Notes under the pieces: generated by a model
Database searches by the model: none
Told to the model about the DNA's origin: nothing
What the model saw: only the letters and a program-made list of their open reading frames with translations
Part shown: positions 1 to 64,000 of the stretch, piece after piece
Numbering within the stretch: position 1 is the first letter of the stretch
How the letters are laid out: the number at the start of each line of letters is the position of its first letter
Assembly (NCBI RefSeq): GCF_005889725.1
Contig: NZ_VCKX01000004.1
Span: forward strand, 1 to 64,000
From: Nonomuraea zeae
GTDB taxonomy: Bacteria > Actinomycetota > Actinomycetes > Streptosporangiales > Streptosporangiaceae
Length of the DNA stretch: 64,000 nt
Direction of reading: 5' to 3'
Program-made: the position numbers and the translations under genes

Positions 1-696
1 TCGATCCGGCCGGCGAAGTTGTTGGCGCCCTTGCCGTTCCAGACCTGGAGATGGTCGTTGAGTACGGCCGCGATGTCGGTGTGACCGTCGCTGTTGATGT
101 CGCCCAAGGTCATCAGGGTGGCGGCGTACGGGGTCCAGCCCGGGCCCAGCGCGATGGCGCCGGTGAAGTTGTTGCTGCCCTTGCCGTTCCAGACGTGCAG
201 GGTGCCGTCCTTGACCGCGGCCAGGTCGCCGATGCCGTCGCTGTTGAAGTCACCGCTGATGGGCCGGCTGTACTGTCCCCAGTTCGCGCCGATCTCGATC
301 CGGCTGGAGAAGTTGTTGGCGCCCTTGCCGTTCCACACGTGGAAGGTGTCGTTGGCGATCGCGCCGATGTCGGTCTTGCCGTCGCCGTTGATGTCACCCA
401 CGTTCATCAGCGTCGCGGCGTACGGCGTCCAGCCCGGGCCCAGCGCGATCGCACCGGCGAAGTTGTTGGCGCCCTTGCCGTTCCACACGTGCAGGGTGCC
501 GTCCTTGACCGCCAGCAGATCGCTGATCCCGTCACTGTTGAAGTCACCGCTGATGGGCCGGCTGTACTGCTCCCAGTTCGGGCCGATCTCGATCCGGCTG
601 GTGAAGTTGTTGCTGCCCCTGCCGTTCCACACGTGCAGCGTCCCGGTCGCCTCGGAGAAGATGTCACCGATGCCATCGGAGTTGAAGTCCGCGCCG
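1..696. repeat. Long direct repeat, copy 1 (FG-GAP coding block)
   Basis: Bases 1-696 match 1401-2096 at a constant offset of 1400. I find only four differences by eye (300/1700, 621/2021, 638/2038, 675/2075), so identity is over 99 percent. Similarity stops abruptly at 697, where the two proteins' unrelated N-terminal parts begin. The left end may continue beyond the window. Confidence 0.93.
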
Positions 697-1298
697 TGCA
701 GCACAGGCGTGGTCCAGAGCGCCTCGACGATCTTCTGCGCGTCGCCGGCCTCAGGCTGGTAGCGGTCCGGGTAGGCGGACACCTGGACGGCCTGGCACAC
801 CTCGCCGATCGGCTCCCCCTTCCAGCTGTCGCCCGGATAGATCCGGACCATCTTGTTCAGGAAGGCGTTGGTCGCCCAGATCGGATCGAGCCGCTCGTTC
901 ACGCTGCCCCAGGAGGCGCGCTGCTGGAACAGGCCCAGGCTGTCGTGGTCGACCGTCTCGCTGATGTTCTGGATGCTGGTTTCCACGATCGTGGTGGTGA
1001 CCGCGATGACCGCCGCCCGCTGCGCCATGCCGCGGTCCTGTACGGCCTGCACGACCTTGCGCGCGCACGAGACGCGGTAGGCCGACATGTAGCCGTCCAT
1101 CTTGCCGGTGAGCACGCGGTTCAGCTGCGTGGCCAGGGTGGCGTCGCGGCTGGTCGTGCCCTTGGGGTCGCAGGGAGCGGTGGCGTAGGCGATGGTCACG
1201 TCGCCGGACAGCGGTTCGGGGTCGTCCGCGGCGTACGCCGGGGTGGCAGAGCATAAGGCCAGGACCGTGAGAACGGTCAGCACTCTCTTCGAGATCAT
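1..1298 (-). CDS. Secreted lysozyme-like/FG-GAP repeat protein (C-terminus outside window)
   Basis: The frame is open from ATG at 1298 to the window edge with no stop, so at least 432 codons are present. Residues 1-23 form a signal peptide ending in an AYA-A type site. The middle segment carries DHDSLGLFQQR followed by DPIWATNAFL, a pattern I know from actinobacterial secreted lysozyme- or transglycosylase-like domains; catalytic activity is inferred only. From about residue 200 onward come repeated FG-GAP/VCBS blades (DFNSDGIGD, LHVWNGKGSNNF) that normally fold as a beta-propeller. A purine-rich AAAGAG lies about 10 bases before the start. It sits head-to-tail behind the M23 gene, with which it shares its repeat block almost base for base. 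Confidence 0.8.
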   Translation of the reverse strand, partial: MISKRVLTVLTVLALCSATPAYAADDPEPLSGDVTIAYATAPCDPKGTTSRDATLATQLNRVLTGKMDGYMSAYRVSCARKVVQAVQDRGMAQRAAVIAVTTTIVETSIQNISETVDHDSLGLFQQRASWGSVNERLDPIWATNAFLNKMVRIYPGDSWKGEPIGEVCQAVQVSAYPDRYQPEAGDAQKIVEALWTTPVLHGADFNSDGIGDIFSEATGTLHVWNGRGSNNFTSRIEIGPNWEQYSRPISGDFNSDGISDLLAVKDGTLHVWNGKGANNFAGAIALGPGWTPYAATLMNVGDINGDGKTDIGAIANDTFHVWNGKGANNFSSRIEIGANWGQYSRPISGDFNSDGIGDLAAVKDGTLHVWNGKGSNNFTGAIALGPGWTPYAATLMTLGDINSDGHTDIAAVLNDHLQVWNGKGANNFAGRI

Positions 1299-1363
1299 CT
1301 GCTGCTCTTTCGAACGCGGGGTGCCGGCCTTGCGGGCAGGGCCGGCACCCGGGGAAATGGGGG

Positions 1364-2683
1364 TCAGACCGGGAAGTACGGCGTCCAGCCGGGGCCGAGT
1401 TCGATCCGGCCGGCGAAGTTGTTGGCGCCCTTGCCGTTCCAGACCTGGAGATGGTCGTTGAGTACGGCCGCGATGTCGGTGTGACCGTCGCTGTTGATGT
1501 CGCCCAAGGTCATCAGGGTGGCGGCGTACGGGGTCCAGCCCGGGCCCAGCGCGATGGCGCCGGTGAAGTTGTTGCTGCCCTTGCCGTTCCAGACGTGCAG
1601 GGTGCCGTCCTTGACCGCGGCCAGGTCGCCGATGCCGTCGCTGTTGAAGTCACCGCTGATGGGCCGGCTGTACTGTCCCCAGTTCGCGCCGATCTCGATG
1701 CGGCTGGAGAAGTTGTTGGCGCCCTTGCCGTTCCACACGTGGAAGGTGTCGTTGGCGATCGCGCCGATGTCGGTCTTGCCGTCGCCGTTGATGTCACCCA
1801 CGTTCATCAGCGTCGCGGCGTACGGCGTCCAGCCCGGGCCCAGCGCGATCGCACCGGCGAAGTTGTTGGCGCCCTTGCCGTTCCACACGTGCAGGGTGCC
1901 GTCCTTGACCGCCAGCAGATCGCTGATCCCGTCACTGTTGAAGTCACCGCTGATGGGCCGGCTGTACTGCTCCCAGTTCGGGCCGATCTCGATCCGGCTG
2001 GTGAAGTTGTTGCTGCCCCTACCGTTCCACACGTGCAACGTCCCGGTCGCCTCGGAGAAGATGTCACCGATGCCGTCGGAGTTGAAGTCCGCGCCGAACA
2101 GGTTGGGCTTCGTGCAGCCGTTGAGGCTCGCGACGTTGCGCCACTCGCCGCCCGGTGCGGGCCCGTACGCCTTGCCGTCGAACCTGGCCGTGACGCGCTC
2201 GGCCCCCTCGAAGCCCCAGCTGGCGGAGCCGTCGCCGTTGGCGTCGTAGCCCTGCTCGTAGTGCAGGTGCGGGCTCCCGTTCGAGGTCGGCCCGGTGTGC
2301 CCGACCCGGCCGATGGTCTGGCCCTGCGTGACCCGGTCGCCCACGCTCACGGAGCGCGACTGCAGGTGGATGTAGGTGGTGAAGTGGCCGCCGCCGTGAT
2401 CGATCTGGATCATGTTGCCGGCGTTGGAGTGGTAGTAGGACTGGTTCACCTCGCCGGCCGCGGGGGCGACCAGCCGCGAGCCCTCGGTTTCCGACTGCGG
2501 CTCGCGGACCATGTCCAGCGCGGGGGCGTGGGTCGAGTCCCAGGTGTTCAGCCGCCACTTCTGGCCGCACGGGAAGGGCAGCTGGAAGTCGGGGGCCGCG
2601 GCGGCGGGGGTCGAGGTCACGACCAGGCCACCGGCGACGACCGCGAGGAACATGGCCGCGCCGGCTAAGCGTCTTTTCAGCAC
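1364..2683 (-). CDS. Secreted M23 family metallopeptidase with FG-GAP repeats
   Basis: This 439-residue protein is predicted to be exported and to cut peptidoglycan cross-links. The GTG start at 2683 is preferred over the upstream ATG at 2806 because AAAGG lies 7 bases before it and a signal peptide (residues 1-30, ending AAAA) follows at once. Zinc-ligand candidates are H52 and D57 (HAPALD) and H139/H141 (PHLHYEQG), the HxH pair of the LytM/M23 fold. Residues 210-435 are repeated FG-GAP blades. The downstream neighbour carries the same blades on a different N-terminal domain, so the propeller probably serves as a shared wall- or glycan-binding module. The substrate is not visible in the sequence. 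Confidence 0.88.
   Translation of the reverse strand: MLKRRLAGAAMFLAVVAGGLVVTSTPAAAAPDFQLPFPCGQKWRLNTWDSTHAPALDMVREPQSETEGSRLVAPAAGEVNQSYYHSNAGNMIQIDHGGGHFTTYIHLQSRSVSVGDRVTQGQTIGRVGHTGPTSNGSPHLHYEQGYDANGDGSASWGFEGAERVTARFDGKAYGPAPGGEWRNVASLNGCTKPNLFGADFNSDGIGDIFSEATGTLHVWNGRGSNNFTSRIEIGPNWEQYSRPISGDFNSDGISDLLAVKDGTLHVWNGKGANNFAGAIALGPGWTPYAATLMNVGDINGDGKTDIGAIANDTFHVWNGKGANNFSSRIEIGANWGQYSRPISGDFNSDGIGDLAAVKDGTLHVWNGKGSNNFTGAIALGPGWTPYAATLMTLGDINSDGHTDIAAVLNDHLQVWNGKGANNFAGRIELGPGWTPYFPV
1401..2096. repeat. Long direct repeat, copy 2 (FG-GAP coding block)
   Basis: This is the second copy of the block at 1-696. It encodes the beta-propeller part of the M23 peptidase. Near identity including silent positions points to a recent duplication or gene conversion. 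Confidence 0.93.
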
Positions 2684-2883
2684 GTCGTACCTTTCGCAGA
2701 TTGTTTGCGGAGAAAGGCCCGACACACGGAGGAACCTCCGTCGTGCGTGCCGGTACGTTACCGGACAGTAGGTTCTGGCGGTATATCCCAGGTATGTCGC
2801 GGCCATCGCTCAAATTTGCGCCAATGTGCTTGACTGCCTGCAGATGGACCCCGGTGATCAGCAAGTGGAGGACCCGAACACTC

Positions 2884-3651
2884 ATGGCGAACAGCGAACT
2901 CGATCTCTCGTCCGGGGTCCCCTTGTATCGGCAGATCAAAGACATCCTGCTGGCGGAGATCACCGGCGGGCTCGCGGACCCGCACAAACCCATGACCGAG
3001 GAGCAGCTGCTCAGCCGCTTCGAGGTGAGCCGGGCACCCATCCGCCAAGCGCTCAAGGAGCTGGCCGGCGAGGGGTACGTCTACCGGAAGCAGGGCAAGG
3101 GGACGTTCCCGGTTCCGGGTGCCCGGGTCCGCCGGCCGGCCGACGTCCGGCCGACGTCCGGCCGGGGGCTCTGTACCAGTACCTCTCCGAGAGCGGCCTG
3201 CACCCCGCGTCGAAGGTGTCCGGCATCGAACGGGCGGAGCCGCCCGCCCGGATCAGGCACCGCCTGGAGATCGGGGCGGATGAGCGGCTCCTGCATTTCA
3301 CCCGGTTGATCTCGGTCGAGGACGAGCCGCTCGTCGAGGCCAGCGTCTATGTCCGCGCGCCCGAGGAGTTCAGCCCCACGGCCGCGGAGCTGGAGGACAA
3401 GGGCTCCGCCTTCGAGCTGCTGAAGAGCGAGTTCGCCATCACGCTACCCCTTCGCGAACGCCTTCAGGCCGGGGCACCGCCTGGAGGTGGAGCTTTCGTG
3501 CAACGAGCCGCTGGCCGACGCCCACAACTCCCTGCTGCCGCCGGAGGCCATGCACCTGCCGTCGGGTCGCGCGACGAGCCACAAGGTGTATCGCGACGCC
3601 GCCCACCAGTCGCGGCTCGTCCTGCCGTTCACGACCCGTAAGGCGCCGTAG
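2884..3651 (+). pseudogene. GntR/UTRA family regulator, broken by frameshifts
   Basis: ATG at 2884 opens a typical GntR winged helix (PLYRQIKDILLAEI; the recognition part contains RFEVSRAPIRQALKEL; then KQGKGTF). At 3138-3159 an exact 11-bp unit occurs twice in tandem. Removing one copy rejoins the frame to the UTRA effector domain (LYQYLSESGLHPASKV). A second shift near 3441 moves back to the first frame, which then runs to TAG at 3649-3651 (RLEVELSCNEPLADA). Both parts read as family-like protein, so this is a recently inactivated gene, or an assembly error at two places. The 3' end overlaps the convergent IclR gene by about 23 bases. Confidence 0.75.
3138..3159. repeat. 11-bp tandem duplication inside the GntR gene
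   Basis: The unit GGCCGACGTCC occurs at 3138-3148 and again at 3149-3159 without mismatch. Eleven is not a multiple of three, and the extra unit alone accounts for the first frameshift of the GntR pseudogene. Replication slippage is the simplest origin. Confidence 0.85.
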
Positions 3652-4426
3652 CCGGGGCGGGCCGGCCGGCGCCGCCCATCTCCTCCTCGATGTCGCGGGC
3701 GGTCAGGGACAGGGCGCTGACCAGCTCCGGGAGCCGGTCCCGCGAGAAGCGGCTGGTGGGCATCGACACCGACACGGCCGCCAGGGCGCGGCCGTCCTCA
3801 CCGCGTACGGCCCGGCCGACGGCGGTGACGCCCGATTCGGTCTTGCCGGCGTTGATGGCGAACCCCCGGTCGCGGACGTTGCGCAGCTCGCGGCGCAGCG
3901 CCGCCAGGTTGGGCCGCTGGTCCAGGCGGTCGCCCCACTTCTCCGGGTCGTAGAGCGCGTCGAGCCGCTCCGGCGGCAGGTCGGCGAGCATGACCTTGCC
4001 GCCCGAGACGAGGTGCGCGGGGAAGACCATGCCCTCGCGGTTGCCGACCCGCAGCGCCCTGGTGCATTCGACCGACCCGATGAACCGGACGTGGTCGCCG
4101 GACAGGATCTGCAGGTTCGCGCTTTCCTGGACCCGCTCGACCAGGGCGGCCAGGTGCGGCATGGCGATCGAGCGCAGCAGCGCGGTGCGCGACTGGGAGC
4201 TGCCGCCCAGCGAGAGCACCGGGCCGGCGGCGTAGAGGTGGTCCTCGCGGCGGATCGCGAAGTCGCGGTAGACGAGCATGGCCAGCAGCCGGTGCGCGGT
4301 GGAGGGCGCCACCCCGAGCCGCCGCGCGGCCTCGCCCACGCCGAACGGGCCCTCGACCTGCAGCATGACCGCGAGCTGCAGCGCGTGATCGACGCTGCGT
4401 ACCAGGTAGTTGGGAGGATTCTTCAC
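3629..4426 (-). CDS. IclR family transcriptional regulator
   Basis: The protein has 265 residues, usual for the family. GTG at 4426 was chosen because AGGAG lies 8 bases upstream; an ATG 13 codons earlier lacks this. The N-terminal winged helix (GVGEAARRLGVAPSTAHRLLAML) is followed by the IclR effector domain (SGGKVMLADLPPE; GFAINAGKTESGVTAVGRAV). It is divergent from the gentisate operon with about 110 bases between, the usual arrangement for an IclR repressor or activator of an aromatic pathway. The natural effector is probably a pathway aromatic acid; this is inference from position. Confidence 0.9.
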   Translation of the reverse strand: MKNPPNYLVRSVDHALQLAVMLQVEGPFGVGEAARRLGVAPSTAHRLLAMLVYRDFAIRREDHLYAAGPVLSLGGSSQSRTALLRSIAMPHLAALVERVQESANLQILSGDHVRFIGSVECTRALRVGNREGMVFPAHLVSGGKVMLADLPPERLDALYDPEKWGDRLDQRPNLAALRRELRNVRDRGFAINAGKTESGVTAVGRAVRGEDGRALAAVSVSMPTSRFSRDRLPELVSALSLTARDIEEEMGGAGRPAPATAPYGS

Positions 4427-4481
4427 AGCAGAATCTCCTATTCTTTTCCGTCCCCCACGATACAAGCTGGAACCCGCGCGG

Positions 4482-4496
4482 GACCGGCGGCCGGTC
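4482..4496. promoter_or_regulatory. Inverted repeat in the iclR/gentisate intergenic region
   Basis: GACCGG-CGG-CCGGTC is a perfect 6-bp inverted repeat between the divergent iclR-type gene and the gentisate dioxygenase. It is GC-rich, so chance occurrence is possible. Position makes it a candidate IclR site. Confidence 0.3.
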
Positions 4497-4536
4497 GCCG
4501 CCGCGCACCCCCGCGTCGCAGGAGCTAGGAGTAGAC

Positions 4537-5703
4537 ATGATCGAGACCGCGAACTCCCCCGTTCGCCTCACCGCGGTCGACTCGCCGGACCAGCCGACGC
4601 CGTCGGCGGCACTGCGGGAGCTGTACCGCGGCTTCGAGAAGGAGCTGCTGGTCCCGCTGTGGACCGAGATCGGCGACCTGATGCCGCCGCACCCCCGGTC
4701 CAAGGCGGTCCCGCACCTGTGGCGGTGGCAGAACCTGCTGGCGCTGGCGGACCGCTCCGGGCACCTGGTGCCGGTCGGCCGGGGAGGGGAACGCCGGGCG
4801 ATCGCGCTGGCCAACCCCGCGCTCGGCGGCCGGCCGTTCGCGACGCCGACGCTGTGGGCCGCGATCCAGTACCTCATGCCGGGCGAGGACGCTCCCGAGC
4901 ACCGGCACACCCAGCACGCGTTCCGCTTCGTCGTCGAGGGCGAGGGCGTGTGGACGGTGGTCGAGGGCGATCCGGTGCCCATGCGGCGCGGCGACTTCCT
5001 GCCCCAGGCCGGGTGGAACTGGCACGCCCATCACAACGCGGCCGACCAGCCGATGGCGTGGATCGACGGCCTGGACATCCCGTTCCAGTACGTCACCGAA
5101 TCCCAGTTCTTCGAGTTCGGCCGCGACCAGATCAGCGCGGATGAGCGCACCACCCCCGAACGGTCCCGGTCGGAACGGCTGTGGGGGCACCCCGGGCTGC
5201 GCCCGGCCTCGCTGCTCGGCGCCCGGCCCGGCACCCCGCTGCTGGCCTACCGCTGGGCCGATACCGACCGCGCGCTGACGGACCAGCTCGAACTCGAGGC
5301 CGAGGGCCATGCGGGGACGGTCGAGCCGGGCCACGCGGCGGTGCGGTACGTCAACCCCACCACCGGAGGCGACGTCCTGCCGACCATCCGGGTCGAGATG
5401 CACCGCATCCGCAGCGGCGCGGAAACCGCGCCCCGCCGGGAGGCCGGCTCCTCGGTGTACCAGGTCTTCGACGGGAGCGGGCGGGTCACGGTCGGCGACG
5501 TGTCCTGGTCGGTCACCCGGGGCGACCTGTTCGTCGTCCCCTCCTGGACGCCGTTCTCGGCGAAGTCCGAGGCCTCGGCGTCCGACTCCGACTCCGACTC
5601 CGCCGCGCTCGACCTCTTCCGATTCAGCGACGGGCCCATCTTCGAGGCGCTGCACCTGGATCGCGCGCAGGTGGAACCCCGTGTGAAAGGAACCAACGCA
5701 TGA
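4537..5703 (+). CDS. Gentisate 1,2-dioxygenase
   Basis: This 388-residue bicupin enzyme opens the gentisate ring to maleylpyruvate using Fe(II) and oxygen. The first cupin shows the metal set H122, H124 and H163 (EHRHTQHAFRF; WNWHAHHN), plus the family phrase DIPFQ. A second cupin-like region follows at about residues 270-375 (RVTVGDVSWSVTRGDLFVVPSW). AGGAG lies 6-7 bases before the ATG. It begins a four-gene operon and its stop overlaps the next start (ATGA). Neighbouring maleylpyruvate isomerase and 3-hydroxybenzoate 6-hydroxylase genes support the gentisate assignment over related salicylate or 1-hydroxy-2-naphthoate dioxygenases. Confidence 0.92.
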   Translation: MIETANSPVRLTAVDSPDQPTPSAALRELYRGFEKELLVPLWTEIGDLMPPHPRSKAVPHLWRWQNLLALADRSGHLVPVGRGGERRAIALANPALGGRPFATPTLWAAIQYLMPGEDAPEHRHTQHAFRFVVEGEGVWTVVEGDPVPMRRGDFLPQAGWNWHAHHNAADQPMAWIDGLDIPFQYVTESQFFEFGRDQISADERTTPERSRSERLWGHPGLRPASLLGARPGTPLLAYRWADTDRALTDQLELEAEGHAGTVEPGHAAVRYVNPTTGGDVLPTIRVEMHRIRSGAETAPRREAGSSVYQVFDGSGRVTVGDVSWSVTRGDLFVVPSWTPFSAKSEASASDSDSDSAALDLFRFSDGPIFEALHLDRAQVEPRVKGTNA

Positions 5704-6536
5704 AGCTCGCCACCATCCGCACCGCCGACGGCCGCACCCGCGCCGCCCGGGTCGAGGGGGAGACCCTGATCGACCTGGGCCTCGCCGACGTCGGCGAGCT
5801 GCTGGCCCGGCCGGACTGGGCGGAGCACGCCGCGCGGGCAGAAGAGCCCGTGGCGGGGAGCGCGGGCTACGCGCCCGTCGTGCCCCGGCCCGGCAAGATC
5901 GTCTGTGTCGGGCTGAACTACCGCAACCACATTCTGGAGATGGGCCGGGAGCTGCCGCAGTACCCGACGTTGTTCGCCAAGTATCCCGAGGCGCTCGTCG
6001 GCGCGTACGACGAGATCCGGCTCCCGCCGGAGTCCGATCAGGTGGACTGGGAGGCCGAGCTCGCGATCGTCATCGGCAGGAGCGTGCGGCGCGCCGGCGA
6101 GGACGAGGCCGCCGCGGCCATCGCGGGGTTCGCCGTACTCAACGACGTCACCATGCGTGACTGGCAGTACCGCTCCCCCATGTGGCTGCAGGGCAAGACC
6201 TGGGAGGGCAGCACCCCCTTCGGCCCCTACCTGGTCACCCCCGACGAGCTGCCCGGCGGCAGCCGGCCCGCTCTCACCCTGACCGGGTCGGTCGACGGCG
6301 AGGTGGTGCAGCAGGCCGACACCTCCGACCTCGTGTTCGACCCCGTCGCGCTGGTCAGGTACGTCTCCACGATCCTCACGCTCGCCCCTGGCGACGTCAT
6401 CGCCTCCGGGACGCCGGGCGGGGTGGGTCACGCGCGCAAGCCGGCCCGCTACCTCACCGACGGCAGCGTCCTGGCCACCGAGATCACCGGGCTCGGCCGC
6501 TCGGAGGTCAAGGCCGTCGCCGAGCCGGTCACATGA
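5700..6536 (+). CDS. FAH-family fumarylpyruvate (maleylpyruvate) hydrolase
   Basis: The 278-residue protein belongs to the fumarylacetoacetate hydrolase superfamily. Metal ligands are visible as E118 and E120 (VDWEAELAIVIG) and D149 (AVLNDVTMRDWQ). The loop GKTWEGSTPFGPYLVT and the end motif GDVIASGTPGGVGHA are typical. In this operon it should cleave fumarylpyruvate to fumarate and pyruvate after the isomerase acts; direct maleylpyruvate hydrolysis cannot be excluded. The start overlaps the dioxygenase stop and its own stop overlaps the next start, indicating translational coupling. Confidence 0.9.
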   Translation: MKLATIRTADGRTRAARVEGETLIDLGLADVGELLARPDWAEHAARAEEPVAGSAGYAPVVPRPGKIVCVGLNYRNHILEMGRELPQYPTLFAKYPEALVGAYDEIRLPPESDQVDWEAELAIVIGRSVRRAGEDEAAAAIAGFAVLNDVTMRDWQYRSPMWLQGKTWEGSTPFGPYLVTPDELPGGSRPALTLTGSVDGEVVQQADTSDLVFDPVALVRYVSTILTLAPGDVIASGTPGGVGHARKPARYLTDGSVLATEITGLGRSEVKAVAEPVT

Positions 6537-7336
6537 TGGCCGCGAACCGGAGCAGGGCTGATGGCCTGCGGTGGACGGCCCGGGGCAGCGAGCTCTTCTT
6601 CGGCGCCCTGGCCGCGCTGCCGGACGACCGGCTGGACCGGCCGACGGCGCTGGCGGGCTGGAGCGGCAAGCACCTGCTGGCGCACGTGGCCGCCAACGCC
6701 GACGCGCTGGTCAACCTGGCGCACTGGGCCCGTACGGGCGAGGAGCGGCCGATGTACTCCTCCCCCGCGCAGCGCGAGGAGGACATCGAGGCGGGCGCGA
6801 AGTCGCCGGCGAGCGAGCTGCGGGCCTGGGCCGTACGGGCCGCCGAGACCCTGGACGCGCGGCTCGCCGAGCTGGACGAGCGGCAGTGGCGGCGGAACGT
6901 CCGCACCGCCCAGGGCCGCACCGTCACCGCCGAAGAGATCCCCTGGATGCGCGCACGCGAGGTCATGGTGCACGCCGTCGACCTCGGCGCGGGGGTGGAG
7001 TTCGGCGATCTTCCTGCGGACTTCCTCGCCGCGCTGATCGATGACATCACCGCCAAGCGCTCCGCCGCCGCCGAGCCCGCGCTCACCCTCACGGCCACCG
7101 ACCACGGCGGCACGTGGGCGGTCATCAGCTCGGGTGAGCCCGCCCAGGTCACCGGCTCGGGCGACCCCGCCCAGGGCACCGGCTCGGGCGACCCCGCCCA
7201 GGGCACCGGCTCGGGTGAGCCCGCCGTCGTCACCGGCACCCTCGCCGGGCTGGCCGCCTACCTCTCCGGCCGCCGGTCGGACGGCGTCACCGGCGCGAGG
7301 GGCGAGCCGGCGCCGCGGCTTCCCCGGTGGCTCTAG
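6533..7336 (+). CDS. Mycothiol-dependent maleylpyruvate isomerase
   Basis: This 267-residue protein converts maleylpyruvate to fumarylpyruvate with mycothiol as cofactor. The N-terminal DinB-like four-helix domain has the expected zinc residues H51 (LLAHVAANADAL), E143 and H147 (MRAREVMVHAVD). They match the His/Glu/His set known from the Corynebacterium enzyme. The C-terminal domain ends in the usual GxLAGLAAYLSGR. Between the domains, residues 200-235 consist of four 9-residue tandem repeats (SGEPAQVTG type) not normally present. Two ATGs are adjacent (6533 and 6536); the first overlaps the previous stop. Mycothiol dependence supports an actinobacterial host. Confidence 0.92.
   Translation: MMAANRSRADGLRWTARGSELFFGALAALPDDRLDRPTALAGWSGKHLLAHVAANADALVNLAHWARTGEERPMYSSPAQREEDIEAGAKSPASELRAWAVRAAETLDARLAELDERQWRRNVRTAQGRTVTAEEIPWMRAREVMVHAVDLGAGVEFGDLPADFLAALIDDITAKRSAAAEPALTLTATDHGGTWAVISSGEPAQVTGSGDPAQGTGSGDPAQGTGSGEPAVVTGTLAGLAAYLSGRRSDGVTGARGEPAPRLPRWL
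7129..7236. repeat. 27-bp tandem repeat, four copies, in the isomerase gene
   Basis: Four in-frame copies of a 27-bp unit start at 7129, 7156, 7183 and 7210. The two middle copies are identical; the outer ones differ at a few bases. Each encodes nine residues of the form SG(E/D)PAQ(V/G)TG, a flexible hydrophilic insert. Confidence 0.9.
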
Positions 7337-7367
7337 CCGGCGCCAGTCGAGAAAGGAATCACAGGAC

Positions 7368-8615
7368 ATGTCTGAACAGAGCCCCGGCGTCGACGTCGTG
7401 GTGGTGGGCGGAGGCATCGGCGGGCTGGCCAACGCCCTGGCGCTCACCCTCAAGGGCCTGCGGGTACGGGTGCTCGAACAGGCCCACGAGTTCGGCGAGG
7501 TCGGCGCCGGCCTGCAGATCGCGCCCAACTGCACCCGCATCCTGCACCACTGGGGCCTGCTCGACGAGGTCAAGTCACTCGGCGTGCTCCCCGAGAGCAT
7601 CGTCATGAAGGACGCGCTCAACGGCGACGTCCTCACCAGGCTCGACCTGCGGGACGTGGAGCGGCGCTACGGCTTCCCCTACATGGTGATCCACCGCAGC
7701 GACCTGCACGGCACGCTGCTGCGCGCGTGCCGGCGCGCCGGGGTGGAGCTCGTCAACGACGTCGCGGTGACCGGGTACGAGCAGGCCGAAGGCGGCGCCG
7801 TCGCGGTGCACGACGGGGGCCGCGAGTCCGCCCAGGTCGTGCTCGCCGCCGACGGGCTCCGCTCCGTGGCCCGCCGGATCGTCAGCGACGACGAGCCGGT
7901 CAGCTCCGCGTACGTCGCCTACCGGGGCGCGGTGCCCTTCGACCAGGTCGCCGGCCTGGACGCGCAGCCCAAGGACGTGGTCGTCCACGTCGGGCCTCGG
8001 TGCCATTTCGTCCAGTACTCGCTGCGCCAGGGAGAGATGTTCAACCAGGTCGCGGTGTTCGAGTCGCCGAAGGCGCTGGCGGGCGAGGCGGACTGGGGCA
8101 CCCCCGACGAGCTGGACGCGGCGTTCGCGGCCACCTGCGACCAGGTGCGCGCCGGCCTGCCGCTGATGTGGCGCGACCGCTGGTGGCGGATGTACGACCG
8201 CGAGCCGATCATGAACTGGGTGCGAGGCCGGATCGCCCTCACCGGGGACGCCGCGCACCCGCCCCTGCAGTATCTGGCGCAGGGCGCGGTCATGGCGATG
8301 GAGGACGCGTGGGTGCTGTCGGAGCACGTGGGCGCGCGGGGCGGGGCGGGCGCCCCGGGCACCTCGGCGGGCGTCGACTGGGACGCGGCGCTGGCGGCCT
8401 ACAACGCCGTCCGCCCCCAGCACTGCCGAAGGGTGCAGACCACGGCGCGGGCCTGGGGGAACCTGTGGCACCACGACGGCGAGAAGCGGGAGTGGCGCAA
8501 CGCGGTGCTCCGTGAGCGCGACGTCTACGACTACGGCTATGTGGACTGGCTCTTCGGGCCGACGGCTCTCACCCCCGGGCACCTGCCGCCGATGTTCCCC
8601 GAGTACGGCGAGTGA
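7368..8615 (+). CDS. 3-hydroxybenzoate 6-hydroxylase (FAD-dependent monooxygenase)
   Basis: The 415-residue flavoprotein hydroxylates 3-hydroxybenzoate to gentisate using NAD(P)H. The ADP-binding fold is at residues 9-38 (VVVVGGGIGGLANALAL). The second FAD motif GDAAHP, followed by QYLAQGAVMAMEDA, lies near residue 290. The closest remembered family is 3-hydroxybenzoate 6-hydroxylase; salicylate hydroxylase is the alternative, but the gentisate genes in the same operon make the former more likely. GAAAGGA is 7-8 bases before the ATG. It is the last gene of the catabolic operon, 31 bases after the isomerase. Confidence 0.9.
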   Translation: MSEQSPGVDVVVVGGGIGGLANALALTLKGLRVRVLEQAHEFGEVGAGLQIAPNCTRILHHWGLLDEVKSLGVLPESIVMKDALNGDVLTRLDLRDVERRYGFPYMVIHRSDLHGTLLRACRRAGVELVNDVAVTGYEQAEGGAVAVHDGGRESAQVVLAADGLRSVARRIVSDDEPVSSAYVAYRGAVPFDQVAGLDAQPKDVVVHVGPRCHFVQYSLRQGEMFNQVAVFESPKALAGEADWGTPDELDAAFAATCDQVRAGLPLMWRDRWWRMYDREPIMNWVRGRIALTGDAAHPPLQYLAQGAVMAMEDAWVLSEHVGARGGAGAPGTSAGVDWDAALAAYNAVRPQHCRRVQTTARAWGNLWHHDGEKREWRNAVLRERDVYDYGYVDWLFGPTALTPGHLPPMFPEYGE

Positions 8616-8686
8616 CCCCTTCGCGCAGCTCGTAGCCCGGCGACACGCCTCCCCGTTGATGGTCATCGCGTAGCTAGACTGCGCCC

Positions 8687-9715
8687 ATGACCGCGGAGTC
8701 GTCTCCCCTCACCACCGCGCAGCTCGCCGCGCTGGCCGGGGTGTCCACCGCGACGGTGTCCAAGGTGGTGAACGGCCGTTCCGAGGTCTCATCGGAAACC
8801 CGGGCGGCCGTGGAGGAGCTCATCAGGCGGCACGGCTACCGCCGGCAGCGCCGGCGCTCGGCCTCCGCCGCCCTGGTCGAGGTGGTCTTCCACGCGCTGG
8901 AGGGCGACTATCCCATCGAGATCATCAAGGGCGTCGACGAGGTCGCGCGCGAGCACGAGCTCACGGTGGGGGTGTCGGAGCTGCAGCGCGGCGACGCCCC
9001 CGGCCAGGGCTGGCTGGACGGGGTGCTGCGCCGCCGCCCGACCGGCATCGGGGTGATCGCCGTGTTCTCCAGCCTGAGCGAGGCCCAGCGCGAGCAGCTC
9101 GCGCACCGCGAGATCCCGCTGGTCATGGTGGATCCGGCCGACGACCCCGGCAAGGGCGTCCCGTCGGTGGGCGCGAGCAACTGGAACGGCGGCCTGGCCG
9201 CCACCCGTCACCTGCTGGGGCTGGGGCATCGCCGCATCGCCGTCATCACGGGCCCGGACTACGCGCTGGCCTCCCGGGCCCGGCTCGACGGTTTCCGCAC
9301 CGCCCTGGACATGGCGGGCGTGGCCGCCGACCCCGAGCTGGCGGGCCGGGGCGACTTCCTCATCGAGGGCGGCCTGGCCCAGGCGCGCCGGCTGCTGCGC
9401 CTGCCGGACCCGCCCACCGCGATCTTCGCCACGAACGACGGTCAGGCCATCGGCGTCTACCACGCGGCCCACGAGCTGGGCGTGCGCATTCCCGACGAGC
9501 TGAGCGTGATCGGCTTCGACGACCTGCCGTCGGTGCGGTGGGCGATCCCGCCGTTGACCACGATCCGCCAGCCCCTCGCCGAGATGGCCGCGGTGGCCGC
9601 CACGATGCTGGTGAAGCTGGCGAACGGCGAACCGCTGCCGCAGAGCCGCGTCGAGCTCGCCACCGAGCTCGTCATCCGGAAGAGCACGGCCCCTCCCCCG
9701 AAGAAGCGCCCCTGA
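8687..9715 (+). CDS. LacI family transcriptional regulator
   Basis: The 342-residue protein begins with a LacI helix-turn-helix at residues 8-30 (LTTAQLAALAGVSTATVSKVVNGR) and hinge, followed by a periplasmic-binding-protein-like sensor domain (VSVIGFDDLPSVRWAIPPLTTIRQP near the end). It is 71 bases behind the aromatic operon and convergent with the ABC importer operon. Its ligand is probably a sugar by family habit. A CGTTTA-CGT-TAAACG site at 15255 upstream of the sulfatase/GH20 pair is one possible target in the window. Confidence 0.9.
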   Translation: MTAESSPLTTAQLAALAGVSTATVSKVVNGRSEVSSETRAAVEELIRRHGYRRQRRRSASAALVEVVFHALEGDYPIEIIKGVDEVAREHELTVGVSELQRGDAPGQGWLDGVLRRRPTGIGVIAVFSSLSEAQREQLAHREIPLVMVDPADDPGKGVPSVGASNWNGGLAATRHLLGLGHRRIAVITGPDYALASRARLDGFRTALDMAGVAADPELAGRGDFLIEGGLAQARRLLRLPDPPTAIFATNDGQAIGVYHAAHELGVRIPDELSVIGFDDLPSVRWAIPPLTTIRQPLAEMAAVAATMLVKLANGEPLPQSRVELATELVIRKSTAPPPKKRP

Positions 9716-9718
9716 GGT

Positions 9719-9739
9719 GCCGGGCGGTGTCCGCCCGGC
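9719..9739. terminator. Hairpin between convergent LacI and ABC ATPase genes
   Basis: GCCGGGCGG-TGT-CCGCCCGGC is a perfect 9-bp stem directly after the LacI stop and 26 bases from the opposing ATPase stop. There is no T-run, as is common in high-GC actinomycetes. It probably serves both strands. Confidence 0.65.
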
Positions 9740-9764
9740 GTGGTGGCGGCTTCCGAAAGTTCCG

Positions 9765-10535
9765 TCAGGCCGCGGCCGCCTGGTGGTACACCGAGTGCCA
9801 GACCTCGTTGCGGATGCGGGCGAACTCCGGCGACAGCCGCACCTCCTCGGTCCGCGGGTAGGGCAGGTCCACGTCGATGACCCGGTGGACGCGGCCGGGC
9901 CGGGCGGCCATGACCACGACCCGGTTGGCCAGGTAGACCGCCTCGTCCACGTCGTGCGTGATGAACATGACCGTGCGCCGCTCGCGGCTCCACGTGTCGA
10001 GGAGCTGGTCCTGCAGCTGCACCCTGGTGAGCGCGTCCAGCGCGCCGAACGGCTCGTCCATGAGCAGCACCTGCGGCCCGACGGCGTACGCGCGCGCGAT
10101 CGCGCACCGCTGCTTCATCCCGCCGGACAGAGTCTTGGGCAGGGCGTCGGCGAAGTCGGTCAGCCCGACCAGGTCGATCGCGTGCTCGGCGCGCCGTCGC
10201 CGCTCCTGGGGGGAGATCGGCTGCAGTTTGAGCCCGAACTCGACGTTCTTGCGCACGGTCAGCCACGGGAACAGCGCGTACTGCTGGAAGATCACCCCAC
10301 GGTCGGGGCCGGGGCCGGCCACGGGCGTGCCGTCCAGCAGGATCTGGCCCGTCCCCGGCTCGACCAGCCCGGCCGCCATGCTCATGAGCGTGCTCTTGCC
10401 GCAGCCGGACGGGCCGACGACGGTGACGAACTCGCGGTCGGCGATGTCCAGGTCCACCCGGTCGAGGGCGAGGAAGTCGCCGCCCTTGAGGGTGAACGAC
10501 TTCGACACGTTCCGGAACGAGATCTTGGGGGTCAT
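9765..10535 (-). CDS. ABC transporter ATP-binding protein, SsuB/TauB type
   Basis: The 256-residue ATPase has the Walker A motif [10 protein letters not shown]-loop in [11 protein letters not shown], signature LSGGMKQR, Walker [13 protein letters not shown] and switch His in [22 protein letters not shown] and [10 protein letters not shown] are typical of the nitrate/sulfonate/taurine importer branch. ATG at 10535 overlaps the permease stop (ATGA). It energises uptake together with the permease and binding protein encoded upstream in the same operon. Confidence 0.93.
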
Positions 10536-11329
10536 CGGCGCTCCTGCCATCCGGTCAGCCGGCGCTCGGCCAGCAGCAGGAGCCGGTCCATGACCAGGCC
10601 GAGCACCCCGATGCTGATCAGGCCGACGAAAATCGTGGGAAGGTCGTAGTAGAGCTGGGCCTGCTGCATGCGATAGCCCAGCCCCTCCTGGGCGGCGATC
10701 AGCTCGGCCGCCACGAGCGTCCCCCAGGCCGCGCCGAGGCCGATGCGCATGCCGACGATGATGAACGGCGTCGAGGCCGGCACCACCACCTTGACGAAGA
10801 TCGTCCGGTCGGAGGCGCCCAGCACGCGGGCGGCGTTGATGAGGGTCCTGTCCACGTCCAGCACGCCCTGGAAGGTGGAGACCACGCTGGACAGGAACGC
10901 GGCCAGGAAGATGACGAACACCTTGGGCGTCTCGCCGATGCCCATCAGCAGAATGGCCAGCGGGATGGTCGCCAGCGGCGGGATCGTACGGAAGAACTGC
11001 ACGTACGGCTCGATCAGGGCGCGGGCGGTCGCGTACCAGCCCATGAGGAAGCCGACGGGGATGGCCAGCACCGTCCCCAGCACGAACCCGGTGAAGACGC
11101 GGCGAAGGCTGGCCAGGATGTCGGCGGGGAGGGTGCCGTCGGCGACCAGCTCGGCACCGCGCCTGATCACCTCGGCCGGGCCCGACAGTCCCTGTATGCC
11201 GGCCAGGGACAGCGCGGTCCAGATGACGAGCCCGGCGATCACTGCCGTCACGTTGAGCACGAGCGTGCGGCCGGGGCGCGGGCGACGCCGGGGGGAGGCG
11301 GAAGGCTCGCTCATGGTCGCCGCGGTCAT
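10532..11329 (-). CDS. ABC transporter permease, SsuC/TauC type
   Basis: The 265-residue inner-membrane protein has about six hydrophobic helices and the EAA-type cytoplasmic loop ([23 protein letters not shown]). The ending [18 protein letters not shown] is characteristic of the sulfonate/nitrate/taurine permease family. It sits between the ROK regulator gene (85 bases upstream) and the ATPase gene (4-base overlap). Together they form a single-permease importer whose likely substrate is an organosulfur compound, inferred from the sulfatase in the same operon. Confidence 0.92.
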
Positions 11330-11414
11330 GGCTCTGAGCTCTGCATGGCGTCGTGGGTCCTCTCGGTGGTGGTGTCGGTGGTGGTCGCGGTGACCGCGGC
11401 GGCACGGACGCGGG

Positions 11415-12641
11415 TCACGGGACGTCGGGGCGGAGGTGGGCGGGGATCGAGGGCTCCTCGTGCAGGAGGAGGGCGATCGCGCCCATCGCGGAGGCGTTCA
11501 CGCCGAGGTCCGCGGGGACGACGGCGATGTCGCGGGAGGACCGCGGCAGCGCCTGGCGGGCGATGGCCTCGCGGATCGGGTCGAGGACGAGGCTGCCCAG
11601 CCCGGCCAGCTCGCCCCCGATCACGACCAGCGCCGGGTCGAGCTGGGTGACGGTGCCCGCCAGCACGCGCCCCAGGTCGGCCGCGGCCGAGGCGACGACC
11701 TCGCACACGGCGGGCACCCGGTCCTGCACGGCGGTGACCAGCGCGTCCAGCGCGGGCAGCGGGACGCCGCGCGCGGCGCACTCCTCCAGCAGGCGCCGGC
11801 CGCCGATGCGTCCCTCCAGGCAGCCGTGCGAGCCGCAGTGGCAGGGCGGGCCTTCGGGGTCGATGGAGACGTGGCCGAGCTCCCCGCCCGCGCCGTGCGC
11901 GCCGCGCATCAGCCGCCCGCCGGCGATGAAGCCGCCGCCGACGCCGACCGACCAGCGCACGTACACCATGTCGCGCACCGATCGGGCGACCCCCCAGGTC
12001 GTCTCGGCGAGCGCGGCCAGCCGGGCGTTGTTGTCGACGGCCAGCCGCACGCCGAACTCCTCGCCGAGCCGCCGGGCCAGCGGCAGGTAGCGCGAGGGGA
12101 CGGCCGGGGGCGTTCCGTCGGCGGCGGGCAGCCCGCTCGTCACGGTGACGTGCGGCAGGTGCTCGTCGACCACGCCGACGAGGCCGAGCCCGATCGACTC
12201 CAGGGCGTCCAGGTTCAGGCCGCGCCCGGCCGCGCTCTCGCGGACCAGCCGTACCGCGGTCTCCGCCTCCTCCTCCGGGCCGATGTCCTCGGGCAGGTCG
12301 GCCGAGGCGGTGGCGACCACCTGGTGCGCGGCGTTGGCCACGGCCAGGCGTACCCGGCTCCGTCCCAGATCCAGCCCCAGGAGCAGGCCGGCGTCGGGGT
12401 TGAGCGAGACCAGCGCGGCCGGTCTGCCGCGCCCGCGCGGCTCGGCCGCCGACCCCTCCGTCTCGATCACCACGCCGCGTTCGAGCAGGCCGGAGACGAT
12501 CGCGAACATGGTGGTACGGGACAGTCCGGTGCGCTCGGTGAGCTGGGCGCGGCTCAGCCCGCCGGCGGCGCGCAGCGCGGACAGGACGGCGTCCTCGTGC
12601 ACTCGCCGCAGCCGCTGCAGGGCGTCAGTGGGGGTCGACAT
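11415..12641 (-). CDS. ROK family transcriptional regulator
   Basis: The 408-residue protein has an N-terminal winged helix ([30 protein letters not shown]). A ROK sugar-kinase-like domain follows, with [14 protein letters not shown], the ROK signature [11 protein letters not shown] and the zinc cluster [10 protein letters not shown]. It is more likely a repressor than a kinase because of the DNA-binding domain. It lies inside the importer operon between the binding protein (48 bases) and the permease (85 bases). ROK repressors usually sense sugars, which hints that the imported substrate has a sugar part. Confidence 0.9.
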
Positions 12642-12689
12642 GGCTACATGATGGTGGGAGAAGGCGTCTCATGAACTTTCCTGGCCGCG

Positions 12690-13694
12690 TCAGCCCGCCG
12701 CGGCGGTGTAGAGGTCGGCCGTGAGATAGGTGGCGGGATCGGGCGAGCTCGGCAGCTTGCCCATGGTGACGAAGAGGTCGGCCAGCCCCTTGTACCATCC
12801 GGCCACCGAGCCGTCCGCGACGAGCCCTTTCAGCTCCTGCGTCGGCAGGACCTTCGTCACGGTCGAGGCGCCCTTGAACTGCTCCGCGGGCGCCTTCAGG
12901 AACGTGGCCGTCAGCGTCTCGGCCTCGGTCAGGTTGGCCGCCACCCAGTCGTTGCCCTCCTGCAGCACCTTGAGCACCTTGGTGACCGTGCCCGCGTTCT
13001 CCGCGACGAGCTCGTTGCGGGCCACGAAGGAGCTGGGGAAGCTCAGCTTCGGGTAGTAGTCCTCGCTCTTGGTCAGCTCGACCAGGTCGGGGACGTTCTT
13101 CTTGATGGTGCCGATCAGCGGGTACCAGATGGCCGCGGCGTCGATCTGCTTGCCGCTGAAGGCCGTCACGACCGTGCTCGGGTCCATGTTGACCTTCTGC
13201 ACGTCCTTGCCGGACAGGCCGGCCTCCTTCAGCGCCAGCTCCAGGATCATGTCGCCCGAGGTGCCCTCGGGCACCCCGACCTTCTTGCCCTTCAGGCCGG
13301 CGATGGAGGTGATGCCGGAGCCCGGATAGGTGATCACCCGGTCGGCCTGGCCCAGCATGTTGGGCGCGATGATCTTGGCTTTGCCGCTCGCGGGCAGCCA
13401 CGCGGCGCCGGAGCCGATGTAGCCGAAGTCGATGTCGCCCGAGCCCAGCGCCTGGATCTGCAGCGGGCCGTTGGTGAACACCTTCAGCTCCGGCTCCAGC
13501 CCGTGCTTGGCCCACAGGCCCTGCTTGTCGGCGGCGGCGAGCACGGCCGCGCCGGAGAAGTCGGCGATGTACCCGAAGCGCACCGTCGCCGGCTCGGCGC
13601 CGGCGCTCTCAGGAGCTTCGGAGCCGCACCCGGCGGCGGGCAGGAGGACGGCCAGCGCCGCGAGGGCCGCTGCCAGGATGCGAGGACGCCTCAT
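12690..13694 (-). CDS. ABC transporter substrate-binding lipoprotein, SsuA/TauA/NMT1 type
   Basis: The 334-residue lipoprotein has a lipobox (LLPAAGC, Cys about residue 23) after a short basic start. The mature part reads as an NMT1/sulfonate-binding fold (VRFGYIADFSGAAVLAAADKQGLW; KGKKVGVPEGTSGDM). It would be anchored outside the membrane and deliver its ligand to the downstream permease. It lies 43 bases after the sulfatase gene and 48 before the ROK gene. Taurine, sulfonates or sulfate esters are all possible ligands; the sulfatase favours a sulfate ester. Confidence 0.9.
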   Translation of the reverse strand: MRRPRILAAALAALAVLLPAAGCGSEAPESAGAEPATVRFGYIADFSGAAVLAAADKQGLWAKHGLEPELKVFTNGPLQIQALGSGDIDFGYIGSGAAWLPASGKAKIIAPNMLGQADRVITYPGSGITSIAGLKGKKVGVPEGTSGDMILELALKEAGLSGKDVQKVNMDPSTVVTAFSGKQIDAAAIWYPLIGTIKKNVPDLVELTKSEDYYPKLSFPSSFVARNELVAENAGTVTKVLKVLQEGNDWVAANLTEAETLTATFLKAPAEQFKGASTVTKVLPTQELKGLVADGSVAGWYKGLADLFVTMGKLPSSPDPATYLTADLYTAAAG

Positions 13695-13737
13695 CGGCGG
13701 ATCCTTTCTCGTTGATCGGGGGGATGACGGGACGGCC

Positions 13738-15225
13738 TCAGACCAGTTCGTCCGCGACGCCGTCCACGTCGGGGGCGCGGCCCTCGCCGATGTCGGCCAT
13801 GTAGCTCATCCAGGTGTACGCGGGATCGCCGCGGCGCAGCAGCTCCCGGTAGAGCCGCACGGTCAGGTCCCTGCGGACCTCCGCGTAGGCGGGCACGGCG
13901 TAGACGTTGCGCAGCTCGTGCGGGTCGCTGTCCAGGTCGTACAGCTCGTGCACGCCTTCGGGGTTGAACACCAGCTTGTGGCGGCGGTCCCGGTACATGC
14001 GCTGGGAGTAGGGGAAGTGGTGGCCGTGGAACTCGGTGGTCACCGAGTCCCTGCCCTCGGCGGGCGCGCCGGAGACCAGCGGGAGCAGGCTCTCGCCGTC
14101 ACACGGCTCCTGGGGCGGCAGCCCCGCCAGGTCGAGGATCGTGGGGTTGAGGTCGATCAGCGTGGCGAACGCGTCCACGGTGCGCGCCGGCGCGCCCGGC
14201 ACCCGGATGATGCCGGGGATGCGGTAGATGTCCTCGTACATGGCCGGGCCCTTGTCGTTGAGCCGGTGCGCGCCGGTGAACTCGCCGTGGTCGGCCGTGA
14301 AGATCACCGCCGTGTCGTCCCACAGGCCCAGCTCGCGCATCGCGGACAGCAGGCGGCCGATCTGGGCGTCGATCAGGGACACGTAGCCCCAGTAGGCGGC
14401 GATCAGCTCGCGCCAGCCGGCGGCGTCGAAGTGGTCGGCCGACCAGTACTCCGAGTAGCGCCGCTGCACCTCCGGCTTGCCGTCGAAGGTCTCGGCCATG
14501 GACGCCGGCAACGGCACGCGCTCCGGGTCGTACATGCTGTAGTACTCGTCCGGGATCAGATACGGCAGGTGCGGGCCGTACCAGTGGCAGGACAGCATGA
14601 ACGGCCGGCCGGACCGGTGGAAGTCGCGGGCGTAGCCCTCCAGCAGCTCCAGCGTCTGGTCGGCGAGGAAGGCCTCCACCGTGGCCTGCGCCGGCTGCTT
14701 CAGCCGCCCGGCGATGAGGTGGCCGCGGCCGGTGCCGTTCGCGGCCTTGCCGAAGACGGCCCGCTCCACCGCGAACGGCGGATGCCCCCGCTCCTTCAGC
14801 CACTGCTCGTAGGACGGGTGGTGGAAGGGGTTCAGCGCTCCGGGAAGGTGCTCGCCGTCCATGCCGTAATGCTCGGGCCCGCGCTCCCGGCCGATGTGCC
14901 ACTTGCCGACGTGGCCCATGTTGTAGCCCGCGGCCAGCAGCGGCTCGGAAATGACCGGGTGCTGCTCGGCGACCTCGTCGCGGCCGCCGCCGTTGCGCTC
15001 GGGGTTGACGAGCAGGCCGTGCCTGAACGGGTGGAGCCCGGTGAACAGCGAGGCCCGGGCCGGGGTGCAGATCGCGGTCGGCGTGTAGAACCGGTCGAAG
15101 CGCGTGCCCTCCGCCGCCAAGCCGTCCAGCGCGGGCGTGTGTATCACCGGGTTGCCGTAGCAGCCGAGGGTGTCCACCCGATGCTGGTCGGTCATCAGGA
15201 ACAGGACGTTGCGTGGACTGGTCAC
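13738..15225 (-). CDS. S1-type sulfatase (formylglycine-dependent), cytoplasmic
   Basis: The 495-residue enzyme hydrolyses sulfate esters. The signature C53-T-P-A-R57 followed by ASLFTG is the cysteine type, matured to formylglycine. Other active-site strings are MTDQHRVDTLGCYGNP near the start, GKWHIG and FTADHGEFTGAHRL. There is no signal peptide, so it acts in the cytoplasm after import. GTG at 15225 has GGAG 5 bases upstream. It is the first gene of the importer/ROK operon and divergent from a GH20 hexosaminidase. Choline-sulfatase- or glycan-sulfatase-like substrates are both possible; I cannot decide from sequence. Confidence 0.9.
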   Translation of the reverse strand: MTSPRNVLFLMTDQHRVDTLGCYGNPVIHTPALDGLAAEGTRFDRFYTPTAICTPARASLFTGLHPFRHGLLVNPERNGGGRDEVAEQHPVISEPLLAAGYNMGHVGKWHIGRERGPEHYGMDGEHLPGALNPFHHPSYEQWLKERGHPPFAVERAVFGKAANGTGRGHLIAGRLKQPAQATVEAFLADQTLELLEGYARDFHRSGRPFMLSCHWYGPHLPYLIPDEYYSMYDPERVPLPASMAETFDGKPEVQRRYSEYWSADHFDAAGWRELIAAYWGYVSLIDAQIGRLLSAMRELGLWDDTAVIFTADHGEFTGAHRLNDKGPAMYEDIYRIPGIIRVPGAPARTVDAFATLIDLNPTILDLAGLPPQEPCDGESLLPLVSGAPAEGRDSVTTEFHGHHFPYSQRMYRDRRHKLVFNPEGVHELYDLDSDPHELRNVYAVPAYAEVRRDLTVRLYRELLRRGDPAYTWMSYMADIGEGRAPDVDGVADELV

Positions 15226-15254
15226 TCATGCTCCGATCGCCATTTAGTACAGAG

Positions 15255-15269
15255 CGTTTACGTTAAACG
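15255..15269. promoter_or_regulatory. LacI/ROK-like operator between sulfatase and GH20 genes
   Basis: CGTTTA-CGT-TAAACG is a perfect inverted repeat in the 167-base divergent region. Its AT-rich arms stand out from the GC background. It could co-regulate both divergent units; candidate binders in the window are the ROK protein of this operon and the LacI protein at 8687. Confidence 0.5.
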
Positions 15270-15392
15270 GCGAGCTGATGAGATCACAAGAGGAGTTGGC
15301 GGGCAATTGGGCGTTTTTTATTCCCGTCTATTGACCTAAATCGTCAGGCGTGGCCACACTGAGCGCTCACGCCCCCCAAGAGAAGGAGTCCC

Positions 15393-17768
15393 ATGCGCCG
15401 CCCCCTCGCGACCCTCGCGGCCACCGCGCTCACGGCCGTGCTCCTGGTCCCGGCGCCCGCCGCCCGGGCCGCCGATCCTCCGTCCGACCTCGCCCGGACC
15501 GGCACGGCCACCGCGTCCAGCGTCGAACTGGACCGAGCCGACTTCGTGGCCGCCCACGTCAACGACGGCGACACCGCCACCCGCTGGTCGTCCAAGTACC
15601 AGGACGACAACTGGGTGCAGGTGCAGCTCGCCCGGCCGGCCGCGGTCGACCACGTGACGCTCCACTGGCCGAACGCCTGCGCCCGCGACTTCGTCCTGCA
15701 GACCTCGGCCGACGGCCGTACCTGGACCGACGTCGCCGCGCTGGAGCGCGACACCTGCCCGCGCACCGACGTCATCGACGTGCGCTCGGACCAGCCCGTC
15801 GGGTACGTGCGCGTGCAGGGCCGCAAGCGATGGGGCGCCTACGGCTACTCGATCTCCGCCTTCGAGATCTGGGACGGGCCGCCCGCCGCCCCCGAGCCCA
15901 CCCTCGGCCTGATCCCGCAGCCGGTGTCCGTCACCGAGACCGGCGCCACCCCGTTCACCCTGCACCCGAACACCCGCATCCTGGCCGATGGCGACGGCGC
16001 GCAGGCGCCGGCCGGCTACCTGGCCAGGCTGCTGCGCCGCGCCACCGGCCAGAAGCTGAAGGTCGCCGCGCACGGCTCCGGACCCGCCCCGATCGTCGTC
16101 GAGGTCGGCGCGAGCAAGGGCCCCGAGGGCCACGAGGCCGAGGGCTACACGCTCTCGGTGACCGCCGCCGAGATCCGCCTGCGCGCCGCGACCCCGAACG
16201 GCGCGCTCAACGGCGTCCAGACGCTCCGCCAGCTCTTCCCGCAGTGGATCGAGTCGAAAGACGTCGTCGACACCGCGTGGACCGTGCCCGCCGTGCGGAT
16301 CACCGACTACCCGCGCTTCGCGCACCGGGGCATGATGCTCGACGTCGCCCGCAGCTTCTACCCGGTGGGGGAGGTCAAGGCCGCCATCGACGCCGCCGCC
16401 CCGTTCAAGATCAACCGGCTCCACCTGCACCTGACCGACGACCAGGGCTGGCGCATCGCCGTAGGCAACCCGCCTGTCAGCCCGTCCGGCATCGACTACG
16501 GCCTGCTCACCCGGGTCGGCGGCGGCACCGCGATGACCGAGCGCGGCACCGAGCCCGGCATCACCGGTTTCTACACCAAGGCCGACTACGCCGAGATCGT
16601 CCGCTACGCCGGGGAGAACGGCATGACCGTGATCCCCGAGTTCGACATGCCCGGTCACGTCAACTCGGCGCTGCACTCCATCCCGCAGCTCAACACCGCG
16701 GGCTCCCGGCCACGGCCCGCGGCGGGCGAGACGACCGTCCCGCACAACGGCACCGGCTCCGTCGGCTACTCCTCCTTCGACGCGAACAGCGCGGTCACCT
16801 ACGAGTTCGCCGAGCACGTGCTGACCGAGATCGCCGCCATGACCCCCGGCCCGTACCTGCACACCGGCGGCGACGAGGCGCACGTCACCAGCCACGCCGA
16901 CTACGTCAAGATGGTGGACGCCTTCACCGCCCGCGTGCACGCACTCGGCAAGACCGTCGTCGGCTGGAACGAGTACACCGGCACCGCGCTGCCCCAGGAC
17001 AACGCCGTGGTGCAGTTCTGGAACGGCGACCGCGCCGCCGTGGCCGGCGCCGTGAACGACCGCGGCGCCAAGGTCGTGCTGTCGCCGGCGGCCAACACGT
17101 ACGTGCCGCAGAAGCAGGACCCCCGTCAGCCGGAGGGCGGCACCTGGGCGTGCGGCGGGGTCTGCGGTCTCGACCGCCACTACAACTGGGACCCCGGCAC
17201 CTACATCCCCGGCATCCGGGAGAGCAGCGTGCTGGGCGTCGAGTCGGCGCTGTGGGGCGAGTTCATCCGCCGCCTCGCGCAGGCGCAGTACTACTCCTAC
17301 CCGCGTCTCATCGCCACCGCCGAGGTCGGCTGGACCCCTCAGGCGCAGCGCGACTACACCGGCTTCACGACCCGGCTGTCGAAGATCGGCGGACGGCTGA
17401 CCGTGCAGGGCACCAACTTCTTCCCCACCGCCGGCGTGCCGTGGCGCGTGGAGATCCTGGGCCCGCCGGTGACCGCCGAGGCCGGCCGGCCCACCGGCGC
17501 GACCTGGACCGTCACCGCCCCCGGCCGGTCCCCGGCCGAGCTCGACGCGGTCATCACCTGGAGCGACGGCACCGTGGAGCACCCGACGCCGGTCACGGCC
17601 CGGCAGGCGAGCATCCCCGGCATGCGCGTCAACGACTCCTTCAGCGTCACGTCGGGCAGGTCCTTCGCCGAGCCGGGAAAGCACACCGGCACGCTCACGG
17701 TCCGCACGCCCGGCCAGGCCCCGGTGACCGGCACCCTGACGGTCACCGTCCGCGGACCCCGCTCCTGA
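15393..17768 (+). CDS. Secreted GH20 beta-N-acetylhexosaminidase with F5/8C (CBM32-like) domain
   Basis: The 791-residue exoenzyme removes terminal beta-linked N-acetylhexosamine. Signal peptide 1-26 (ARA-A) is followed by a coagulation-factor F5/8C-like carbohydrate-binding domain at about 30-165 (ATRWSSKYQDDNWVQVQLARP). The GH20b domain covers about 170-305 and the catalytic barrel follows. D494-E495 in HTGGDEAH is the catalytic pair for substrate-assisted hydrolysis. A C-terminal extra beta domain lies after about 665. AGAAGGAG precedes the start. With the divergent sulfatase/importer operon it suggests attack on a sulfated amino-sugar glycan, though chitin oligosaccharides are also a normal substrate. 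Confidence 0.92.
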   Translation: MRRPLATLAATALTAVLLVPAPAARAADPPSDLARTGTATASSVELDRADFVAAHVNDGDTATRWSSKYQDDNWVQVQLARPAAVDHVTLHWPNACARDFVLQTSADGRTWTDVAALERDTCPRTDVIDVRSDQPVGYVRVQGRKRWGAYGYSISAFEIWDGPPAAPEPTLGLIPQPVSVTETGATPFTLHPNTRILADGDGAQAPAGYLARLLRRATGQKLKVAAHGSGPAPIVVEVGASKGPEGHEAEGYTLSVTAAEIRLRAATPNGALNGVQTLRQLFPQWIESKDVVDTAWTVPAVRITDYPRFAHRGMMLDVARSFYPVGEVKAAIDAAAPFKINRLHLHLTDDQGWRIAVGNPPVSPSGIDYGLLTRVGGGTAMTERGTEPGITGFYTKADYAEIVRYAGENGMTVIPEFDMPGHVNSALHSIPQLNTAGSRPRPAAGETTVPHNGTGSVGYSSFDANSAVTYEFAEHVLTEIAAMTPGPYLHTGGDEAHVTSHADYVKMVDAFTARVHALGKTVVGWNEYTGTALPQDNAVVQFWNGDRAAVAGAVNDRGAKVVLSPAANTYVPQKQDPRQPEGGTWACGGVCGLDRHYNWDPGTYIPGIRESSVLGVESALWGEFIRRLAQAQYYSYPRLIATAEVGWTPQAQRDYTGFTTRLSKIGGRLTVQGTNFFPTAGVPWRVEILGPPVTAEAGRPTGATWTVTAPGRSPAELDAVITWSDGTVEHPTPVTARQASIPGMRVNDSFSVTSGRSFAEPGKHTGTLTVRTPGQAPVTGTLTVTVRGPRS

Positions 17769-17822
17769 CGGTCACCGTCCCCGGACCGCGCACCTGACGG
17801 TCACCGCCCGCGCACCGCGCGC
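17736..17822. repeat. 29-bp tandem repeat across the GH20 stop codon
   Basis: Copies start at 17736, 17765 and 17794, with the beginning of a fourth at 17823. Each begins CTGACGGTCACCG (the fourth only CTGACG) and the spacing is exactly 29. The first copy is the coding end of the GH20 gene; the stop TGA at 17766-17768 is reproduced in later copies. The array grew out of the 3' end of the gene. Bases 17823-17922 hold nothing else recognisable. Confidence 0.85.
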
Positions 17823-17922
17823 CTGACGCGGGCGTGGAGCCGCCGGGCCGATCCGGCGTCGCGGCTTCGCCGGTCTCCGCGCGCCCGGCTCCGGAACACC
17901 GGGGCCGGGCAACGACCGGCGG

Positions 17923-18528
17923 CTAGGCGCACCGGAAGGGAATGCCGTCGGTTCGCACTTCCGCGTTGATCGTCCACGGCGAGAAGCCTTCGCTGGCGCA
18001 ACGCAGGCGCAGCAGCACCGGGCCGTCGTGATAGTCCTGCCGCCAGGCCGCCGGCTGGGCCCAGTGCGGCGGCAGCGTACGCTCCAGGAGCAGCTGGTGC
18101 GTGTGGCCCACCTCGATGGCGAATTCCTTGACTTCGCGTCCTGACGGCGGCGCGTCGTCCACCCCGGGACGGAACCGGTAGGGGCCCCAGATCACCGTGT
18201 CGAGCTGCTCCTGCGGCACTCCGCCCGGCCGGGCGGTGACCGGCCTGTCGTCGCGGATCATCGGGTGGACGCTCACCCGGTCGAGCAGGTCCGGCCCATC
18301 GAGGCGCACGGTGAGCAGGGCCGTCTCGCCCTGCTGGGGCGTGCAGGTGATGACGAGCTGCGGCGCGTGCTGGTGGTGGTAGCGCCGCTCTTCGATGCGG
18401 GTGAGAACGGCTGCGGCCTCGGCGGAGGCACGAGCCGCCCGCCAGGCGAGGAATCCCGGGACCGAAGTGATCACGGCGCTGAGGATCGGAGCCACGACGT
18501 TGAGTTCCACGAAAGCATCATCGGGCAC
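17923..18528 (-). CDS. Hypothetical protein with one N-terminal membrane helix
   Basis: I do not recognise a family for this 201-residue protein. Residues 8-30 (NVVAPILSAVITSVPGFLAW) form one membrane segment, followed by a short Ala/Glu-rich helix. A soluble domain follows with beta-type sequence (PQLVITCTPQQGETALLTVRLDG). The composition and codon use match its neighbours, and the reading frame is far longer than expected by chance on this strand given the alternatives. It stands alone between the GH20 and GH12 genes. A membrane-anchored sensor or accessory protein is possible but unsupported. Confidence 0.65.
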   Translation of the reverse strand: MPDDAFVELNVVAPILSAVITSVPGFLAWRAARASAEAAAVLTRIEERRYHHQHAPQLVITCTPQQGETALLTVRLDGPDLLDRVSVHPMIRDDRPVTARPGGVPQEQLDTVIWGPYRFRPGVDDAPPSGREVKEFAIEVGHTHQLLLERTLPPHWAQPAAWRQDYHDGPVLLRLRCASEGFSPWTINAEVRTDGIPFRCA

Positions 18529-18627
18529 GGTTTCGACGCAGGGTAGCGGAATGCCAACATTCGGTTATCGACATCGGAGGGTCCAGGTCGCTCGGCCCTC
18601 CACCGAAGGACCCGGGAGCCGACCGGC

Positions 18628-18636
18628 GAAAGTTTC
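18628..18636. promoter_or_regulatory. GAAAGTTTC box upstream of GH12 gene
   Basis: GAAAGTTTC (flanked by C, CGAAAGTTTC) is the reverse complement of GAAACTTTC. The latter resembles the CGAAACTTTCG element described upstream of Streptomyces xylanase and BxlR-controlled genes. It lies about 100 bases before the GH12 start; the same box occurs at 38472 before the GH10 xylanase. Confidence 0.45.
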
Positions 18637-18684
18637 ACGCCGGATTGACTGGGTGAGTCAGCAAGCACACAGTGGGGCTGTTAT

Positions 18685-18709
18685 TTAGTTTGGACTCTAT
18701 CCAAACTAA
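18685..18709. promoter_or_regulatory. Perfect 25-bp palindromic operator upstream of GH12 gene
   Basis: TTAGTTTGGA-CTCTA-TCCAAACTAA has perfect 10-bp arms and a 5-bp centre, 30 bases before the GH12 ATG. The outer TTAGTTTG/CAAACTAA arms match what I remember of the Bacillus XylR (ROK) xyl operator. A ROK-type sugar repressor is therefore the likely binder. Confidence 0.75.
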
Positions 18710-18738
18710 CGAACTGTCATCGGCAGAAGGGACCCACC

Positions 18739-19431
18739 ATGCGCAAGATCGCACGTTCCGCCGTGCCCGTCTGCGTGCTGGCGCTCGTCGTCGGCTTCTT
18801 CGCCCCACCGGCCCTGGCCGCCACCTGGTCCTCCACCGACCGATGGGGCACCTGGTCCAACGGCGGCTACACGCTCTACAACAACATCTGGGGCAGCGGC
18901 GCCGGCCCCCAGACGATCTGGGCGAACTCCTACAGCAACTGGGGCGTGTGGGCGAACCACCCCAACACCGGAGGAGTCAAGTCGTACCCGAACGCCACCA
19001 AGTACGTCGGCAAGCGCATCAGCGCCCTCGGCAGCGTCACCAGCAGGTTCAACGTCACGGTGCCCGGCGGCGGATCGTACGCGACGGCGTACGACATCTG
19101 GGACACCGGACACGCGTACGAGATCATGCTCTGGATGAACAAGCGCGGCGCGGTAGGCCCGCTCGGCACCCGCCAGACCGGCGCCACCGTGGGCGGCCAC
19201 AGCTGGGACGTCTACCGCGGCAGCAACGGCGCCAACCAGGTCTTCTCGTTCGTCAGAACCGGTAACGCCAACTCCGGCACCGTGGACGTCAAGGCCGTGC
19301 TCAACTGGCTGCGCACGAACGGCTGGATGGGGGACGTGACCCTCGGCGACGTGCAGTTCGGCTACGAGATCACCTCCTCAAGCGGAGGGATGGACTTCGT
19401 CACGAACAGCTTCTCGGTGTCGGCCTCCTGA
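18739..19431 (+). CDS. Secreted GH12 endo-beta-glucanase/xyloglucanase
   Basis: The 230-residue enzyme has a signal peptide (residues 1-28, ALA-A) and a single GH12 jelly-roll domain with no binding module. The nucleophile is E128 in AYEIMLWMNKRG and the acid/base is E210 in FGYEITSSSGG, the two conserved positions of the family. W and Y residues of the substrate cleft are abundant (YTLYNNIWGSG). It would cleave beta-1,4-glucan or xyloglucan outside the cell. AGAAGGGA precedes the ATG. Its own promoter region carries a 25-bp palindrome and a GAAAGTTTC box, so expression is probably induced by plant polysaccharide sugars. Confidence 0.92.
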   Translation: MRKIARSAVPVCVLALVVGFFAPPALAATWSSTDRWGTWSNGGYTLYNNIWGSGAGPQTIWANSYSNWGVWANHPNTGGVKSYPNATKYVGKRISALGSVTSRFNVTVPGGGSYATAYDIWDTGHAYEIMLWMNKRGAVGPLGTRQTGATVGGHSWDVYRGSNGANQVFSFVRTGNANSGTVDVKAVLNWLRTNGWMGDVTLGDVQFGYEITSSSGGMDFVTNSFSVSAS

Positions 19432-19468
19432 TGCGGCTCGTGCCGCCCGTCCCGCGCGGGTGAAGCCC

Positions 19469-19535
19469 GCCGAGGCCGCCGCGCGTACGCACCGCCGTAC
19501 GCACCGCCGTGCGCGGCGTGCGGCCCGGCCTCGGC
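19469..19535. terminator. Long GC-rich stem-loop between convergent GH12 and ABC permease genes
   Basis: GCCGAGGCC at 19469-19477 pairs with GGCCTCGGC at 19527-19535. The region between them can pair partly (GCGCGTACGCAC against GTGCGCGGCGTGC) and contains the short direct repeat CGTACGCACCGC twice. Position after two converging stops fits a bidirectional terminator. Confidence 0.5.
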
Positions 19536-19564
19536 AGCGAGGACCGCCCGGGACGCGCTCGCGC

Positions 19565-20371
19565 TCAGCGTGCCAGGCGGGGCAGGAGGAGGGACGCCGC
19601 CGTGATCCCGGCCGCCGCCGCGACGAGCAGCACCAGGAAGTCGAGGCCGAGGTGGCCCCCCGTGCCGAGCAGCAGCGAGCGCAGCGCGTCGACCTGGTAC
19701 GACAGCGGGTTGACGGCGCTGACCGCCTGCAGCCATCCCGGCATCACCGCCGTGGGGTACAGGGCGTTGGAGGCGAAGAACAGCGGCATCGTGATGGCCT
19801 GCCCGATGCCCATGAGGCGGTCGCGGGTGAGCACGATGCCGGCGATCGTGACCGACAGGCAGGAGAAGAAGGCCGCGCCGAGCACGACGGCGGCAACCAC
19901 GCCGAGCAGGCGCAGCGGGTTCCAGGTCATGCCGACGCCCAGGAGGGCGGCGATCAGCAGCACGACGACGGCTTGGATCACCGCCTTCACCCCGGCGGCG
20001 AACGCCTTGCCCACCACCAGCGCCGCCCGCGGGGTGGGCGTGACCAGGAGCTTGGTCAGGATGCCCGCGTCGCGGTCCCAGATGATCTGGATGCCGTAGA
20101 AGATCGAGATGAACATCGCCGACTGCGCGATGATGCCCGGGGCCAGATAGTCCAGGTACGGGATGCCATCGGTGGGAATGAGATGGATCCTGGTGAACGT
20201 CTCCCCGAAGATCACCAGCCACAGCGCGGGCTGGATGGCCCTCGTGTACAGCTCGGACCGGTCGTGACGGATCTTCTGCAGCTCCACCACGCACATCGCG
20301 ACCGTGCGCGACCAGCCGGTGCGCAGCGGCTCAACTGACGCGGGAAGCCGTCCTACGGGTGCTACGGACAC
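19565..20371 (-). CDS. ABC-2 type transporter permease, DrrB-like
   Basis: The 268-residue integral membrane protein has six hydrophobic segments and the ABC-2 family pattern. It includes RAIQPALWLVIFG near the first helix, RDAGILTKLLVTPTPR in the cytoplasmic loop, and the late ANPLSYQVDALR-type motif, here VNPLSYQVDALRSLL. It would form the channel of an efflux pump with the ATPase encoded just upstream. Its start lies inside the ATPase gene (41-base overlap). Drug or lipid export is typical; no substrate is evident. Confidence 0.9.
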   Translation of the reverse strand: MSVAPVGRLPASVEPLRTGWSRTVAMCVVELQKIRHDRSELYTRAIQPALWLVIFGETFTRIHLIPTDGIPYLDYLAPGIIAQSAMFISIFYGIQIIWDRDAGILTKLLVTPTPRAALVVGKAFAAGVKAVIQAVVVLLIAALLGVGMTWNPLRLLGVVAAVVLGAAFFSCLSVTIAGIVLTRDRLMGIGQAITMPLFFASNALYPTAVMPGWLQAVSAVNPLSYQVDALRSLLLGTGGHLGLDFLVLLVAAAAGITAASLLLPRLAR

Positions 20372-21134
20372 TACGAAAACCTCCCCCTTCTTCGGTCAGG
20401 CCGCCGCCCGCCACCTCGCGGAACACGTCCTCCAGCGTCGCGTTCGCGCCGAGTTGCTCCTTGAGCCGCGCGGGCGTCTCCAGCGCCCTGATCGTGCCCT
20501 TGTGCATGAGCGCGACCCGGTCGCAGTACTGCTCGGCCTCGTCCATGTAGTGCGTGGTGACCAGCACGGTCATGTCCGTCTCGGCGCAGACGGCGTTGAT
20601 GTGCTCCCAGACCCCGGTCCGCGCGATCGGGTCGAGCCCGATCGTGGGCTCGTCCAGTATGAGCAGCTTCGGGGCGCTGACCAGCGCCTGCGCCAGCTCC
20701 AGCCGCCTGACCATGCCGCCGGAGTACGTCGCCGCGAGCCGGTCGGCGGCCTCCGCCAGCCCCACGGACTCCAGCGCCCGCGCCACCCGCTCGCCGCGCT
20801 CCTTTCTGGGGACGTCGAAGACGCGCGCGAACAGCGCGACGTTCTCCCGGCCCGTCAGCCCGGAGTCCGCCGACAGCTGCTGCGGGACGTAGCCCAGCAG
20901 CCGCCGGACCCGCATCTTGTCCCGCGCGGCGTCGTGCCCGAACACGCTGACCATCCCCTCGGGCACGGGCAGCAGGGTCGTGACGCAGCGGATCGCGGTG
21001 GTCTTGCCCGCCCCGTTCGGCCCGAGCAGGCCGAAGATCTCACCGCGCGTCACGGTCAGGTCCACGCCCGCGACCGCCTCGGTCCCGCCGAAGGAATATC
21101 GCAGGCCCGTACAGGTCAATGCGTCATCGCTCAT
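20331..21134 (-). CDS. ABC transporter ATP-binding protein, DrrA-like
   Basis: The 267-residue ATPase shows Walker A GPNGAGKTT, Q-loop YVPQQLS, the signature variant YSGGMVRRLELAQAL, Walker B LLILDEPTIGLDP and switch His TTHYMDEAEQYCD. The C-terminal ALEDVF-like motif (NATLEDVFREVAG) is usual for DrrA-type exporters. It overlaps the MarR gene upstream (11 bases) and the permease downstream, so the three form one tightly coupled operon probably induced when the MarR protein binds a drug-like ligand. Confidence 0.92.
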   Translation of the reverse strand: MSDDALTCTGLRYSFGGTEAVAGVDLTVTRGEIFGLLGPNGAGKTTAIRCVTTLLPVPEGMVSVFGHDAARDKMRVRRLLGYVPQQLSADSGLTGRENVALFARVFDVPRKERGERVARALESVGLAEAADRLAATYSGGMVRRLELAQALVSAPKLLILDEPTIGLDPIARTGVWEHINAVCAETDMTVLVTTHYMDEAEQYCDRVALMHKGTIRALETPARLKEQLGANATLEDVFREVAGGGLTEEGGGFRSVRSTRRTASRVS

Positions 21135-21576
21135 CGAGATTCGCCTCCAAACCCTCGGCGAACCTGCGTAGCGCGGGGATCGCGGCCTCCAGGGCGGCTC
21201 TGTCCTGCTCGGGCAGGCTGTCGAGCTGCTCCGCGACCAGCGCGATCCGCCGCTGCTGCCACCGCGTCAGCCGGGATTCGGCCTCGGGGGTGAGCGTCAG
21301 GCAGGCGGATCTGCGGTCCTGACCGGTCTCTCTGCGCAGCAGGCCGCGCTTGGTGAGCTGGTTGACCAGGGTGGAGACCGAGTTGCCCGCCAGGTGCAGC
21401 TCGCGCGCGGCCGCCGAGACGCCGATGCCGGGGTTCGCGCGCACCAGGCGGAGCAACTCCACCTCGGCGCCGCGCAGGTGCGGCTCTTCGAGGCCGTGGC
21501 GGAGGTTGCGCCGCAGGAGCCGGTGGATGCCGGCCAGAAGCCCCGCGAGCGTCTCGGGAAGGTCGTCGGTCCCCAT
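21124..21576 (-). CDS. MarR family transcriptional regulator
   Basis: The 150-residue protein has the MarR winged-helix core: GISVSAAAREL-type recognition region (GVSAAARELHLAGNSVSTLVNQLTKRGLL) followed by the wing RETGQDRRSACLTLTPE with the conserved DRR. It is first in the operon with the DrrAB-like exporter. Ten to thirty bases upstream lies a 7-bp inverted repeat. Autorepression and control of the pump are the expected roles. Confidence 0.9.
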   Translation of the reverse strand: MGTDDLPETLAGLLAGIHRLLRRNLRHGLEEPHLRGAEVELLRLVRANPGIGVSAAARELHLAGNSVSTLVNQLTKRGLLRRETGQDRRSACLTLTPEAESRLTRWQQRRIALVAEQLDSLPEQDRAALEAAIPALRRFAEGLEANLDER

Positions 21577-21587
21577 ACCCAGAATGT

Positions 21588-21606
21588 TAGCTCTGCTAAA
21601 GAGCTA
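21588..21606. promoter_or_regulatory. MarR operator candidate
   Basis: TAGCTCT-GCTAA-AGAGCTA is a perfect inverted repeat 12 bases upstream of the MarR start. An overlapping 13-bp palindrome TTAGC-TCT-GCTAA occupies 21587-21599. Nested AT-containing palindromes at this position fit MarR autoregulation. Confidence 0.6.
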
Positions 21607-21627
21607 TTGAAAGGCCGGGGGGGCCTG

Positions 21628-21990
21628 TCACGACAGAGCGGCGGTGACTCGCCGCCTGAGCGGCTCCTCGTGAGCGGGGTCGGTGTGGAGGGCGAGCGTC
21701 AGCCCGTCCCCCGCCGCGCCGGCGAAAACCGCCAGCATGGCGGCGAACTGCGCCGGTGGTTCGGCGACGAGCAGCTCCTCGGCGTGCTCCACGACCAGCG
21801 CGACCGGTCCCGTGTCGCGCAGCGAGTCGGTCAGCGCGTCCCAGTTGCGGCCGAAGTAGTCGGGCAGGCGCAGCGCCCGTGCCACCTCCTCGAAGAAGCC
21901 CGTACGGGCACGGCAGGCCCTCCCGTCCACCACCGCCGGGGCCGGGCCGGTGGACACCGTCAGCCAGGACGGCAGCGGACGTGAGGTCAT
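21628..21990 (-). CDS. Barstar-family ribonuclease inhibitor
   Basis: The 120-residue protein resembles barstar: FFEEVARALRLPDYFGRNWDALTDSLRD is the characteristic helix-loop-helix (the YFGxNWDAL core binds the RNase active site), followed by a beta strand VALVVEHAEEL. It begins 9 bases after the stop of the secreted ribonuclease gene. Its role would be to neutralise that enzyme inside the producing cell. Confidence 0.85.
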   Translation of the reverse strand: MTSRPLPSWLTVSTGPAPAVVDGRACRARTGFFEEVARALRLPDYFGRNWDALTDSLRDTGPVALVVEHAEELLVAEPPAQFAAMLAVFAGAAGDGLTLALHTDPAHEEPLRRRVTAALS

Positions 21991-21999
21991 CGCAGATCC

Positions 22000-22389
22000 C
22001 TAGAGCCGGTAGAAGTCGGTGTAGTGATTGGGCGAGAACCACGTCACGCCGGTGCTGCGGTTGACGACGATCCGGTACGCGTCCCGGGCGGCGCCACGGG
22101 ACCGGGAGTAGACGTCGTACTCATAGTAGGTAGCGCCGCCGGGGAGCTGGCCCTCCCGGTTGTAGAAGCGCCCGCCGGTGTAGTTGTACCTGCCGTCGGG
22201 CCAGGAGTACCAGTTGCTCGAGGTGGGGTAGCCCTTGGACTCCCAGATCGCGTCGGCCGAGCGCGCGTCGGCGCACCTGGCGATCGTGCAGGAGTTGTAG
22301 ACGGTGGCGCCGGCCGGGGTGATGCCGACCAGGGCGACGAGGGTCACGATGGCCGCCAGGACGGCGGCGAGCCGCTGCGGAGCGCGCAC
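22000..22389 (-). CDS. Secreted guanyl-specific ribonuclease (RNase Sa/barnase type)
   Basis: The 129-residue protein has a signal peptide (1-28, AGA-T) and the N1/T1 ribonuclease fold. The expected catalytic Glu, Arg and His are seen in YYEYDVYS, RDAYRIVVN and SPNHYTDFY, aligned with YYHEYTV, RRI and DHY of RNase Sa as I remember it. GGAGG-like bases lie before the ATG. The barstar gene follows in the same operon. An extracellular nutritional or competitive RNase is likely. Confidence 0.87.
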   Translation of the reverse strand: MRAPQRLAAVLAAIVTLVALVGITPAGATVYNSCTIARCADARSADAIWESKGYPTSSNWYSWPDGRYNYTGGRFYNREGQLPGGATYYEYDVYSRSRGAARDAYRIVVNRSTGVTWFSPNHYTDFYRL

Positions 22390-22601
22390 AGAGCCTCCTT
22401 GGAGATGCGACAGACACCGTCATATTTACCGACCCTTAGGTGCAAATAGACGAGATGATCCGCAAAAGCATGATTAACACTTCGGGACCACTCCCCTGCC
22501 GTGCGCCCGGATCGTCCACGCGTGCCCGCGCCCCGGCTCGCGTACGGCCGGGCGCGGCGACGGCCTCGCGGACGAGGTGGACGGCGGGCTCCCCCGCGTG
22601 A

Positions 22602-23945
22602 TCACCGCAGGGCCGCGACGGCGGCCTGCCGATCGTCCTCCAGGCTGGCTCTGCCCCGGAACGCCAGCACCGCGCCCACCAGCAGCGGGATCACGAGAAT
22701 GGCGTAGGCCCAGCGCAGCGAGCCGGTGGCGTCGGAGAACGCGCCGACCAGAAGCGGCCCCGCCGAGCCGGCCAGGGAGATGAGGAACTGCAGCAGCGCG
22801 AACCCGAGCCCCCGCCGGGTGGCGGGCACCACGTCGGCGGTGGCGGCGGTCAGGTTGGGGATGGCCACCAGGAACCCGGCCGTGGAGAGGGCCAGGCAGA
22901 GCAGTTGCACGGGCAGCACCAGCAGCATCGCCGCGCCCGCCAGGGCGAGCGCGCCGACGAGCAGCCCCCACGAGCCGACGCTCACCCGCCAGCCCGGCCT
23001 GACCAGGTGCCCCTTGTCACCGAGCCGGGCGCCGAGCACGCTGCCGGCGACCATGCCGAGCAGCCCGACGCCGCCGGCCATCCCCGAGGCGACGCCGACG
23101 GGCAGGTCGAAGGTGCGCTGGTAGAAGGTGGGCAGCCAGAACATCAGCCCGCCCAGCCCGAAGAAGACCGTGCCGAGCCCGGCCGCGATGGCGCGCAGGG
23201 TCCTGATCCGGAGCAGCTCCCGCATCTCGGTCAGGACCGAGCCGCGGCGTTCCGGCGCGGGAGCGAGCTGGAGCCGCCGGCCCGTCCGGAGCATCTCGAT
23301 GCGGTCACCGGTGCCTCTCTGCGGCTCGCGCAGGGTCAGGCAGAGCAGGGCGATCACCATGCCCGGCACCGCGACCAGGAAGAACATGGTCCGCCAGCCG
23401 TAGGCGTCGGCCAGCGCCCCGCCGGCCACGATGCCGACGGGCAGACCGGTGAAATAGCCGAGCCGCTCCAGCGAGAACGCCCGGGTCCGGCTGCTGCCGG
23501 GGAAGTAGTCGGCCAGCAGGCTGGAGGCCGCCGGGTTGTAGAGCAGCCCCGCGCCGCCGAGCAGCAGCCGCACGGCGAACAGCGTCGCGTACGAGGTCAC
23601 CAGCCCGCTGCCCAGGGTCAGCAGGGACCAGACGGCCACCACCAGAGCCAGGGTCCAGGTCCTGCGGCCGCGGTCGGCCAGCCGTCCGGCGGGGATCAGC
23701 AGCACGATGCCGGCCAGCGCGGCGGCGGTCGCGATGGCGCCGCCCGCCGTGTCGCCGAAACCGAGATCCCGCTGGATGCCGGCCAGCGCCCCCGCCATCA
23801 GGTTGAACTCCACCCGGTCGACGAGGGCGATCAGCGCGACGCAGATCGCGGGCCACCAGCCGAAGGGCGCCGCGGCGGCCAGCCGTACCCGCCGCGTCGC
23901 CCTCCCCGCCATGGGGATCTCGACGTAATCGTCAGTGCTGGACAT
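22602..23945 (-). CDS. MFS transporter
   Basis: The 447-residue protein has 12 predicted helices in two halves. The MFS loop 2-3 motif is GRLADRGRRTW, and the second-half equivalent is GARLGDKGH. It starts with a short acidic tail. It is divergent from the HMG-CoA-lyase-like gene, with two IclR-like boxes between, so it probably imports (or exports) a substrate of the 24202-31394 pathway. Sequence flavour is that of anion/organic acid permeases but no substrate can be assigned. Confidence 0.88.
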   Translation of the reverse strand: MSSTDDYVEIPMAGRATRRVRLAAAAPFGWWPAICVALIALVDRVEFNLMAGALAGIQRDLGFGDTAGGAIATAAALAGIVLLIPAGRLADRGRRTWTLALVVAVWSLLTLGSGLVTSYATLFAVRLLLGGAGLLYNPAASSLLADYFPGSSRTRAFSLERLGYFTGLPVGIVAGGALADAYGWRTMFFLVAVPGMVIALLCLTLREPQRGTGDRIEMLRTGRRLQLAPAPERRGSVLTEMRELLRIRTLRAIAAGLGTVFFGLGGLMFWLPTFYQRTFDLPVGVASGMAGGVGLLGMVAGSVLGARLGDKGHLVRPGWRVSVGSWGLLVGALALAGAAMLLVLPVQLLCLALSTAGFLVAIPNLTAATADVVPATRRGLGFALLQFLISLAGSAGPLLVGAFSDATGSLRWAYAILVIPLLVGAVLAFRGRASLEDDRQAAVAALR

Positions 23946-23958
23946 GGGCCCATCGTGG

Positions 23959-24014
23959 GGGAAACAGCGTTTCCCGTCAACGAATCACGTTTCTTATTCG
24001 GAAACCACGTTTCC
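23959..24014. promoter_or_regulatory. Two GGAAAC-N3-GTTTCC operator boxes upstream of the MFS gene
   Basis: GGGAAAC-AGC-GTTTCCC (23959-23975) and GGAAAC-CAC-GTTTCC (24000-24014) are two perfect inverted repeats with the same arms, 25 bases apart. A partial ACGTTTC half-site lies between them near 23987. The arms resemble the TGGAAA/TTTCCA type boxes bound by IclR-family proteins. They lie just upstream of the MFS start and would overlap its promoter. Confidence 0.65.
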
Positions 24015-24121
24015 CACGTGAGGAGACCTCGCGGCACGCGTTGCTCGCACCCATGAGGAGCTCCTGGCCCGCCAGGACGCCAGCCTCGACCGCACGGCCG
24101 GATGAGGAACGGTTCCGCGCG

Positions 24122-24185
24122 ATTGTATGCACAAGCTCCAGATCAAGCCCTACGCCCTCCATATTCTGGATCTTTTGCATACAAT
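24122..24185. promoter_or_regulatory. Paired ATTGTATGCA/TGCATACAAT sites upstream of HMG-CoA-lyase-like gene
   Basis: ATTGTATGCA (24122-24131) and TGCATACAAT (24176-24185) are perfect 10-bp inverted copies 44 bases apart, the second 16 bases before the ATG. The string TTTTGCATACA (24173-24183) recurs exactly at 31454-31464 before the GntR regulator gene. A GntR dimer binding two sites with a DNA loop is plausible. Confidence 0.7.
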
Positions 24186-24201
24186 TTGATATCCAGGACA
24201 C

Positions 24202-25098
24202 ATGCATCCCTCCGAAGTGAACCTCGTCGAGGTCGGCCCACGGGACGGGCTCCAGAACGAGTCCGTCCTCGTGGGCACCGACGACAAGGTCGCCTATATC
24301 GCGGCTCTGGCCGACGCCGGGCTGGCCCGGATCGAGGCGGTCAGCTTCGTCCACCCTCGCCTGGTGCCCCAGATGGCGGACGCCGAGCAGGTGATGGCCA
24401 GGGTGCCGAGGCGCGACGGGCTCAGCTACATCGGGCTGATCGTCAACGAGCGTGGCCTGGAGCGGGCTCTGGACTCCGGCGTAGACGAGGTCAACGTGAC
24501 CGTGGTCGCCACCGAGACCTTCTCCCAGCGCAACCAGGGCATGACCATCGCCGGCGCGCTCGACTCCTTCGCCGCCATCTCCGCCCGCGCGCACGCCGCC
24601 GGGCTGGGGGTGACCGCGACGGTCGGCGCCTCGTTCGGCTGCCCCTTCGAGGGCGAGGTGTCGCCGGACCACGTGGCCGCGATGGTGCGGCGCTGCGCCG
24701 AGGCGGGCGCGGACGAGATCGCGCTGGCGGACACGATCGGCGTCGGCGTGCCCGCCGACGTGCGCCGCCTGGTCGAGGCGGTGCGGGCGGTCACGGACCT
24801 GCCGCTGCGCTTCCACTTCCACAACACCCGCAACACCGGGTACGCCAACGCGCTGGCCGCCGTCGAGGCCGGCGCGAGCGCCCTGGACGCCAGCAGCGGC
24901 GGAATCGGCGGCTGCCCGTTCGCACCGGCCGCGACGGGCAACATCGCCACCGAGGACCTGGCCTACGCCCTGCGCAGGTCGCGGATCCGTACGGGAGTCG
25001 ACCTGCGGCAGCTGACCGTGGCCGCGGCGTTCATCGGCGAACGGCTGGGCGCGCCGCTGCCCGCCCTGCTCGGGCGGGCGGGCGATTTCCCGTCCTGA
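24202..25098 (+). CDS. HMG-CoA lyase family protein
   Basis: The 298-residue protein is an HMGL-like TIM barrel. The entry motif EVGPRDGLQNES gives the catalytic Arg and Asp; the metal ligands are in FHFHNTRNTG; and the flexible active-site loop is GGIGGCPFAPAATGNIATED with the conserved Cys. It would split a 3-hydroxy-acyl-CoA (HMG-CoA, citramalyl-CoA or similar) to acetyl-CoA and a keto acid. The adjacent CoA-transferase could supply its substrate. It is transcribed away from the MFS gene and convergent with the amidase, and carries the shared TGCATACA operator. Confidence 0.9.
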   Translation: MHPSEVNLVEVGPRDGLQNESVLVGTDDKVAYIAALADAGLARIEAVSFVHPRLVPQMADAEQVMARVPRRDGLSYIGLIVNERGLERALDSGVDEVNVTVVATETFSQRNQGMTIAGALDSFAAISARAHAAGLGVTATVGASFGCPFEGEVSPDHVAAMVRRCAEAGADEIALADTIGVGVPADVRRLVEAVRAVTDLPLRFHFHNTRNTGYANALAAVEAGASALDASSGGIGGCPFAPAATGNIATEDLAYALRRSRIRTGVDLRQLTVAAAFIGERLGAPLPALLGRAGDFPS

Positions 25099-25138
25099 GA
25101 GGACGGTCACGGTGCTCCTGGCGTCCAGGGCGGCGGTG

Positions 25139-25720
25139 TCAGAGCCGGCGCAGCACGGCCTCCTCGTCCCAGACCTCGCCGTACTTGGCCTGGATGTCGA
25201 AGAGGTTCGCCTCGTGCGGCCCCGGGTCCCGGTCGCCGACCGCCTGGCGGATCACCACAGGGACAAAGCCGTGCTGCACCGCGTCCACCGCGCTGGCCCG
25301 TACGCACCCGCTGGTGGACACGCCCGCGATGAGCAGCGTGTCCACCCGCAGCGCGGTCAGCGTGGAGGCGAGCGTGGTGCCGAAGAACGCGCTCGCGTAC
25401 TGCTTGACGATCACGACCTCGCTCCCGGCGGGCGCCACCTCCGGCATCAGCTCGCCCAGCGGGCCGGCCAGGTGCCGCAGCGGCGGCACCTTCCGGTAGA
25501 ACAGCCCCCCGTCGAGCCTGCCCGCGCCGAACGCGACCCGGGTGTGGATCACCGGCACGCCCGAGGCGCGGGCCGCGGACAGGACCCGGGCGGCGCTCTC
25601 CAGGCAGTCCCGCGACCCCATGCACAGGTCCGCGCCGGGCTCGAAATACGCCCGCATCAGGTCGATGAGGATGAGCGCGGGACGCTCGCCGAACGCGAGC
25701 GTCCCGTCGAACGGGTTCAC
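25139..25720 (-). CDS. Isochorismatase-family amidohydrolase (N-carbamoylsarcosine amidase-like)
   Basis: The 193-residue cysteine hydrolase has the triad D20 (ALILIDLMRAYF), K106 (VVIVKQYASAFFG) and C139 (GVSTSGCVRASAVDA). The K-to-C spacing of 33 and the end motif LFDIQAKYGEV resemble N-carbamoylsarcosine amidase. It would release ammonia from an amide or carbamoyl acid. The start overlaps the hydantoinase B stop (ATGA). In this operon it plausibly acts on the ring-opened product of the hydantoinase. Confidence 0.88.
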   Translation of the reverse strand: MNPFDGTLAFGERPALILIDLMRAYFEPGADLCMGSRDCLESAARVLSAARASGVPVIHTRVAFGAGRLDGGLFYRKVPPLRHLAGPLGELMPEVAPAGSEVVIVKQYASAFFGTTLASTLTALRVDTLLIAGVSTSGCVRASAVDAVQHGFVPVVIRQAVGDRDPGPHEANLFDIQAKYGEVWDEEAVLRRL

Positions 25721-27557
25721 GCCCTGGCCGGGGGCCGGGGGGCGGGCAGGCCGGTCTCCTCCTCACAGCGGGCCAGGATCTCCGCCATCGGCGGGCCCAT
25801 GTCGAACACCTTCGGCTCCGGTCTCGTGCGTTCGAGCTCCGCCCGCAGGTCACCGGTGGCCGCCTCGTCCACCGTGCCGTCGGCCGCGCAGACCACGCCG
25901 TAGCGGCGGGCGCCCGCCGCCGTCAGCAGGCCGCGCCGCACCTCCAGCCCGACCAGCGCGGGGTCGCGCACCAGCGGGTCACCCCAGCCGCCGCCACCCC
26001 AGGTGACGAAGTGCAGCACGTCACCCGGCCGGACCGGCACGTCGTGCACCTTGCTCGGCAGGATCTCCTTACGGCCGTCCGCCCGGTCGATCCACTTGCG
26101 GCCGCGCGCGCCCGGCTCGCCGCCGTTGACCCCCCACGGGTAGGTCAGCCAGCGGTCGTCGTGGATGGCGATGGTGCCCGGCGCCAGGAACCGGTACGCC
26201 ACGTCCACGCCGTTGCCGCCCCGGTGCAGGCCCGCTCCCCCGCTGTCGGCGACGGTCTCCCAGCGTTCGACGCGGAGCGGGTAGTACGACTCCAGGAACT
26301 CGCACGGGATGTTGGTGAACGACGGCCACAGCGAGTGCCCGTCGGGCCCGTCGCCGATCGGCCGGCCGGGGATGCCGCCGAAACCGATGGAGTAGAGCTG
26401 GAACCCCTCGCCCGCGTACATGAAGTGGGGTGAGGAGGAGAAGCCGGCCGCGTTCAGCAGGTCGGGCGTCTTCTGCCCGAGCAGCCCGCCGAACAGGTCG
26501 AAGATCCGGCCCACGCCGTGGTTGCGGGCGTTGAGCGCGGCCGGGTACTTCGGCTTCCAGAAGCTGCCGTCAGGGATGCGCACGTCGATCAGCGGGTAGA
26601 AGCCGTCGTTCCAGAGGATCTGCGGGTCGGCCACCGTGATGAGGTAGATGCCGAAGAACATCCGGGCGAGGTTCTCGTTCAGGTAGTAGCTGATCGGCCC
26701 TTCGGCCTGCTCCGAGCTGCCGGTGAAGTCGAGCAGCACCTTGTCGCCGGTCCGGGTCAGCGAGAGCACCAGCTCGTACGGGCCGTTGCCGACGCCGTCG
26801 TCGCAGATGTAGTCGGTGAAGGTGAGGGTCTCGCCGTCCGCGAACAGGGTGGTGAGCAGCGTCCGCATCGCGTCGTGGTTGCGCCGCAGCAACGCCTGCA
26901 GGGCCGAGGTGTACGTGTCCGCGCCGAAACGGGCGCACAGCTCCTGGATCCGGCGCCCCGCGGTGCGGCACGCGGCCACGATCCCGTTGAGGTCGGCCCG
27001 GTTCCAGTCCGGCCGGCGCACCTGGTTGAGAATGATCCGCAGCGCGTCCTCGTTCAGCACGCCCTTGGCGTACAGCTTGAAGGGCGGGATGACCACGCCC
27101 TCCTCGAAGATCGTGCGCGCGTCGGTGGGCATCGAGCAGGCGGTCTTGCCGCCGACGTCCGACATGTGGCCGAACATCGAGGCCCAGCCGACCACCCGGC
27201 CGTCCACGTACACCGGCATGACCACCAGCCAGTCGTTGGCGTGGCTGATCGCGCCGTCGCAGGAGTACGGGTCAGAGGTGAGCAGCACGTCGCCCTCCTC
27301 CACGGTCCCGTCGAACCGGTCGAGCAGCGCCGGAATCGACAGGCCGAACTGTCCCGCGACCATCCGCCCCTCGGGGTCGGCGATGAGCGGGAACTCGTCG
27401 TGCTGCTCGCGGATGCCCGGCGACAGGGCGGTGCGGAAGAGCACCTCGTCCATCTCGTAGCGGGCGTTGCGCAGCGCGTTCTCGATGATGTCGAGGGTGA
27501 CGGGGTCGACCTCGATCTCGGCCGGGGGCGCCGTCGTGGTCTGGATGATCTGGGCCA

Positions 27558-27561
<4 letters not shown>
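25717..27561 (-). CDS. hyuB: Hydantoinase B/oxoprolinase family subunit
   Basis: The 614-residue subunit reads as HyuB from DPVTLDIIENALRNARYEMDEVLFRTALSP, through DPYSCDGAISHANDWLVVMPVY, to the Gly-rich HFVTWGGGGWGDPLVRDP near the end. With HyuA it forms an ATP-dependent amidohydrolase that opens cyclic amides such as hydantoins, 5-oxoproline or lactams. ATG at 27561 overlaps the HyuA stop. A second ATG follows at once. A longer open frame continues upstream on this strand but lies antisense in frame to HyuA and is not coding. Confidence 0.92.
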
Positions 27562-29561
<2,000 letters not shown>

Positions 29562-29577
29562 GGGGGGTTCCTCGCTT

Positions 29578-30774
29578 CTAGATGATTCCGGCCGTGGAAA
29601 GGCCGGCGATCTCCTCGGGGGAGAGACCGAGCAGGCCGCCGTAGACCTCCTCGTTGTGCTGGCCGAGCGCGGGCCCCACGCTGCGCACCCGGCCGGGGGT
29701 GCCCGACAGCTTCGGCACCACGTTCTGCATGGCCACCTCGCCGAAGTCCGGATGCGGCACCCGCACGATGGCCTCGCGGGCGGCGAAGTGCGGGTCGGCG
29801 AACATGTCCTTCGCCGTGTAGATCCGCCCGGCCGGCACGCCGCCGTCGTGCAGCAGCCGCAGCAGCTCGTCGGCCGGATACCCGGCGGTCCAGCCGGCGA
29901 TGAGCTCGTCCAGCTCCTCCATGTGCTCGCCGCGCGCGCCGTGGGTGGCGTACCGCTCGTCCCCGGCCAGCTCCTTGGCACCCATGACCTGGGCCAGCCG
30001 GGCGAAGACGCTGTCCTGGTTGGCGGCGATGAGGACCGCGTCGCCGTCCTCGGTGGGGTAGACGTTGCTGGGCGAGACGTTCGGCAGCACGGGGCCGGTC
30101 CGCTCGCGCTGGTAGCCGGCCTGCTGCCACTCGGGCAGCAGCGACTCCATCATCGCCAGCACGGCCTCGTAGATCGCCGAGTCGACCACCTGGCCGCGGC
30201 CGCTGCGGTCCCGCTCGTGCAGCGCCACCAGCGTGCCGACGCACGCATGGGTGGCGGCCAGCGAGTCGCCGAGCGAGATCCCGGCCCGCGACGGCGGCCG
30301 GCCGGGGTCGCCGGTGACGTAGCGGATGCCGCCCATGGCCTCGCCGATCGACCCGTAGCCGGCGCGCGGCGCGTACGGGCCGGTCTGCCCGAACCCGGTG
30401 ACCCGGGTGATCACCAGCTTGGGGTTGATCTCGTGCAGCTCGTCCGGCGACATGCCCCAGCGCTCCAGCGTGCCGGGCCGGAAGTTCTCCAGCAGCACGT
30501 CGGCCTCGGCGATCAGCTTCCTGAGCAGGTCCTGGCCCTGCGGGGTGCGCAGGTCGCAGGTGACCGACTTCTTGTTGCGCGCCACGACGGGCCACCACAG
30601 CGACTTGCCGTGCGGCTTCTCCCTGCCCCACTGCCGCATCGGGTCGCCGCGGCCCGGATCCTCCACCTTGATCACTTCTGCTCCGAAGTCACCGAGCAGC
30701 TGCCCGCAGAACGGCCCGGCCAGCAGCTGGCCGAGCTCGATGACCCGGACGTCGTCCAACGGGAGATGTGTCAT
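29578..30774 (-). CDS. CaiB/BaiF (family III) CoA-transferase
   Basis: The 398-residue enzyme moves CoA between carboxylic acids. The family start VIELGQLLAGPFCGQLLGDFGAEVIKVEDP contains the catalytic Asp-bearing region further on (RNKKSVTCDLRTPQGQDLL; ADVLLENFRPGTLERWG; SLGDSLAATHA). The catalytic Asp of the family is most likely the one in GISLGDS. The start at 30774 overlaps the GntR stop (ATGA). It should activate a pathway acid as its CoA ester, possibly for the divergent lyase. Confidence 0.91.
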   Translation of the reverse strand: MTHLPLDDVRVIELGQLLAGPFCGQLLGDFGAEVIKVEDPGRGDPMRQWGREKPHGKSLWWPVVARNKKSVTCDLRTPQGQDLLRKLIAEADVLLENFRPGTLERWGMSPDELHEINPKLVITRVTGFGQTGPYAPRAGYGSIGEAMGGIRYVTGDPGRPPSRAGISLGDSLAATHACVGTLVALHERDRSGRGQVVDSAIYEAVLAMMESLLPEWQQAGYQRERTGPVLPNVSPSNVYPTEDGDAVLIAANQDSVFARLAQVMGAKELAGDERYATHGARGEHMEELDELIAGWTAGYPADELLRLLHDGGVPAGRIYTAKDMFADPHFAAREAIVRVPHPDFGEVAMQNVVPKLSGTPGRVRSVGPALGQHNEEVYGGLLGLSPEEIAGLSTAGII

Positions 30775-31394
30775 GCCCTCTTCCTTGGTCCGAGCAGAGA
30801 CGCGCGGGCCGAGAACAGGTGGGCCCGCATGACCGCCTCCGCCCATTCGGGGTCCCCGGCCCGTACGGCTGCCGCGATCTCGATGTGATGGTTGACGCTG
30901 CGCCGCATCGCCTCCTCGTCGAAGGCGCTGTAGGTGCGCAGCAGGATGGGCGAGTGGACCAGCGCGCTGATCGACTGGGCGAGCACGGCGCTGCCACCCA
31001 GCCGCACCAGGTCCTGGTGGAACTCGGCGTTCAGCCGGTAGACCGCGTCGAGCTCCCGCCGCCCGGCGTGCTCGCCGAGCGCCACGGCCACCTCGTGCAG
31101 CCGCGCCACGTCCTCGTCGGTGGCGGTCACGGCGGCCTGCCGGGCGGCCAGACCCTCGATCCTGGCCCGCAGCTCGAAGATGGTCTCCAGGTCCGCCGCC
31201 GGATATTCGACGACCCTGGCGCCCTTGTTGGCGGTGACCTCGACCAGCCCTTCGGCCTGGAGGTGGCGCAGCGCCTCGCGCACCGGGGTACGGCTCACCT
31301 GGAGCAGCTGGGCGAGCTCGACCTCGCCCAGCCGGTCGCCGGGCGCGTACCGGCCGCCGAGTATCAGGGCTCTGAGATCATCTATGACGGACAT
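30771..31394 (-). CDS. GntR (FadR/FCD subfamily) transcriptional regulator
   Basis: The 207-residue protein has an N-terminal winged helix (LGEVELAQLLQVSRTPVREALRHLQAEGLVEV) and a helical FCD ligand domain. Metal-binding His residues are in RLHEVA, LNAEFHQDLV and HHIEIAAAV. It is first in the operon. TGCATACAT covers its own start codon region and TTTTGCATACA lies 60 bases upstream; the same element stands before the HMG-CoA-lyase-like gene. I infer that it controls both units. Confidence 0.92.
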   Translation of the reverse strand: MSVIDDLRALILGGRYAPGDRLGEVELAQLLQVSRTPVREALRHLQAEGLVEVTANKGARVVEYPAADLETIFELRARIEGLAARQAAVTATDEDVARLHEVAVALGEHAGRRELDAVYRLNAEFHQDLVRLGGSAVLAQSISALVHSPILLRTYSAFDEEAMRRSVNHHIEIAAAVRAGDPEWAEAVMRAHLFSARASLLGPRKRA

Positions 31395-31465
31395 GCATAC
31401 ATCCTCCCGCCGAATGCCCCGATTATGGGCATATCACGGCTTCGTAGCAAGGTTTTTGCATACAT
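31394..31465. promoter_or_regulatory. Two TGCATACAT sites upstream of the GntR gene
   Basis: TGCATACAT occurs at 31394-31402, touching the start codon, and at 31457-31465 within TTTTGCATACA. The arrangement of two sites about 55-63 bases apart resembles that at 24122-24185 upstream of the lyase gene. Confidence 0.7.
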
Positions 31466-31611
31466 AAGACGTGATTTTCGGACAGCTGGATGTTCCTGGC
31501 CTCGTTTCGCGCCGGTGCCCCCCAGGCTGAGGCCGGTTGACGGTGGTACGCGGGTTCCTACCGTCGATCCGTCTCTGGTTACGCTCCCGACCGCCTGCGA
31601 CCGTCGATCGC

Positions 31612-32043
31612 ATGAGCACTTCCTTCTCTCACGACCATGTCGGCCTCAGCGTGACGCGCGAGGACCTCGACGCCACCATCGAGTGGTACTCGGGCAAGCT
31701 CGGCTTCGCCGTCGACCAGCGGTTCGACTCCCACGGCAGCACGTTCGTCTTCATCGTCAGCGGTGACGTCAAGATCGAGCTCCTCGCGGGCGCGGCCACC
31801 CGCCAGGCGCCGGCCGGTGACGTCCTGACGAGCATGGACCCGTCGCGCCTGCACCATTTCTGCCTCGCCGTCGACGATCTCGACATGACCGTCTCCCGGC
31901 TGCGCGACCTCGGTGTGGAGCTGATCGGCGGGCCCATGGAGGTCGCGGCGATCGGTCAGCGCATCGCGTTCGTCACCGACAACCTCGGCAACATCATCGA
32001 GCTCGCCGAGCCCGGCACCTGGTCCGCGGGCCGGCAGGACTGA
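31612..32043 (+). CDS. VOC/glyoxalase-like family protein
   Basis: The 143-residue protein is a vicinal-oxygen-chelate fold of two beta-alpha-beta-beta-beta modules. Candidate metal ligands are H8 or H9 (SHDHVGLSV), E66 (VKIELLAGA), H85 (RLHHFCLAVDD) and E135 (GNIIELAEP). Such proteins isomerise, bind or cleave small molecules; methylmalonyl-CoA epimerase-like or glyoxalase-like roles are possible. I start it at ATG 31612, just before the domain, instead of 25 codons upstream. It follows the GntR gene in the opposite direction and may belong to the same pathway. Confidence 0.82.
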   Translation: MSTSFSHDHVGLSVTREDLDATIEWYSGKLGFAVDQRFDSHGSTFVFIVSGDVKIELLAGAATRQAPAGDVLTSMDPSRLHHFCLAVDDLDMTVSRLRDLGVELIGGPMEVAAIGQRIAFVTDNLGNIIELAEPGTWSAGRQD

Positions 32044-32246
32044 TCGCGGCGGCCGAGCCGGAGTCTCCCTCGCCAGACGTCAATCATGCCGCTGCCGGTC
32101 CGGCCGCGCTGTGCGCAGGGACACCAAGCCGGTGGGTCGTTGTGCGCAGAGAGATCAACGGCCGGCGGCGATGGTGGGGACGACAGGAATCGCGCTCCCC
32201 GTAGATCGGGGAGAAGCCCGCGATCCCGCCCACCAGAAGGGGCACT

Positions 32247-33119
32247 ATGCCCATTGCAGCACGACGCAGCCGGGCGGCTGCCGCGCTACTCCTCACCACG
32301 CTGGCCGCCGTCCTCATGGCCGTCCCGGCCGGCGCGTCAACCGCGGACATCCCGAACTACACCCACGCGTCGGACACCAGCGAGTGGTCCTCCGACGACA
32401 AGGGCGCCGAGGCCACCTGCCCCGGCGGGACGCACGTGCTCAGCGGGGGCGCCTGGATCGGCGACGCACCCGGTGCGAGCGTCAGCGGCGACATCGTCAT
32501 CGACGAGATCATCCCGAGCGCCGACAAGGTCAAGGTGTTCGGCGTCGAGGGCAACTCCACCGGGAACTCGTGGACCATCACGGCGTGGGCGGTCTGCGGC
32601 TCCGTGCACGGCGCCATCCGCACCCGCTCCCTGGAAACCTCGCACTCCTCACCGCCGTACCACGAGATGACCGTCACCTGCGAGCCCGGCGAGTGGCTGC
32701 TGGGCAGCGGATACGAGCTCGAAGGCGCTCGTGGGGGCGCCAGGATGGGCGCCCTCATCCCGACGCTGAACAGCGTGTACGGGGCCGCGAACGAGAAGGC
32801 GACGACGTACAACGCGGACTGGTCGCTGCGGGTCTTCGCGACCTGCGCCGACGAGCCGCCGCCTGGGCTGTGGCTCTATTCGGAGACCAGTCCCAGCAAC
32901 GCCGAGCCCAAGAGGGTCGAAGCCGCCTGCGGCGGTGCCGGCGACCGGCAGGTCGCGCTGGGGAGCGGGTTCGACATCGACGGCGGCCTCCGCGGCGGGA
33001 TCGTCCTCGACGGCTTCTACTCGATCAACACGCTGTCGCGGGTCGAGACAGCCGAGATGCACGGCGACGACAACGACTGGAGCGTCACGGCGTACGTCAT
33101 CTGCGCCTGGGAGGACTGA
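32247..33119 (+). CDS. Secreted protein with three Cys-containing repeat units, unknown function
   Basis: I do not recognise a named family. The 290-residue protein has a clear signal peptide (1-31, AGA-S). The mature part shows three related units of about 80 residues, each opening with a Cys and a Gly-rich turn: ATCPGGTHVLSGGAWIG, VTCEPGEWLLGSGYEL and AACGGAGDRQVALGSGF. Each closes with W-(T/S)-x-x-(A/V)-(W/F)-(A/V)-x-C. The six Cys probably form one disulfide per unit. A surface or extracellular binding protein is likely. It is followed by a strong terminator. Confidence 0.75.
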   Translation: MPIAARRSRAAAALLLTTLAAVLMAVPAGASTADIPNYTHASDTSEWSSDDKGAEATCPGGTHVLSGGAWIGDAPGASVSGDIVIDEIIPSADKVKVFGVEGNSTGNSWTITAWAVCGSVHGAIRTRSLETSHSSPPYHEMTVTCEPGEWLLGSGYELEGARGGARMGALIPTLNSVYGAANEKATTYNADWSLRVFATCADEPPPGLWLYSETSPSNAEPKRVEAACGGAGDRQVALGSGFDIDGGLRGGIVLDGFYSINTLSRVETAEMHGDDNDWSVTAYVICAWED

Positions 33120-33153
33120 CGGCGCACGGTGAGCTGACTCCCCTGCCCACGAG

Positions 33154-33201
33154 AGACGACGGCCGGGCGGCCGTGAGCGAAAGGGCCGCCCGGCCTCGTC
33201 T
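33154..33201. terminator. Strong hairpin after the secreted repeat protein
   Basis: GGCCGGGCGGCC (33161-33172) and GGCCGCCCGGCC (33184-33195) form a perfect 12-bp stem with an 11-base loop. With one bulged C the stem extends through AGACGA/TCGTCT. It is followed by TTG. Confidence 0.8.
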
Positions 33202-33254
33202 TGCCCGCGCGAACCCGTTGATGGCACACCCCCTTGAGCCGGAAGGACGAACGC

Positions 33255-33767
33255 ATGATGTACCGGCTCCGCGCCGATCTGCCGCCGCGGCATCCGGCCG
33301 CCGTGGCCCGGCCGCGCACCCTGGTGACCGACCCGGCGGGCCTGTTCACCGAGCTGGCTCGGCTGAAGCTCCCGCACGGCGACTACGTCGTGTGCGGCTC
33401 CGCCGTCCTGTACGTGCGCAATCTCCGGAGCTGCATGGGCGACCTGGACGTGCTGGCCCGGGGCGCCGCATGGGGCATCGCCCTCGCCCTCGGGGTCGCG
33501 CCCACCACGGCCCCGTCCGGCCACGGGCAAGTGATCAACCATCCGGCGTTCGCCATCGAGTTCGTGGACTGCTGGACACCCGGATGGTCGACGCACTACC
33601 TGATCGAGACCGCCGACCTGATCGACGGCATCCCGTTCATGCGGCTGGGCGATGTCCTCGCGTGGAAGGCATCCGCCCGCCGGCCCAAGGACCTGCCGGA
33701 CATCTCCGCCATCGACAACCTGCGGCGCCTGTGGAACGCGCCCCTGACCGGGCCGGTGCCCGGCTGA
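33255..33767 (+). CDS. Nucleotidyltransferase-like hypothetical protein
   Basis: The 170-residue protein contains CGSAVLYVRNLRSCMGDLDVLARG, which fits the GS-x10-12-DxD pattern of minimal nucleotidyltransferases. An acidic third position may be E or D in AIEFVDCW. The end (RPKDLPDISAIDNLRRLW) resembles the helix of standalone family members that handle toxin-antitoxin or AbiEii-like roles. GGAAGGA lies 7 bases before ATG 33255. Enzymatic activity is inferred only. Confidence 0.65.
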   Translation: MMYRLRADLPPRHPAAVARPRTLVTDPAGLFTELARLKLPHGDYVVCGSAVLYVRNLRSCMGDLDVLARGAAWGIALALGVAPTTAPSGHGQVINHPAFAIEFVDCWTPGWSTHYLIETADLIDGIPFMRLGDVLAWKASARRPKDLPDISAIDNLRRLWNAPLTGPVPG

Positions 33768-33888
33768 CCGCTTCATGAGCCAGGGCACGCCGGTGGTGTC
33801 CGGAGGATCCGTCCAGGACGGCGGTCGAGGTCGTTCTCGAGGTCGACGGCTGCGGGCGAGGATGTCGCGAAGCTCCCGGTAGCGGCGA

Positions 33889-34465
33889 GTGAAGAACCGG
33901 TGGGCCGCGTGCCGCATCACGCGGGTGGCGGACACGTTCTACCTGACCTACGCCGGTTTCGACGGGGCCCAGGCGCAGCTGTGCCTCGCGACGTCGGCCG
34001 ACCTGCGCGCCTGGACGAAGCACGGCCCGCTCTTCCCCGGCTTCAACACCTGGGCGACCCTGCCGTACGGGCCTGACCGGCCGTGGAGCAAGGCCGGGGT
34101 CATCCACCCTGAGCCGATCGACGGCCGGTACTGGATGTGGTGCGGCGAAGGCACCATCCACGCGGCCACGTCCACCGGCCTGCTGCTGTTCCTGACCAAC
34201 GGCGCGACCGCGTCCTCGCCGGCCGACGTCCGCTACGGCTGCGGGCAGATCGCGGTCGCCCTGGACGACCCGGCGACGGTCGTGGCCCGCACGACGGAGC
34301 CGTGGCTCCGGCCCACCAGCTTCGAGGACACCCACGGCATGGTCGCGAACGTCACCTTCGTCGAAGGTCCGCTTCCAGGGGAGGTGGCTCGCCTACTACG
34401 GCCAGAGCGACACGACCGTCGGCGTCGCCGTCTGCGACGGGCACGCTCCCGAGCCGGCCTCCTGA
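33889..34465 (+). pseudogene. GH130-like glycoside phosphorylase/hydrolase remnant
   Basis: The frame from about 33889 reads DTFYLTYAGFDGAQAQLCLATSADL, WTKHGPLFPGF, WSKAGVIHPEPIDGRYWMW and VANVTFVEG, all typical of GH130 beta-mannoside phosphorylases. The start of the family domain is missing and so is the central segment with the VEPGP-type motif. Near 34380 the frame shifts, and the true C-terminus (RWLAYYGQSDTTVGVAV) continues in the next frame to TGA at 34463-34465. It is about 190 codons instead of more than 320, so it is a decayed gene. Confidence 0.72.
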
Positions 34466-34523
34466 GGCGGGGGCCGACCCCCGGGCGACCTCGATCACAT
34501 CGAGAGCCGCGATCCGACGTCGC

Positions 34524-35390
34524 TCACCTGGCCACCTCGGCGAGAGTCGCCAGAACGGCGGCGACGGCGGGCGGGTCGGGTGGTTCGCCGTAGGTGACGG
34601 CGTAGATCTGGCGCAGGGAGCCGGTGAGCTCGGTGGCGTGGATGTCGGGCCGGCGGTGGGCCTGGAGCGCGAGCCCGGGCAGGGTGGTGACGCCCTTGCC
34701 GGCAGCCACGAGGGCTTGGACGACGACCATGTCGTCGCTGAGCGATGCGATGCGCGGGGTGAAGCCTTCCTGCCGGCACACGGCGATCAGCTCGTCCTGG
34801 CAGCGCCGGCAACCGCCGATCCAGGCGGAGTGGCGATGGTTGGCGATGCTGTCGCCGGGTTGCCGGCTGATGAGATAGATCGGGTCGTCGCAGAGGTGGA
34901 CGAGGCGGAATCCCTCTTCTTCCTCAAGCGGGGCGGCGGCGTGCTGGAAGATGAGCGCGAGGTCGGCTTCGCCGTGCCGCAGCATCTGCAGCGCTTCGAC
35001 CGGGTGACGGTCGATCAGGATCAGCTCGAGTCCCGGGTGGCTCTGGGCCAGCGTGACGGCCGCCTTGGGCACGATCGTGCTCAGCGCCGACGCGTTGGCG
35101 GCCAGGCGGACCTGTCCGGACTGCAAGCCGACCTGTGCTGCCAGCTCGTTGGTGGCCGCGTCGACCCGTCCCACGATCTCGGCGGCCCGGATGGCCAGCA
35201 GCCGCCCTTCCGGGGTCAACCGGATCCCGCGGCCGACGCGCTGGACGATCTTGGCGCCGGCCGCCGCCTCCAGGCGTGCCAAATGGTGGCTGACCGACGA
35301 TTGCGAATAATGCAGCTCTTTTGCCGCCTCGGTCACGGACCCATGCCGGGCCAGCGCGGCCAGAACCTTGAGATGGATCAGGTTGAGCAT
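34524..35390 (-). CDS. LysR family transcriptional regulator
   Basis: The 288-residue protein has the LysR helix-turn-helix at residues 4-40 (LKVLAALARHGSVTEAAKELHYSQSSVSHHLARLEAAAG) and the two-lobed effector domain (ATNELAAQVGLQSGQVRLAA; DLALIFQHAA). It is divergent from the reductase gene at 35498 with 107 bases between. A perfect inverted repeat lies directly before its start. It probably controls the divergent reductase and itself. Confidence 0.9.
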   Translation of the reverse strand: MLNLIHLKVLAALARHGSVTEAAKELHYSQSSVSHHLARLEAAAGAKIVQRVGRGIRLTPEGRLLAIRAAEIVGRVDAATNELAAQVGLQSGQVRLAANASALSTIVPKAAVTLAQSHPGLELILIDRHPVEALQMLRHGEADLALIFQHAAAPLEEEEGFRLVHLCDDPIYLISRQPGDSIANHRHSAWIGGCRRCQDELIAVCRQEGFTPRIASLSDDMVVVQALVAAGKGVTTLPGLALQAHRRPDIHATELTGSLRQIYAVTYGEPPDPPAVAAVLATLAEVAR

Positions 35391-35391
35391 T

Positions 35392-35408
35392 CATCGACAA
35401 TATCGATG
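35392..35408. promoter_or_regulatory. LysR-type box at the lysR start
   Basis: CATCGA-CAATA-TCGATG is a perfect 6-bp inverted repeat one base upstream of the LysR ATG. It has the T-N11-A style layout (ATCGA/TCGAT) of LysR recognition sites, and its position suits autorepression. Confidence 0.55.
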
Positions 35409-35497
35409 CAATTGCCGAAATATTAGCATTAGACGTCATATATCTATTGGGTCATGCTGGTGCTCACCAGGAAGCACACCAGTGATGGAGCAATCTG

Positions 35498-36145
35498 ATG
35501 TCGGACGTACGAGTTCACAACTTCTCTATCTCGCTTGACGGCTTCGCCACGGGTGCCGGTCAGGCTCCTGACGCCCCGTTCGGGCACGCCGGTGAACGCC
35601 TGCACGAGTGGATGTTCGCCACCCGGTTCTGGCACGAGATGGGCGGCGGCCGGGGCGGCAGCGGCGGCGCCGACCACACGTTCGCCGCGATGCACACTCC
35701 CGGCGTCGGCGCCGAGATCATGGGCGCCGGCAAGTTCGGCCCGCCCGGCTGGCAGGACGACCCCGGCTACCAGGGCGCGTGGGGCGCCAACCCGCCGTTC
35801 CACACGCCGGTCTTCGTGCTCACCCACCGGCCACGGCCATCGATCGAGATGGAGGGCGGCACCACGTTCCACTTCCTGGACGCCTCCCCCGCCGAGGCGC
35901 TGAAGAAGGCCCGCGAGGCGGCCGGCGGCAAGGACGTGCGTCTCGGCGGCGGGCCCTCGGTGATACGCGACTTCCTCGCCGAGGGGCTCGTCGATCACAT
36001 GCACCTGGTGCAGGTCCCGATCGTGCTCGGCCGCGGTGTCCGGATCTGGGACGGCCTGGAGTCGCTGGAGGAGGCGTACCACATAGAGGCGGTCTCGACG
36101 CCCTCGGGCGTCACTCACCTGACGTTCACGGCCAAGAGCCGGTGA
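35498..36145 (+). CDS. Dihydrofolate reductase-like (RibD C-terminal domain) protein
   Basis: The 215-residue protein belongs to the RibD_C/DHFR-like reductases. VHNFSISLDGFATG opens the fold; AEIMGAGKFGP and VFVLTHRPRPSIEMEGGTTF follow; VRLGGGPSVIRDFLAEGLVDHMHL is the NADPH-binding Gly-rich turn; IVLGRGVRIWDG closes it. Members are NADPH-dependent reductases of mostly unknown substrate. It is divergent from a LysR gene and followed by a strong terminator. Confidence 0.87.
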   Translation: MSDVRVHNFSISLDGFATGAGQAPDAPFGHAGERLHEWMFATRFWHEMGGGRGGSGGADHTFAAMHTPGVGAEIMGAGKFGPPGWQDDPGYQGAWGANPPFHTPVFVLTHRPRPSIEMEGGTTFHFLDASPAEALKKAREAAGGKDVRLGGGPSVIRDFLAEGLVDHMHLVQVPIVLGRGVRIWDGLESLEEAYHIEAVSTPSGVTHLTFTAKSR

Positions 36146-36189
36146 CTGTACGACCGGTGCGGACGTCCCGTGGTTCGTCCCCGGACAGG

Positions 36190-36233
36190 CCCCTGGCCCG
36201 GCCACGCCCGGTGCGGGGTGGCTGGGCCAGGGG
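36190..36233. terminator. Bidirectional terminator between reductase and GH10 genes
   Basis: A 16-bp stem (36190-36205 with 36218-36233, one G-U pair) with a 12-base loop lies between two convergent stops. CCCCTGGCCC pairs with GGGCCAGGGG at its base. Confidence 0.85.
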
Positions 36234-36244
36234 ATGAACAGCTG

Positions 36245-38227
<1,983 letters not shown>

Positions 38228-38471
38228 TCACGAAGCGAACGCTGAGACACACCCCCGCCGGATCGACGCCGCACCCCTCATGGGACGCAGAACCACCAGG
38301 GTGTCGGAGGCAGCGCACCCCGCCGTGGTCCACCGACCGGGCAGGGGAGGCCGCCTCGAGGACCCAGTGTGGAAACCCATCCGAAATATGTCAAGAATCC
38401 GCAAAAAGGTTTCGGCACCCTCCAGCCGATCCGTGCACCTCACATGGCTTCTTGCAGGAGAAAGGCCCTCT

Positions 38472-38480
38472 GAAACTTTC
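38472..38480. promoter_or_regulatory. GAAACTTTC box upstream of GH10 xylanase
   Basis: GAAACTTTC, extended to TGAAACTTTCGG, matches the Streptomyces xylanase element (CGAAACTTTCG as I remember it). It is about 265 bases before the GH10 start, with a degenerate CCGAAA/TTTCGG pair at 38388-38426 also upstream. Confidence 0.4.
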
Positions 38481-38512
38481 GGCAGCCGTGCAGCGGCTCG
38501 CTGAACGTCCCC

Positions 38513-39106
38513 TTACTTCGAGTGGAGTACGTTCAACGCCTCGCGGACGACGACCCGGTCCTTCTCCTTCTCCGCTTCCGACAGGTCGGCATATTTCAGG
38601 CTCTGCTCCGGAGGGGCCCAGTCCTTGTTCCGCCGCAGCCACTCGTCGTGCACCTGCTCGCCGGCGTCTTCCATGAAGTCTTCATGGCGAAGATCCGCCC
38701 CGTTCCTGCGGGCGGCGTCGATCACCCTGACCGCCACCGTCGCCGATTCCCGGTTGTCCTTCTGCCAGTCGACGGGCAGGTCGTCGTAGCGCGTGTTGGC
38801 GATGTCCACCTCGTCCGTGCCATGCCTTCTGGCCCAGGCCTGGTCGGTGGTCTTCTTGATCCGGGGATCGAAGGTCCCGTCGCTCAGCCGGCGCGCTTCA
38901 CGCCATTTGTCGTGCAGGCAGCCGGACACCCGGTCGATCCTTCTGGCTCGCGGTGACCTCAGCAGGTGTTCGAGCAGGCGGCCGATGCTGCTCATGACCC
39001 CGCGGTGGTCGGTCACCACCTGCCTGGCGATGGCGCTCAGCCGAGGCAGGAGCTGCGGGGCCACGGCCAACGCCACGGCCACGACCGGCACACCTGGATC
39101 AAGCAC
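38513..39106 (-). CDS. RyR-domain protein with N-terminal hydrophobic segment
   Basis: The 197-residue protein starts at GTG 39106 (AGGA 4-5 bases before, 8-base overlap with the upstream gene). Residues 5-20 are hydrophobic (VPVVAVALAVAPQLL), then two RyR-like units appear. The first is at about 62-125 (CLHDKWREARR; DIANTRYDDLPVDWQKDNRESA) and the second at about 142-195 (VHDEWLRRNKDW; YADLSEAEKEKDRVVVREAL). In bacteria such domains are known but poorly understood and are thought to bind small ligands or nucleotides. It forms an operon with the unknown gene at 39099. Confidence 0.75.
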   Translation of the reverse strand: MLDPGVPVVAVALAVAPQLLPRLSAIARQVVTDHRGVMSSIGRLLEHLLRSPRARRIDRVSGCLHDKWREARRLSDGTFDPRIKKTTDQAWARRHGTDEVDIANTRYDDLPVDWQKDNRESATVAVRVIDAARRNGADLRHEDFMEDAGEQVHDEWLRRNKDWAPPEQSLKYADLSEAEKEKDRVVVREALNVLHSK

Positions 39107-39800
39107 CGATCCTGGTGTGCAGGGTGAGGCCGCCACCATCCGCGGGCCGGAACCCCAGGCCCCGGAGCTCGGGAGCGTCGATCGCGGTGACCACGCCGAG
39201 GGCCCCGGCCTCGGCGACCTCGCAGACCGCCGGACGCGCCAGCGCCTCGCCCACCTCTGACGGGACACCGGGCCGGAGGTGCACCACGTCGAGACGGGCG
39301 ACGGTACGCCGCCCGTCCTCCCAGGACCCGGCCGCATGACCGACGAAAGGCTCCCCGCGGTCGTTGTTGACGTAGGCCTGAAACCAGCACGCCAGCCTGG
39401 CCTCGGCGATCAGCTGCCGGGGAACGCCGACATCCAGCCCCGCCCCGGCCAGCCAGGAGCCGGACTCGGGCGGGGACGCCGACGACGGCGCGAGGTCGTC
39501 GTCGATGGGGACCGGACTGATGAAGTACTCGGCGGGCCAGATGTCCGGAGCATCGCGATTGTCGAGCAGGACGTGGCCCTCCCGGACCGTCCGGCGGCCG
39601 CGACGAACCAGCCCGGTGTCGAGCTCTTCCATGAGGAAGGAGCCGACGTCCAAGACCCACTCGTCGACCGAGCACACCGGCCGGCCGTCGGCCTCCGCCA
39701 CGACATCGACGGCGGAGAACCCCTCCGTCACAGCGCCCGGACGTAGCAGGCGCGTCCTGACCGCTTCGAGGACCTCCTGCCGGGACCCCTCAAGTGTCAC
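39099..39800 (-). CDS. Hypothetical protein, partner of the RyR-domain gene
   Basis: I do not recognise this 233-residue acidic protein. It has no signal peptide or membrane helix. Notable strings are ADGRPVCSVDEWVLDVGSFL, VLLDNRDAPDIWPAEYFISP and a C-terminal GLGFRPADGGGLTLHTRIG. Its stop overlaps the start of the RyR-domain gene, so the two are probably translated together. A role as soluble partner or sensor is conceivable but unsupported. Confidence 0.65.
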   Translation of the reverse strand: MTLEGSRQEVLEAVRTRLLRPGAVTEGFSAVDVVAEADGRPVCSVDEWVLDVGSFLMEELDTGLVRRGRRTVREGHVLLDNRDAPDIWPAEYFISPVPIDDDLAPSSASPPESGSWLAGAGLDVGVPRQLIAEARLACWFQAYVNNDRGEPFVGHAAGSWEDGRRTVARLDVVHLRPGVPSEVGEALARPAVCEVAEAGALGVVTAIDAPELRGLGFRPADGGGLTLHTRIGA

Positions 39801-39857
39801 ATTTCCAGACTGCCACGCCCCTTCCTCGCCGGGTGAGCGGCGAGGCGCCGGCAGGGG

Positions 39858-40700
39858 CTACAGCAGGGATCCGGCGAGCGGGATGTTCTGCGTCCGCAGG
39901 GCGCCGGTGACCAGCCGGGCGATCCGCCGGGCGCCGTACGCCTCGAAGTGGGTGTGGTCGTTGCAGAAGAACTGCCCGACCAGCCCGGAGGTGTAGTCGC
40001 CGTTGTTGGGGCAAAGGCCCAGGGAGTTGTAGTAATCGACGCTGAGGGTCTGCAGGTCGATGACCGGTGAGCCGGTGGCGGCGCCGGCTGCGGTGGTCTG
40101 GGGGACGAAGCCGCGATTCCTGACCGCGGTGCTGCCCGAGCAGGTGATGGCCGCGACGGCGGTGAGCAGGACCGGATGGGCGCCGCGGGCCTGCGCCGCC
40201 TGCGCCATCATCGTCATCAGCGCCTGGTAGCGCGCGGTGCCGACGTGGCGCGGGCAGGTCGTCGAGCCGTCGTTGATGCCGAACTGGATGAACAGGTAGT
40301 CACCGGCCTTCATGTCGGTGAGCAGCTGCTGCCATCGGGACGAGTAGCTCGTGGAGCTGAGGACGCACTCGCCGTTCGAGCCGATCGTGGAGGTCACGTT
40401 GCCCTCGTAGAGCCAGGTCTGGATGCTGCGCCCGGCGACGGCGAGGTTGTTGACCACGATGTTGCTGTGGAACAGCGAGTCGAATTCGGTGGCCCAGCCC
40501 ACGGGGCAGGCGGCACTGGGGTTGGCCATGGTCGAGTCGCCGGCCATCCAGACGGTGGTCGTTGCCGCGGCGGCGGCCGCGCCGGCAACCCGGGTGGTGC
40601 ATCCGCTCGCACCGGCCACCGTGGCCGCGGCGGGGCTCGGGGCGACCAGCGACAAGGCTGTCACCAGGGCGGAGACGATCGGCAGGAGGACCTTACGCAT
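39858..40700 (-). CDS. Secreted SGNH/GDSL acetylesterase, rhamnogalacturonan acetylesterase-like
   Basis: The 280-residue protein has a signal peptide (1-26) and the SGNH blocks: Ser in WMAGDSTMA (block I), Gly in LAVAGRS (block II), Asn in FIQFGINDG (block III) and Asp/His in CNDHTHFEAYGA (block V). The layout is that of rhamnogalacturonan acetylesterases, which deacetylate pectin. GGAG lies before the ATG. It follows the beta-helix gene by 64 bases on the same strand, separated by a strong hairpin. Confidence 0.87.
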   Translation of the reverse strand: MRKVLLPIVSALVTALSLVAPSPAAATVAGASGCTTRVAGAAAAAATTTVWMAGDSTMANPSAACPVGWATEFDSLFHSNIVVNNLAVAGRSIQTWLYEGNVTSTIGSNGECVLSSTSYSSRWQQLLTDMKAGDYLFIQFGINDGSTTCPRHVGTARYQALMTMMAQAAQARGAHPVLLTAVAAITCSGSTAVRNRGFVPQTTAAGAATGSPVIDLQTLSVDYYNSLGLCPNNGDYTSGLVGQFFCNDHTHFEAYGARRIARLVTGALRTQNIPLAGSLL

Positions 40701-40723
40701 GGGTTTCTCCTCGATGGCGAAGG

Positions 40724-40760
40724 GCCGCGCCCGCAGCGGACGGCGGGCTGCGGGCGCGGC
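40724..40760. terminator. Strong hairpin between beta-helix and acetylesterase genes
   Basis: A perfect 14-bp stem (40724-40737 with 40747-40760) and 9-base loop lies between the stop of the beta-helix gene and the start of the acetylesterase. It may end transcription or lower expression of the second gene. Confidence 0.7.
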
Positions 40761-40764
40761 TGGG

Positions 40765-41937
40765 TCAGCACCAGGTCAGCGTCGAGTTGACGCGGGTCAC
40801 GTTGCTGATCGTGTTGTTGCTGCCGGTGCAGGGGCTCCACCTGATGTTGGTGTTGGTGACCGTCAGGTTCTGGAATCTGATGCCCGACGACGGAGCGAAC
40901 TCGGTACGGGCCGCGATGCGCACCTCGCCACCGCCGCTGATCGTGCCCGACACGCCGGCGATGACGACGTTGTAGCAGTTCTCCACCAGCACCGAGTTGT
41001 TGCCGGTATTGGCGATGTCGACCCGGTCGATGGTGGCGCCGCCACTTTCCGAGACGCAGAACACGCCCCGGCCGCCGCCGCGCGCTTTGACCGTGCCGAC
41101 CCGGATGTTGTTCGGGTACGCGCTGCCGATCCGGCCGTTGCGGTTGGCCATGCGGAAGGCCGCGTACCCGGTGCCGGCGCCGGCGTTGTCGGCGTCGACG
41201 GTGCCGACCGTCGCGTTGATGGTCTGGTTGAGCAGCAGACCGGACTCGCCGACGCTGCGTGCCGTCACGGTGCCGACGGTGAGACCGTCGACTCCGTAGG
41301 TCTCCATCGCGTGCGAGCTGGCTCCTTGTACGTACACGTTGTCGACCCGTACGTTGCGGGTCCACTGGCTGGTGTCGCCGCGGTTGTCGATGCGCACGCC
41401 GAGGCCGGCGCCGAGCCGCATGTCGATCTGGCCGAGCCAGACGTTCGTGACGTTGCGCAGGAAGATGCCGTAGATCGGGGTACCGGTGACGTTGAGGTAC
41501 GGGACCTCGATGTTCGTGGTGCCGCGCGAATAGATCGGCGCGTAGTCGCCGGAGCCGGAGCCGGTCACGTTGATCGTGCCGCAGACCGACACGGAGGTGT
41601 AGCTCGGCAGCGAGATCCGGGTGCCGGCGCTCATCGTGCCGTTGCCGCGCACGACGACCCGCTGGATCGAGGTGCGCCCGGCCGTGAGACTGCCGATGCC
41701 GGCCTGGACCGCCGCCCGGAAGTCGGTGCCGGTGTAGACGCTGCTGCCGGCGCTGTTGCGGGCGGTCCAGGTGCTGCCGCTGACCGTCACCTGGGACTGG
41801 AAGGTGCCGTCCCCGCAGGCGGCGTGGGCCGGGGACGTGCCGAGCACGACGCCGGCCCCGGCGCCGGCCATCAGGGCGGCGAGCGCGGCGACGATTCGGG
41901 TGCGCCGTCGTGGCGCCGTCGTGGTGACTGCTGTCAT
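40765..41937 (-). CDS. Secreted right-handed beta-helix protein, probable pectin lyase-fold enzyme
   Basis: The 390-residue protein starts at ATG 41937 (AGGAG 6-7 bases before) with a signal peptide ending AHA-A near 43. The rest is a series of short parallel-beta rungs rich in N, V and G (GVRIDNRGDTSQWTRNVRVDNVYV; SGLLLNQTINATVGTVDADN), typical of pectate lyase-fold proteins. No certain lyase catalytic set was identified. The neighbouring pectin acetylesterase and upstream LacI-type operator suggest rhamnogalacturonan or pectin breakdown. Confidence 0.78.
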   Translation of the reverse strand: MTAVTTTAPRRRTRIVAALAALMAGAGAGVVLGTSPAHAACGDGTFQSQVTVSGSTWTARNSAGSSVYTGTDFRAAVQAGIGSLTAGRTSIQRVVVRGNGTMSAGTRISLPSYTSVSVCGTINVTGSGSGDYAPIYSRGTTNIEVPYLNVTGTPIYGIFLRNVTNVWLGQIDMRLGAGLGVRIDNRGDTSQWTRNVRVDNVYVQGASSHAMETYGVDGLTVGTVTARSVGESGLLLNQTINATVGTVDADNAGAGTGYAAFRMANRNGRIGSAYPNNIRVGTVKARGGGRGVFCVSESGGATIDRVDIANTGNNSVLVENCYNVVIAGVSGTISGGGEVRIAARTEFAPSSGIRFQNLTVTNTNIRWSPCTGSNNTISNVTRVNSTLTWC

Positions 41938-42051
41938 TGGATTCTCCTTGGGGGGCGCCCAGCTGGTGCTGGCGATGCCGCCGGTCGGCGCCGCACGGTC
42001 GCTCTCGCGCCCGGCCGGCGGTTTCGCCTCACTGGAGATGCGGACCGTAGT

Positions 42052-42065
42052 TGTTAGCGCTAACA
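42052..42065. promoter_or_regulatory. Perfect 14-bp LacI-type operator TGTTAGCGCTAACA
   Basis: TGTTAGCGCTAACA is a complete palindrome with central CG, the hallmark of LacI-family sites. It lies 115 bases before the beta-helix start and probably governs the pectin gene pair. The LacI protein at 8687 is one possible binder, or a regulator elsewhere. Confidence 0.75.
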
Positions 42066-42066
42066 T

Positions 42067-42505
42067 TCAATGGAATCATTTCTTCGCGGGCGCCATTGAT
42101 GGATAGCGGTGATGCCCCAGAGCAAATATGACGCCACCGAAGCTTGTCAATTCCGCTGTCAGCTTCCTGCTTCGTGCCGAACCTGAGGTTCTCCGGCCTC
42201 ATCGGGGCGCCGGCGCAGCGAAATTCCTCCGAGTTCAACGTTTTGCCCTGGTAGAACGCGGTTCCCGTTCTGGCATGGATTGCCGGCGCGGCGGCGTGAG
42301 TGACGATGGCCAGGCCGCCGGATCGCCTGCCCCTGCGGGTGATATCCGCTGAAAATTTCAAAAGGGGTGGGCGAGGAGGTCATTCACCCGCTTTCAACGT
42401 TGCCGGATCGCGGGACACGGGCGGCCCGGGTCACCAGTAGGGTCGGTGGTGACCCGGGCTCGTGACCGTCGAGAACTCGATTCGTCCCATCGGGAAACAG
42501 CAGGT
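42067..42505. other. Intergenic region without recognisable gene
   Basis: Only short open frames without RBS or family features are present. It separates the beta-helix gene from the divergent ECF sigma gene and must contain the promoters of both. No further inverted repeat stood out. Confidence 0.5.
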
Positions 42506-43096
42506 ATGACCCGAACCCCACCGGCGGAGATGATCGAGGCGGACGACGCCGAGCTCATCCGCCGGTCAATCGACGATCCGGAGCAGTTCGCCGGAGTCTT
42601 CAACCGCTACATCGAGCAGATTCACCGCTATGCGGCGCGGCGGCTCGGCGTGCAGGTCGCCGATGACATCGCGGCGGAGACGTTTCTGACCGCCTTCCGC
42701 TGCCGCGCCTCCTACGACCACGCCCAGCCGCTGGCCAGGCCGTGGCTGTACGGCATCGCGACCAACCTCATCGCCAGGCAACGGCGTGATGAGGAGCGGT
42801 TCCTGCGGGCGTTGTCGCGTACTGGTGCCGAGCCGCAACCGGAGCCGATGGCCGATGCCGTGATCGGGCGGGTCGCCGCGCAGAAGGAGGATCGCCGGCT
42901 CGCGGGGGCGCTGACGCTCCTGTCCAGCGCTGATCGCGACGTGCTGCTGCTGGTGGCGTTGGGAGAGCTGGCCTACGAGGAGGTGGCCGAGGCGCTCGGC
43001 ATCCCGATAGGGACCGTGCGCTCGCGCCTGCACCGCGCCCGCAAGCAGGCGCGGGCGGCCCTCGGCACCGTTTATCAGACGAGAGAGGACGCATGA
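42506..43096 (+). CDS. ECF RNA polymerase sigma factor
   Basis: The 196-residue protein has sigma region 2 (FNRYIEQIHRYAARRLG; ETFLTAFRCRASYD; PWLYGIATNLIARQRRDE) and region 4 (LTLLSSADRDVLLLVALGELAYEEVAEALGIPIGTVRSRLHRARK). ATG 42506 was chosen over 42446 because the domain starts soon after. The next gene overlaps its end by four bases and encodes a CU044_5270-type membrane protein, the usual partner and presumed anti-sigma or sensor of this sigma class. Confidence 0.9.
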   Translation: MTRTPPAEMIEADDAELIRRSIDDPEQFAGVFNRYIEQIHRYAARRLGVQVADDIAAETFLTAFRCRASYDHAQPLARPWLYGIATNLIARQRRDEERFLRALSRTGAEPQPEPMADAVIGRVAAQKEDRRLAGALTLLSSADRDVLLLVALGELAYEEVAEALGIPIGTVRSRLHRARKQARAALGTVYQTREDA

Positions 43097-44061
43097 TGGA
43101 TGAGTTCGGACGGTTCCTCCAGGCCACCCCGGTGATCACCGATGAGGCGAGGGAAGCGGCACGCACCAGGCTGCTGCAGGCCATGCACGAGCCGGTCGCC
43201 ACGTCGCCGTCGCCGTTGCCGAGACGGCGCCGGCCGCGCCTGGCCTGGCGGCTGGGGCTGGCCGCGTCGCTCGCGCTGGCGATCGGCGCGGGCGTCCTCG
43301 TGGCACGCGGCGGTGAACAACCCGCCGTCGTTCCGGTCGCGAGCGTACGGGAGCTCGGCGACAAGGCGGCCAGAAGCGCCGAGGCCGACCCGTACAAGAT
43401 CACGCCGTCTCCGGGCCGATGGCTGTACGTGAAAAGCACGATCGCTCCGCTCCGCCAGGAGCCGGAGCCCGAGGTGGATCGCGCCCGGCGGGTCACCCTC
43501 GAGACCTGGCACAGCCTGGACGGCAAGCAGAGCGCGCTGGACGACGGACGCGGCAAGCTCGTCATCCACCCGACCGGCCCCGGCCTCACGAGCACGGACC
43601 TGGCCCAGGCGCCGGTCACCCCCGAGGAGATGATCGCCAGGATCGGGGCGAGCGTCGACGCGACTCCCCCATCCGAGTTCGACGAGGGCCATGTGACGAG
43701 GCAGGAGCGGATCTTCCTGACGATCTCCGCGTTGCTGGGCGGCCAGCCGCTGGTCGCCGAGGTGCGGGCGGCGTTGTTCCGGGCGCTGCCGATGATCCAG
43801 GGAGTCGTGGTCAAGCCGGACGCGATCGACGCGGCCGGGCGCCACGGGGTCGCGTTCGTCTACACGGGAGCCTATGAGCGCTCCGAGATCATTGTGAGCG
43901 CGCAGGACTACCGGTTCCTGGGGACGTACGGCGAGAGCGTCGCCGATCGGACCTTCGACCTTCCCGGCGGCACCGCCCATACCGTCAAGGCGGGCATTCC
44001 TCTGGTGTGGACCGCTCAGATGTCGGCCACGGTCGTCGACCGGCCCGGCGACCACCGGTAG
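43093..44061 (+). CDS. CU044_5270-like membrane protein, sigma-factor partner
   Basis: The 322-residue protein has a short cytoplasmic N-terminus (FGRFLQATPVITDEAREAARTRLLQAM), a basic stretch, one membrane helix at about 50-70 (WRLGLAASLALAIGAGVLVA) and a large extracytoplasmic domain (SPGRWLYVKSTIAPL; RQERIFLTISALLGGQPLVAEVRAALFRALPMIQGV). This architecture matches proteins annotated CU044_5270 family next to ECF sigma genes. Anti-sigma activity is an inference from the coupling (ATGATG overlap). Confidence 0.85.
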   Translation: MMDEFGRFLQATPVITDEAREAARTRLLQAMHEPVATSPSPLPRRRRPRLAWRLGLAASLALAIGAGVLVARGGEQPAVVPVASVRELGDKAARSAEADPYKITPSPGRWLYVKSTIAPLRQEPEPEVDRARRVTLETWHSLDGKQSALDDGRGKLVIHPTGPGLTSTDLAQAPVTPEEMIARIGASVDATPPSEFDEGHVTRQERIFLTISALLGGQPLVAEVRAALFRALPMIQGVVVKPDAIDAAGRHGVAFVYTGAYERSEIIVSAQDYRFLGTYGESVADRTFDLPGGTAHTVKAGIPLVWTAQMSATVVDRPGDHR

Positions 44062-44082
44062 CGACGGCCCACCCTGGGCACC

Positions 44083-44113
44083 GGCGCCGGCGCACCCGAT
44101 GTGCGCCGGCGCC
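44083..44113. terminator. Bidirectional hairpin between the sigma operon and DoxX gene
   Basis: A perfect 13-bp stem (44083-44095 with 44101-44113) and 5-base loop, GGCGCCGGCGCAC side first, lies between two convergent stops at 44061 and 44123. Confidence 0.85.
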
Positions 44114-44122
44114 CGGCGTCTC

Positions 44123-44542
44123 TCAGGCTTCCTCGTGCGTGAGGGTCCGCGGGGGTGCCAGCCGCGTGGACAGGGCCCAGCGGCCGGGGCCGAGGACGGC
44201 GATGAGCAGGAAGGCCCAGCAGAAGAGGGCGGCCTTCTCGCCGCCGTTCTCGATCGGGAACAGCGCTTGGGGTTGGTGAACGACGAAGTAGGCGTACGCC
44301 ATGGTGCCCGAGCAGATGACGGCGGCGGGCCGGGTGGCCACTCCGAGGATGACGAGGACGCCGGCGACCAGCTCGATGACCGCGGCCCACCACCCGGGCC
44401 ATTGCCCGAAGCTCGGCGCCGGCCCCTGGGAACCGCCCAGCACGTCGAAAAGGGTCGCCACGCCGTGACAGGCGAACAATAGGCCGATCACGAAACGATA
44501 GAAGGCCAGGAACAGATCCTGCTGTTTGTGCAGCGTGCCCAC
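44123..44542 (-). CDS. DoxX family membrane protein
   Basis: The 139-residue protein has four hydrophobic helices with the DoxX pattern: FYRFVIGLLFACHGVATLFDVLGG, WPGWWAAVIELVAGVLVILG and RPAAVICSGTMAYAYFVVHQP. GTG 44542 is preferred to 44713 because GGAAGGA lies 7 bases upstream and the DoxX domain starts there. DoxX proteins are linked to redox or quinone functions. The 339 bases upstream contain a CebR-type palindrome at 44690. Confidence 0.85.
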   Translation of the reverse strand: MGTLHKQQDLFLAFYRFVIGLLFACHGVATLFDVLGGSQGPAPSFGQWPGWWAAVIELVAGVLVILGVATRPAAVICSGTMAYAYFVVHQPQALFPIENGGEKAALFCWAFLLIAVLGPGRWALSTRLAPPRTLTHEEA

Positions 44543-44689
44543 GAAAACGTCCTTCCTGTCCAAGCGAATCCGCCATTGCTGCTGGGAGCCGACGCGCCGG
44601 CCGGCCTCGGCGGCGCAGGCCGGCACATCAGGCTGCTTGCGTTGAGTTGTCACATCGGGTCTATTGTCCTGAATTACCGACAAAAGACT

Positions 44690-44703
44690 TGGGAGCGCTC
44701 CCA
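44690..44703. promoter_or_regulatory. Orphan CebR/CelR-type operator TGGGAGCGCTCCCA
   Basis: This exact 14-bp palindrome is the cellobiose-responsive repressor site known from Streptomyces CebR and Thermobifida CelR. No cellulase or cellobiose gene is adjacent: the nearest genes are DoxX (148 bases away) and a TetR gene. Nearby AAAACTTTC (44808-44816) and GTGAAA-T-TTTCAC (44823-44835) suggest a leftover glycoside-hydrolase promoter. Confidence 0.7.
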
Positions 44704-44881
44704 TAAGCATCAAGAGTTCGGCATCTTCCTGTCAAACAACCGCCATCCGCGAAAGCTCGGCCCGCAAACGTTTGGATGCGGCCCACATGGCTGGATACCC
44801 GCCATGTAAAACTTTCTCTAGCGTGAAATTTTCACCTGGTGGAGGTGATCGGCCAGGAAGGATCCTTCGGCAGAGTCCCCT

Positions 44882-45526
44882 TCAGGTCGCGCTGTCGAGG
44901 ATCGCGGCGGCCACGGTGACGGCATACCAGCGCTGGTATCGCTCCGGCGACCAGCCGCGCTGGCGTACGAGCCAGTCGTAGTTGCGGACGTCCATGGCCA
45001 GCCAGAGGACGTCCGCGGCGGTCTCGACATCGTGGTCGGGGCGCAGGTGGCCGGTGGCGGCGAGGTCGGTGGCGAGCATGACCATGCCGCGCCGGCGGTC
45101 TTGCAGGTTCTTGTGCCAGATGGCGGCGGCGTCGGAGTCGGCGCTCGCGGCGCCGGCCAGTGCGAGCATCACGTCCACCTGCCGGGCGTGGGTCTCGGTG
45201 AGATGGCGGGCGTAGCGGTCGAGCATGGCGCGCGGGTCGGCCAGGGCGCGGATCTCGGCGACGAAGGCGCGCTCAGGCAGGCCGCGCGGGTCGTCGTCGC
45301 CCGCGATGGTGACATCGACCAGCTCGGACAGCAGCTGGCGCTTGCTGCCGAACGCCGCGTACACGGTTTGGACCGCGACCCCGGCTTCGGCGGCGACGGC
45401 GGTCAGCGGCGTGGCGGCGTAACCAGGGTCGACGAACAGCCTGCCGGCGGCCTCCAGGATCGCCCGGCGGGTCTGGCGGGCCTGATCCTGCCTGCGTGCC
45501 GACTGGTATCGCCTCTTGACAGCCAT
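44882..45526 (-). CDS. TetR family transcriptional regulator
   Basis: The 214-residue protein has a TetR helix-turn-helix (RQTRRAILEAAGRLFVDPGYAATPLTAVAAEAGVAVQTVYAAFGSKRQLL) at about 15-62 and a helical ligand domain. ATG 45526 precedes MAVKRRYQ; an upstream ATG at 45562 lies inside the operator. The divergent small protein/methyltransferase operon starts 62 bases away with a perfect TetR-style operator between. Confidence 0.9.
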   Translation of the reverse strand: MAVKRRYQSARRQDQARQTRRAILEAAGRLFVDPGYAATPLTAVAAEAGVAVQTVYAAFGSKRQLLSELVDVTIAGDDDPRGLPERAFVAEIRALADPRAMLDRYARHLTETHARQVDVMLALAGAASADSDAAAIWHKNLQDRRRGMVMLATDLAATGHLRPDHDVETAADVLWLAMDVRNYDWLVRQRGWSPERYQRWYAVTVAAAILDSAT

Positions 45527-45546
45527 GCTCGTAGTGTAGTGCTCTA

Positions 45547-45571
45547 TTAGATAGAGGTTCACTCTATCTAA
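45547..45571. promoter_or_regulatory. Perfect 25-bp TetR-type operator
   Basis: TTAGATAGAG-GTTCA-CTCTATCTAA has perfect 10-bp arms. It sits midway between the TetR gene (start 45526) and the divergent gene at 45589, so one bound dimer pair could shut both promoters. Confidence 0.8.
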
Positions 45572-45588
45572 ATCAAGGGGTGGGTGCG

Positions 45589-45882
45589 GTGCCGTTCGGA
45601 GTGCTCCAGGAGATGCCCGAGGTCAGCGAGGAGGAGTACCGGCAGGTGGAGAAGCACCTGGGCCCGGATCGTCCCCCCGGCCTGCTCGCCCACGTCGCCG
45701 GTCCGGTCGAGGGCGGCTGGCGGATCATCAACGTCTGGGAGAGCGAGGAGGCGTTCCGCCTGTTCCAGTCCCAGCGGCTGATCCGCGCGGCCGGCCTGGC
45801 CGCCCAGGACGCGGGCTTCGATCCCGGCAAGGCCGCCGGTTTCCGTTCGGTGACCGTCGATGGCGCCGAGATGCCGTTCTGA
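45589..45882 (+). CDS. Small ABM-like hypothetical protein
   Basis: This protein of 97 residues (GTG 45589, AAGGGG 8 bases before; an in-frame GTG at 45580 is less likely) reads like a dimeric alpha/beta-barrel: VLQEMPEVSEEEYRQVEKHLG, HVAGPVEGGWRIINVWESEEAFRLFQSQRL. Members act as monooxygenases or binding proteins. It is the first gene of a TetR-controlled pair with a methyltransferase (TGATG overlap). Confidence 0.72.
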   Translation: MPFGVLQEMPEVSEEEYRQVEKHLGPDRPPGLLAHVAGPVEGGWRIINVWESEEAFRLFQSQRLIRAAGLAAQDAGFDPGKAAGFRSVTVDGAEMPF

Positions 45883-46745
45883 TGCCCGGCACCGACGCCC
45901 TGCGGGCCCGCAACCACGAGTTCTGGGCCCAGGCCGCACCCGGCTGGATCCGTCATGCCGACCGGCAGGACAAGGCCGGCCGGCCCCTGGGCGCGGCGGC
46001 GATGGAGTGGCTGCGGCCGCAGCCCGGCGAGCGGATCCTGGACGTGGGCTGCGGCTGCGGCGGCACCACGGCCGAGCTGGCGGCGGCGGCCGGGCCGGGC
46101 GGCGAAGCGGTGGGGGTGGATCTGTCCGATCCCATGGTGGCCGCCGCCAGGAGGCGCTTCCCCCGCGAACGCCATCCCGGGCTGCGGTTCGTCACGGCGG
46201 ACATCGAGACGGTCCGCGATGTGCCGGGCGCGCCGTACGACGCGGTGTTCTCCCGCATGGCGCTGATGTTGCAGGCCGACCCGGTTGCCGGGTGCACGAC
46301 GATCCGGCGCTCGCTACGCCGGGGAGGCCGCCTGGCCGCCACCGTCTTCCGTGACGGGGGCGCCAACCCGTGGATGTTCGCGGCCACGCTCGGCGCCGCG
46401 CCCCATGTCGGGCCGCTGCCGCCGGTGCCGATGGGCGACGAGCCGGGCCCGTTCGCGTTCGCCGACCCGGGCAGGGTGCGGCGCATCCTGACCGCCGCCG
46501 GCTTCGACGCCGTCACGGTCCAGCCGTACGACGTCACCCTGGACGCCCCGGACGAAGGCGAGCCGGTGGCGGAGTGGCTCATCGAGATGGGCCCGGCCGG
46601 CCCGGCCTACCGCGCCGGCCCGGCACCGGACCGGGCCGCGGCCCGCGCGGCGGTCGCCCGGCTCTTCGAACGGTTCCGCGAGCCCGGCGCCGGCTACCGC
46701 TTCCCGGCCGGGATCTGGCTGGTCACCGCGGAAACCGCACCCTGA
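45882..46745 (+). CDS. Class I SAM-dependent methyltransferase
   Basis: The 287-residue protein has the Rossmann SAM-binding motif I ILDVGCGCGGTTAELA at about 53-68, motif II-like VGVDLSDPMVAAARRRF, acidic ADIETV and post-motif PYDAVFSRMALML. The middle inserts a Pro-rich segment (PHVGPLPPVPMGDEPGPF) common in small-molecule methyltransferases related to UbiE/arsenite types. It is translationally coupled to the upstream small gene. The substrate is unknown. Confidence 0.87.
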   Translation: MPGTDALRARNHEFWAQAAPGWIRHADRQDKAGRPLGAAAMEWLRPQPGERILDVGCGCGGTTAELAAAAGPGGEAVGVDLSDPMVAAARRRFPRERHPGLRFVTADIETVRDVPGAPYDAVFSRMALMLQADPVAGCTTIRRSLRRGGRLAATVFRDGGANPWMFAATLGAAPHVGPLPPVPMGDEPGPFAFADPGRVRRILTAAGFDAVTVQPYDVTLDAPDEGEPVAEWLIEMGPAGPAYRAGPAPDRAAARAAVARLFERFREPGAGYRFPAGIWLVTAETAP

Positions 46746-46840
46746 TCGAGTACGCCCGGACAGCGCGACCGCAGGATGCCGCGCGTTTGGGACGCCCCGA
46801 CGAAACCTCAGCACGCCACCAGAATCGAGACGATCGCACC

Positions 46841-47434
46841 ATGGCAACTGCCGGCACCAGCCGCACATCCACCGCAGTGACCTTATCCCGCACGCTATCG
46901 GCCGGTGCCGCGCTCGCGCTGGCCGCGACGCTGTGCGCCGGAGTCCCCGCCCATGCCCGCACCCCAGTGGCCGCCGCAACGAGCGCCTGCGGCATCCAGC
47001 CGTACGGCCTGATCGGCGCGCGGTGGACCGCGCTCGGCGGTGAGAACAGCGCGCTGGGCTGCCCGCGCACCTCCGAGGTGGACGTCTACCTGGACGGCGT
47101 CTGGGCCGGACGCAGGCAGAGCTTCCTTCGCGGGCAGATGACCTGGTCACCCCGGCAGGGGCCCAAGCTGGTGGTGTCGGCCTGGTCGATCGGCGGATAC
47201 GCCTACGTCGACTGGAACACGACCGCCCCCCGCTCCTACGACCGCTTCCTCGTCCGCTGGACCAGCGCCGCCGACAGAGGCGGAACACAGCGCGACGTCG
47301 GCGGAGGCACCAGCGGCCGGATGCGCATCCGCGTGAGCACCACCAGCGGCTACCGGTTCATCGTCGAAGGCTGCGACCACGAGGCCTTCAGCTCCAGTTG
47401 CAAGCAGGGCTGGACCCTGTCGGTGACCGCCTGA
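46841..47434 (+). CDS. Secreted LGFP-repeat-type protein
   Basis: The 197-residue protein has a signal peptide (1-40, AHA-R). After it stands one LGFP-like unit (YGLIGARWTALGGENSALGCP) of the kind found in wall-bound or lytic actinobacterial proteins, with the Phe replaced by Cys. The C-terminal half is a beta-rich domain (YDRFLVRWTSAADRGGTQRDV; YRFIVEGCDHEAF) with paired Cys. It overlaps the lipoprotein gene downstream (TGATG), so both may work at the cell envelope. Confidence 0.75.
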   Translation: MATAGTSRTSTAVTLSRTLSAGAALALAATLCAGVPAHARTPVAAATSACGIQPYGLIGARWTALGGENSALGCPRTSEVDVYLDGVWAGRRQSFLRGQMTWSPRQGPKLVVSAWSIGGYAYVDWNTTAPRSYDRFLVRWTSAADRGGTQRDVGGGTSGRMRIRVSTTSGYRFIVEGCDHEAFSSSCKQGWTLSVTA

Positions 47435-47835
47435 TGGCGACCATCTCCAGGAACGCCCTGCTGGCCATCGTCCTCGTGATCTCGGCCGGCTGCGGCCAGG
47501 CCGGATCCGGCTCGCCCGCACAGAGCCCACCGCCCGGGGACGGTCAGAGCACCGCCGCGGCACCCGCCGAGGGATCCTGCGGCGAGACCGCCGACAAGGT
47601 CGAGCAGCACGTGCGGCAGCCCGGAATCCGATCGGTCACCATGCTGGGCCAGTGCACGCTGGTGTCGATCGAGACCACCCTCGGCGACGACGAGTCGAGC
47701 TCCGCGCAGAAGATCTGCGACGCAGCAGCCGAGGTGGCCTACTCCGGCGACACCAGCTCCATCAGCGTGCACGGCAGATCCGGCAAGGAGCTCTCCGTGG
47801 GAATCGCCGATGCCAAATGCCTGGCCCAGCCGTGA
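47434..47835 (+). CDS. Small lipoprotein of unknown function
   Basis: The 133-residue protein has a lipobox ISAGC after an N-terminal hydrophobic stretch (LLAIVLVISAGC), then a Ser/Pro-rich linker and a compact domain with three or four Cys (GSCGETADKVEQHV; GQCTLVSIETTLG; KICDAAAEVAY; AKCLAQP). I do not recognise a family. It is coupled to the LGFP-type gene upstream. Confidence 0.72.
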   Translation: MATISRNALLAIVLVISAGCGQAGSGSPAQSPPPGDGQSTAAAPAEGSCGETADKVEQHVRQPGIRSVTMLGQCTLVSIETTLGDDESSSAQKICDAAAEVAYSGDTSSISVHGRSGKELSVGIADAKCLAQP

Positions 47836-47938
47836 ATCCCGCCGCCACTCGGGCGGCCAGGCCAAGCAGCTCGGCCGCCTTGGGCGGTCGGGCGGGCAGG
47901 TCAAGCGGCTCGGCCGCCGGGAATGCCCCGCGACGTCA

Positions 47939-49333
47939 TCATCCCGCCGTAACGCTGGGCAGCTCGGCCGCCGCCTGGTGGCGCGGGAGCTGATGGTCAC
48001 GCAGATACTCGACCTCGGTACGCACGTCAGCCAGCAGTTTGGCGGCGATGTCCTGGCTGAAGCCGTTGCGGATGACGAAGCGGATGACGGCTATGTGTTC
48101 CAGGTTGGGCGGCAGGTAGTAGGTAGGGGCCTGCCAGCCGTGCATCTTCAGCCGGTCGGCCAGGTCGAAGACGGTGAACCCGTCGTAACCGGGGGCGGTG
48201 CGCACGGCGAGCACCGGCAGCTCGGAGCCGTCGGCGATGATCGAGAGCTCGGGGAGCTTCGCGATCTCCTCACCGAGGTAGGTCGCCACGTCCCGGCAGG
48301 TCTGCTGGACGGCCTGGTAGCCGTCGAAGCCGAGCCGCAGGAAGTTGTAGTACTGCGCGACGACGGGGGCGCCGGAGCGGGAGAAGTTGAGGGTGAAGGT
48401 GTCTATGTTGCCGCCGAGCAGGTCGCAGGAGAGCACCAGGTCCCGCGGCAGCGCGTCCGGCTCCTGCCAGACGATCCACCCGACGCCGGGGTACACCAGG
48501 CCGAACTTGTGCCCCGAGGTGTTGATCGACTGCACCCGGGGCAGCCGGAAGTCCCACACCCTGTCGGGCTCCAGGAACGGGGTGATGAAGCCGCCCACGG
48601 CCGCGTCCACGTGCAGCGGTATGTTCAGCCCGCGCTCGGCCTCCAGCCGGTCCAGCTCGGCCGACATCTGCTCGATCGGGTCGTATTTGCCGCATTGCGT
48701 GGAGCCGAGCACCCCGATGACCCCGATGGTGTTCTCGTCACAGAACTCGCCGAGCCGGGCCGGGTTGAGGGTGAAGGCCGGCTCCTCGATCGGGATCCAG
48801 CGCGGCTCCACGTCCCAGTACTGGCAGAACTTCGGCCAGCAGGTGTGGACGGCGGTGCCCATCACGAGGTTGGGGTTGTCGGTGGACAGCCCGGCGGCCC
48901 GGCGCCGCTCGCGCCACTGGAACTTCATCGCCAGCGCACCGAGCATGGCCGCCTCGCTGGAGCCGCCCGTGGAGCAGCCGACGCTGGAGCCGTTGGGGTC
49001 GCCCCACAGATGATCGAGCATGTTGACGCAGCGCGCCTCGATGTCGGCCGTCCGCGGGTACTGGTCATGGTCGACGATGTTGCGGTCGAGGGTTTCGGCG
49101 ATGAGCTCGCGGGCCTGGGGCTCCATCCAGGTCGTGCAGAAGGTGGCCAGGTTGAGCCGGGCGTTCCCGTCGAGAAGGAGCTCGTCGCGGATGAGCGCCT
49201 GGGCCGCGCTGGGATTCATCGGACCGGACGGCATCTTGAACCGCGGCACGCCGCCTTTCGGCACCAGCCCGTTGTAGAGGGGATTGACGTCGAGCGCTTC
49301 CTGCCACCGGTCGGATTCGACTCGTCTGAGCAT
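47939..49333 (-). CDS. gadB: Glutamate decarboxylase
   Basis: The 464-residue PLP enzyme converts glutamate to GABA and CO2, consuming a proton. K276 in INTSGHKFGLVYPG is the PLP Schiff-base lysine. The conserved start PLYNGLVPKGGVPRFKMP, the region STGGSSEAAMLGALAMKFQW, and HVDAAVGGFITPF are family hallmarks. ATG 49333 is preferred to GTG 49342 because GAGGGG is then 8 bases upstream. The upstream region carries a 10-bp inverted repeat. No antiporter gene is adjacent, so a role in acid resistance is not demonstrated here. Confidence 0.93.
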   Translation of the reverse strand: MLRRVESDRWQEALDVNPLYNGLVPKGGVPRFKMPSGPMNPSAAQALIRDELLLDGNARLNLATFCTTWMEPQARELIAETLDRNIVDHDQYPRTADIEARCVNMLDHLWGDPNGSSVGCSTGGSSEAAMLGALAMKFQWRERRRAAGLSTDNPNLVMGTAVHTCWPKFCQYWDVEPRWIPIEEPAFTLNPARLGEFCDENTIGVIGVLGSTQCGKYDPIEQMSAELDRLEAERGLNIPLHVDAAVGGFITPFLEPDRVWDFRLPRVQSINTSGHKFGLVYPGVGWIVWQEPDALPRDLVLSCDLLGGNIDTFTLNFSRSGAPVVAQYYNFLRLGFDGYQAVQQTCRDVATYLGEEIAKLPELSIIADGSELPVLAVRTAPGYDGFTVFDLADRLKMHGWQAPTYYLPPNLEHIAVIRFVIRNGFSQDIAAKLLADVRTEVEYLRDHQLPRHQAAAELPSVTAG

Positions 49334-49355
49334 GAGCTTCACCCCTCGAAAAGCT

Positions 49356-49404
49356 TTGAGTCATGTTAAACACTCACGGTAGTCAAGAGTTCACCATGAG
49401 TCAA
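49356..49404. promoter_or_regulatory. Widely spaced inverted repeat upstream of gadB
   Basis: TTGAGTCATG (49356-49365) and CATGAGTCAA (49395-49404) are perfect inverted 10-mers 29 bases apart, starting 22 bases before gadB. The interval holds AT-rich promoter-like sequence. A looping or two-site regulator is possible. Downstream to 49567 nothing else was seen. Confidence 0.5.
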
Positions 49405-49567
49405 TGATCGTATGTGCCGAGAGCCGACGGGCTGCTCCGCACTGAGCCGGACGGCCACTGACGCCGGCTTCGACCCGTCACGACGGCAACGCGGCCATGA
49501 ACGCCATGCTGGCCGCCATTCCGGCCGAGCACAGATCCCGGCCGATCGCCCTTCGCTTCCCGCTCCG

Positions 49568-49965
49568 CTAGGGCAGGACGCGGATGAGCCGGGCGCAGGC
49601 CCGGACCAGCCCGATGACCAGGCCCACCGTCGCCGGCGAACCGCCCGCGTGCGCGTGGCCGGCGGGAGTGCCGCCGAGAGGAGTTCTGCCGAACGCCGTC
49701 AGCACCAAGAGGATGGACATGACCGCGAAGTCCTGGATGTGATGACCGCTTTCCGCGCGGCGGGACGGGGAGCCGCACAGCCAGCCGGCGGCCAGCAGCG
49801 CGAGCACCCGGCCATGAGAAACCACCCGCCCAGATGCCCGGCCGCCATACCGAGCGCCATGACGACGTGCGGCCACCTCCGGGTGGGCCCGGCAGCGGGC
49901 AACAGGGCCGGCACGAGGGCCAGGACGCAGCCGACCGATGCTCCCACCGTGTGGAGGATGGTCAT
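49568..49965 (-). pseudogene. Small polytopic membrane protein with frameshift
   Basis: ATG 49965 starts a membrane protein (TILHTVGASVGCVLALVPALLPAAG; VVMALGMAAGHLGGWF). Near 49815-49830 the hydrophobic pattern leaves this frame and continues in another (VLALLAAGWLCG; FAVMSILLVLTAFG; ATVGLVIGLVRACARL) to a stop at 49568. A single-base indel joins them into a four-helix protein of about 130 residues. It resembles small actinobacterial membrane proteins of unknown function; the neighbours are DoxX and a SigJ-type sigma factor. Confidence 0.55.
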
Positions 49966-50016
49966 GATGCACTCCTTGCCCTCGTCGGATCAGCGGCCCG
50001 TGCGGGCGTCGCCCTG

Positions 50017-50358
50017 TCAGGCGGCGACTCCCAGCGCGAGGGCGGCGACAACGGGCACGAGGTACAGGATGGGGTAGGCGACGGTCGCGTACGAGCGGGC
50101 GCGGAGCACCGTGACGACGGCTCCGACGAAGTACAGCACCAGGCCGATTCCGGCCAGGATGCCGATCACGGGCACGAACAGACCGGCCAGCAGACCCGCT
50201 GCCCCCGCGGCCTTGGCGGCGCCGAGCCAGGGCCACCAGGAGCTCGGGACACCGTACGAGGCCAGCGGCTCGACCACCCACGCGGCGCGGGTGAGGATGG
50301 CGTAGGCGGAGAAGGCCACCCAGGCGGCGGCGAGAACGGTGACGATGACGTGAACCAT
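50017..50358 (-). CDS. DoxX-like family membrane protein
   Basis: The 113-residue protein has four membrane helices (HVIVTVLAAAWVAFSAYAIL; WWPWLGAAKAAGAAGLLAG; IGILAGIGLVLYFVGAVVTVL; VAYPILYLVPVVAALALG). ATG 50358 has AGGAG 9 bases before; the longer ATG at 50376 does not. DoxX-like genes are often found beside ECF41/SigJ-type sigma factors, as here. A CRP-like palindrome lies upstream at 50466. Confidence 0.83.
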   Translation of the reverse strand: MVHVIVTVLAAAWVAFSAYAILTRAAWVVEPLASYGVPSSWWPWLGAAKAAGAAGLLAGLFVPVIGILAGIGLVLYFVGAVVTVLRARSYATVAYPILYLVPVVAALALGVAA

Positions 50359-50465
50359 GTGGGGCGCTCCTTGCATCGGCGACGCTGGGCCGGGGCCGCA
50401 GCGGCGTGAACGGTGAGTCCGTCGCTGCCTTGACCCCGGCTCGTACGGCGATGTGACCGGCGAAG

Positions 50466-50479
50466 GTGACGTGCGTCAC
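50466..50479. promoter_or_regulatory. CRP-like palindrome GTGACGTGCGTCAC
   Basis: This perfect 14-bp palindrome fits the actinobacterial CRP pattern GTG-N8-CAC and the general TGTGA-N6-TCAC form on the minus strand. It is about 110 bases upstream of the DoxX-like gene and just past the sigma-factor stop. Confidence 0.45.
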
Positions 50480-50537
50480 AGGCGAGGAGCGCGCGACCGG
50501 GGAGGTGAATCCCGGCGATGCACCTCCCCGGCGCCTG

Positions 50538-51437
50538 TCAGTCGAGGACTGCCAGATTGAGTCGATCGAGACGGTCGGCTTCCGCGATGACGTCGATGGC
50601 GGTGATGAGGCCGTCGGCGACGGTGAACGACAGGACCACCCGCAGCCGGCCGCGGACAGCCATCACGAGGCCGGCGGCGCCGTCGATGAGGGCGACCCCG
50701 GCGAACTGGGCCCGCTGCATGGCGGCCATCGCGCCCTTGGCGACGGGCTCGGCGTGACGGACCACGACGGGCTCGGCGGTCAGCATGACGGCCTTGTCCG
50801 CCCGGAGCACGACCTCGGGGTGGAGCAGCGTGATCAGAGCGCGGAAATCCTGGCCGCGCGTGGCGGACAGGAAGGCTTCGACGATCTCCCGCTGCTGGCT
50901 CGAATCGACGTGCGGCGCGGGTTCGGCCCCCTTGACGCGGCGGCGGGCACGGCTGGCCAGTTGCCGGGTCGCCTCCGGCGACCGCTCCAGCATGGGGGCG
51001 ATCTCCTCGAACGGCACGGCGAACAGATCACGCAACACGAAGGCGAGCCGCTCGGCCGGGCTCAGGGTGTCGAGCACCACCAGCAGCGCCACCCCCACCG
51101 AATCGGCCATCACCACCTCTTGCTCGGGATTGCCGATGGACGCGGGGCCCAACAGCGGATCGGCTGCCTGGATGTCCAGCGGCTCCTCGTGGCGATTACC
51201 GCGCGAACGCAACATGTTCAGGCACACCCGGGCCACCACCGTGGTCAGCCATCCGGCGATGTTCTGCACCTGACCGACATCGGCGCGGCTGGCCCGCAGC
51301 CAGGCGTCCTGCAGCGCGTCGTCGGCCTCGCTCACCGATCCGAGCATCCGGAACGCCACCGCGCGCAGATGCGAGCGATGCTCGTCGAACCGCTCTGTCA
51401 GCCAATGTTGTTCGTCCACGTCACGTTCCTTCATCAA
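50538..51437 (-). CDS. SigJ/ECF41-type sigma factor with SnoaL-like C-terminal domain
   Basis: The 299-residue protein has sigma2 (HRSHLRAVAFRMLGSVSEADDALQDAWLRA) and sigma4 (LDTLSPAERLAFVLRDLFAVPFEEIAPMLERSPEATRQLASRARRRV), followed by a fused C-terminal domain of about 120 residues. That domain is of SnoaL/NTF2-like type (REIVEAFLSATRGQDFRALITLLHPEVVLRAD). In this class the fused domain replaces a separate anti-sigma factor. DoxX downstream on the same strand fits the known gene neighbourhood. Confidence 0.92.
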   Translation of the reverse strand: MMKERDVDEQHWLTERFDEHRSHLRAVAFRMLGSVSEADDALQDAWLRASRADVGQVQNIAGWLTTVVARVCLNMLRSRGNRHEEPLDIQAADPLLGPASIGNPEQEVVMADSVGVALLVVLDTLSPAERLAFVLRDLFAVPFEEIAPMLERSPEATRQLASRARRRVKGAEPAPHVDSSQQREIVEAFLSATRGQDFRALITLLHPEVVLRADKAVMLTAEPVVVRHAEPVAKGAMAAMQRAQFAGVALIDGAAGLVMAVRGRLRVVLSFTVADGLITAIDVIAEADRLDRLNLAVLD

Positions 51438-51520
51438 CCAGCGTCAGAGAATAGCTATTTATCGGACATATCGGCCCACGGAGGAGTCATGATGTCATCC
51501 ATGCCGGATGAGCTGCACCG

Positions 51521-51811
51521 GTGACCCGCTTCGGCAGCGGATTCACCTGCTGGATCGAACAGCGTCTCCTCCGCGAGGACCGCGACGACCTCACCGAGGC
51601 GATCGGGTTCCTCGCCCGTACCGAAGGCCTCTCACTCGACGTGGCAGAGCACGTCGCGACCATGACCGGCACCACGGCCAGTGACGTCATCGCCGCCTAC
51701 AAAGCCGACAACAGCAAATGGGCCGGCACCCAGGCGACCCTCGACCGCCCCGACCTGGCCGCTCTCGACGACCATCGCGACACGATCGCCACCTGCCACT
51801 ACCAGGGGTGA
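51521..51811 (+). CDS. Hypothetical protein, 96 residues
   Basis: GTG 51521 opens an acidic, helix-rich protein (LREDRDDLTEAIGFLARTEGLSLDVAEHVATMTGTTASDVIAAYKADN). I recognise no family. Its composition is more protein-like than the other frames here, but there is no strong ribosome-binding site. It is divergent from the SigJ-type gene. Confidence 0.5.
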   Translation: MTRFGSGFTCWIEQRLLREDRDDLTEAIGFLARTEGLSLDVAEHVATMTGTTASDVIAAYKADNSKWAGTQATLDRPDLAALDDHRDTIATCHYQG

Positions 51812-51973
51812 CGGGCGCAACGGTAACCCGTCGCCGGCCCGGCAGGCGAGCAGCAATGGGACATGTGCTGTGTCCTGAGGCGCTTGTCCGCTCAACGCGC
51901 CCTCAACAGAGGCTCAACATCAGCGGCCTACCTTTCTCACACCACGACATGCACAACGAGAAAGGACAGCAGG

Positions 51974-52336
51974 ATGAAGATGGCAGCGAAGCTGGGGAGC
52001 CTGGCCGCGGCGAGCGCGTTCTCGCTGGCTTTGGCAGGTACGGCGCCGAGCGCGGCCATGGCCGTCCCCGCCACCACGACCGCCATGACCGCGGCCGTTC
52101 CCGCCACCGCCCAGGCGGTCACGGCCGCGCCTCGCCCCAGCGTCCGGTGGCTGTGCGGCAAGCGGATCGTCAAGAAGCTGATCCCCGCCTGCTCGCACGG
52201 CAGATGGGAGCCGACGACGATCAAGAAGATGCGGTGCCTGCAAGGGCACGGCCCCTACCTGGGCTGGACCGGCCCGGCGAAGCTCACGTGGTGGGCGCAC
52301 AAGTGCTTCGAGACCAGCGAGTGGGAGAAATGGTGA
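51974..52336 (+). CDS. Small secreted protein of unknown function
   Basis: The 120-residue protein starts with a signal peptide (1-30, AMA-V) and an Ala/Thr-rich linker. A basic mature domain follows with Trp and three Cys (RWLCGKRIVKKLIPACSHGRWE; RCLQGHGPYLGWTGPAK; HKCFETSEWEKW). AGCAGG precedes the ATG at 51974. A hairpin terminator follows. The compact Cys/Trp domain could bind an extracellular partner; no function is assigned. Confidence 0.7.
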   Translation: MKMAAKLGSLAAASAFSLALAGTAPSAAMAVPATTTAMTAAVPATAQAVTAAPRPSVRWLCGKRIVKKLIPACSHGRWEPTTIKKMRCLQGHGPYLGWTGPAKLTWWAHKCFETSEWEKW

Positions 52337-52353
52337 TCACCTTCTGTCCCCTG

Positions 52354-52375
52354 CGGGCGGGCATCTGCCCGCCCG
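52354..52375. terminator. Hairpin after the small secreted protein
   Basis: CGGGCGGGC-ATCT-GCCCGCCCG is a perfect 9-bp stem with a 4-base loop, 18 bases after the stop codon. Confidence 0.75.
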
Positions 52376-52534
52376 TTCCAGGGCCGCTCCCCCGGCCAGG
52401 CATCGACGATCATGTCAAGTGTGGACCGGTCGATGTCGATGGCGATGGCGAGCTCGGCCGCAGCGCCGGGGCGTCCGGAACGGCCCGATGCCAGTAGTTG
52501 CCGCTAGTCGTTGCGTGCTGTTTCGATAGGAGCC

Positions 52535-53101
52535 ATGATGATCAGGCGTCTGACGTCGGCTGTGGCCGCGTTTGTGATGGCGTCAGCCCTTGGCGGGTGT
52601 TCCGGGCCGGCTGAGGGCCCGTCGGTCAAGGACCCGCTGCTCAAGGATCCGGCGCAATGGCCGCTGGCCAAACTGGCCGCGCTTACCGTGCGTACCGGCC
52701 ATCGCGAGCTGCCCAGGCAGGCGGAGCGGGCGCTGGCGCAGATCAAGGTCGGCTCCGTCGACCTGACCGCCTGGATCAACTCCTCGGGCCTGTGCGGTCT
52801 GACCGGCCCCGGCTGGAGCACGTACACCGACCTGACGAAGTCCGATGGAGGGGACCCCACGCGGGAAGACGGATTCTCCGGACCCGAGGAACCGGAGGTG
52901 GGCAGTTCCAGCGAGGGCAAGGTCAGCCTGTTCTGCACCCCCACCAGGATGCTGATCAGGGTCGAGGGCGAGACCTCGAAGCCGTCCGTCTCCGGTCACG
53001 CGGTCGCGCAGATCTTCAACGGCGGGCTCAACGCCGTCGTCGGCACGCGGGAGGCTCAGCGGGAGTCACTGCCGGGCGCGACCGTGACCCCTGGCCGGTG
53101 A
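52535..53101 (+). CDS. Lipoprotein of unknown function
   Basis: The 188-residue protein has a lipobox ALGGC near residue 22 and an acidic mature part (LTAWINSSGLCGLTGPGWSTYTDL; SSSEGKVSLFCTPTRMLIRVEGE). AGGAG lies 3-6 bases upstream of two adjacent ATGs (52535, 52538). No family is recognised. The gene is followed directly by a transposase relic. Confidence 0.7.
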   Translation: MMIRRLTSAVAAFVMASALGGCSGPAEGPSVKDPLLKDPAQWPLAKLAALTVRTGHRELPRQAERALAQIKVGSVDLTAWINSSGLCGLTGPGWSTYTDLTKSDGGDPTREDGFSGPEEPEVGSSSEGKVSLFCTPTRMLIRVEGETSKPSVSGHAVAQIFNGGLNAVVGTREAQRESLPGATVTPGR

Positions 53102-53240
53102 CCACCGCGGGTTGTTGAGCCCCACATGGTCCGGGGTCATGATCGCCAGATAGACCCACTTGAGCGTGGCCTGCTTTGTTCGGGAATGCCCCCATCCGTT
53201 CACCGCTCGGCGGATCTCGGTGTCGAACGCAGTCCGGTAA
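53102..53240 (-). mobile_element. IS256-family transposase C-terminal remnant
   Basis: On the minus strand this stretch reads YRTAFDTEIRRAVNGWGHSRT followed by KQATLKWVYLAIMTPDH and ends GLNNPRW. That corresponds to the end of IS256-type transposases (IRRAVxARGHFPxEQAALKCVYLAxMSLDPTG). Only about 45 codons remain and no terminal repeats or rest of the gene were found, so this is a dead fragment. Confidence 0.65.
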
Positions 53241-53243
53241 TGG

Positions 53244-53576
53244 TCACTGGCAGCTGGCCGGATCCTGGCCTTGGCGGTCGAACTCTTCCCGTGTGATCGT
53301 GACGTCGGCCAAACCGGGCGGCGACAGCTTCTCGTCGTACCGCTGGACCAGCACCGACCCCGGCTTGAGCTTTGCCACGCTGGTGGCGGAGAAGCTGACG
53401 TGGTTGGTGGTGGCTTGGCTGGGGCCCCGCCCCTGGTAGCCGAACGCGTGATAGAGGACCCCCGGGCGCAGCGCGAAGGGTTCTGGTTCTACCGTCCAGC
53501 CATCTGCCGGTGCGACCAGTCGGACGGATGCGCTCTGCCCGTCCAAAGACGGTGCGATGAAGTCCACGTCATCCAC
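53244..53576 (-). CDS. Hypothetical protein, possibly partial
   Basis: GTG 53576 gives 110 residues (DGQSASVRLVAPADGWTVEPEPFALRPGVLYHAFGYQ; VLVQRYDEKLSPPGLADVTITREEFDR). It looks protein-like, but I recognise no family and see no clear ribosome-binding site. It lies directly upstream of the IS256 remnant on the same strand, so it may be a truncated gene. Confidence 0.4.
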   Translation of the reverse strand: MDDVDFIAPSLDGQSASVRLVAPADGWTVEPEPFALRPGVLYHAFGYQGRGPSQATTNHVSFSATSVAKLKPGSVLVQRYDEKLSPPGLADVTITREEFDRQGQDPASCQ

Positions 53577-53891
53577 GACCGTCGCGGCTGAGCCTCCCGC
53601 ACCTGCCGGCCAGACTCCTGGCCGTCATCGAGGACGCCACCCGACGCGTCCGCGTGCTGGCCCGCTGGCCCAGTGCCCAATGTGGATCTTATGTGCCCGC
53701 AGCAGCAACAGGGGAAGCCCGAGCGCCCCTCTCCGACGTCGACGGCACCGTCGTCTGACCCCGCACTCGCGCGCCGGGCAGGAGTGCGCCTACGGACATC
53801 TGTCAGGTCTGGAGGAACTCGAGCGCGCCCGCCGCGTCCGGATACGCCTCGCCCAGGGACGGTCGCCCGCGTTCTGGCTGACCGAAGCTGC
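53577..53891. other. Intergenic stretch, possibly decayed
   Basis: Open frames here are short, Arg/Pro-rich and overlap one another. One plus-strand segment (GHLSGLEELERARRVRIRLAQGR) looks protein-like but has no start or partner and runs into the opposite ArsR gene. I treat the region as non-coding or relic DNA near the transposase fragment. Confidence 0.4.
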
Positions 53892-54977
53892 TCAGCGGAG
53901 TATGGCCGTCAGCAGGTCGGCGCCCAGCGCCGTCAGATCGGGGAGATTGAGGGAGTGCCGGACGTAACGGCCGTGCCGCCGGGCTGTGAGCAGGCCCGCG
54001 CGGCGCAGGACAGCCAGGTGGCGCGAAACCTCCGGGGACGTAAGATCCCAGGCGTGGGCCAGCTCACCGGTGGTGTGCGGGCCGCGGGCGAGGGTACGCA
54101 GCAGCCGCAGCCGTACCGGATGCGCGAGCGCCTCCAGCCGTAGCGTCACCGTTTCCAGCGATACCGGCTCCGACGGACTTGCCTCGGCCACGGGGTACTG
54201 CACCACCGGCTGCCATCCGGGCGCGTGGACCACCACCAGGTGCGGGCGGCCGAAGACGCTGGGGAGGAAGGTGACCCCGCTACCGTGGGCGGTGGTCGCG
54301 TTGTCCTGCAGCTTGTCCACGATGATGCGGTTGCCGTCCGGCGCCAGGGTGACGGCGCGGGAGACCGACGCGAGTGCCGCCCCGATGCCCTGGCGCTTCA
54401 GCAGGTCGTCCTTCAGCCGCAGGTCGGTGGCGAGTCGCACGGCGACGTCCGCCCAGGCGGCGTCGAAGAAGGCCTCGGCGCACTGTTCGAGGGTGTGACG
54501 CACCCGCGCCCGCACGGCGGCCGGGTCCGCGAGCAGCCGTTCCGCGAAGGCCTCCTGCAGCGCGCCGCGGGCCTGGGCCAGGTCCAGGGCCCGCTCGCGC
54601 GCCGTCGCGTCGGCGAGCGGCGACGGCGCGCCGAAGTGGACCCGGTTGCTGCCGCACGTGGTGACGAGCGCGGCGGTCACGTACGTTTCATCGTCAATCC
54701 GGTCGACGTCGTCCAGCTCCTCGGCGAGGGTCTGCCGAGGACGGGCGGGGACCAGAAAGTCGGCTCGTGAGGAACGCCAGAGGAACTCCGCCTCCCGCAA
54801 CTGCTCGGCCAGCTCCGGCCGCAGCCCGGCCCAGACGTCCGCGGCCCAGCCGGCGAGCTGCGGGTGATGCGCGGGTTCGGCCAGCACGTGCAGCATCGCG
54901 GTCAGCTCGGCCAGCGGGGAGGCCGCGAACCGCAGTCGCCCGGACGGCAGGCCACCGATGTCGATCCTCAACGTCAT
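53892..54977 (-). CDS. ArsR-like regulator with DUF5937 domain
   Basis: The 361-residue protein has a large N-terminal DUF5937-type domain (FAASPLAELTAMLHVLAEPAHHPQLAGWAADV) and a C-terminal ArsR winged helix (LEALAHPVRLRLLRTLARGPHTTGELAHAWDLTSPEVSRHLAVLRRAGLL). It lacks the arsenic Cys motif. It is divergent from an MFS gene with a perfect inverted repeat between, so it probably represses that transporter and responds to its substrate. Confidence 0.9.
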   Translation of the reverse strand: MTLRIDIGGLPSGRLRFAASPLAELTAMLHVLAEPAHHPQLAGWAADVWAGLRPELAEQLREAEFLWRSSRADFLVPARPRQTLAEELDDVDRIDDETYVTAALVTTCGSNRVHFGAPSPLADATARERALDLAQARGALQEAFAERLLADPAAVRARVRHTLEQCAEAFFDAAWADVAVRLATDLRLKDDLLKRQGIGAALASVSRAVTLAPDGNRIIVDKLQDNATTAHGSGVTFLPSVFGRPHLVVVHAPGWQPVVQYPVAEASPSEPVSLETVTLRLEALAHPVRLRLLRTLARGPHTTGELAHAWDLTSPEVSRHLAVLRRAGLLTARRHGRYVRHSLNLPDLTALGADLLTAILR

Positions 54978-55018
54978 CCCCTCATCATCGCTGGTCGGAT
55001 GGCCGGCGACCGCGTCGA

Positions 55019-55035
55019 TTGACGGTGTCCGTCAA
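55019..55035. promoter_or_regulatory. Operator between ArsR-DUF5937 and MFS genes
   Basis: TTGACGG-TGT-CCGTCAA is a perfect 7-bp inverted repeat 41 bases from each start codon. It includes a TTGACG -35-like hexamer, so binding would block polymerase. Confidence 0.7.
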
Positions 55036-55076
55036 CTGACGCAGCCGGCTCGGCGGCCGAACGCATCGTTGACGCC

Positions 55077-56342
55077 ATGGCAACCACCACCAAGATCCGG
55101 CCGCGCGCCCTCGTCCGCGCCTCCGGAGGCCCACGCTATGCCGTCGCCCTGGCCGTGGACGCGCTCGGCACCGGCATGCTGCGGCCCTTTCTGCTGCTCT
55201 ACGGGGTGATGGTGCTGGGGCTGTCCGCGTCGGCCACCGGCATCGCCATGACGGCCGGCATCGTCATGGGTCTGGTGTGCATGCCCGCGGTCGGCCGATG
55301 GCTGGACCGGGGCGCGCGCAGCACGGTCGTGGCAGCGTCGATGCTGGTGCGAGTGCTGGGCGTGGCGCTGCTGCTGGCCGCCCCGACAGGGCATGTCTGG
55401 CTGTTCGCGACGGCGGCACTCTTCCTCGGCATCGGCAACCAGGCATGGCCGGCCGCCCATGCGGCCCTCGTGTCCACGGTCGCCCACGGCCGCGAACGCG
55501 ACGCCGCTCTCGCGGCGGGCCGCGCCCTGCGCAACGCCGGCCTGGGCGCGGGCGGCCTCCTCGCCACCGCATGCCTGGCGGGCGGCACCACCGCACTGCA
55601 GGTGCTGGCAGCCGTCACCGGGCTCGCCTATCTCGCCGCGGCGGCCTTGGCATGGTCGGTCCACCTGCACGCGCATCCAGCCGCTACCCCGACCGCTGCT
55701 TCGACCGCTGCTTCGGCCACGGGCACGGCCGGCGGGCCCGCACCTCGGATGGGCGTGCTGCTGGCCGCCAACGTGGTCTACGTCTTCTGCCTCAACGTCC
55801 CCGAAATCGCGCTCCCCCTGATCCTGGTGACGCAGTTGCACGCATCCCCGGTGTGGTCGGCGGCCATCTTCGTGGCGAACACGGTGCTGGTGGTCACCCT
55901 GCAGGTTCCGGTCACCGTCCTGCTGTCCCGCTTCTCCCGGCGGACCGTGCTGGCGCTCGCCGGCGTGGTGCTCGCCGCCTCCTACCTCGGCTTCCTCGCC
56001 GCCACCTCGCTGGGACACGGCTGGGGTGCCGCGGCGGTCGCCGCGGTGTCCGTGCTCTGCACCATCGGCGAGATCATCTATGCCGGCAGCGCCACCGCGC
56101 TCGTCACCGCCCTCGCCCCGGCCCATCTCCTGGGACGCGCCCTCGCCCGCTTCCAGCTCTCCACCGGCTTCGGCCTCGCCGTCTCCCCGGCGGTCATCAC
56201 CGCGCTCGCCTCCCACGGCGCGGCCGCCCTCTGGGGCAGCCTCGCCGGGGCGACGCTCCTGTCCGCCTCCGCCGTCGCCACCGAGAAGGATCGAGGAACG
56301 CGGCTCAGCGGTTTCCGACGCCGGGCGCGAGCAGGCTCGTGA
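55077..56342 (+). CDS. MFS transporter, probable efflux
   Basis: The 421-residue protein has 12 hydrophobic helices split by a Thr/Ala-rich central loop (HPAATPTAASTAASATGTAGG). Loop 2-3 carries the MFS motif GRWLDRGARS. The divergent ArsR-DUF5937 gene and shared operator are the usual setting for inducible drug or metabolite efflux. The substrate is not visible. Confidence 0.88.
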   Translation: MATTTKIRPRALVRASGGPRYAVALAVDALGTGMLRPFLLLYGVMVLGLSASATGIAMTAGIVMGLVCMPAVGRWLDRGARSTVVAASMLVRVLGVALLLAAPTGHVWLFATAALFLGIGNQAWPAAHAALVSTVAHGRERDAALAAGRALRNAGLGAGGLLATACLAGGTTALQVLAAVTGLAYLAAAALAWSVHLHAHPAATPTAASTAASATGTAGGPAPRMGVLLAANVVYVFCLNVPEIALPLILVTQLHASPVWSAAIFVANTVLVVTLQVPVTVLLSRFSRRTVLALAGVVLAASYLGFLAATSLGHGWGAAAVAAVSVLCTIGEIIYAGSATALVTALAPAHLLGRALARFQLSTGFGLAVSPAVITALASHGAAALWGSLAGATLLSASAVATEKDRGTRLSGFRRRARAGS

Positions 56343-56628
56343 GCTCGGCGATCGCCTCGGAGAACGGCTTGAAGTCAGCGGTGGACGTTCTCCGGCGTTC
56401 TTGTGCCGGGGCTCCGCCATCTGTGGGCGAGGCGTGATCGGCGAGATGGTGGCCGCCGCCGATTGCGGCATTTGCCAGATCCGCCGCCGTCGGCGACCGG
56501 AGAGCGTACTGGAACATGGCCTCTTGAAGCGGACTCCTTGGCCAAGTAACGGGTGATCGACCGCCTGTTGCGGAATCCTTGAGACGGGGAGAACGACACA
56601 ACTCGCCATACTGGCTGCCCCCGAAGCG
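56343..56628. other. Intergenic region with possible minus-strand coding relic
   Basis: On the minus strand a segment ending at 56305 (STADFKPFSEAIAELTSLLAPG) reads like the end of a protein but has no start or domain. I see no complete gene. Confidence 0.3.
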
Positions 56629-57390
56629 ATGAACGAGTGCACTGGCGGATCCGTGGAACAGCTGGAATACCGAAAGCTCATCAGGGTGCTGGAGCGGGTG
56701 GCCGAGGCTCGGCAGGGGGCCCTGTATCCGGTGCTGGCCGATGCCTTGGCCGTGCACCTTGGCTGGATCGACGCGTTCGTGGCCGAGAACCCCGCCTATC
56801 TGGCGCTGGGAAGCGGTGGCGACGACGAGCAGTACCTCACCATGTTCCGGCCGGACTTCGTGGAGGAATACGCCGAGCGCTGGCGCTGGAGCAATCCGTT
56901 CGCCTCGCACGACGGGGTCGCCTGCCTGACCCGCCACGGTGTGGCGACCCTCGGACAGCTCCGCCTGCGGGCGACCGGCGCGGAGCGGGACTTCGCCGAC
57001 AAGTTCCTGCGCCGCCACGGCATCGACGACATGCTGAAGATCGTCATCAGGTCCCGGACCACGGGCGCGATCAGCACGCTGGGCGTGCCGTTCGACGGCG
57101 CGCGGCGCGCCATCGGGCCGGGCGACCGGCTGATGGCGGCCACGCTGGGCCCGTTGCTGAGCCCGTACTTCGACGCCGATCTCGCGCCGACCTCGGAGCA
57201 CGGTCTCACCTCAGGTGAGCGTGAAGTGGCCGACCTGGTAGTGCTCGGACTGGCTCACCAGCAGATCGCGCAGCGGCTGAACATCAGCGTGAGCACGGTC
57301 GAGAACCACCTCACCCTCATCGTGGAGAAGACGGGATGCGGCAACCTCGCCGAGCTGACCGCCCAGTGGAAACGCCGTCCGCCGAGCTGA
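56629..57390 (+). CDS. LuxR-type helix-turn-helix regulator
   Basis: The 253-residue protein has an N-terminal domain without clear family (LEYRKLIRVLERVAEARQGALYP) and a C-terminal LuxR/GerE domain at about 190-250 (LTSGEREVADLVVLGLAHQQIAQRLNISVSTVENHLTLIVEKTG). The N-terminal region could be a GAF/PAS-like or autoinducer-like sensor. It stands alone before the clgR/clpP region. Confidence 0.85.
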   Translation: MNECTGGSVEQLEYRKLIRVLERVAEARQGALYPVLADALAVHLGWIDAFVAENPAYLALGSGGDDEQYLTMFRPDFVEEYAERWRWSNPFASHDGVACLTRHGVATLGQLRLRATGAERDFADKFLRRHGIDDMLKIVIRSRTTGAISTLGVPFDGARRAIGPGDRLMAATLGPLLSPYFDADLAPTSEHGLTSGEREVADLVVLGLAHQQIAQRLNISVSTVENHLTLIVEKTGCGNLAELTAQWKRRPPS

Positions 57391-57505
57391 CCGGGCCGAG
57401 CAGGCCCGAGCTCTCGGACGGCACCGGCTGAGCGGAGGGACAGGGATGGTTCCGCTCTGCGCGAAGCCGGCGGAACTCGAACGTGCCGTCTGCCTATGGT
57501 GAGGC

Positions 57506-57862
57506 ATGACCTCCTCCATCCCGCCGCTGCGCCCAGCGATCGATCGGACCGCCGCCAAGCCGTCTCCGGCTCGCGAGCCGCTGTGGCGGCAGGTGCTCGG
57601 CGAGCGTCTGCGAGGTCTTCGTCACGAGCGGGGCGAGAAGTTGAGCGAGACGGCAAGCCGCGCCGGAGTCTCGCCGCAATATCTCTCCGAGATGGAGCGA
57701 GGCATCAAAGAGCCGTCGAGCGAGATGATCGCCGCAGTCGCCGGCGCGCTGGATGTGACGCTGGTTGATCTGACCCTTGCCGTCGCCGAGAGCTTGCAGT
57801 CTGCTCAGCACAGCACGTCGAGAGGTGCTACCTGCTCGGCGGCGTATGCCCTGGCCGCGTAG
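57506..57862 (+). CDS. ClgR-like XRE family regulator
   Basis: The 118-residue protein has an XRE helix-turn-helix at about 30-85 (LGERLRGLRHERGEKLSETASRAGVSPQYLSEMERGIKEPSSEMIAAVAGALDV) that closely resembles ClgR, the activator of clp protease genes in actinobacteria. It is convergent with a clpP pair. The C-terminus ends in AALAA-like residues (AAYALAA), reminiscent of the ClpP degradation signal reported for ClgR/PopR. Upstream lies GTTCCGC-N14-GCGGAAC (57449-57476). Confidence 0.82.
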   Translation: MTSSIPPLRPAIDRTAAKPSPAREPLWRQVLGERLRGLRHERGEKLSETASRAGVSPQYLSEMERGIKEPSSEMIAAVAGALDVTLVDLTLAVAESLQSAQHSTSRGATCSAAYALAA

Positions 57863-57889
57863 CGTGGCTTGCCGGGGTTGTCCGCGGGC

Positions 57890-58480
57890 CTACGAATGCT
57901 CCTCGATGATCTGATCGATGAGCCCGTACTCCAGGGCCGCGGTCGCGGTGAACACGCGATCGTGATCGGTGTCGGCGCGTAGGGTCTCGATCGTCTGGCC
58001 GGTGTGCCGCGACAGGATGCGCTCGATGTCTGCCCGGACACGTACGACCTCGTCGGCCTGCAGGATGAGATCGGGGATCGTTCCGCGCCCCTGGGCGGCC
58101 GGCTGGTGCAGGATCACTCGCGCGTGCGGGAGAGCGGCACGTTTTCCTTCCGCACCCGCGGCGAGTAGGACGGCACCCACCGCGACAGCCTGCCCCACGC
58201 AGGTTGTCGAAACCCGCGGCCGGATATGGCGCATGGTGTCGTATATCGCGAGCATCGCGCTCGGGTCCCCGCCTTCGCAGTTGATATAGAACTGTATTTC
58301 GGCGTCGGGGTTGTCCGACTCCAGAAAGATCAGCTGCGCGATGAGCGCGTTCGCGACGCCCGCGTCAATCGCGGTGCCCAGATATACGATTCGCTCGGTG
58401 AGCAGGTGCGAGTAGACATCCATGATCCGCTCGCCACGAGGATTCTGAGCGATGACGTTCGGGATCGTATATGTGGTCAC
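57890..58480 (-). CDS. ClpP-like subunit lacking the catalytic serine
   Basis: The 196-residue protein is a full-length ClpP fold (IVYLGTAIDAGVANALIAQLIFLESD; INCEGGDPSAMLAIYDTM). The nucleophile position reads GQAVAVGAVLLAAG, so A100 (GCG) stands where ClpP has Ser (GMAASMGAFLLAAG). H125 (VILHQP) and D174 (DHDRVFTA) are kept with exact family spacing (+25, +74). It should therefore be inactive as a peptidase and act as a structural or regulatory subunit, comparable to cyanobacterial and plastid ClpR. The start overlaps the stop of the active clpP upstream (ATGA), indicating equal synthesis and probable mixed rings. Confidence 0.9.
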   Translation of the reverse strand: MTTYTIPNVIAQNPRGERIMDVYSHLLTERIVYLGTAIDAGVANALIAQLIFLESDNPDAEIQFYINCEGGDPSAMLAIYDTMRHIRPRVSTTCVGQAVAVGAVLLAAGAEGKRAALPHARVILHQPAAQGRGTIPDLILQADEVVRVRADIERILSRHTGQTIETLRADTDHDRVFTATAALEYGLIDQIIEEHS

Positions 58481-59103
58481 TGACCGACTCCTTCGGTGAC
58501 GCCGAATCCGGGTCGCGGGCGATTGGGTGGCGCGATTTCGTCGAAGCTCTGCACGATGGCATCTATGAAGCCGTAGTCCAGCGCCTCTTGCGCTGTGTAC
58601 CAGCGATCGTGCAGGGAATCCTCGAAGATGCGCTCGACGGGCTGACCCGTGTCCGCGGCGATGAGACCGAGCACCGTGTCACGAGTGTGCCGGAGGTCGC
58701 CGGCCTGCAGCTCGATGTCGACTGCGGTGCCACCGATTCCCGCCGAGCCCTGGTGCATCAGGACACGCGCGTGCGGCAGAGCACGGCGCTTCCCTCGGGC
58801 CCCCGATGACAGCAAGAATTGCCCGGCGCTGTAAGCGATGCCCATCACGAGGGTCGACACGTCACAGGGAATGAGTCGCATGACGTCGCGGATCGCCAGC
58901 ATCGAGGGAACCGAGCCGCCCGGGGAATGAATCCACAATGCGATGTCGGACGACGCGTCCTGCGTGGCGAGCGCCATCAGTTGCGTGGCAAGAAGTGTCC
59001 CGTTGTCGTCGTCGAGAGGACCGTCGAGAACGAGAACACGCTGATCGTAGAGCTCGCGTCTCACCCGCGCGTTGAACAGTGGAAGTTTCGATTCTTCGCT
59101 CAT
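58477..59103 (-). CDS. clpP: ATP-dependent Clp protease proteolytic subunit
   Basis: The 208-residue serine peptidase has an intact triad: S92 in MGIAYSAGQFLLSSG, H117 in VLMHQGS and D166 in LHDRWYTA, with normal spacing. ATG 59103 is used; an in-frame start at 59136 adds 11 residues without domain support. It overlaps the Ser-less paralogue and is convergent with the ClgR-like gene. The sequences differ from housekeeping ClpP1/P2, so this looks like an accessory clpP pair of the ClpP3/P4 kind. Confidence 0.9.
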   Translation of the reverse strand: MSEESKLPLFNARVRRELYDQRVLVLDGPLDDDNGTLLATQLMALATQDASSDIALWIHSPGGSVPSMLAIRDVMRLIPCDVSTLVMGIAYSAGQFLLSSGARGKRRALPHARVLMHQGSAGIGGTAVDIELQAGDLRHTRDTVLGLIAADTGQPVERIFEDSLHDRWYTAQEALDYGFIDAIVQSFDEIAPPNRPRPGFGVTEGVGQ

Positions 59104-59301
59104 GCGTCCATCATGTGAGGCGCTCCGGATCGACATCGACCCGATCCGCCTGGGGCGGATCTGCTCTGAGCAGCGTGAACCCCTGAGCAGGGAGAGCTCC
59201 GGTCGGCGGACCGCACGGGCTCACGGCGCGCGGCAGGCGTTGTCGCCCGGACATCATCAGCCCTACATCCCCTCTCGGGGCGCCTTCTTCTGTATCAGGA
59301 T

Positions 59302-59330
59302 TGACTTATATAAGTAGCGGGTGAAATTAT
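59302..59330 (+). promoter_or_regulatory. Promoter with embedded palindrome ACTTATATAAGT and only remnant genes downstream
   Basis: TTGACT (59302-59307), 17 bases, then AATTAT (59325-59330) makes a good sigma-70-like promoter. ACTTATATAAGT (59304-59315) is a perfect 12-bp palindrome over the -35, as in a repressor site. The genes behind it are truncated, so the promoter appears to be orphaned. Confidence 0.6.
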
Positions 59331-59573
59331 CGGCTTGCGCACGCGACGTGCTCGGCGGCGTGGTGGTCCCCCTCCGGCCCGTACGGCGTCGGCTCCGTAC
59401 CACTCGGGGAGGTCGGCATCCAGGTGGAGCGCTTTCTCCGGTTCTGGAGCAGACGCTTGGACGCGCTGGGCGCCGAACTCGCGCGCGCCCGGCGCGAGCG
59501 CCACCGCCCGCGTGAGACGCCGTCCGCGGAGGGACGGGCAAGCTCGAACGAGGAGGAGGAAGCGGACGAATGA
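59325..59573 (+). pseudogene. Remnant of a small regulator gene (C-terminal part)
   Basis: This open frame has no proper start before GTG 59424 and ends at TGA 59571-59573. It reads VERFLRFWSRRLDALGAELARARRERH and then a Glu-rich tail. It overlaps the next remnant by ATGA. The helical end resembles the C-terminus of small ArsR/PadR-type regulators that commonly precede SRPBCC genes. Identification as a regulator is inference; a short real gene of 49 codons is the alternative. Confidence 0.45.
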
Positions 59574-59728
59574 CCGACATCGTCAACCGGGTCCACGCCG
59601 CCCACCGGGAGATCGGCAGCCGGCCGGTCGCCGCCTGGGGACCCCGCGGTCCAAGCCTCTTGGGACGGCGGCAGATGACCCGTCACGTAGTGGATCGTCC
59701 CGTTCTTACGAGAGGAACAGATCGATGA
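59570..59728 (+). pseudogene. Truncated SRPBCC (AHSA1-like) gene start
   Basis: ATG 59570 begins MTDIVNRVHAAHREIGSRPV, the typical start of actinobacterial SRPBCC/AHSA1 proteins encoded after an ArsR regulator. After about 24 codons similarity stops and an unrelated tail runs to TGA 59726-59728, overlapping the next ATG. The rest of the domain (over 200 residues) is deleted. Confidence 0.6.
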
Positions 59729-60393
59729 GCGAGAACCTCACCAGCAGGGCGACGCGGGCGCTGCTGATGTGCGGCATGGTCGCCGGCCCGCTCTACATCG
59801 TCGTGGTCCTGCTGCAGATGCTCACCAGGGACGGGTTCGACATCAGCCGGTACCCGGCCAGCATGCTGAGCAACGGTGACCAGGGATGGATTCAGATCGC
59901 CAACTTCGCGGTCAGCGGCCTGCTGTTCGTGGCGGGAGCGGTCGGCCTGCACCGGGCTCGTGGTCCGGCGGGCTGGGGCGGCGCCTGGGGGCCGCGGCTG
60001 GTCGGCGTCTTCGGCGCCGGGATGGTCGCCGCCGCCTTCTTCTCCGCCGATCCTGCCGACGGCTTCCCGCCGGGGACGCCTGTCGGCCCGCCCACGAGCA
60101 TGAGCACGCCCGGGATGGTGCACTTCCTCGTCTCCGGGGTCGCCTTCCTCGCGCTGATCGCCGCGTGTTTCGCGTTCGGCCGGCGGTTCGCGGCGGCCGG
60201 TCGCCGCGGCTGGGCTGCCTTCAGCATGGTGACCGGCGCGCTCTTCCTGGCGGCCTGGATCTCGCTCTTCGCGATGCAGGGCTCCCGGGTGGTCAATGTC
60301 GCCTTCGCCCTCGCCATCGCGCTCGTCCTGGTGTGGACGTCGCTCCTGGCTGCGTACCGGCTGACTCGGCCCGGCGTGGCGGCACCGGCCTGA
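59725..60393 (+). CDS. DUF998 family membrane protein
   Basis: The 222-residue protein has about six membrane helices (ALLMCGMVAGPLYIVVVLLQML; IANFAVSGLLFVAGAVGLHRA; VGVFGAGMVAAAFFSADPADGFPPGTP; MVHFLVSGVAFLALIAACFAFGRRF). The segment FDISRYPASMLSNGDQGWIQ after helix 1 and PADGFPPGTP are DUF998 hallmarks. AGAGGA precedes the start. It may once have been the third gene of the regulator/SRPBCC operon whose first two genes are now remnants. Function is unknown. Confidence 0.85.
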   Translation: MSENLTSRATRALLMCGMVAGPLYIVVVLLQMLTRDGFDISRYPASMLSNGDQGWIQIANFAVSGLLFVAGAVGLHRARGPAGWGGAWGPRLVGVFGAGMVAAAFFSADPADGFPPGTPVGPPTSMSTPGMVHFLVSGVAFLALIAACFAFGRRFAAAGRRGWAAFSMVTGALFLAAWISLFAMQGSRVVNVAFALAIALVLVWTSLLAAYRLTRPGVAAPA

Positions 60394-60946
60394 CCTTCGG
60401 CATGAGCCACCGGACACTGGACCGGATCACACCCTTGTCACATGACCTCCACACGGCGTTCATGACCGTCCCGATGGTGGCTCGCGCAGCGGGCGTGAGG
60501 ATCTCATGGTCCGATCGGTGAGCTCATAACTGGTTGCCGCCCGTCGAAGCTCCCAGACTGGGCCTTGATCGCAGTCCCCGCGCCGAGGAGATGTCATGGT
60601 CAGGAGTCCCTGGAGCTCAGTTGCTCGTCCTCGGCACGTCCCACCTCCGTGACTCGCTGTGCCGGGGAGATTCGCCGGGCCTCGAAGTAGGCGAGCCGGC
60701 GCCGAGGGCAGCCCGGTCGGTTCGGCGATCTCGCCGGCGCTCAGCGCAACCGGCGGTTCGTGTTTTTGAGCCCCGCACAAGCCCACCAAGCCCTGGCCCA
60801 GGCCGCCTGCCGCTCGATTGACGTGGCGTTCCGGCCGCCGCCCGCGCTGTTTGTAGTGACTCTGTAGGGAGTCTCTGGCGGCGGCTCCCATCCTTGATCA
60901 CAGAGGGCGCCACCAGTGCGCCCCCTGAGGAACCTGGGAGTTCGCC
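60394..60946. other. Intergenic region upstream of the peptide cassette
   Basis: No convincing gene was found. A minus-strand string around 60740 (ALSAGEIAEPTGLPSA) resembles a helix-turn-helix but has no intact gene around it. Near the 3' end are the weak inverted repeat GACTC-N6-GAGTC (60858-60873) and a 6-bp hairpin GGGCGC/GCGCCC (60905-60923) just before the peptide start. They may belong to its promoter or leader. Confidence 0.4.
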
Positions 60947-61024
60947 ATGGCCAAGACCGCCCGTCGTTACGCCAAGTACGCCATCAGCACCCTGTCCAGC
61001 GCCATCTTCGTGCTGCAGGTCTGA
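60947..61024 (+). CDS. 25-residue basic-hydrophobic peptide gene
   Basis: ATG 60947 to TGA 61022-61024 gives a 25-residue peptide; GGGAG stands 6 bases before the start. The N-terminal half is basic and Tyr-containing (MAKTARRYAKYA) and the C-terminal half is a hydrophobic run ending in FVLQV. It lacks Cys, Asp and Glu. It is followed by a strong hairpin and then, on the same strand, by a PaaK-like enzyme and a presenilin-like membrane protein. This is the layout of a precursor peptide or signal peptide with its processing enzymes. The call rests on the RBS, clean frame and context; such a short frame could still be chance. Confidence 0.65.
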   Translation: MAKTARRYAKYAISTLSSAIFVLQV

Positions 61025-61039
61025 CGACGATCGAGTGCG

Positions 61040-61063
61040 CCCCCGGGAGCCTGCTCCCGGGGG
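61040..61063. terminator. Perfect 10-bp hairpin between peptide and PaaK-like genes (attenuator candidate)
   Basis: CCCCCGGGAG-CCTG-CTCCCGGGGG begins 15 bases after the peptide stop and ends 25 bases before the enzyme GTG. A hairpin at this place is common behind precursor-peptide genes, where it gives excess peptide mRNA over enzyme mRNA. Confidence 0.75.
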
Positions 61064-61088
61064 ACACCCACGACGGGAGGAATGCGGC

Positions 61089-62489
61089 GTGTTCGGCACC
61101 GCGGTACGCCAGCTTGGTTACGCCTGGTCGATGATGTCGGGGCGCAGGTTCCGGTTGCGGGACGTGAACACGCTGGTCGACGACATGCGGGAGACCCTGG
61201 AGACGTTCGGCTCGCCCGGCGAGGGCGCCGACGACCTGATCGCGGGCAACGACCCTGAGCTCCAGGAGGACCTCACCCGGCGGCGGCTGCGGCGCACGGT
61301 GGCCCACGCGGCGGCGGAGAGCCCTTACTACCGGCGGTGGTTCGCGGAGCACGGGGTGGACCCGGCCTCGATCACCCCGCAGACCTTGTCCTCGATCACC
61401 CCCACCTTCAAGGCCGACCTGCGCGGCAGGCCGGCGGCGTTCGTCTCCGACCGGGCCACGCCGTCCGTGCTCGCGCACACGACGGGCACGACGGGCACGC
61501 CGACGCTCGTGTGGTTCTCCGCGTACGAGATCGAGCTGATGTCGTCCTTGTCGGCTCTCGGGCTCATGATGGCCGGGAACGTGCGCCCGGACGACGTCTG
61601 GGCCAACGCGAGCAGCTCGCGCTCCGTGGCACAGATCCTCACCGAGCGGGCCGTCACCCGTACCGGGGCGGCGTTCGCGCACCTGGGCACCATCGACCCG
61701 GCCGCCACGCTCGACCGGCTGGCCACTCCCCTCCATGTTCCCGGCAAACGCCCGCAGATCTCTCATCTCAACCTGGCGGCCTCCTACCTCGCGGCACTCG
61801 TGCAGGAGGCCGAGCGGGGCGGCTGGCGGGCCGGCGACTTCGCGCTGACCACCATCTGGTCCGGCGGCGAGGTGCTCACCGACGCGCTGCGCGAGCGGGC
61901 GGAGCGCGCGTTCGGGGCCGAGGTCCGCGACGGGTACGCCATGACCGAGATCGCCCCGGTGTCCGGCCGCGTCTGCCCCGACGGCCACCTGCACCTGCCC
62001 GTCGATCAGGGCCTGGTCGAAATACTCGACCCCGGCACCCTGGCCCCCGCCGCTCCCGGTGAGGTCGGCACGATCGTGGTGACGCCGTACTCGGCCTTCC
62101 GCGACACCACGCTCCTGCTCAGGTACGTCACCGGCGACCTCGTCAAGGTCCTGCCCGAGGAGGAGACGCCGGCGTGCGCGCTGGCAGCCCTGCCCGCCAC
62201 CTCGCGGGTGCTCGGCCGCAGGTCGCCCGGCGGACTCACCACGCGTGACGTGCTGGACCTGCTGCAGGCCGAGCACGCGCTGCCGCTGCCCACCCGGTAC
62301 GCCCTGGAGGGCACGATCCTGTACGTCGTCGCGGGCAAGGGCGAGCAGGGCCTGCTCGGCCGGCTGGAGGAGCGCGCGCACGGGCTGCCCCTGACCGGCA
62401 TCGTCCTGGTCGAGACCGCCGAGGACCTGCCCGCGCCCTGCCGGCTCCGCGCGGACCTGCTGGAGTTCAGCTTCGAGCGAGGACTGTGA
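61089..62489 (+). CDS. PaaK-like adenylate-forming enzyme
   Basis: The 466-residue protein is a phenylacetate-CoA-ligase-like member of the ANL family. GTG 61089 has GGGAGGA 8 bases before; the open frame upstream to 60894 overlaps the peptide gene and is not protein-like. The ATP phosphate loop is TTGTTGTPT (131-139), the A5-type motif is DGYAMTEIAPV (281-291) and the A7-type motif is YVTGD (346-350). The N-terminal RRTVAHAAAESPYYRRWF fits PaaK relatives. It should adenylate a carboxylate; the adjacent peptide C-terminus or a fatty/aryl acid to be put on the peptide are candidate substrates. The stop overlaps the next start. Confidence 0.87.
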   Translation: MFGTAVRQLGYAWSMMSGRRFRLRDVNTLVDDMRETLETFGSPGEGADDLIAGNDPELQEDLTRRRLRRTVAHAAAESPYYRRWFAEHGVDPASITPQTLSSITPTFKADLRGRPAAFVSDRATPSVLAHTTGTTGTPTLVWFSAYEIELMSSLSALGLMMAGNVRPDDVWANASSSRSVAQILTERAVTRTGAAFAHLGTIDPAATLDRLATPLHVPGKRPQISHLNLAASYLAALVQEAERGGWRAGDFALTTIWSGGEVLTDALRERAERAFGAEVRDGYAMTEIAPVSGRVCPDGHLHLPVDQGLVEILDPGTLAPAAPGEVGTIVVTPYSAFRDTTLLLRYVTGDLVKVLPEEETPACALAALPATSRVLGRRSPGGLTTRDVLDLLQAEHALPLPTRYALEGTILYVVAGKGEQGLLGRLEERAHGLPLTGIVLVETAEDLPAPCRLRADLLEFSFERGL

Positions 62490-63460
62490 TGATCCCGTAC
62501 GTGCTCGCCCTGTACGCCCTCGTCGCTCTGACCGTGGCTCTCACCGCCGCGTACCTGGGCCGCTACGTCATGCCCAGACCGCCGGTCGGCCGGATGGTGG
62601 GCACCGATGTCGCGGTCATGGTGGGGGCGCTGGTCGTGATGCCGTTCGCGTACCTGCACGTGCCCGCCGGCGTGGTCGTGTCGGTCTTCGGGCTCGTGAT
62701 CCTGACGTTGGCCCAGCTCACTCTCGCCCCCGTGCTGGGCGGCCGGTGGGCCATGCTCGCCGCCCTGCTCCTGTGCGCCGCCGACGTCACCGCCTACGCG
62801 CTGGGCTGGCCGGCCGCGCTCCTCGTGATCAACGACGCCCTGCTGATCCTGCTCGTCGTCGGCGTGGTGAACCTGTGGACACAGGCGGCGATCACGCCCG
62901 CGCAGGTGGCCGCGCTGGCCGCCGCCCTCACCCTGTACGACACGCTGGCCACCGGGCTGACGTCGCTCACCGTCGACTTCGTCCAGCGCATGCGGGGGCT
63001 GCCGTTCGCGCCCGTACTGGCCACCTCCTACGGCGAGAATCCCGCCCTCATCGGCCTCGGCGACTGCCTGATGTTGTCGATCTGGCCGGTGGTGGCGCTG
63101 CGGGCGTACGGGAAGGCGGCCGCGTGGTGCGCCGCCGGCCTGGAAGCCGTCCTGCTGGCCGTGTCCATCGCCCTCGTCCTGTCCAGTGGCCGGCCGCTGC
63201 CGCTGCTGACCTTGCTCGGACCGCTGATCTTCCTCCAGTGGGTGTACTGGCGGCGCCGGCAGGCCCTCAGGGCTCCGGCGCCGGCCCGGCCCGAGGTGGA
63301 TCGGGCGCTGGAGGTCGCCGCCGCGCCCGCCGGGGTGTGGGCCGCCCTGTCGCCCGATGGCCTGCTGCTCGCCGAAGGTGCCACACCGGGGCTGGCGCGC
63401 AAGGAGGCCCGGCTGGCGGGAGCGGAAAGCGTGCCGGTCGTGTGGCGGCTCAGCGAATAG
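62489..63460 (+). CDS. Presenilin/SPP-like nine-helix intramembrane aspartyl protease candidate with soluble tail
   Basis: The 323-residue protein has nine hydrophobic helices (about 2-24, 38-57, 60-84, 88-107, 109-130, 137-157, 187-208, 212-233 and 237-255). Y150-D151 lies in helix 6 (ALTLYDTLATG) and G189-L190-G191-D192 in helix 7 (ALIGLGDCLML). These are the two catalytic Asp motifs, YD and GxGD, of family A22. The GKAA after helix 7 (RAYGKAAAW) also recalls presenilin. The third PAL motif appears only in degenerate form (RPLPLLTLLGP). Residues 256-323 are soluble and resemble a small DUF5678-like unit (DGLLLAEGATPGLARKEARLAG). It is coupled by TGATG to the PaaK-like gene. A prepilin-peptidase-like GxGD protease is the alternative. 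Confidence 0.78.
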   Translation: MIPYVLALYALVALTVALTAAYLGRYVMPRPPVGRMVGTDVAVMVGALVVMPFAYLHVPAGVVVSVFGLVILTLAQLTLAPVLGGRWAMLAALLLCAADVTAYALGWPAALLVINDALLILLVVGVVNLWTQAAITPAQVAALAAALTLYDTLATGLTSLTVDFVQRMRGLPFAPVLATSYGENPALIGLGDCLMLSIWPVVALRAYGKAAAWCAAGLEAVLLAVSIALVLSSGRPLPLLTLLGPLIFLQWVYWRRRQALRAPAPARPEVDRALEVAAAPAGVWAALSPDGLLLAEGATPGLARKEARLAGAESVPVVWRLSE

Positions 63461-63502
63461 CCGTCGGGGGTCGGGGGTTCGGGGGTCGGGCAAGGGATTC
63501 GA

Positions 63503-64000
63503 TCAGCCCGCCAGATATTCGGCCACCTGCCGCCCCTCGGCCGCGTCGCCGAACAGGGCGAGGGAGCCGCGCCACGCCGCCACCGACTCCTCGTGCCGCC
63601 CGAGCAGGGCGTGGGCCCGGCCCAGCTCCCTGAGCGTGCGGGCGCGCCACACCGAAGGCCCGTCGCCGCCGAGCCGTTCCAGCGCGGCCCGCAGGTGCGA
63701 AAGCGCCCGGCCGGGCTCGCCCTGGCGCAGGCGTACCACGCCGAGGGTGTGCCCGGCCAGCGCCTCGCCCAGGGTGTCGCCGCACTCCACGAACAGCCGG
63801 AGGCTCGCCGCCAGCGCCTCGGCCGCCTCGTCGAACCGGCCCAGCGCACCCAGCGCCTCACCCAGCCGGCGCAGCACCTTGCTCATCTCCATGCGATCGC
63901 CGAGCGCCTTGGCCGTCAGCAGGCTCTCCCGGTAGCGGACGACGGCCTCGGCCGTCTCGCCCTGCTGGTAGAGGGCGGTGCCGAGGCCGCGCAGCAGGTT
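63503..64000 (-). CDS. TPR-repeat protein, C-terminal part (start outside window)
   Basis: The minus-strand frame is open from the window end to the stop at 63503 (165 codons). It consists of tetratricopeptide units (LRGLGTALYQQGETAEAVVRY; VLRRLGEALGALGRFDEAAEAL; HTLGVVRLRQGEPGRALSHL; TLRELGRAHALLGRHEESVAAW). Such C-terminal TPR arrays are typical of AfsR/SARP or NB-ARC regulators in actinomycetes; the rest of the protein is not in view. Confidence 0.85.
   Translation of the reverse strand, partial: NLLRGLGTALYQQGETAEAVVRYRESLLTAKALGDRMEMSKVLRRLGEALGALGRFDEAAEALAASLRLFVECGDTLGEALAGHTLGVVRLRQGEPGRALSHLRAALERLGGDGPSVWRARTLRELGRAHALLGRHEESVAAWRGSLALFGDAAEGRQVAEYLAG

Follow-up and report, generated by a model that had tools for sequence, protein, structure and literature searches.

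Sequence comparison of 35 intact loci showed that a short peptide, a PaaK-like ANL (adenylate-forming) enzyme and a membrane protein with a predicted presenilin/SPP fold make up one conserved unit. This three-gene unit of soil actinomycetes probably makes a processed peptide product, which is perhaps a cell signal. In the window, the whole 64,000-nucleotide stretch of DNA that was analysed, the three genes were confirmed in the sequence at the exact coordinates of Table 1, all on the (+) strand. The initial annotation had proposed a candidate new system of a short peptide with a good ribosome-binding site, a PaaK-like adenylate-forming enzyme and a presenilin-like protease. The proposal was well supported, since the genes co-occurred and the peptide was conserved. 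GGGAG was present in front of the peptide ORF. Neither outcome named in the annotation as refuting it, a lack of any conserved short ORF in related loci or PaaK and membrane genes that are never found together, was observed. A full-text literature search found no description of such a three-gene system, and the unit is regarded as undescribed.

Table 1. Features of the three-gene unit and its neighbour, in positions of the window
Feature	Positions	Strand	Evidence
Ribosome-binding site GGGAG of the peptide ORF	60936..60940	+	sequence
Peptide ORF, 25 codons and stop, MAKTARRYAKYAISTLSSAIFVLQV	60947..61024	+	conserved in 35/35 intact loci
G+C-rich hairpin in the gap between peptide and enzyme gene; arms 61040-61049 / 61054-61063	61040..61063	+	fold
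PaaK-like ANL enzyme, 466 aa, GTG start	61089..62489	+	Pfam, PDB matches, model
Presenilin/SPP-fold membrane protein (predicted), 323 aa, ATG start at 62489 within the enzyme stop codon	62489..63460	+	model, fold searches, 35 homologues aligned
Y150-D151, predicted first catalytic motif, helix 6	62936..62941	+	invariant 35/35
G189-L-G-D192, GxGD motif where helix 7 begins	63053..63064	+	34/34 sequences reaching the site
P238-L-L in the position of the PAL motif, where helix 9 begins	63200..63208	+	Pro in 30/33 sequences reaching the site
AfsR-type SARP regulator gene, 3' end, convergent, runs past the window (L013:3504-6665)	63503..64000	-	Pfam

Linkage and distribution of the three genes

The expected enzyme-protease gene pair was adjacent in all 35 intact loci, 32 from the family of the window and three from Streptomyces/Embleya records. 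Searches that started from the membrane protein gave 9 loci, all with the enzyme gene linked; those that started from the enzyme gave 36, of which 34 had the membrane gene, two of these 34 being decayed. The same four plasmid-collection records were reached from both sides. Two generic PaaK loci (L068, L069) had neither the peptide nor the membrane gene, and two decayed operons (L023/L083 and L067) had no peptide. These were excluded from the 35, as were L031, L036 and the duplicates L071 and L083. L071 gave the same matches as L022 on a contig of equal length, and L083 the same as L023, probably from the same species. L036 (72 aa, E 7e-4) was left out of the count, and L031 was dropped as a marginal membrane hit (E 5e-4) in frame with an ABC-permease-like ORF; the 14 kb around it (L033) contained no PaaK gene. 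Class-wide searches returned 1 of 394 (the own genome) and 2 of 394 (the own genome and L036), which is weak evidence of rarity because only five candidates were scored per genome. An order-wide search returned 5 of 200, one being L031, and a scan of genome contigs returned one locus. Over 31 loci the peptide was correlated with the enzyme (Mantel r 0.92) and with the membrane protein (0.91), values reached by 0 of 2000 permutations, and this correlation does not go beyond shared descent.

The membrane protein resembles presenilin and SPP in its predicted fold

The AlphaFold2 model of the membrane protein, which rests on only ten sequences, contained nine helices (pLDDT 81.8, pTM 0.72). Comparison of the model with known structures gave VIA Z scores of 23.3 to SPPL2a, 21.1 to presenilin-1 and 16.7 to archaeal PSH, against 5.0 for the next unrelated chain. 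The YD motif was invariant, and GxGD was kept in every sequence that reached the site. At the PAL place, the residues other than Pro were all Ala (3 of 33), the next residues varied (PLL, PAQ, PSQ and others), and AL was not kept. The naming of the product as a presenilin-like protease is thus well supported by its predicted fold, YD and GxGD. The Pfam matches of the 35 members, taken up to E 1, included no presenilin or SPP family, and the window protein had neither an NCBIfam match nor a PDB sequence match; since no curated profile recognises it, the protein is named presenilin-like and is not filed in the presenilin/SPP families.

SPP has an N-out/C-in orientation. The predicted inside loops of the membrane protein carried mean K+R counts of 3.83, 1.03, 0.89, 2.15 and 3.64, and the predicted outside loops 0.17, 0.11, 0.26, 1.65 and 0.24. 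By the positive-inside rule, these loop charges predict the SPP-like orientation, N-out/C-in, which would suit a peptide inserted head-in. No likeness was found between the peptide profile and the membrane-protein profile.

The peptide is conserved as a peptide

The conserved short ORF, expected upstream of the pair, was found in all 35 intact loci. In 34 it preceded the enzyme gene; in L087, where the order is permuted with an ATGA overlap, it was downstream of the membrane gene. The peptides were 22-31 aa long, and the 34 copies that were aligned had a gap-free core. The alignment columns consisted of a basic head, Tyr13, a small/polar core and an invariant Phe23, with the tail past Phe23 being the most variable part and the core conserved. 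The head carried 2-4 K/R, acidic residues numbered 0-1, and the hydrophobic stretch of the window peptide, about 14 residues, was short for a membrane span. Comparison of the coding sequences showed purifying selection on the ORF as a peptide (pooled pN/pS of 0.45 from 83 non-independent pairs). In 31 of 34 loci the peptide ORF was preceded by an SD core of at least 4 nt, of the types searched for; it was weak in L074, L076 and L088 and distant in L080-L082. The gap to the enzyme gene was prone to hairpins, with z < -2 in 25 of 34 loci and a mean of -2.9, the window itself giving only -1.2. Promoter and terminator scans found nothing, terminator-like sites included, and no Rfam match was found in 60400-64000.

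The peptide was also recognised by a pattern, K.{2,8}Y..[GS].[LM]..[AVS].F, which was derived from the first 10 loci, where an earlier, tighter version had matched in 6 of 10 before being widened. Among the 1014 distinct small ORFs of these loci the widened pattern matched 10, with a single match in each locus; in the window it matched 1 of 441. Held fixed for 25 more loci, it matched in the 600 nt preceding the enzyme gene in 20 of them, and 21 of 2360 small ORFs (18-40 aa) matched overall, the 21st being the L087 peptide. The remaining four (L076, L080-L082) had a variant peptide that was recognised by eye. No matches occurred in the four control loci, namely the two generic PaaK loci and the two decayed operons.

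The enzyme has the PaaK-type fold and intact adenylation motifs

The PaaK-like identity of the enzyme was upheld by Pfam, fold and motifs. Its AMP-binding match (E 8.5e-15) scored 54.9 bits against a cut-off of 29.9, and the family profile matched PaaK 4r1l in the PDB at E 2.9e-40. The model (pLDDT 88.0, pTM 0.89) gave VIA Z scores of 33.5 to 2-hydroxyisobutyryl-CoA ligase and 32.2 to PaaK1, and the two-domain PaaK-type fold spanned residues 12-457. The adenylation motifs, the P-loop TTGTTGxP, TE and RYxTxD, were intact, with T131, T132, G133, T134, G136, T286, E287, R345, T348 and D350 invariant in 35 of 35 enzymes. With 73.3 bits against the TIGR02155 cut-off of 646.3 (the NCBIfam PaaK equivalog), the enzyme is not PaaK proper. 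ANL enzymes typically have a C-terminal (A10) lysine. No conserved lysine was found in the C-terminal domain of this enzyme, and no column near the C-terminus had a Lys majority, so the later steps of ANL catalysis may differ from the usual ones; R454, D456, E459 and F462 near the C-terminus were invariant.

The N-terminus of the enzyme resembles the peptide, a likeness that is suggestive only. By hhalign, the peptide matched the first 18 residues of the enzyme start to start (E 0.0017). The local score of 16.9 compared with a mean of 4.2 (sd 2.3, max 17.3) for 200 column shuffles, and the likeness is not secure because at least one shuffle beat the real score. In a BLOSUM scan of the enzyme, the N-terminal window came first (20.4), another window reached 19.2, and own peptide-enzyme pairs scored 20.4 against 19.8 for foreign pairs.

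Neighbouring genes

The neighbour of the window unit contained BTAD, DNA-binding, NB-ARC and TPR domains by Pfam and was an AfsR-type SARP. Such a regulator flanked 18 of 35 loci and, of the 32 loci whose downstream side was not truncated, 14 had none, both being raw counts; it is a possible fourth component and not part of the core. Clustering of neighbour genes across the 35 loci found no recurring dedicated exporter and no other recurring catabolic gene. A PaaX-type regulator was located upstream of one locus, L017. The reading as a defence system was rejected, as the two window proteins had no PADLOC match; for the SARP, the PADLOC matches were limited to a TPR model and, weakly, a stretch of PDC-S73.

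Discussion

We give nearly an even chance to the three genes being a dedicated peptide-maturation module, in which an SPP-type protease cuts a head-in peptide, the ANL enzyme activates a carboxylate for modification, and the product is most plausibly a signal. The peptide would insert head-in, like an uncut signal peptide, and the presenilin-like protein would cut it inside the membrane and free a fragment. The loop charges of the membrane protein match a peptide with a basic head and so lend support to the head-in substrate. The ANL enzyme would spend ATP on activating a carboxylate, which may be the peptide's own C-terminus, possibly the one that the cut creates; it may instead be that of a small acid, aromatic or acyl, which is then attached to the peptide. 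The product would be a modified hydrophobic peptide. Where adjacent, the SARP-NB-ARC-TPR regulator is a candidate receptor or output. The module reading is favoured by the gene linkage, the peptide in every intact locus, the predicted fold with YD and GxGD, the conserved core with its variable tail, the invariant adenylation residues and the SARP neighbour. Points against it are the short hydrophobic stretch, the lack of a conserved lysine in the C-terminal domain of the enzyme, the loci without a SARP, the lack of a recurring dedicated exporter and the small number of sequences behind the membrane-protein model. Among the outcomes offered in the initial annotation, proteolytic release of a membrane peptide best describes the peptide's probable fate. 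The other outcome offered, a carboxyl-activated or acylated peptide, is possible: the adenylation motifs are intact, but the enzyme's C-terminal domain has no conserved lysine. A stronger form is possible but doubtful: a new class of ribosomal-peptide pathway, in which a bacterial presenilin/SPP-type protease has one co-encoded peptide substrate, the ANL enzyme activates the peptide carboxylate (perhaps the end freed in the membrane), the signal is read by the SARP-NB-ARC-TPR protein, and the peptide-like N-terminus lets enzyme and peptide share a docking site.

CydX and KdpF are micro-subunits, and the peptide could likewise be a stable micro-subunit docked on either the presenilin-like protein or the enzyme; the true substrate would then be another membrane protein or a small acid. 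Y13, S/G16, L/M18, the small residues at 19-21 and F23 resemble a helix-packing face, and the peptide-like enzyme N-terminus looks as if a docking site were shared. However, the tail is variable and dispensable-looking, small/polar core residues fit a protease substrate too, and the peptide-enzyme likeness is the insecure one described above; we regard this explanation as unlikely. A role of the peptide as a toxin or bacteriocin acting on membranes, degraded by the presenilin-like protein as immunity and modified by the enzyme, is improbable. In its favour, the peptide is short, basic and hydrophobic, and RseP is reported to degrade small membrane proteins and to curb the toxin HokB (PMC10470546). 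Against this, PADLOC matched neither window protein, constraint is stronger in the core than in the tail, and the adjoining regulator is of the SARP type, which is usual in secondary metabolism (PMC10972967).

The PaaK-type fold and the PaaX-type regulator of L017 would fit an aromatic-acid pathway of enzyme and membrane protein, with the short ORF a minor accessory. This is quite improbable, as no other catabolic gene recurs around the loci and the peptide is kept in every intact locus but absent from both generic PaaK loci. A leader peptide controlling the enzyme gene by attenuation would account for the upstream position in 34 of 35 loci and for the hairpin-prone spacer. It is nevertheless disfavoured and very improbable, since the peptide lies downstream of the membrane gene in L087 and is constrained in its amino acids; a regulatory codon run is absent, the spacer of L089 is 367 nt, and the Rfam and terminator searches were empty.

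If the peptide-maturation reading is true, a bacterial presenilin/SPP-fold protein would have a minimal partner peptide of its own, encoded beside it, and the pair could help to study substrate recognition in this class of proteases. The unit would also be a pointer to actinomycete peptide signalling or to a new peptide modification. Quorum sensing in this phylum is described as under-explored in a review (PMC4748050). With 35 loci and short genes, the idea is directly testable.

Comparison with known systems

Like SPP, presenilin and archaeal PSH, the GxGD diaspartyl intramembrane proteases, the membrane protein is predicted to have nine helices, with YD in the sixth, GxGD in the seventh and strands before helix 7; at the PAL place most sequences keep the Pro. 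It differs in having no literal PAL and no Pfam, NCBIfam or PDB sequence match. It is also bacterial, and its operon includes a dedicated peptide and an ANL enzyme; its proteolysis is predicted. Eep and the Gram-positive peptide pheromones are a precedent for peptide maturation (PMC10202637). Eep with SHP and the sex-pheromone peptides shares a short peptide that has a basic head and a hydrophobic segment and that lies beside an intramembrane protease or is served by one, and, in part of the loci, a nearby TPR-type regulator. Eep is a site-2 metalloprotease, whereas the protein here is of the presenilin/SPP-fold aspartyl type by prediction and belongs to actinomycetes with an extra ANL enzyme; the regulator is SARP-NB-ARC-TPR, not Rgg/RRNPP, and the signal role is putative. 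Given the predicted presenilin/SPP fold of its putative protease, the unit would work like Eep/SHP pheromone maturation, with an added activating enzyme, and is not a member of that system.

The enzyme shares the two-domain fold and the P-loop, TE and RYxTxD motifs with PaaK1, NatL2, ClxA and 2-hydroxyisobutyryl-CoA ligase, but it has extra N-terminal helices, lacks the conserved C-terminal lysine and is co-encoded with a peptide and a protease-like protein. The neighbour shares DNA-binding, BTAD, NB-ARC and TPR parts with AfsR-type SARP regulators, but it stands beside only some of the loci, and its link to the peptide is a candidate one. With RiPP pathways, the unit has in common a precursor-like peptide and a co-encoded putative modifying enzyme.

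Recurrence of the three-gene unit

Re-reading of the sequence recovered the three ORFs of the initial annotation at 60947-63460 with the same coordinates, together with the overlap that it had described, the membrane ORF beginning within the stop codon of the enzyme gene. The enzyme exceeded the cut-off of its Pfam match, and no Pfam or NCBIfam match was found for the membrane protein or the peptide of the window. The window's assembly comprised 13.6 Mb in 756 contigs with 8.8% contamination; the closest named relative of the unit was that of Nonomuraea sp. PA05, whose enzyme was 89% and whose membrane protein 81% identical. The pair of enzyme and membrane genes, which had been proposed as a search target, recurred in 35 intact loci, each with a short ORF. 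With the membrane protein as the query, nine loci were found in 8 of 150 sampled family genomes, and the enzyme gene adjoined the membrane gene at all nine. With the enzyme as the query, all 341 family genomes were examined (E <= 1e-20), which gave at least 36 matches in 34 genomes, a lower bound because the best four candidates per genome were scored. These loci were fetched and both flanks inspected: the membrane gene directly followed the enzyme gene in 32 intact loci from 30 genomes, starting -11 to +34 nt from the enzyme-gene end (three of the loci were interrupted by a contig end). Genomes G630 (locus L083, with matches identical to those of N. gerenzanensis, L023) and G647 (L067) contained a truncated enzyme and membrane-gene remnants. 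L023/L083 and L067 were decayed copies, with the enzyme truncated and the membrane gene broken or reduced to remnants, and the peptide was absent from them. The weakest two enzyme matches (about 1e-21; L068 in G650 and L069 in G122) lacked both the membrane gene and the peptide. When the plasmid collection was searched, both membrane queries combined and the enzyme query (E <= 1e-20) returned the identical four records, namely the decayed N. gerenzanensis copy, two Streptomyces plasmids, and an Embleya replicon. The sole record of these four annotated at the locus labelled the enzyme 'phenylacetate--CoA ligase family protein' and the membrane protein 'hypothetical protein'; its annotation there contained no peptide.

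Among 437 clustered flanking ORFs, the most recurrent family beyond the two core genes was an AfsR-type SARP with DNA-binding, BTAD, NB-ARC, and TPR domains in Pfam. It flanked 18 of the 35 loci, a raw count at the loci themselves. The SARP gene was convergent and adjoined the membrane gene at 14 loci (in L073 the called ORF ran into the membrane gene), and it was upstream and divergent at four (in L084 with one gene in between); it was not visible in L015, L020, and L072 because their sequence ends just downstream of the unit. A mixed cluster spanning eight loci included ABC-type ATPases, and a convergent ABC-type ATPase gene, named by eye, lay directly 3' of the membrane gene in the related loci L034, L085, and L088. 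In one clade (L018, L019, L020, L084, L086, and L090), a small secreted-looking ORF lay ahead of the peptide, roughly 0.2-0.8 kb 5' of the enzyme gene; its name, cupredoxin-like, reflects a by-eye sequence reading only, since Pfam gave nothing and PDB matches were insignificant (plastocyanin, E 0.2).

Coordinates of the unit and of genes near it
Feature	Position	Strand	Remark
Two neighbouring ClpP-like genes and an XRE-type regulator ORF (names by eye)	57506-59136	- (ClpP-like genes)	regulator ORF divergent
Peptide ORF	60947-61024	+	25 codons
PaaK-like ANL enzyme	61089-62489	+	466 aa; GTG start at 61089, preceded by GGGAGG
Membrane protein	62489-63460	+	323 aa
SARP-NB-ARC-TPR regulator	63503-64000, onward in L013:3504-6665 (locus record continuing beyond the window)	-	converges on membrane gene
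PaaX-type regulator (another locus)	L017:7328-8167		upstream of the unit

The peptide

The initial annotation had made its proposal depend on conservation of the short ORF in related loci, and the peptide was kept in 35 of 35 intact loci. A common core was seen at all of the first ten loci, on which a regular expression was built, widened once, and then left unchanged for 25 further loci. It matched within 600 nt upstream of the enzyme in 20 of these 25; four others (L076 and L080-L082) carried variants recognised by eye, and in L087 the order was permuted, with the peptide just 3' of the membrane gene and overlapping its stop codon by ATGA. The count of 35 is the sum of these groups. No match occurred in four control loci (two generic PaaK loci and two decayed operons). 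Alignment of the 34 upstream copies, also suggested earlier, gave a gap-free core in which F23 was invariant and column 13 was Tyr in 33; the positions past F23 varied most. The head contained 2-4 K/R residues and the whole peptide 0-1 acidic residues. The pN/pS was 0.45 when pooled over 83 non-independent pairs and 0.29 (0.077/0.266) when summed over the eight individually reported pairs. The spacer between peptide and enzyme had a mean folding z of -2.9 versus shuffles (below -2 in 25 of 34 loci), and the equal-length stretch upstream of the peptide had a mean of -1.3 (below -2 in 11 of 34); the window itself was reversed, with -1.2 for the spacer and -3.8 for the upstream stretch. Sequence comparison thus shows the peptide gene to be real, linked within the unit and under selection.

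The membrane protein and the enzyme

An AlphaFold2 model of the membrane protein, built from ten homologues (pLDDT 81.8, pTM 0.72), contained the nine membrane helices previously counted, with strands ahead of helix 7. In a Foldseek search of the PDB, the best nine matches were chains of SPPL2a, presenilin-1, or archaeal PSH (E 2e-4 to 0.08), and the tenth had an E of 0.9. VIA-align gave Z 23.3 for SPPL2a (rmsd 3.2, 250 aligned), up to 21.1 for presenilin-1 (rmsd 4.8, 257 aligned), 16.7 for PSH (rmsd 3.5, 222 aligned), and 5.0 for the first unrelated chain. The YD and GLGD motifs noted at the outset proved general: YD was invariant in 35 sequences, GxGD was present in all 34 that were long enough, and Pro occupied the PAL place in 30 of 33. 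YD, GxGD, and the PAL proline form the signature of this protease class in the literature (PMC2947513; PMC12067869). Fold, as modelled, and motifs showed the protein to be presenilin/SPP-like. Loop charges predicted an N-terminus outside and a C-terminus inside, which is the orientation of SPP, whereas that of presenilin is opposite; this predicted orientation would suit a peptide inserted head-in.

The enzyme was a two-domain ANL enzyme, modelled from 32 sequences (pLDDT 88.0, pTM 0.89), and the structures closest to the model were 2-hydroxyisobutyryl-CoA ligase (Z 33.5), PaaK1 (32.2), NatL2 (30.0), and ClxA (29.4). The P-loop and adenylation residues were invariant in 35 of 35 sequences; T135 was present in 32 of them and P138 in 34. 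No conserved lysine was found near the C-terminus in the 35 sequences, where R454, D456, E459, and F462 were conserved; K108 was invariant and aligned with a lysine in structures of PaaK. The N-terminal 18 residues of the enzyme, MFGTAVRQLGYAWSMMSG (61089-61142), resembled the peptide start, MAKTARRYAKYAISTLSS (60947-61000), in a start-to-start profile match (E 0.0017), a likeness that is suggestive but not secure.

Possible mechanism and comparison with known systems

For this linked three-gene unit, which the comparisons showed to be under selection, the following steps are proposed in order of falling confidence. The membrane protein is probably an active aspartyl intramembrane protease, and the peptide would be its substrate. 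The enzyme may modify the peptide or a fragment of it, and the product could perhaps be a signal, read by the SARP in some hosts.

The initial annotation had known of no pathway combining the three genes. A literature search likewise found no published system of this kind, as judged by titles and abstract openings in a coverage mostly outside subscription journals and preprints. No paper in the full-text literature searched joined 'Nonomuraea' with 'presenilin', and the single 'bacterial presenilin' passage found concerned lipid binding by a homologue (PMC8396450). We rate the combination of the three genes as new; the individual protein folds are already known, as is the idea of peptide maturation inside the membrane. 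If a pheromone pathway were proven, the novelty would be narrower, that of a variant of a known pathway type. The closest working analogy is that of Eep and the Gram-positive peptide pheromones (PMC10202637).
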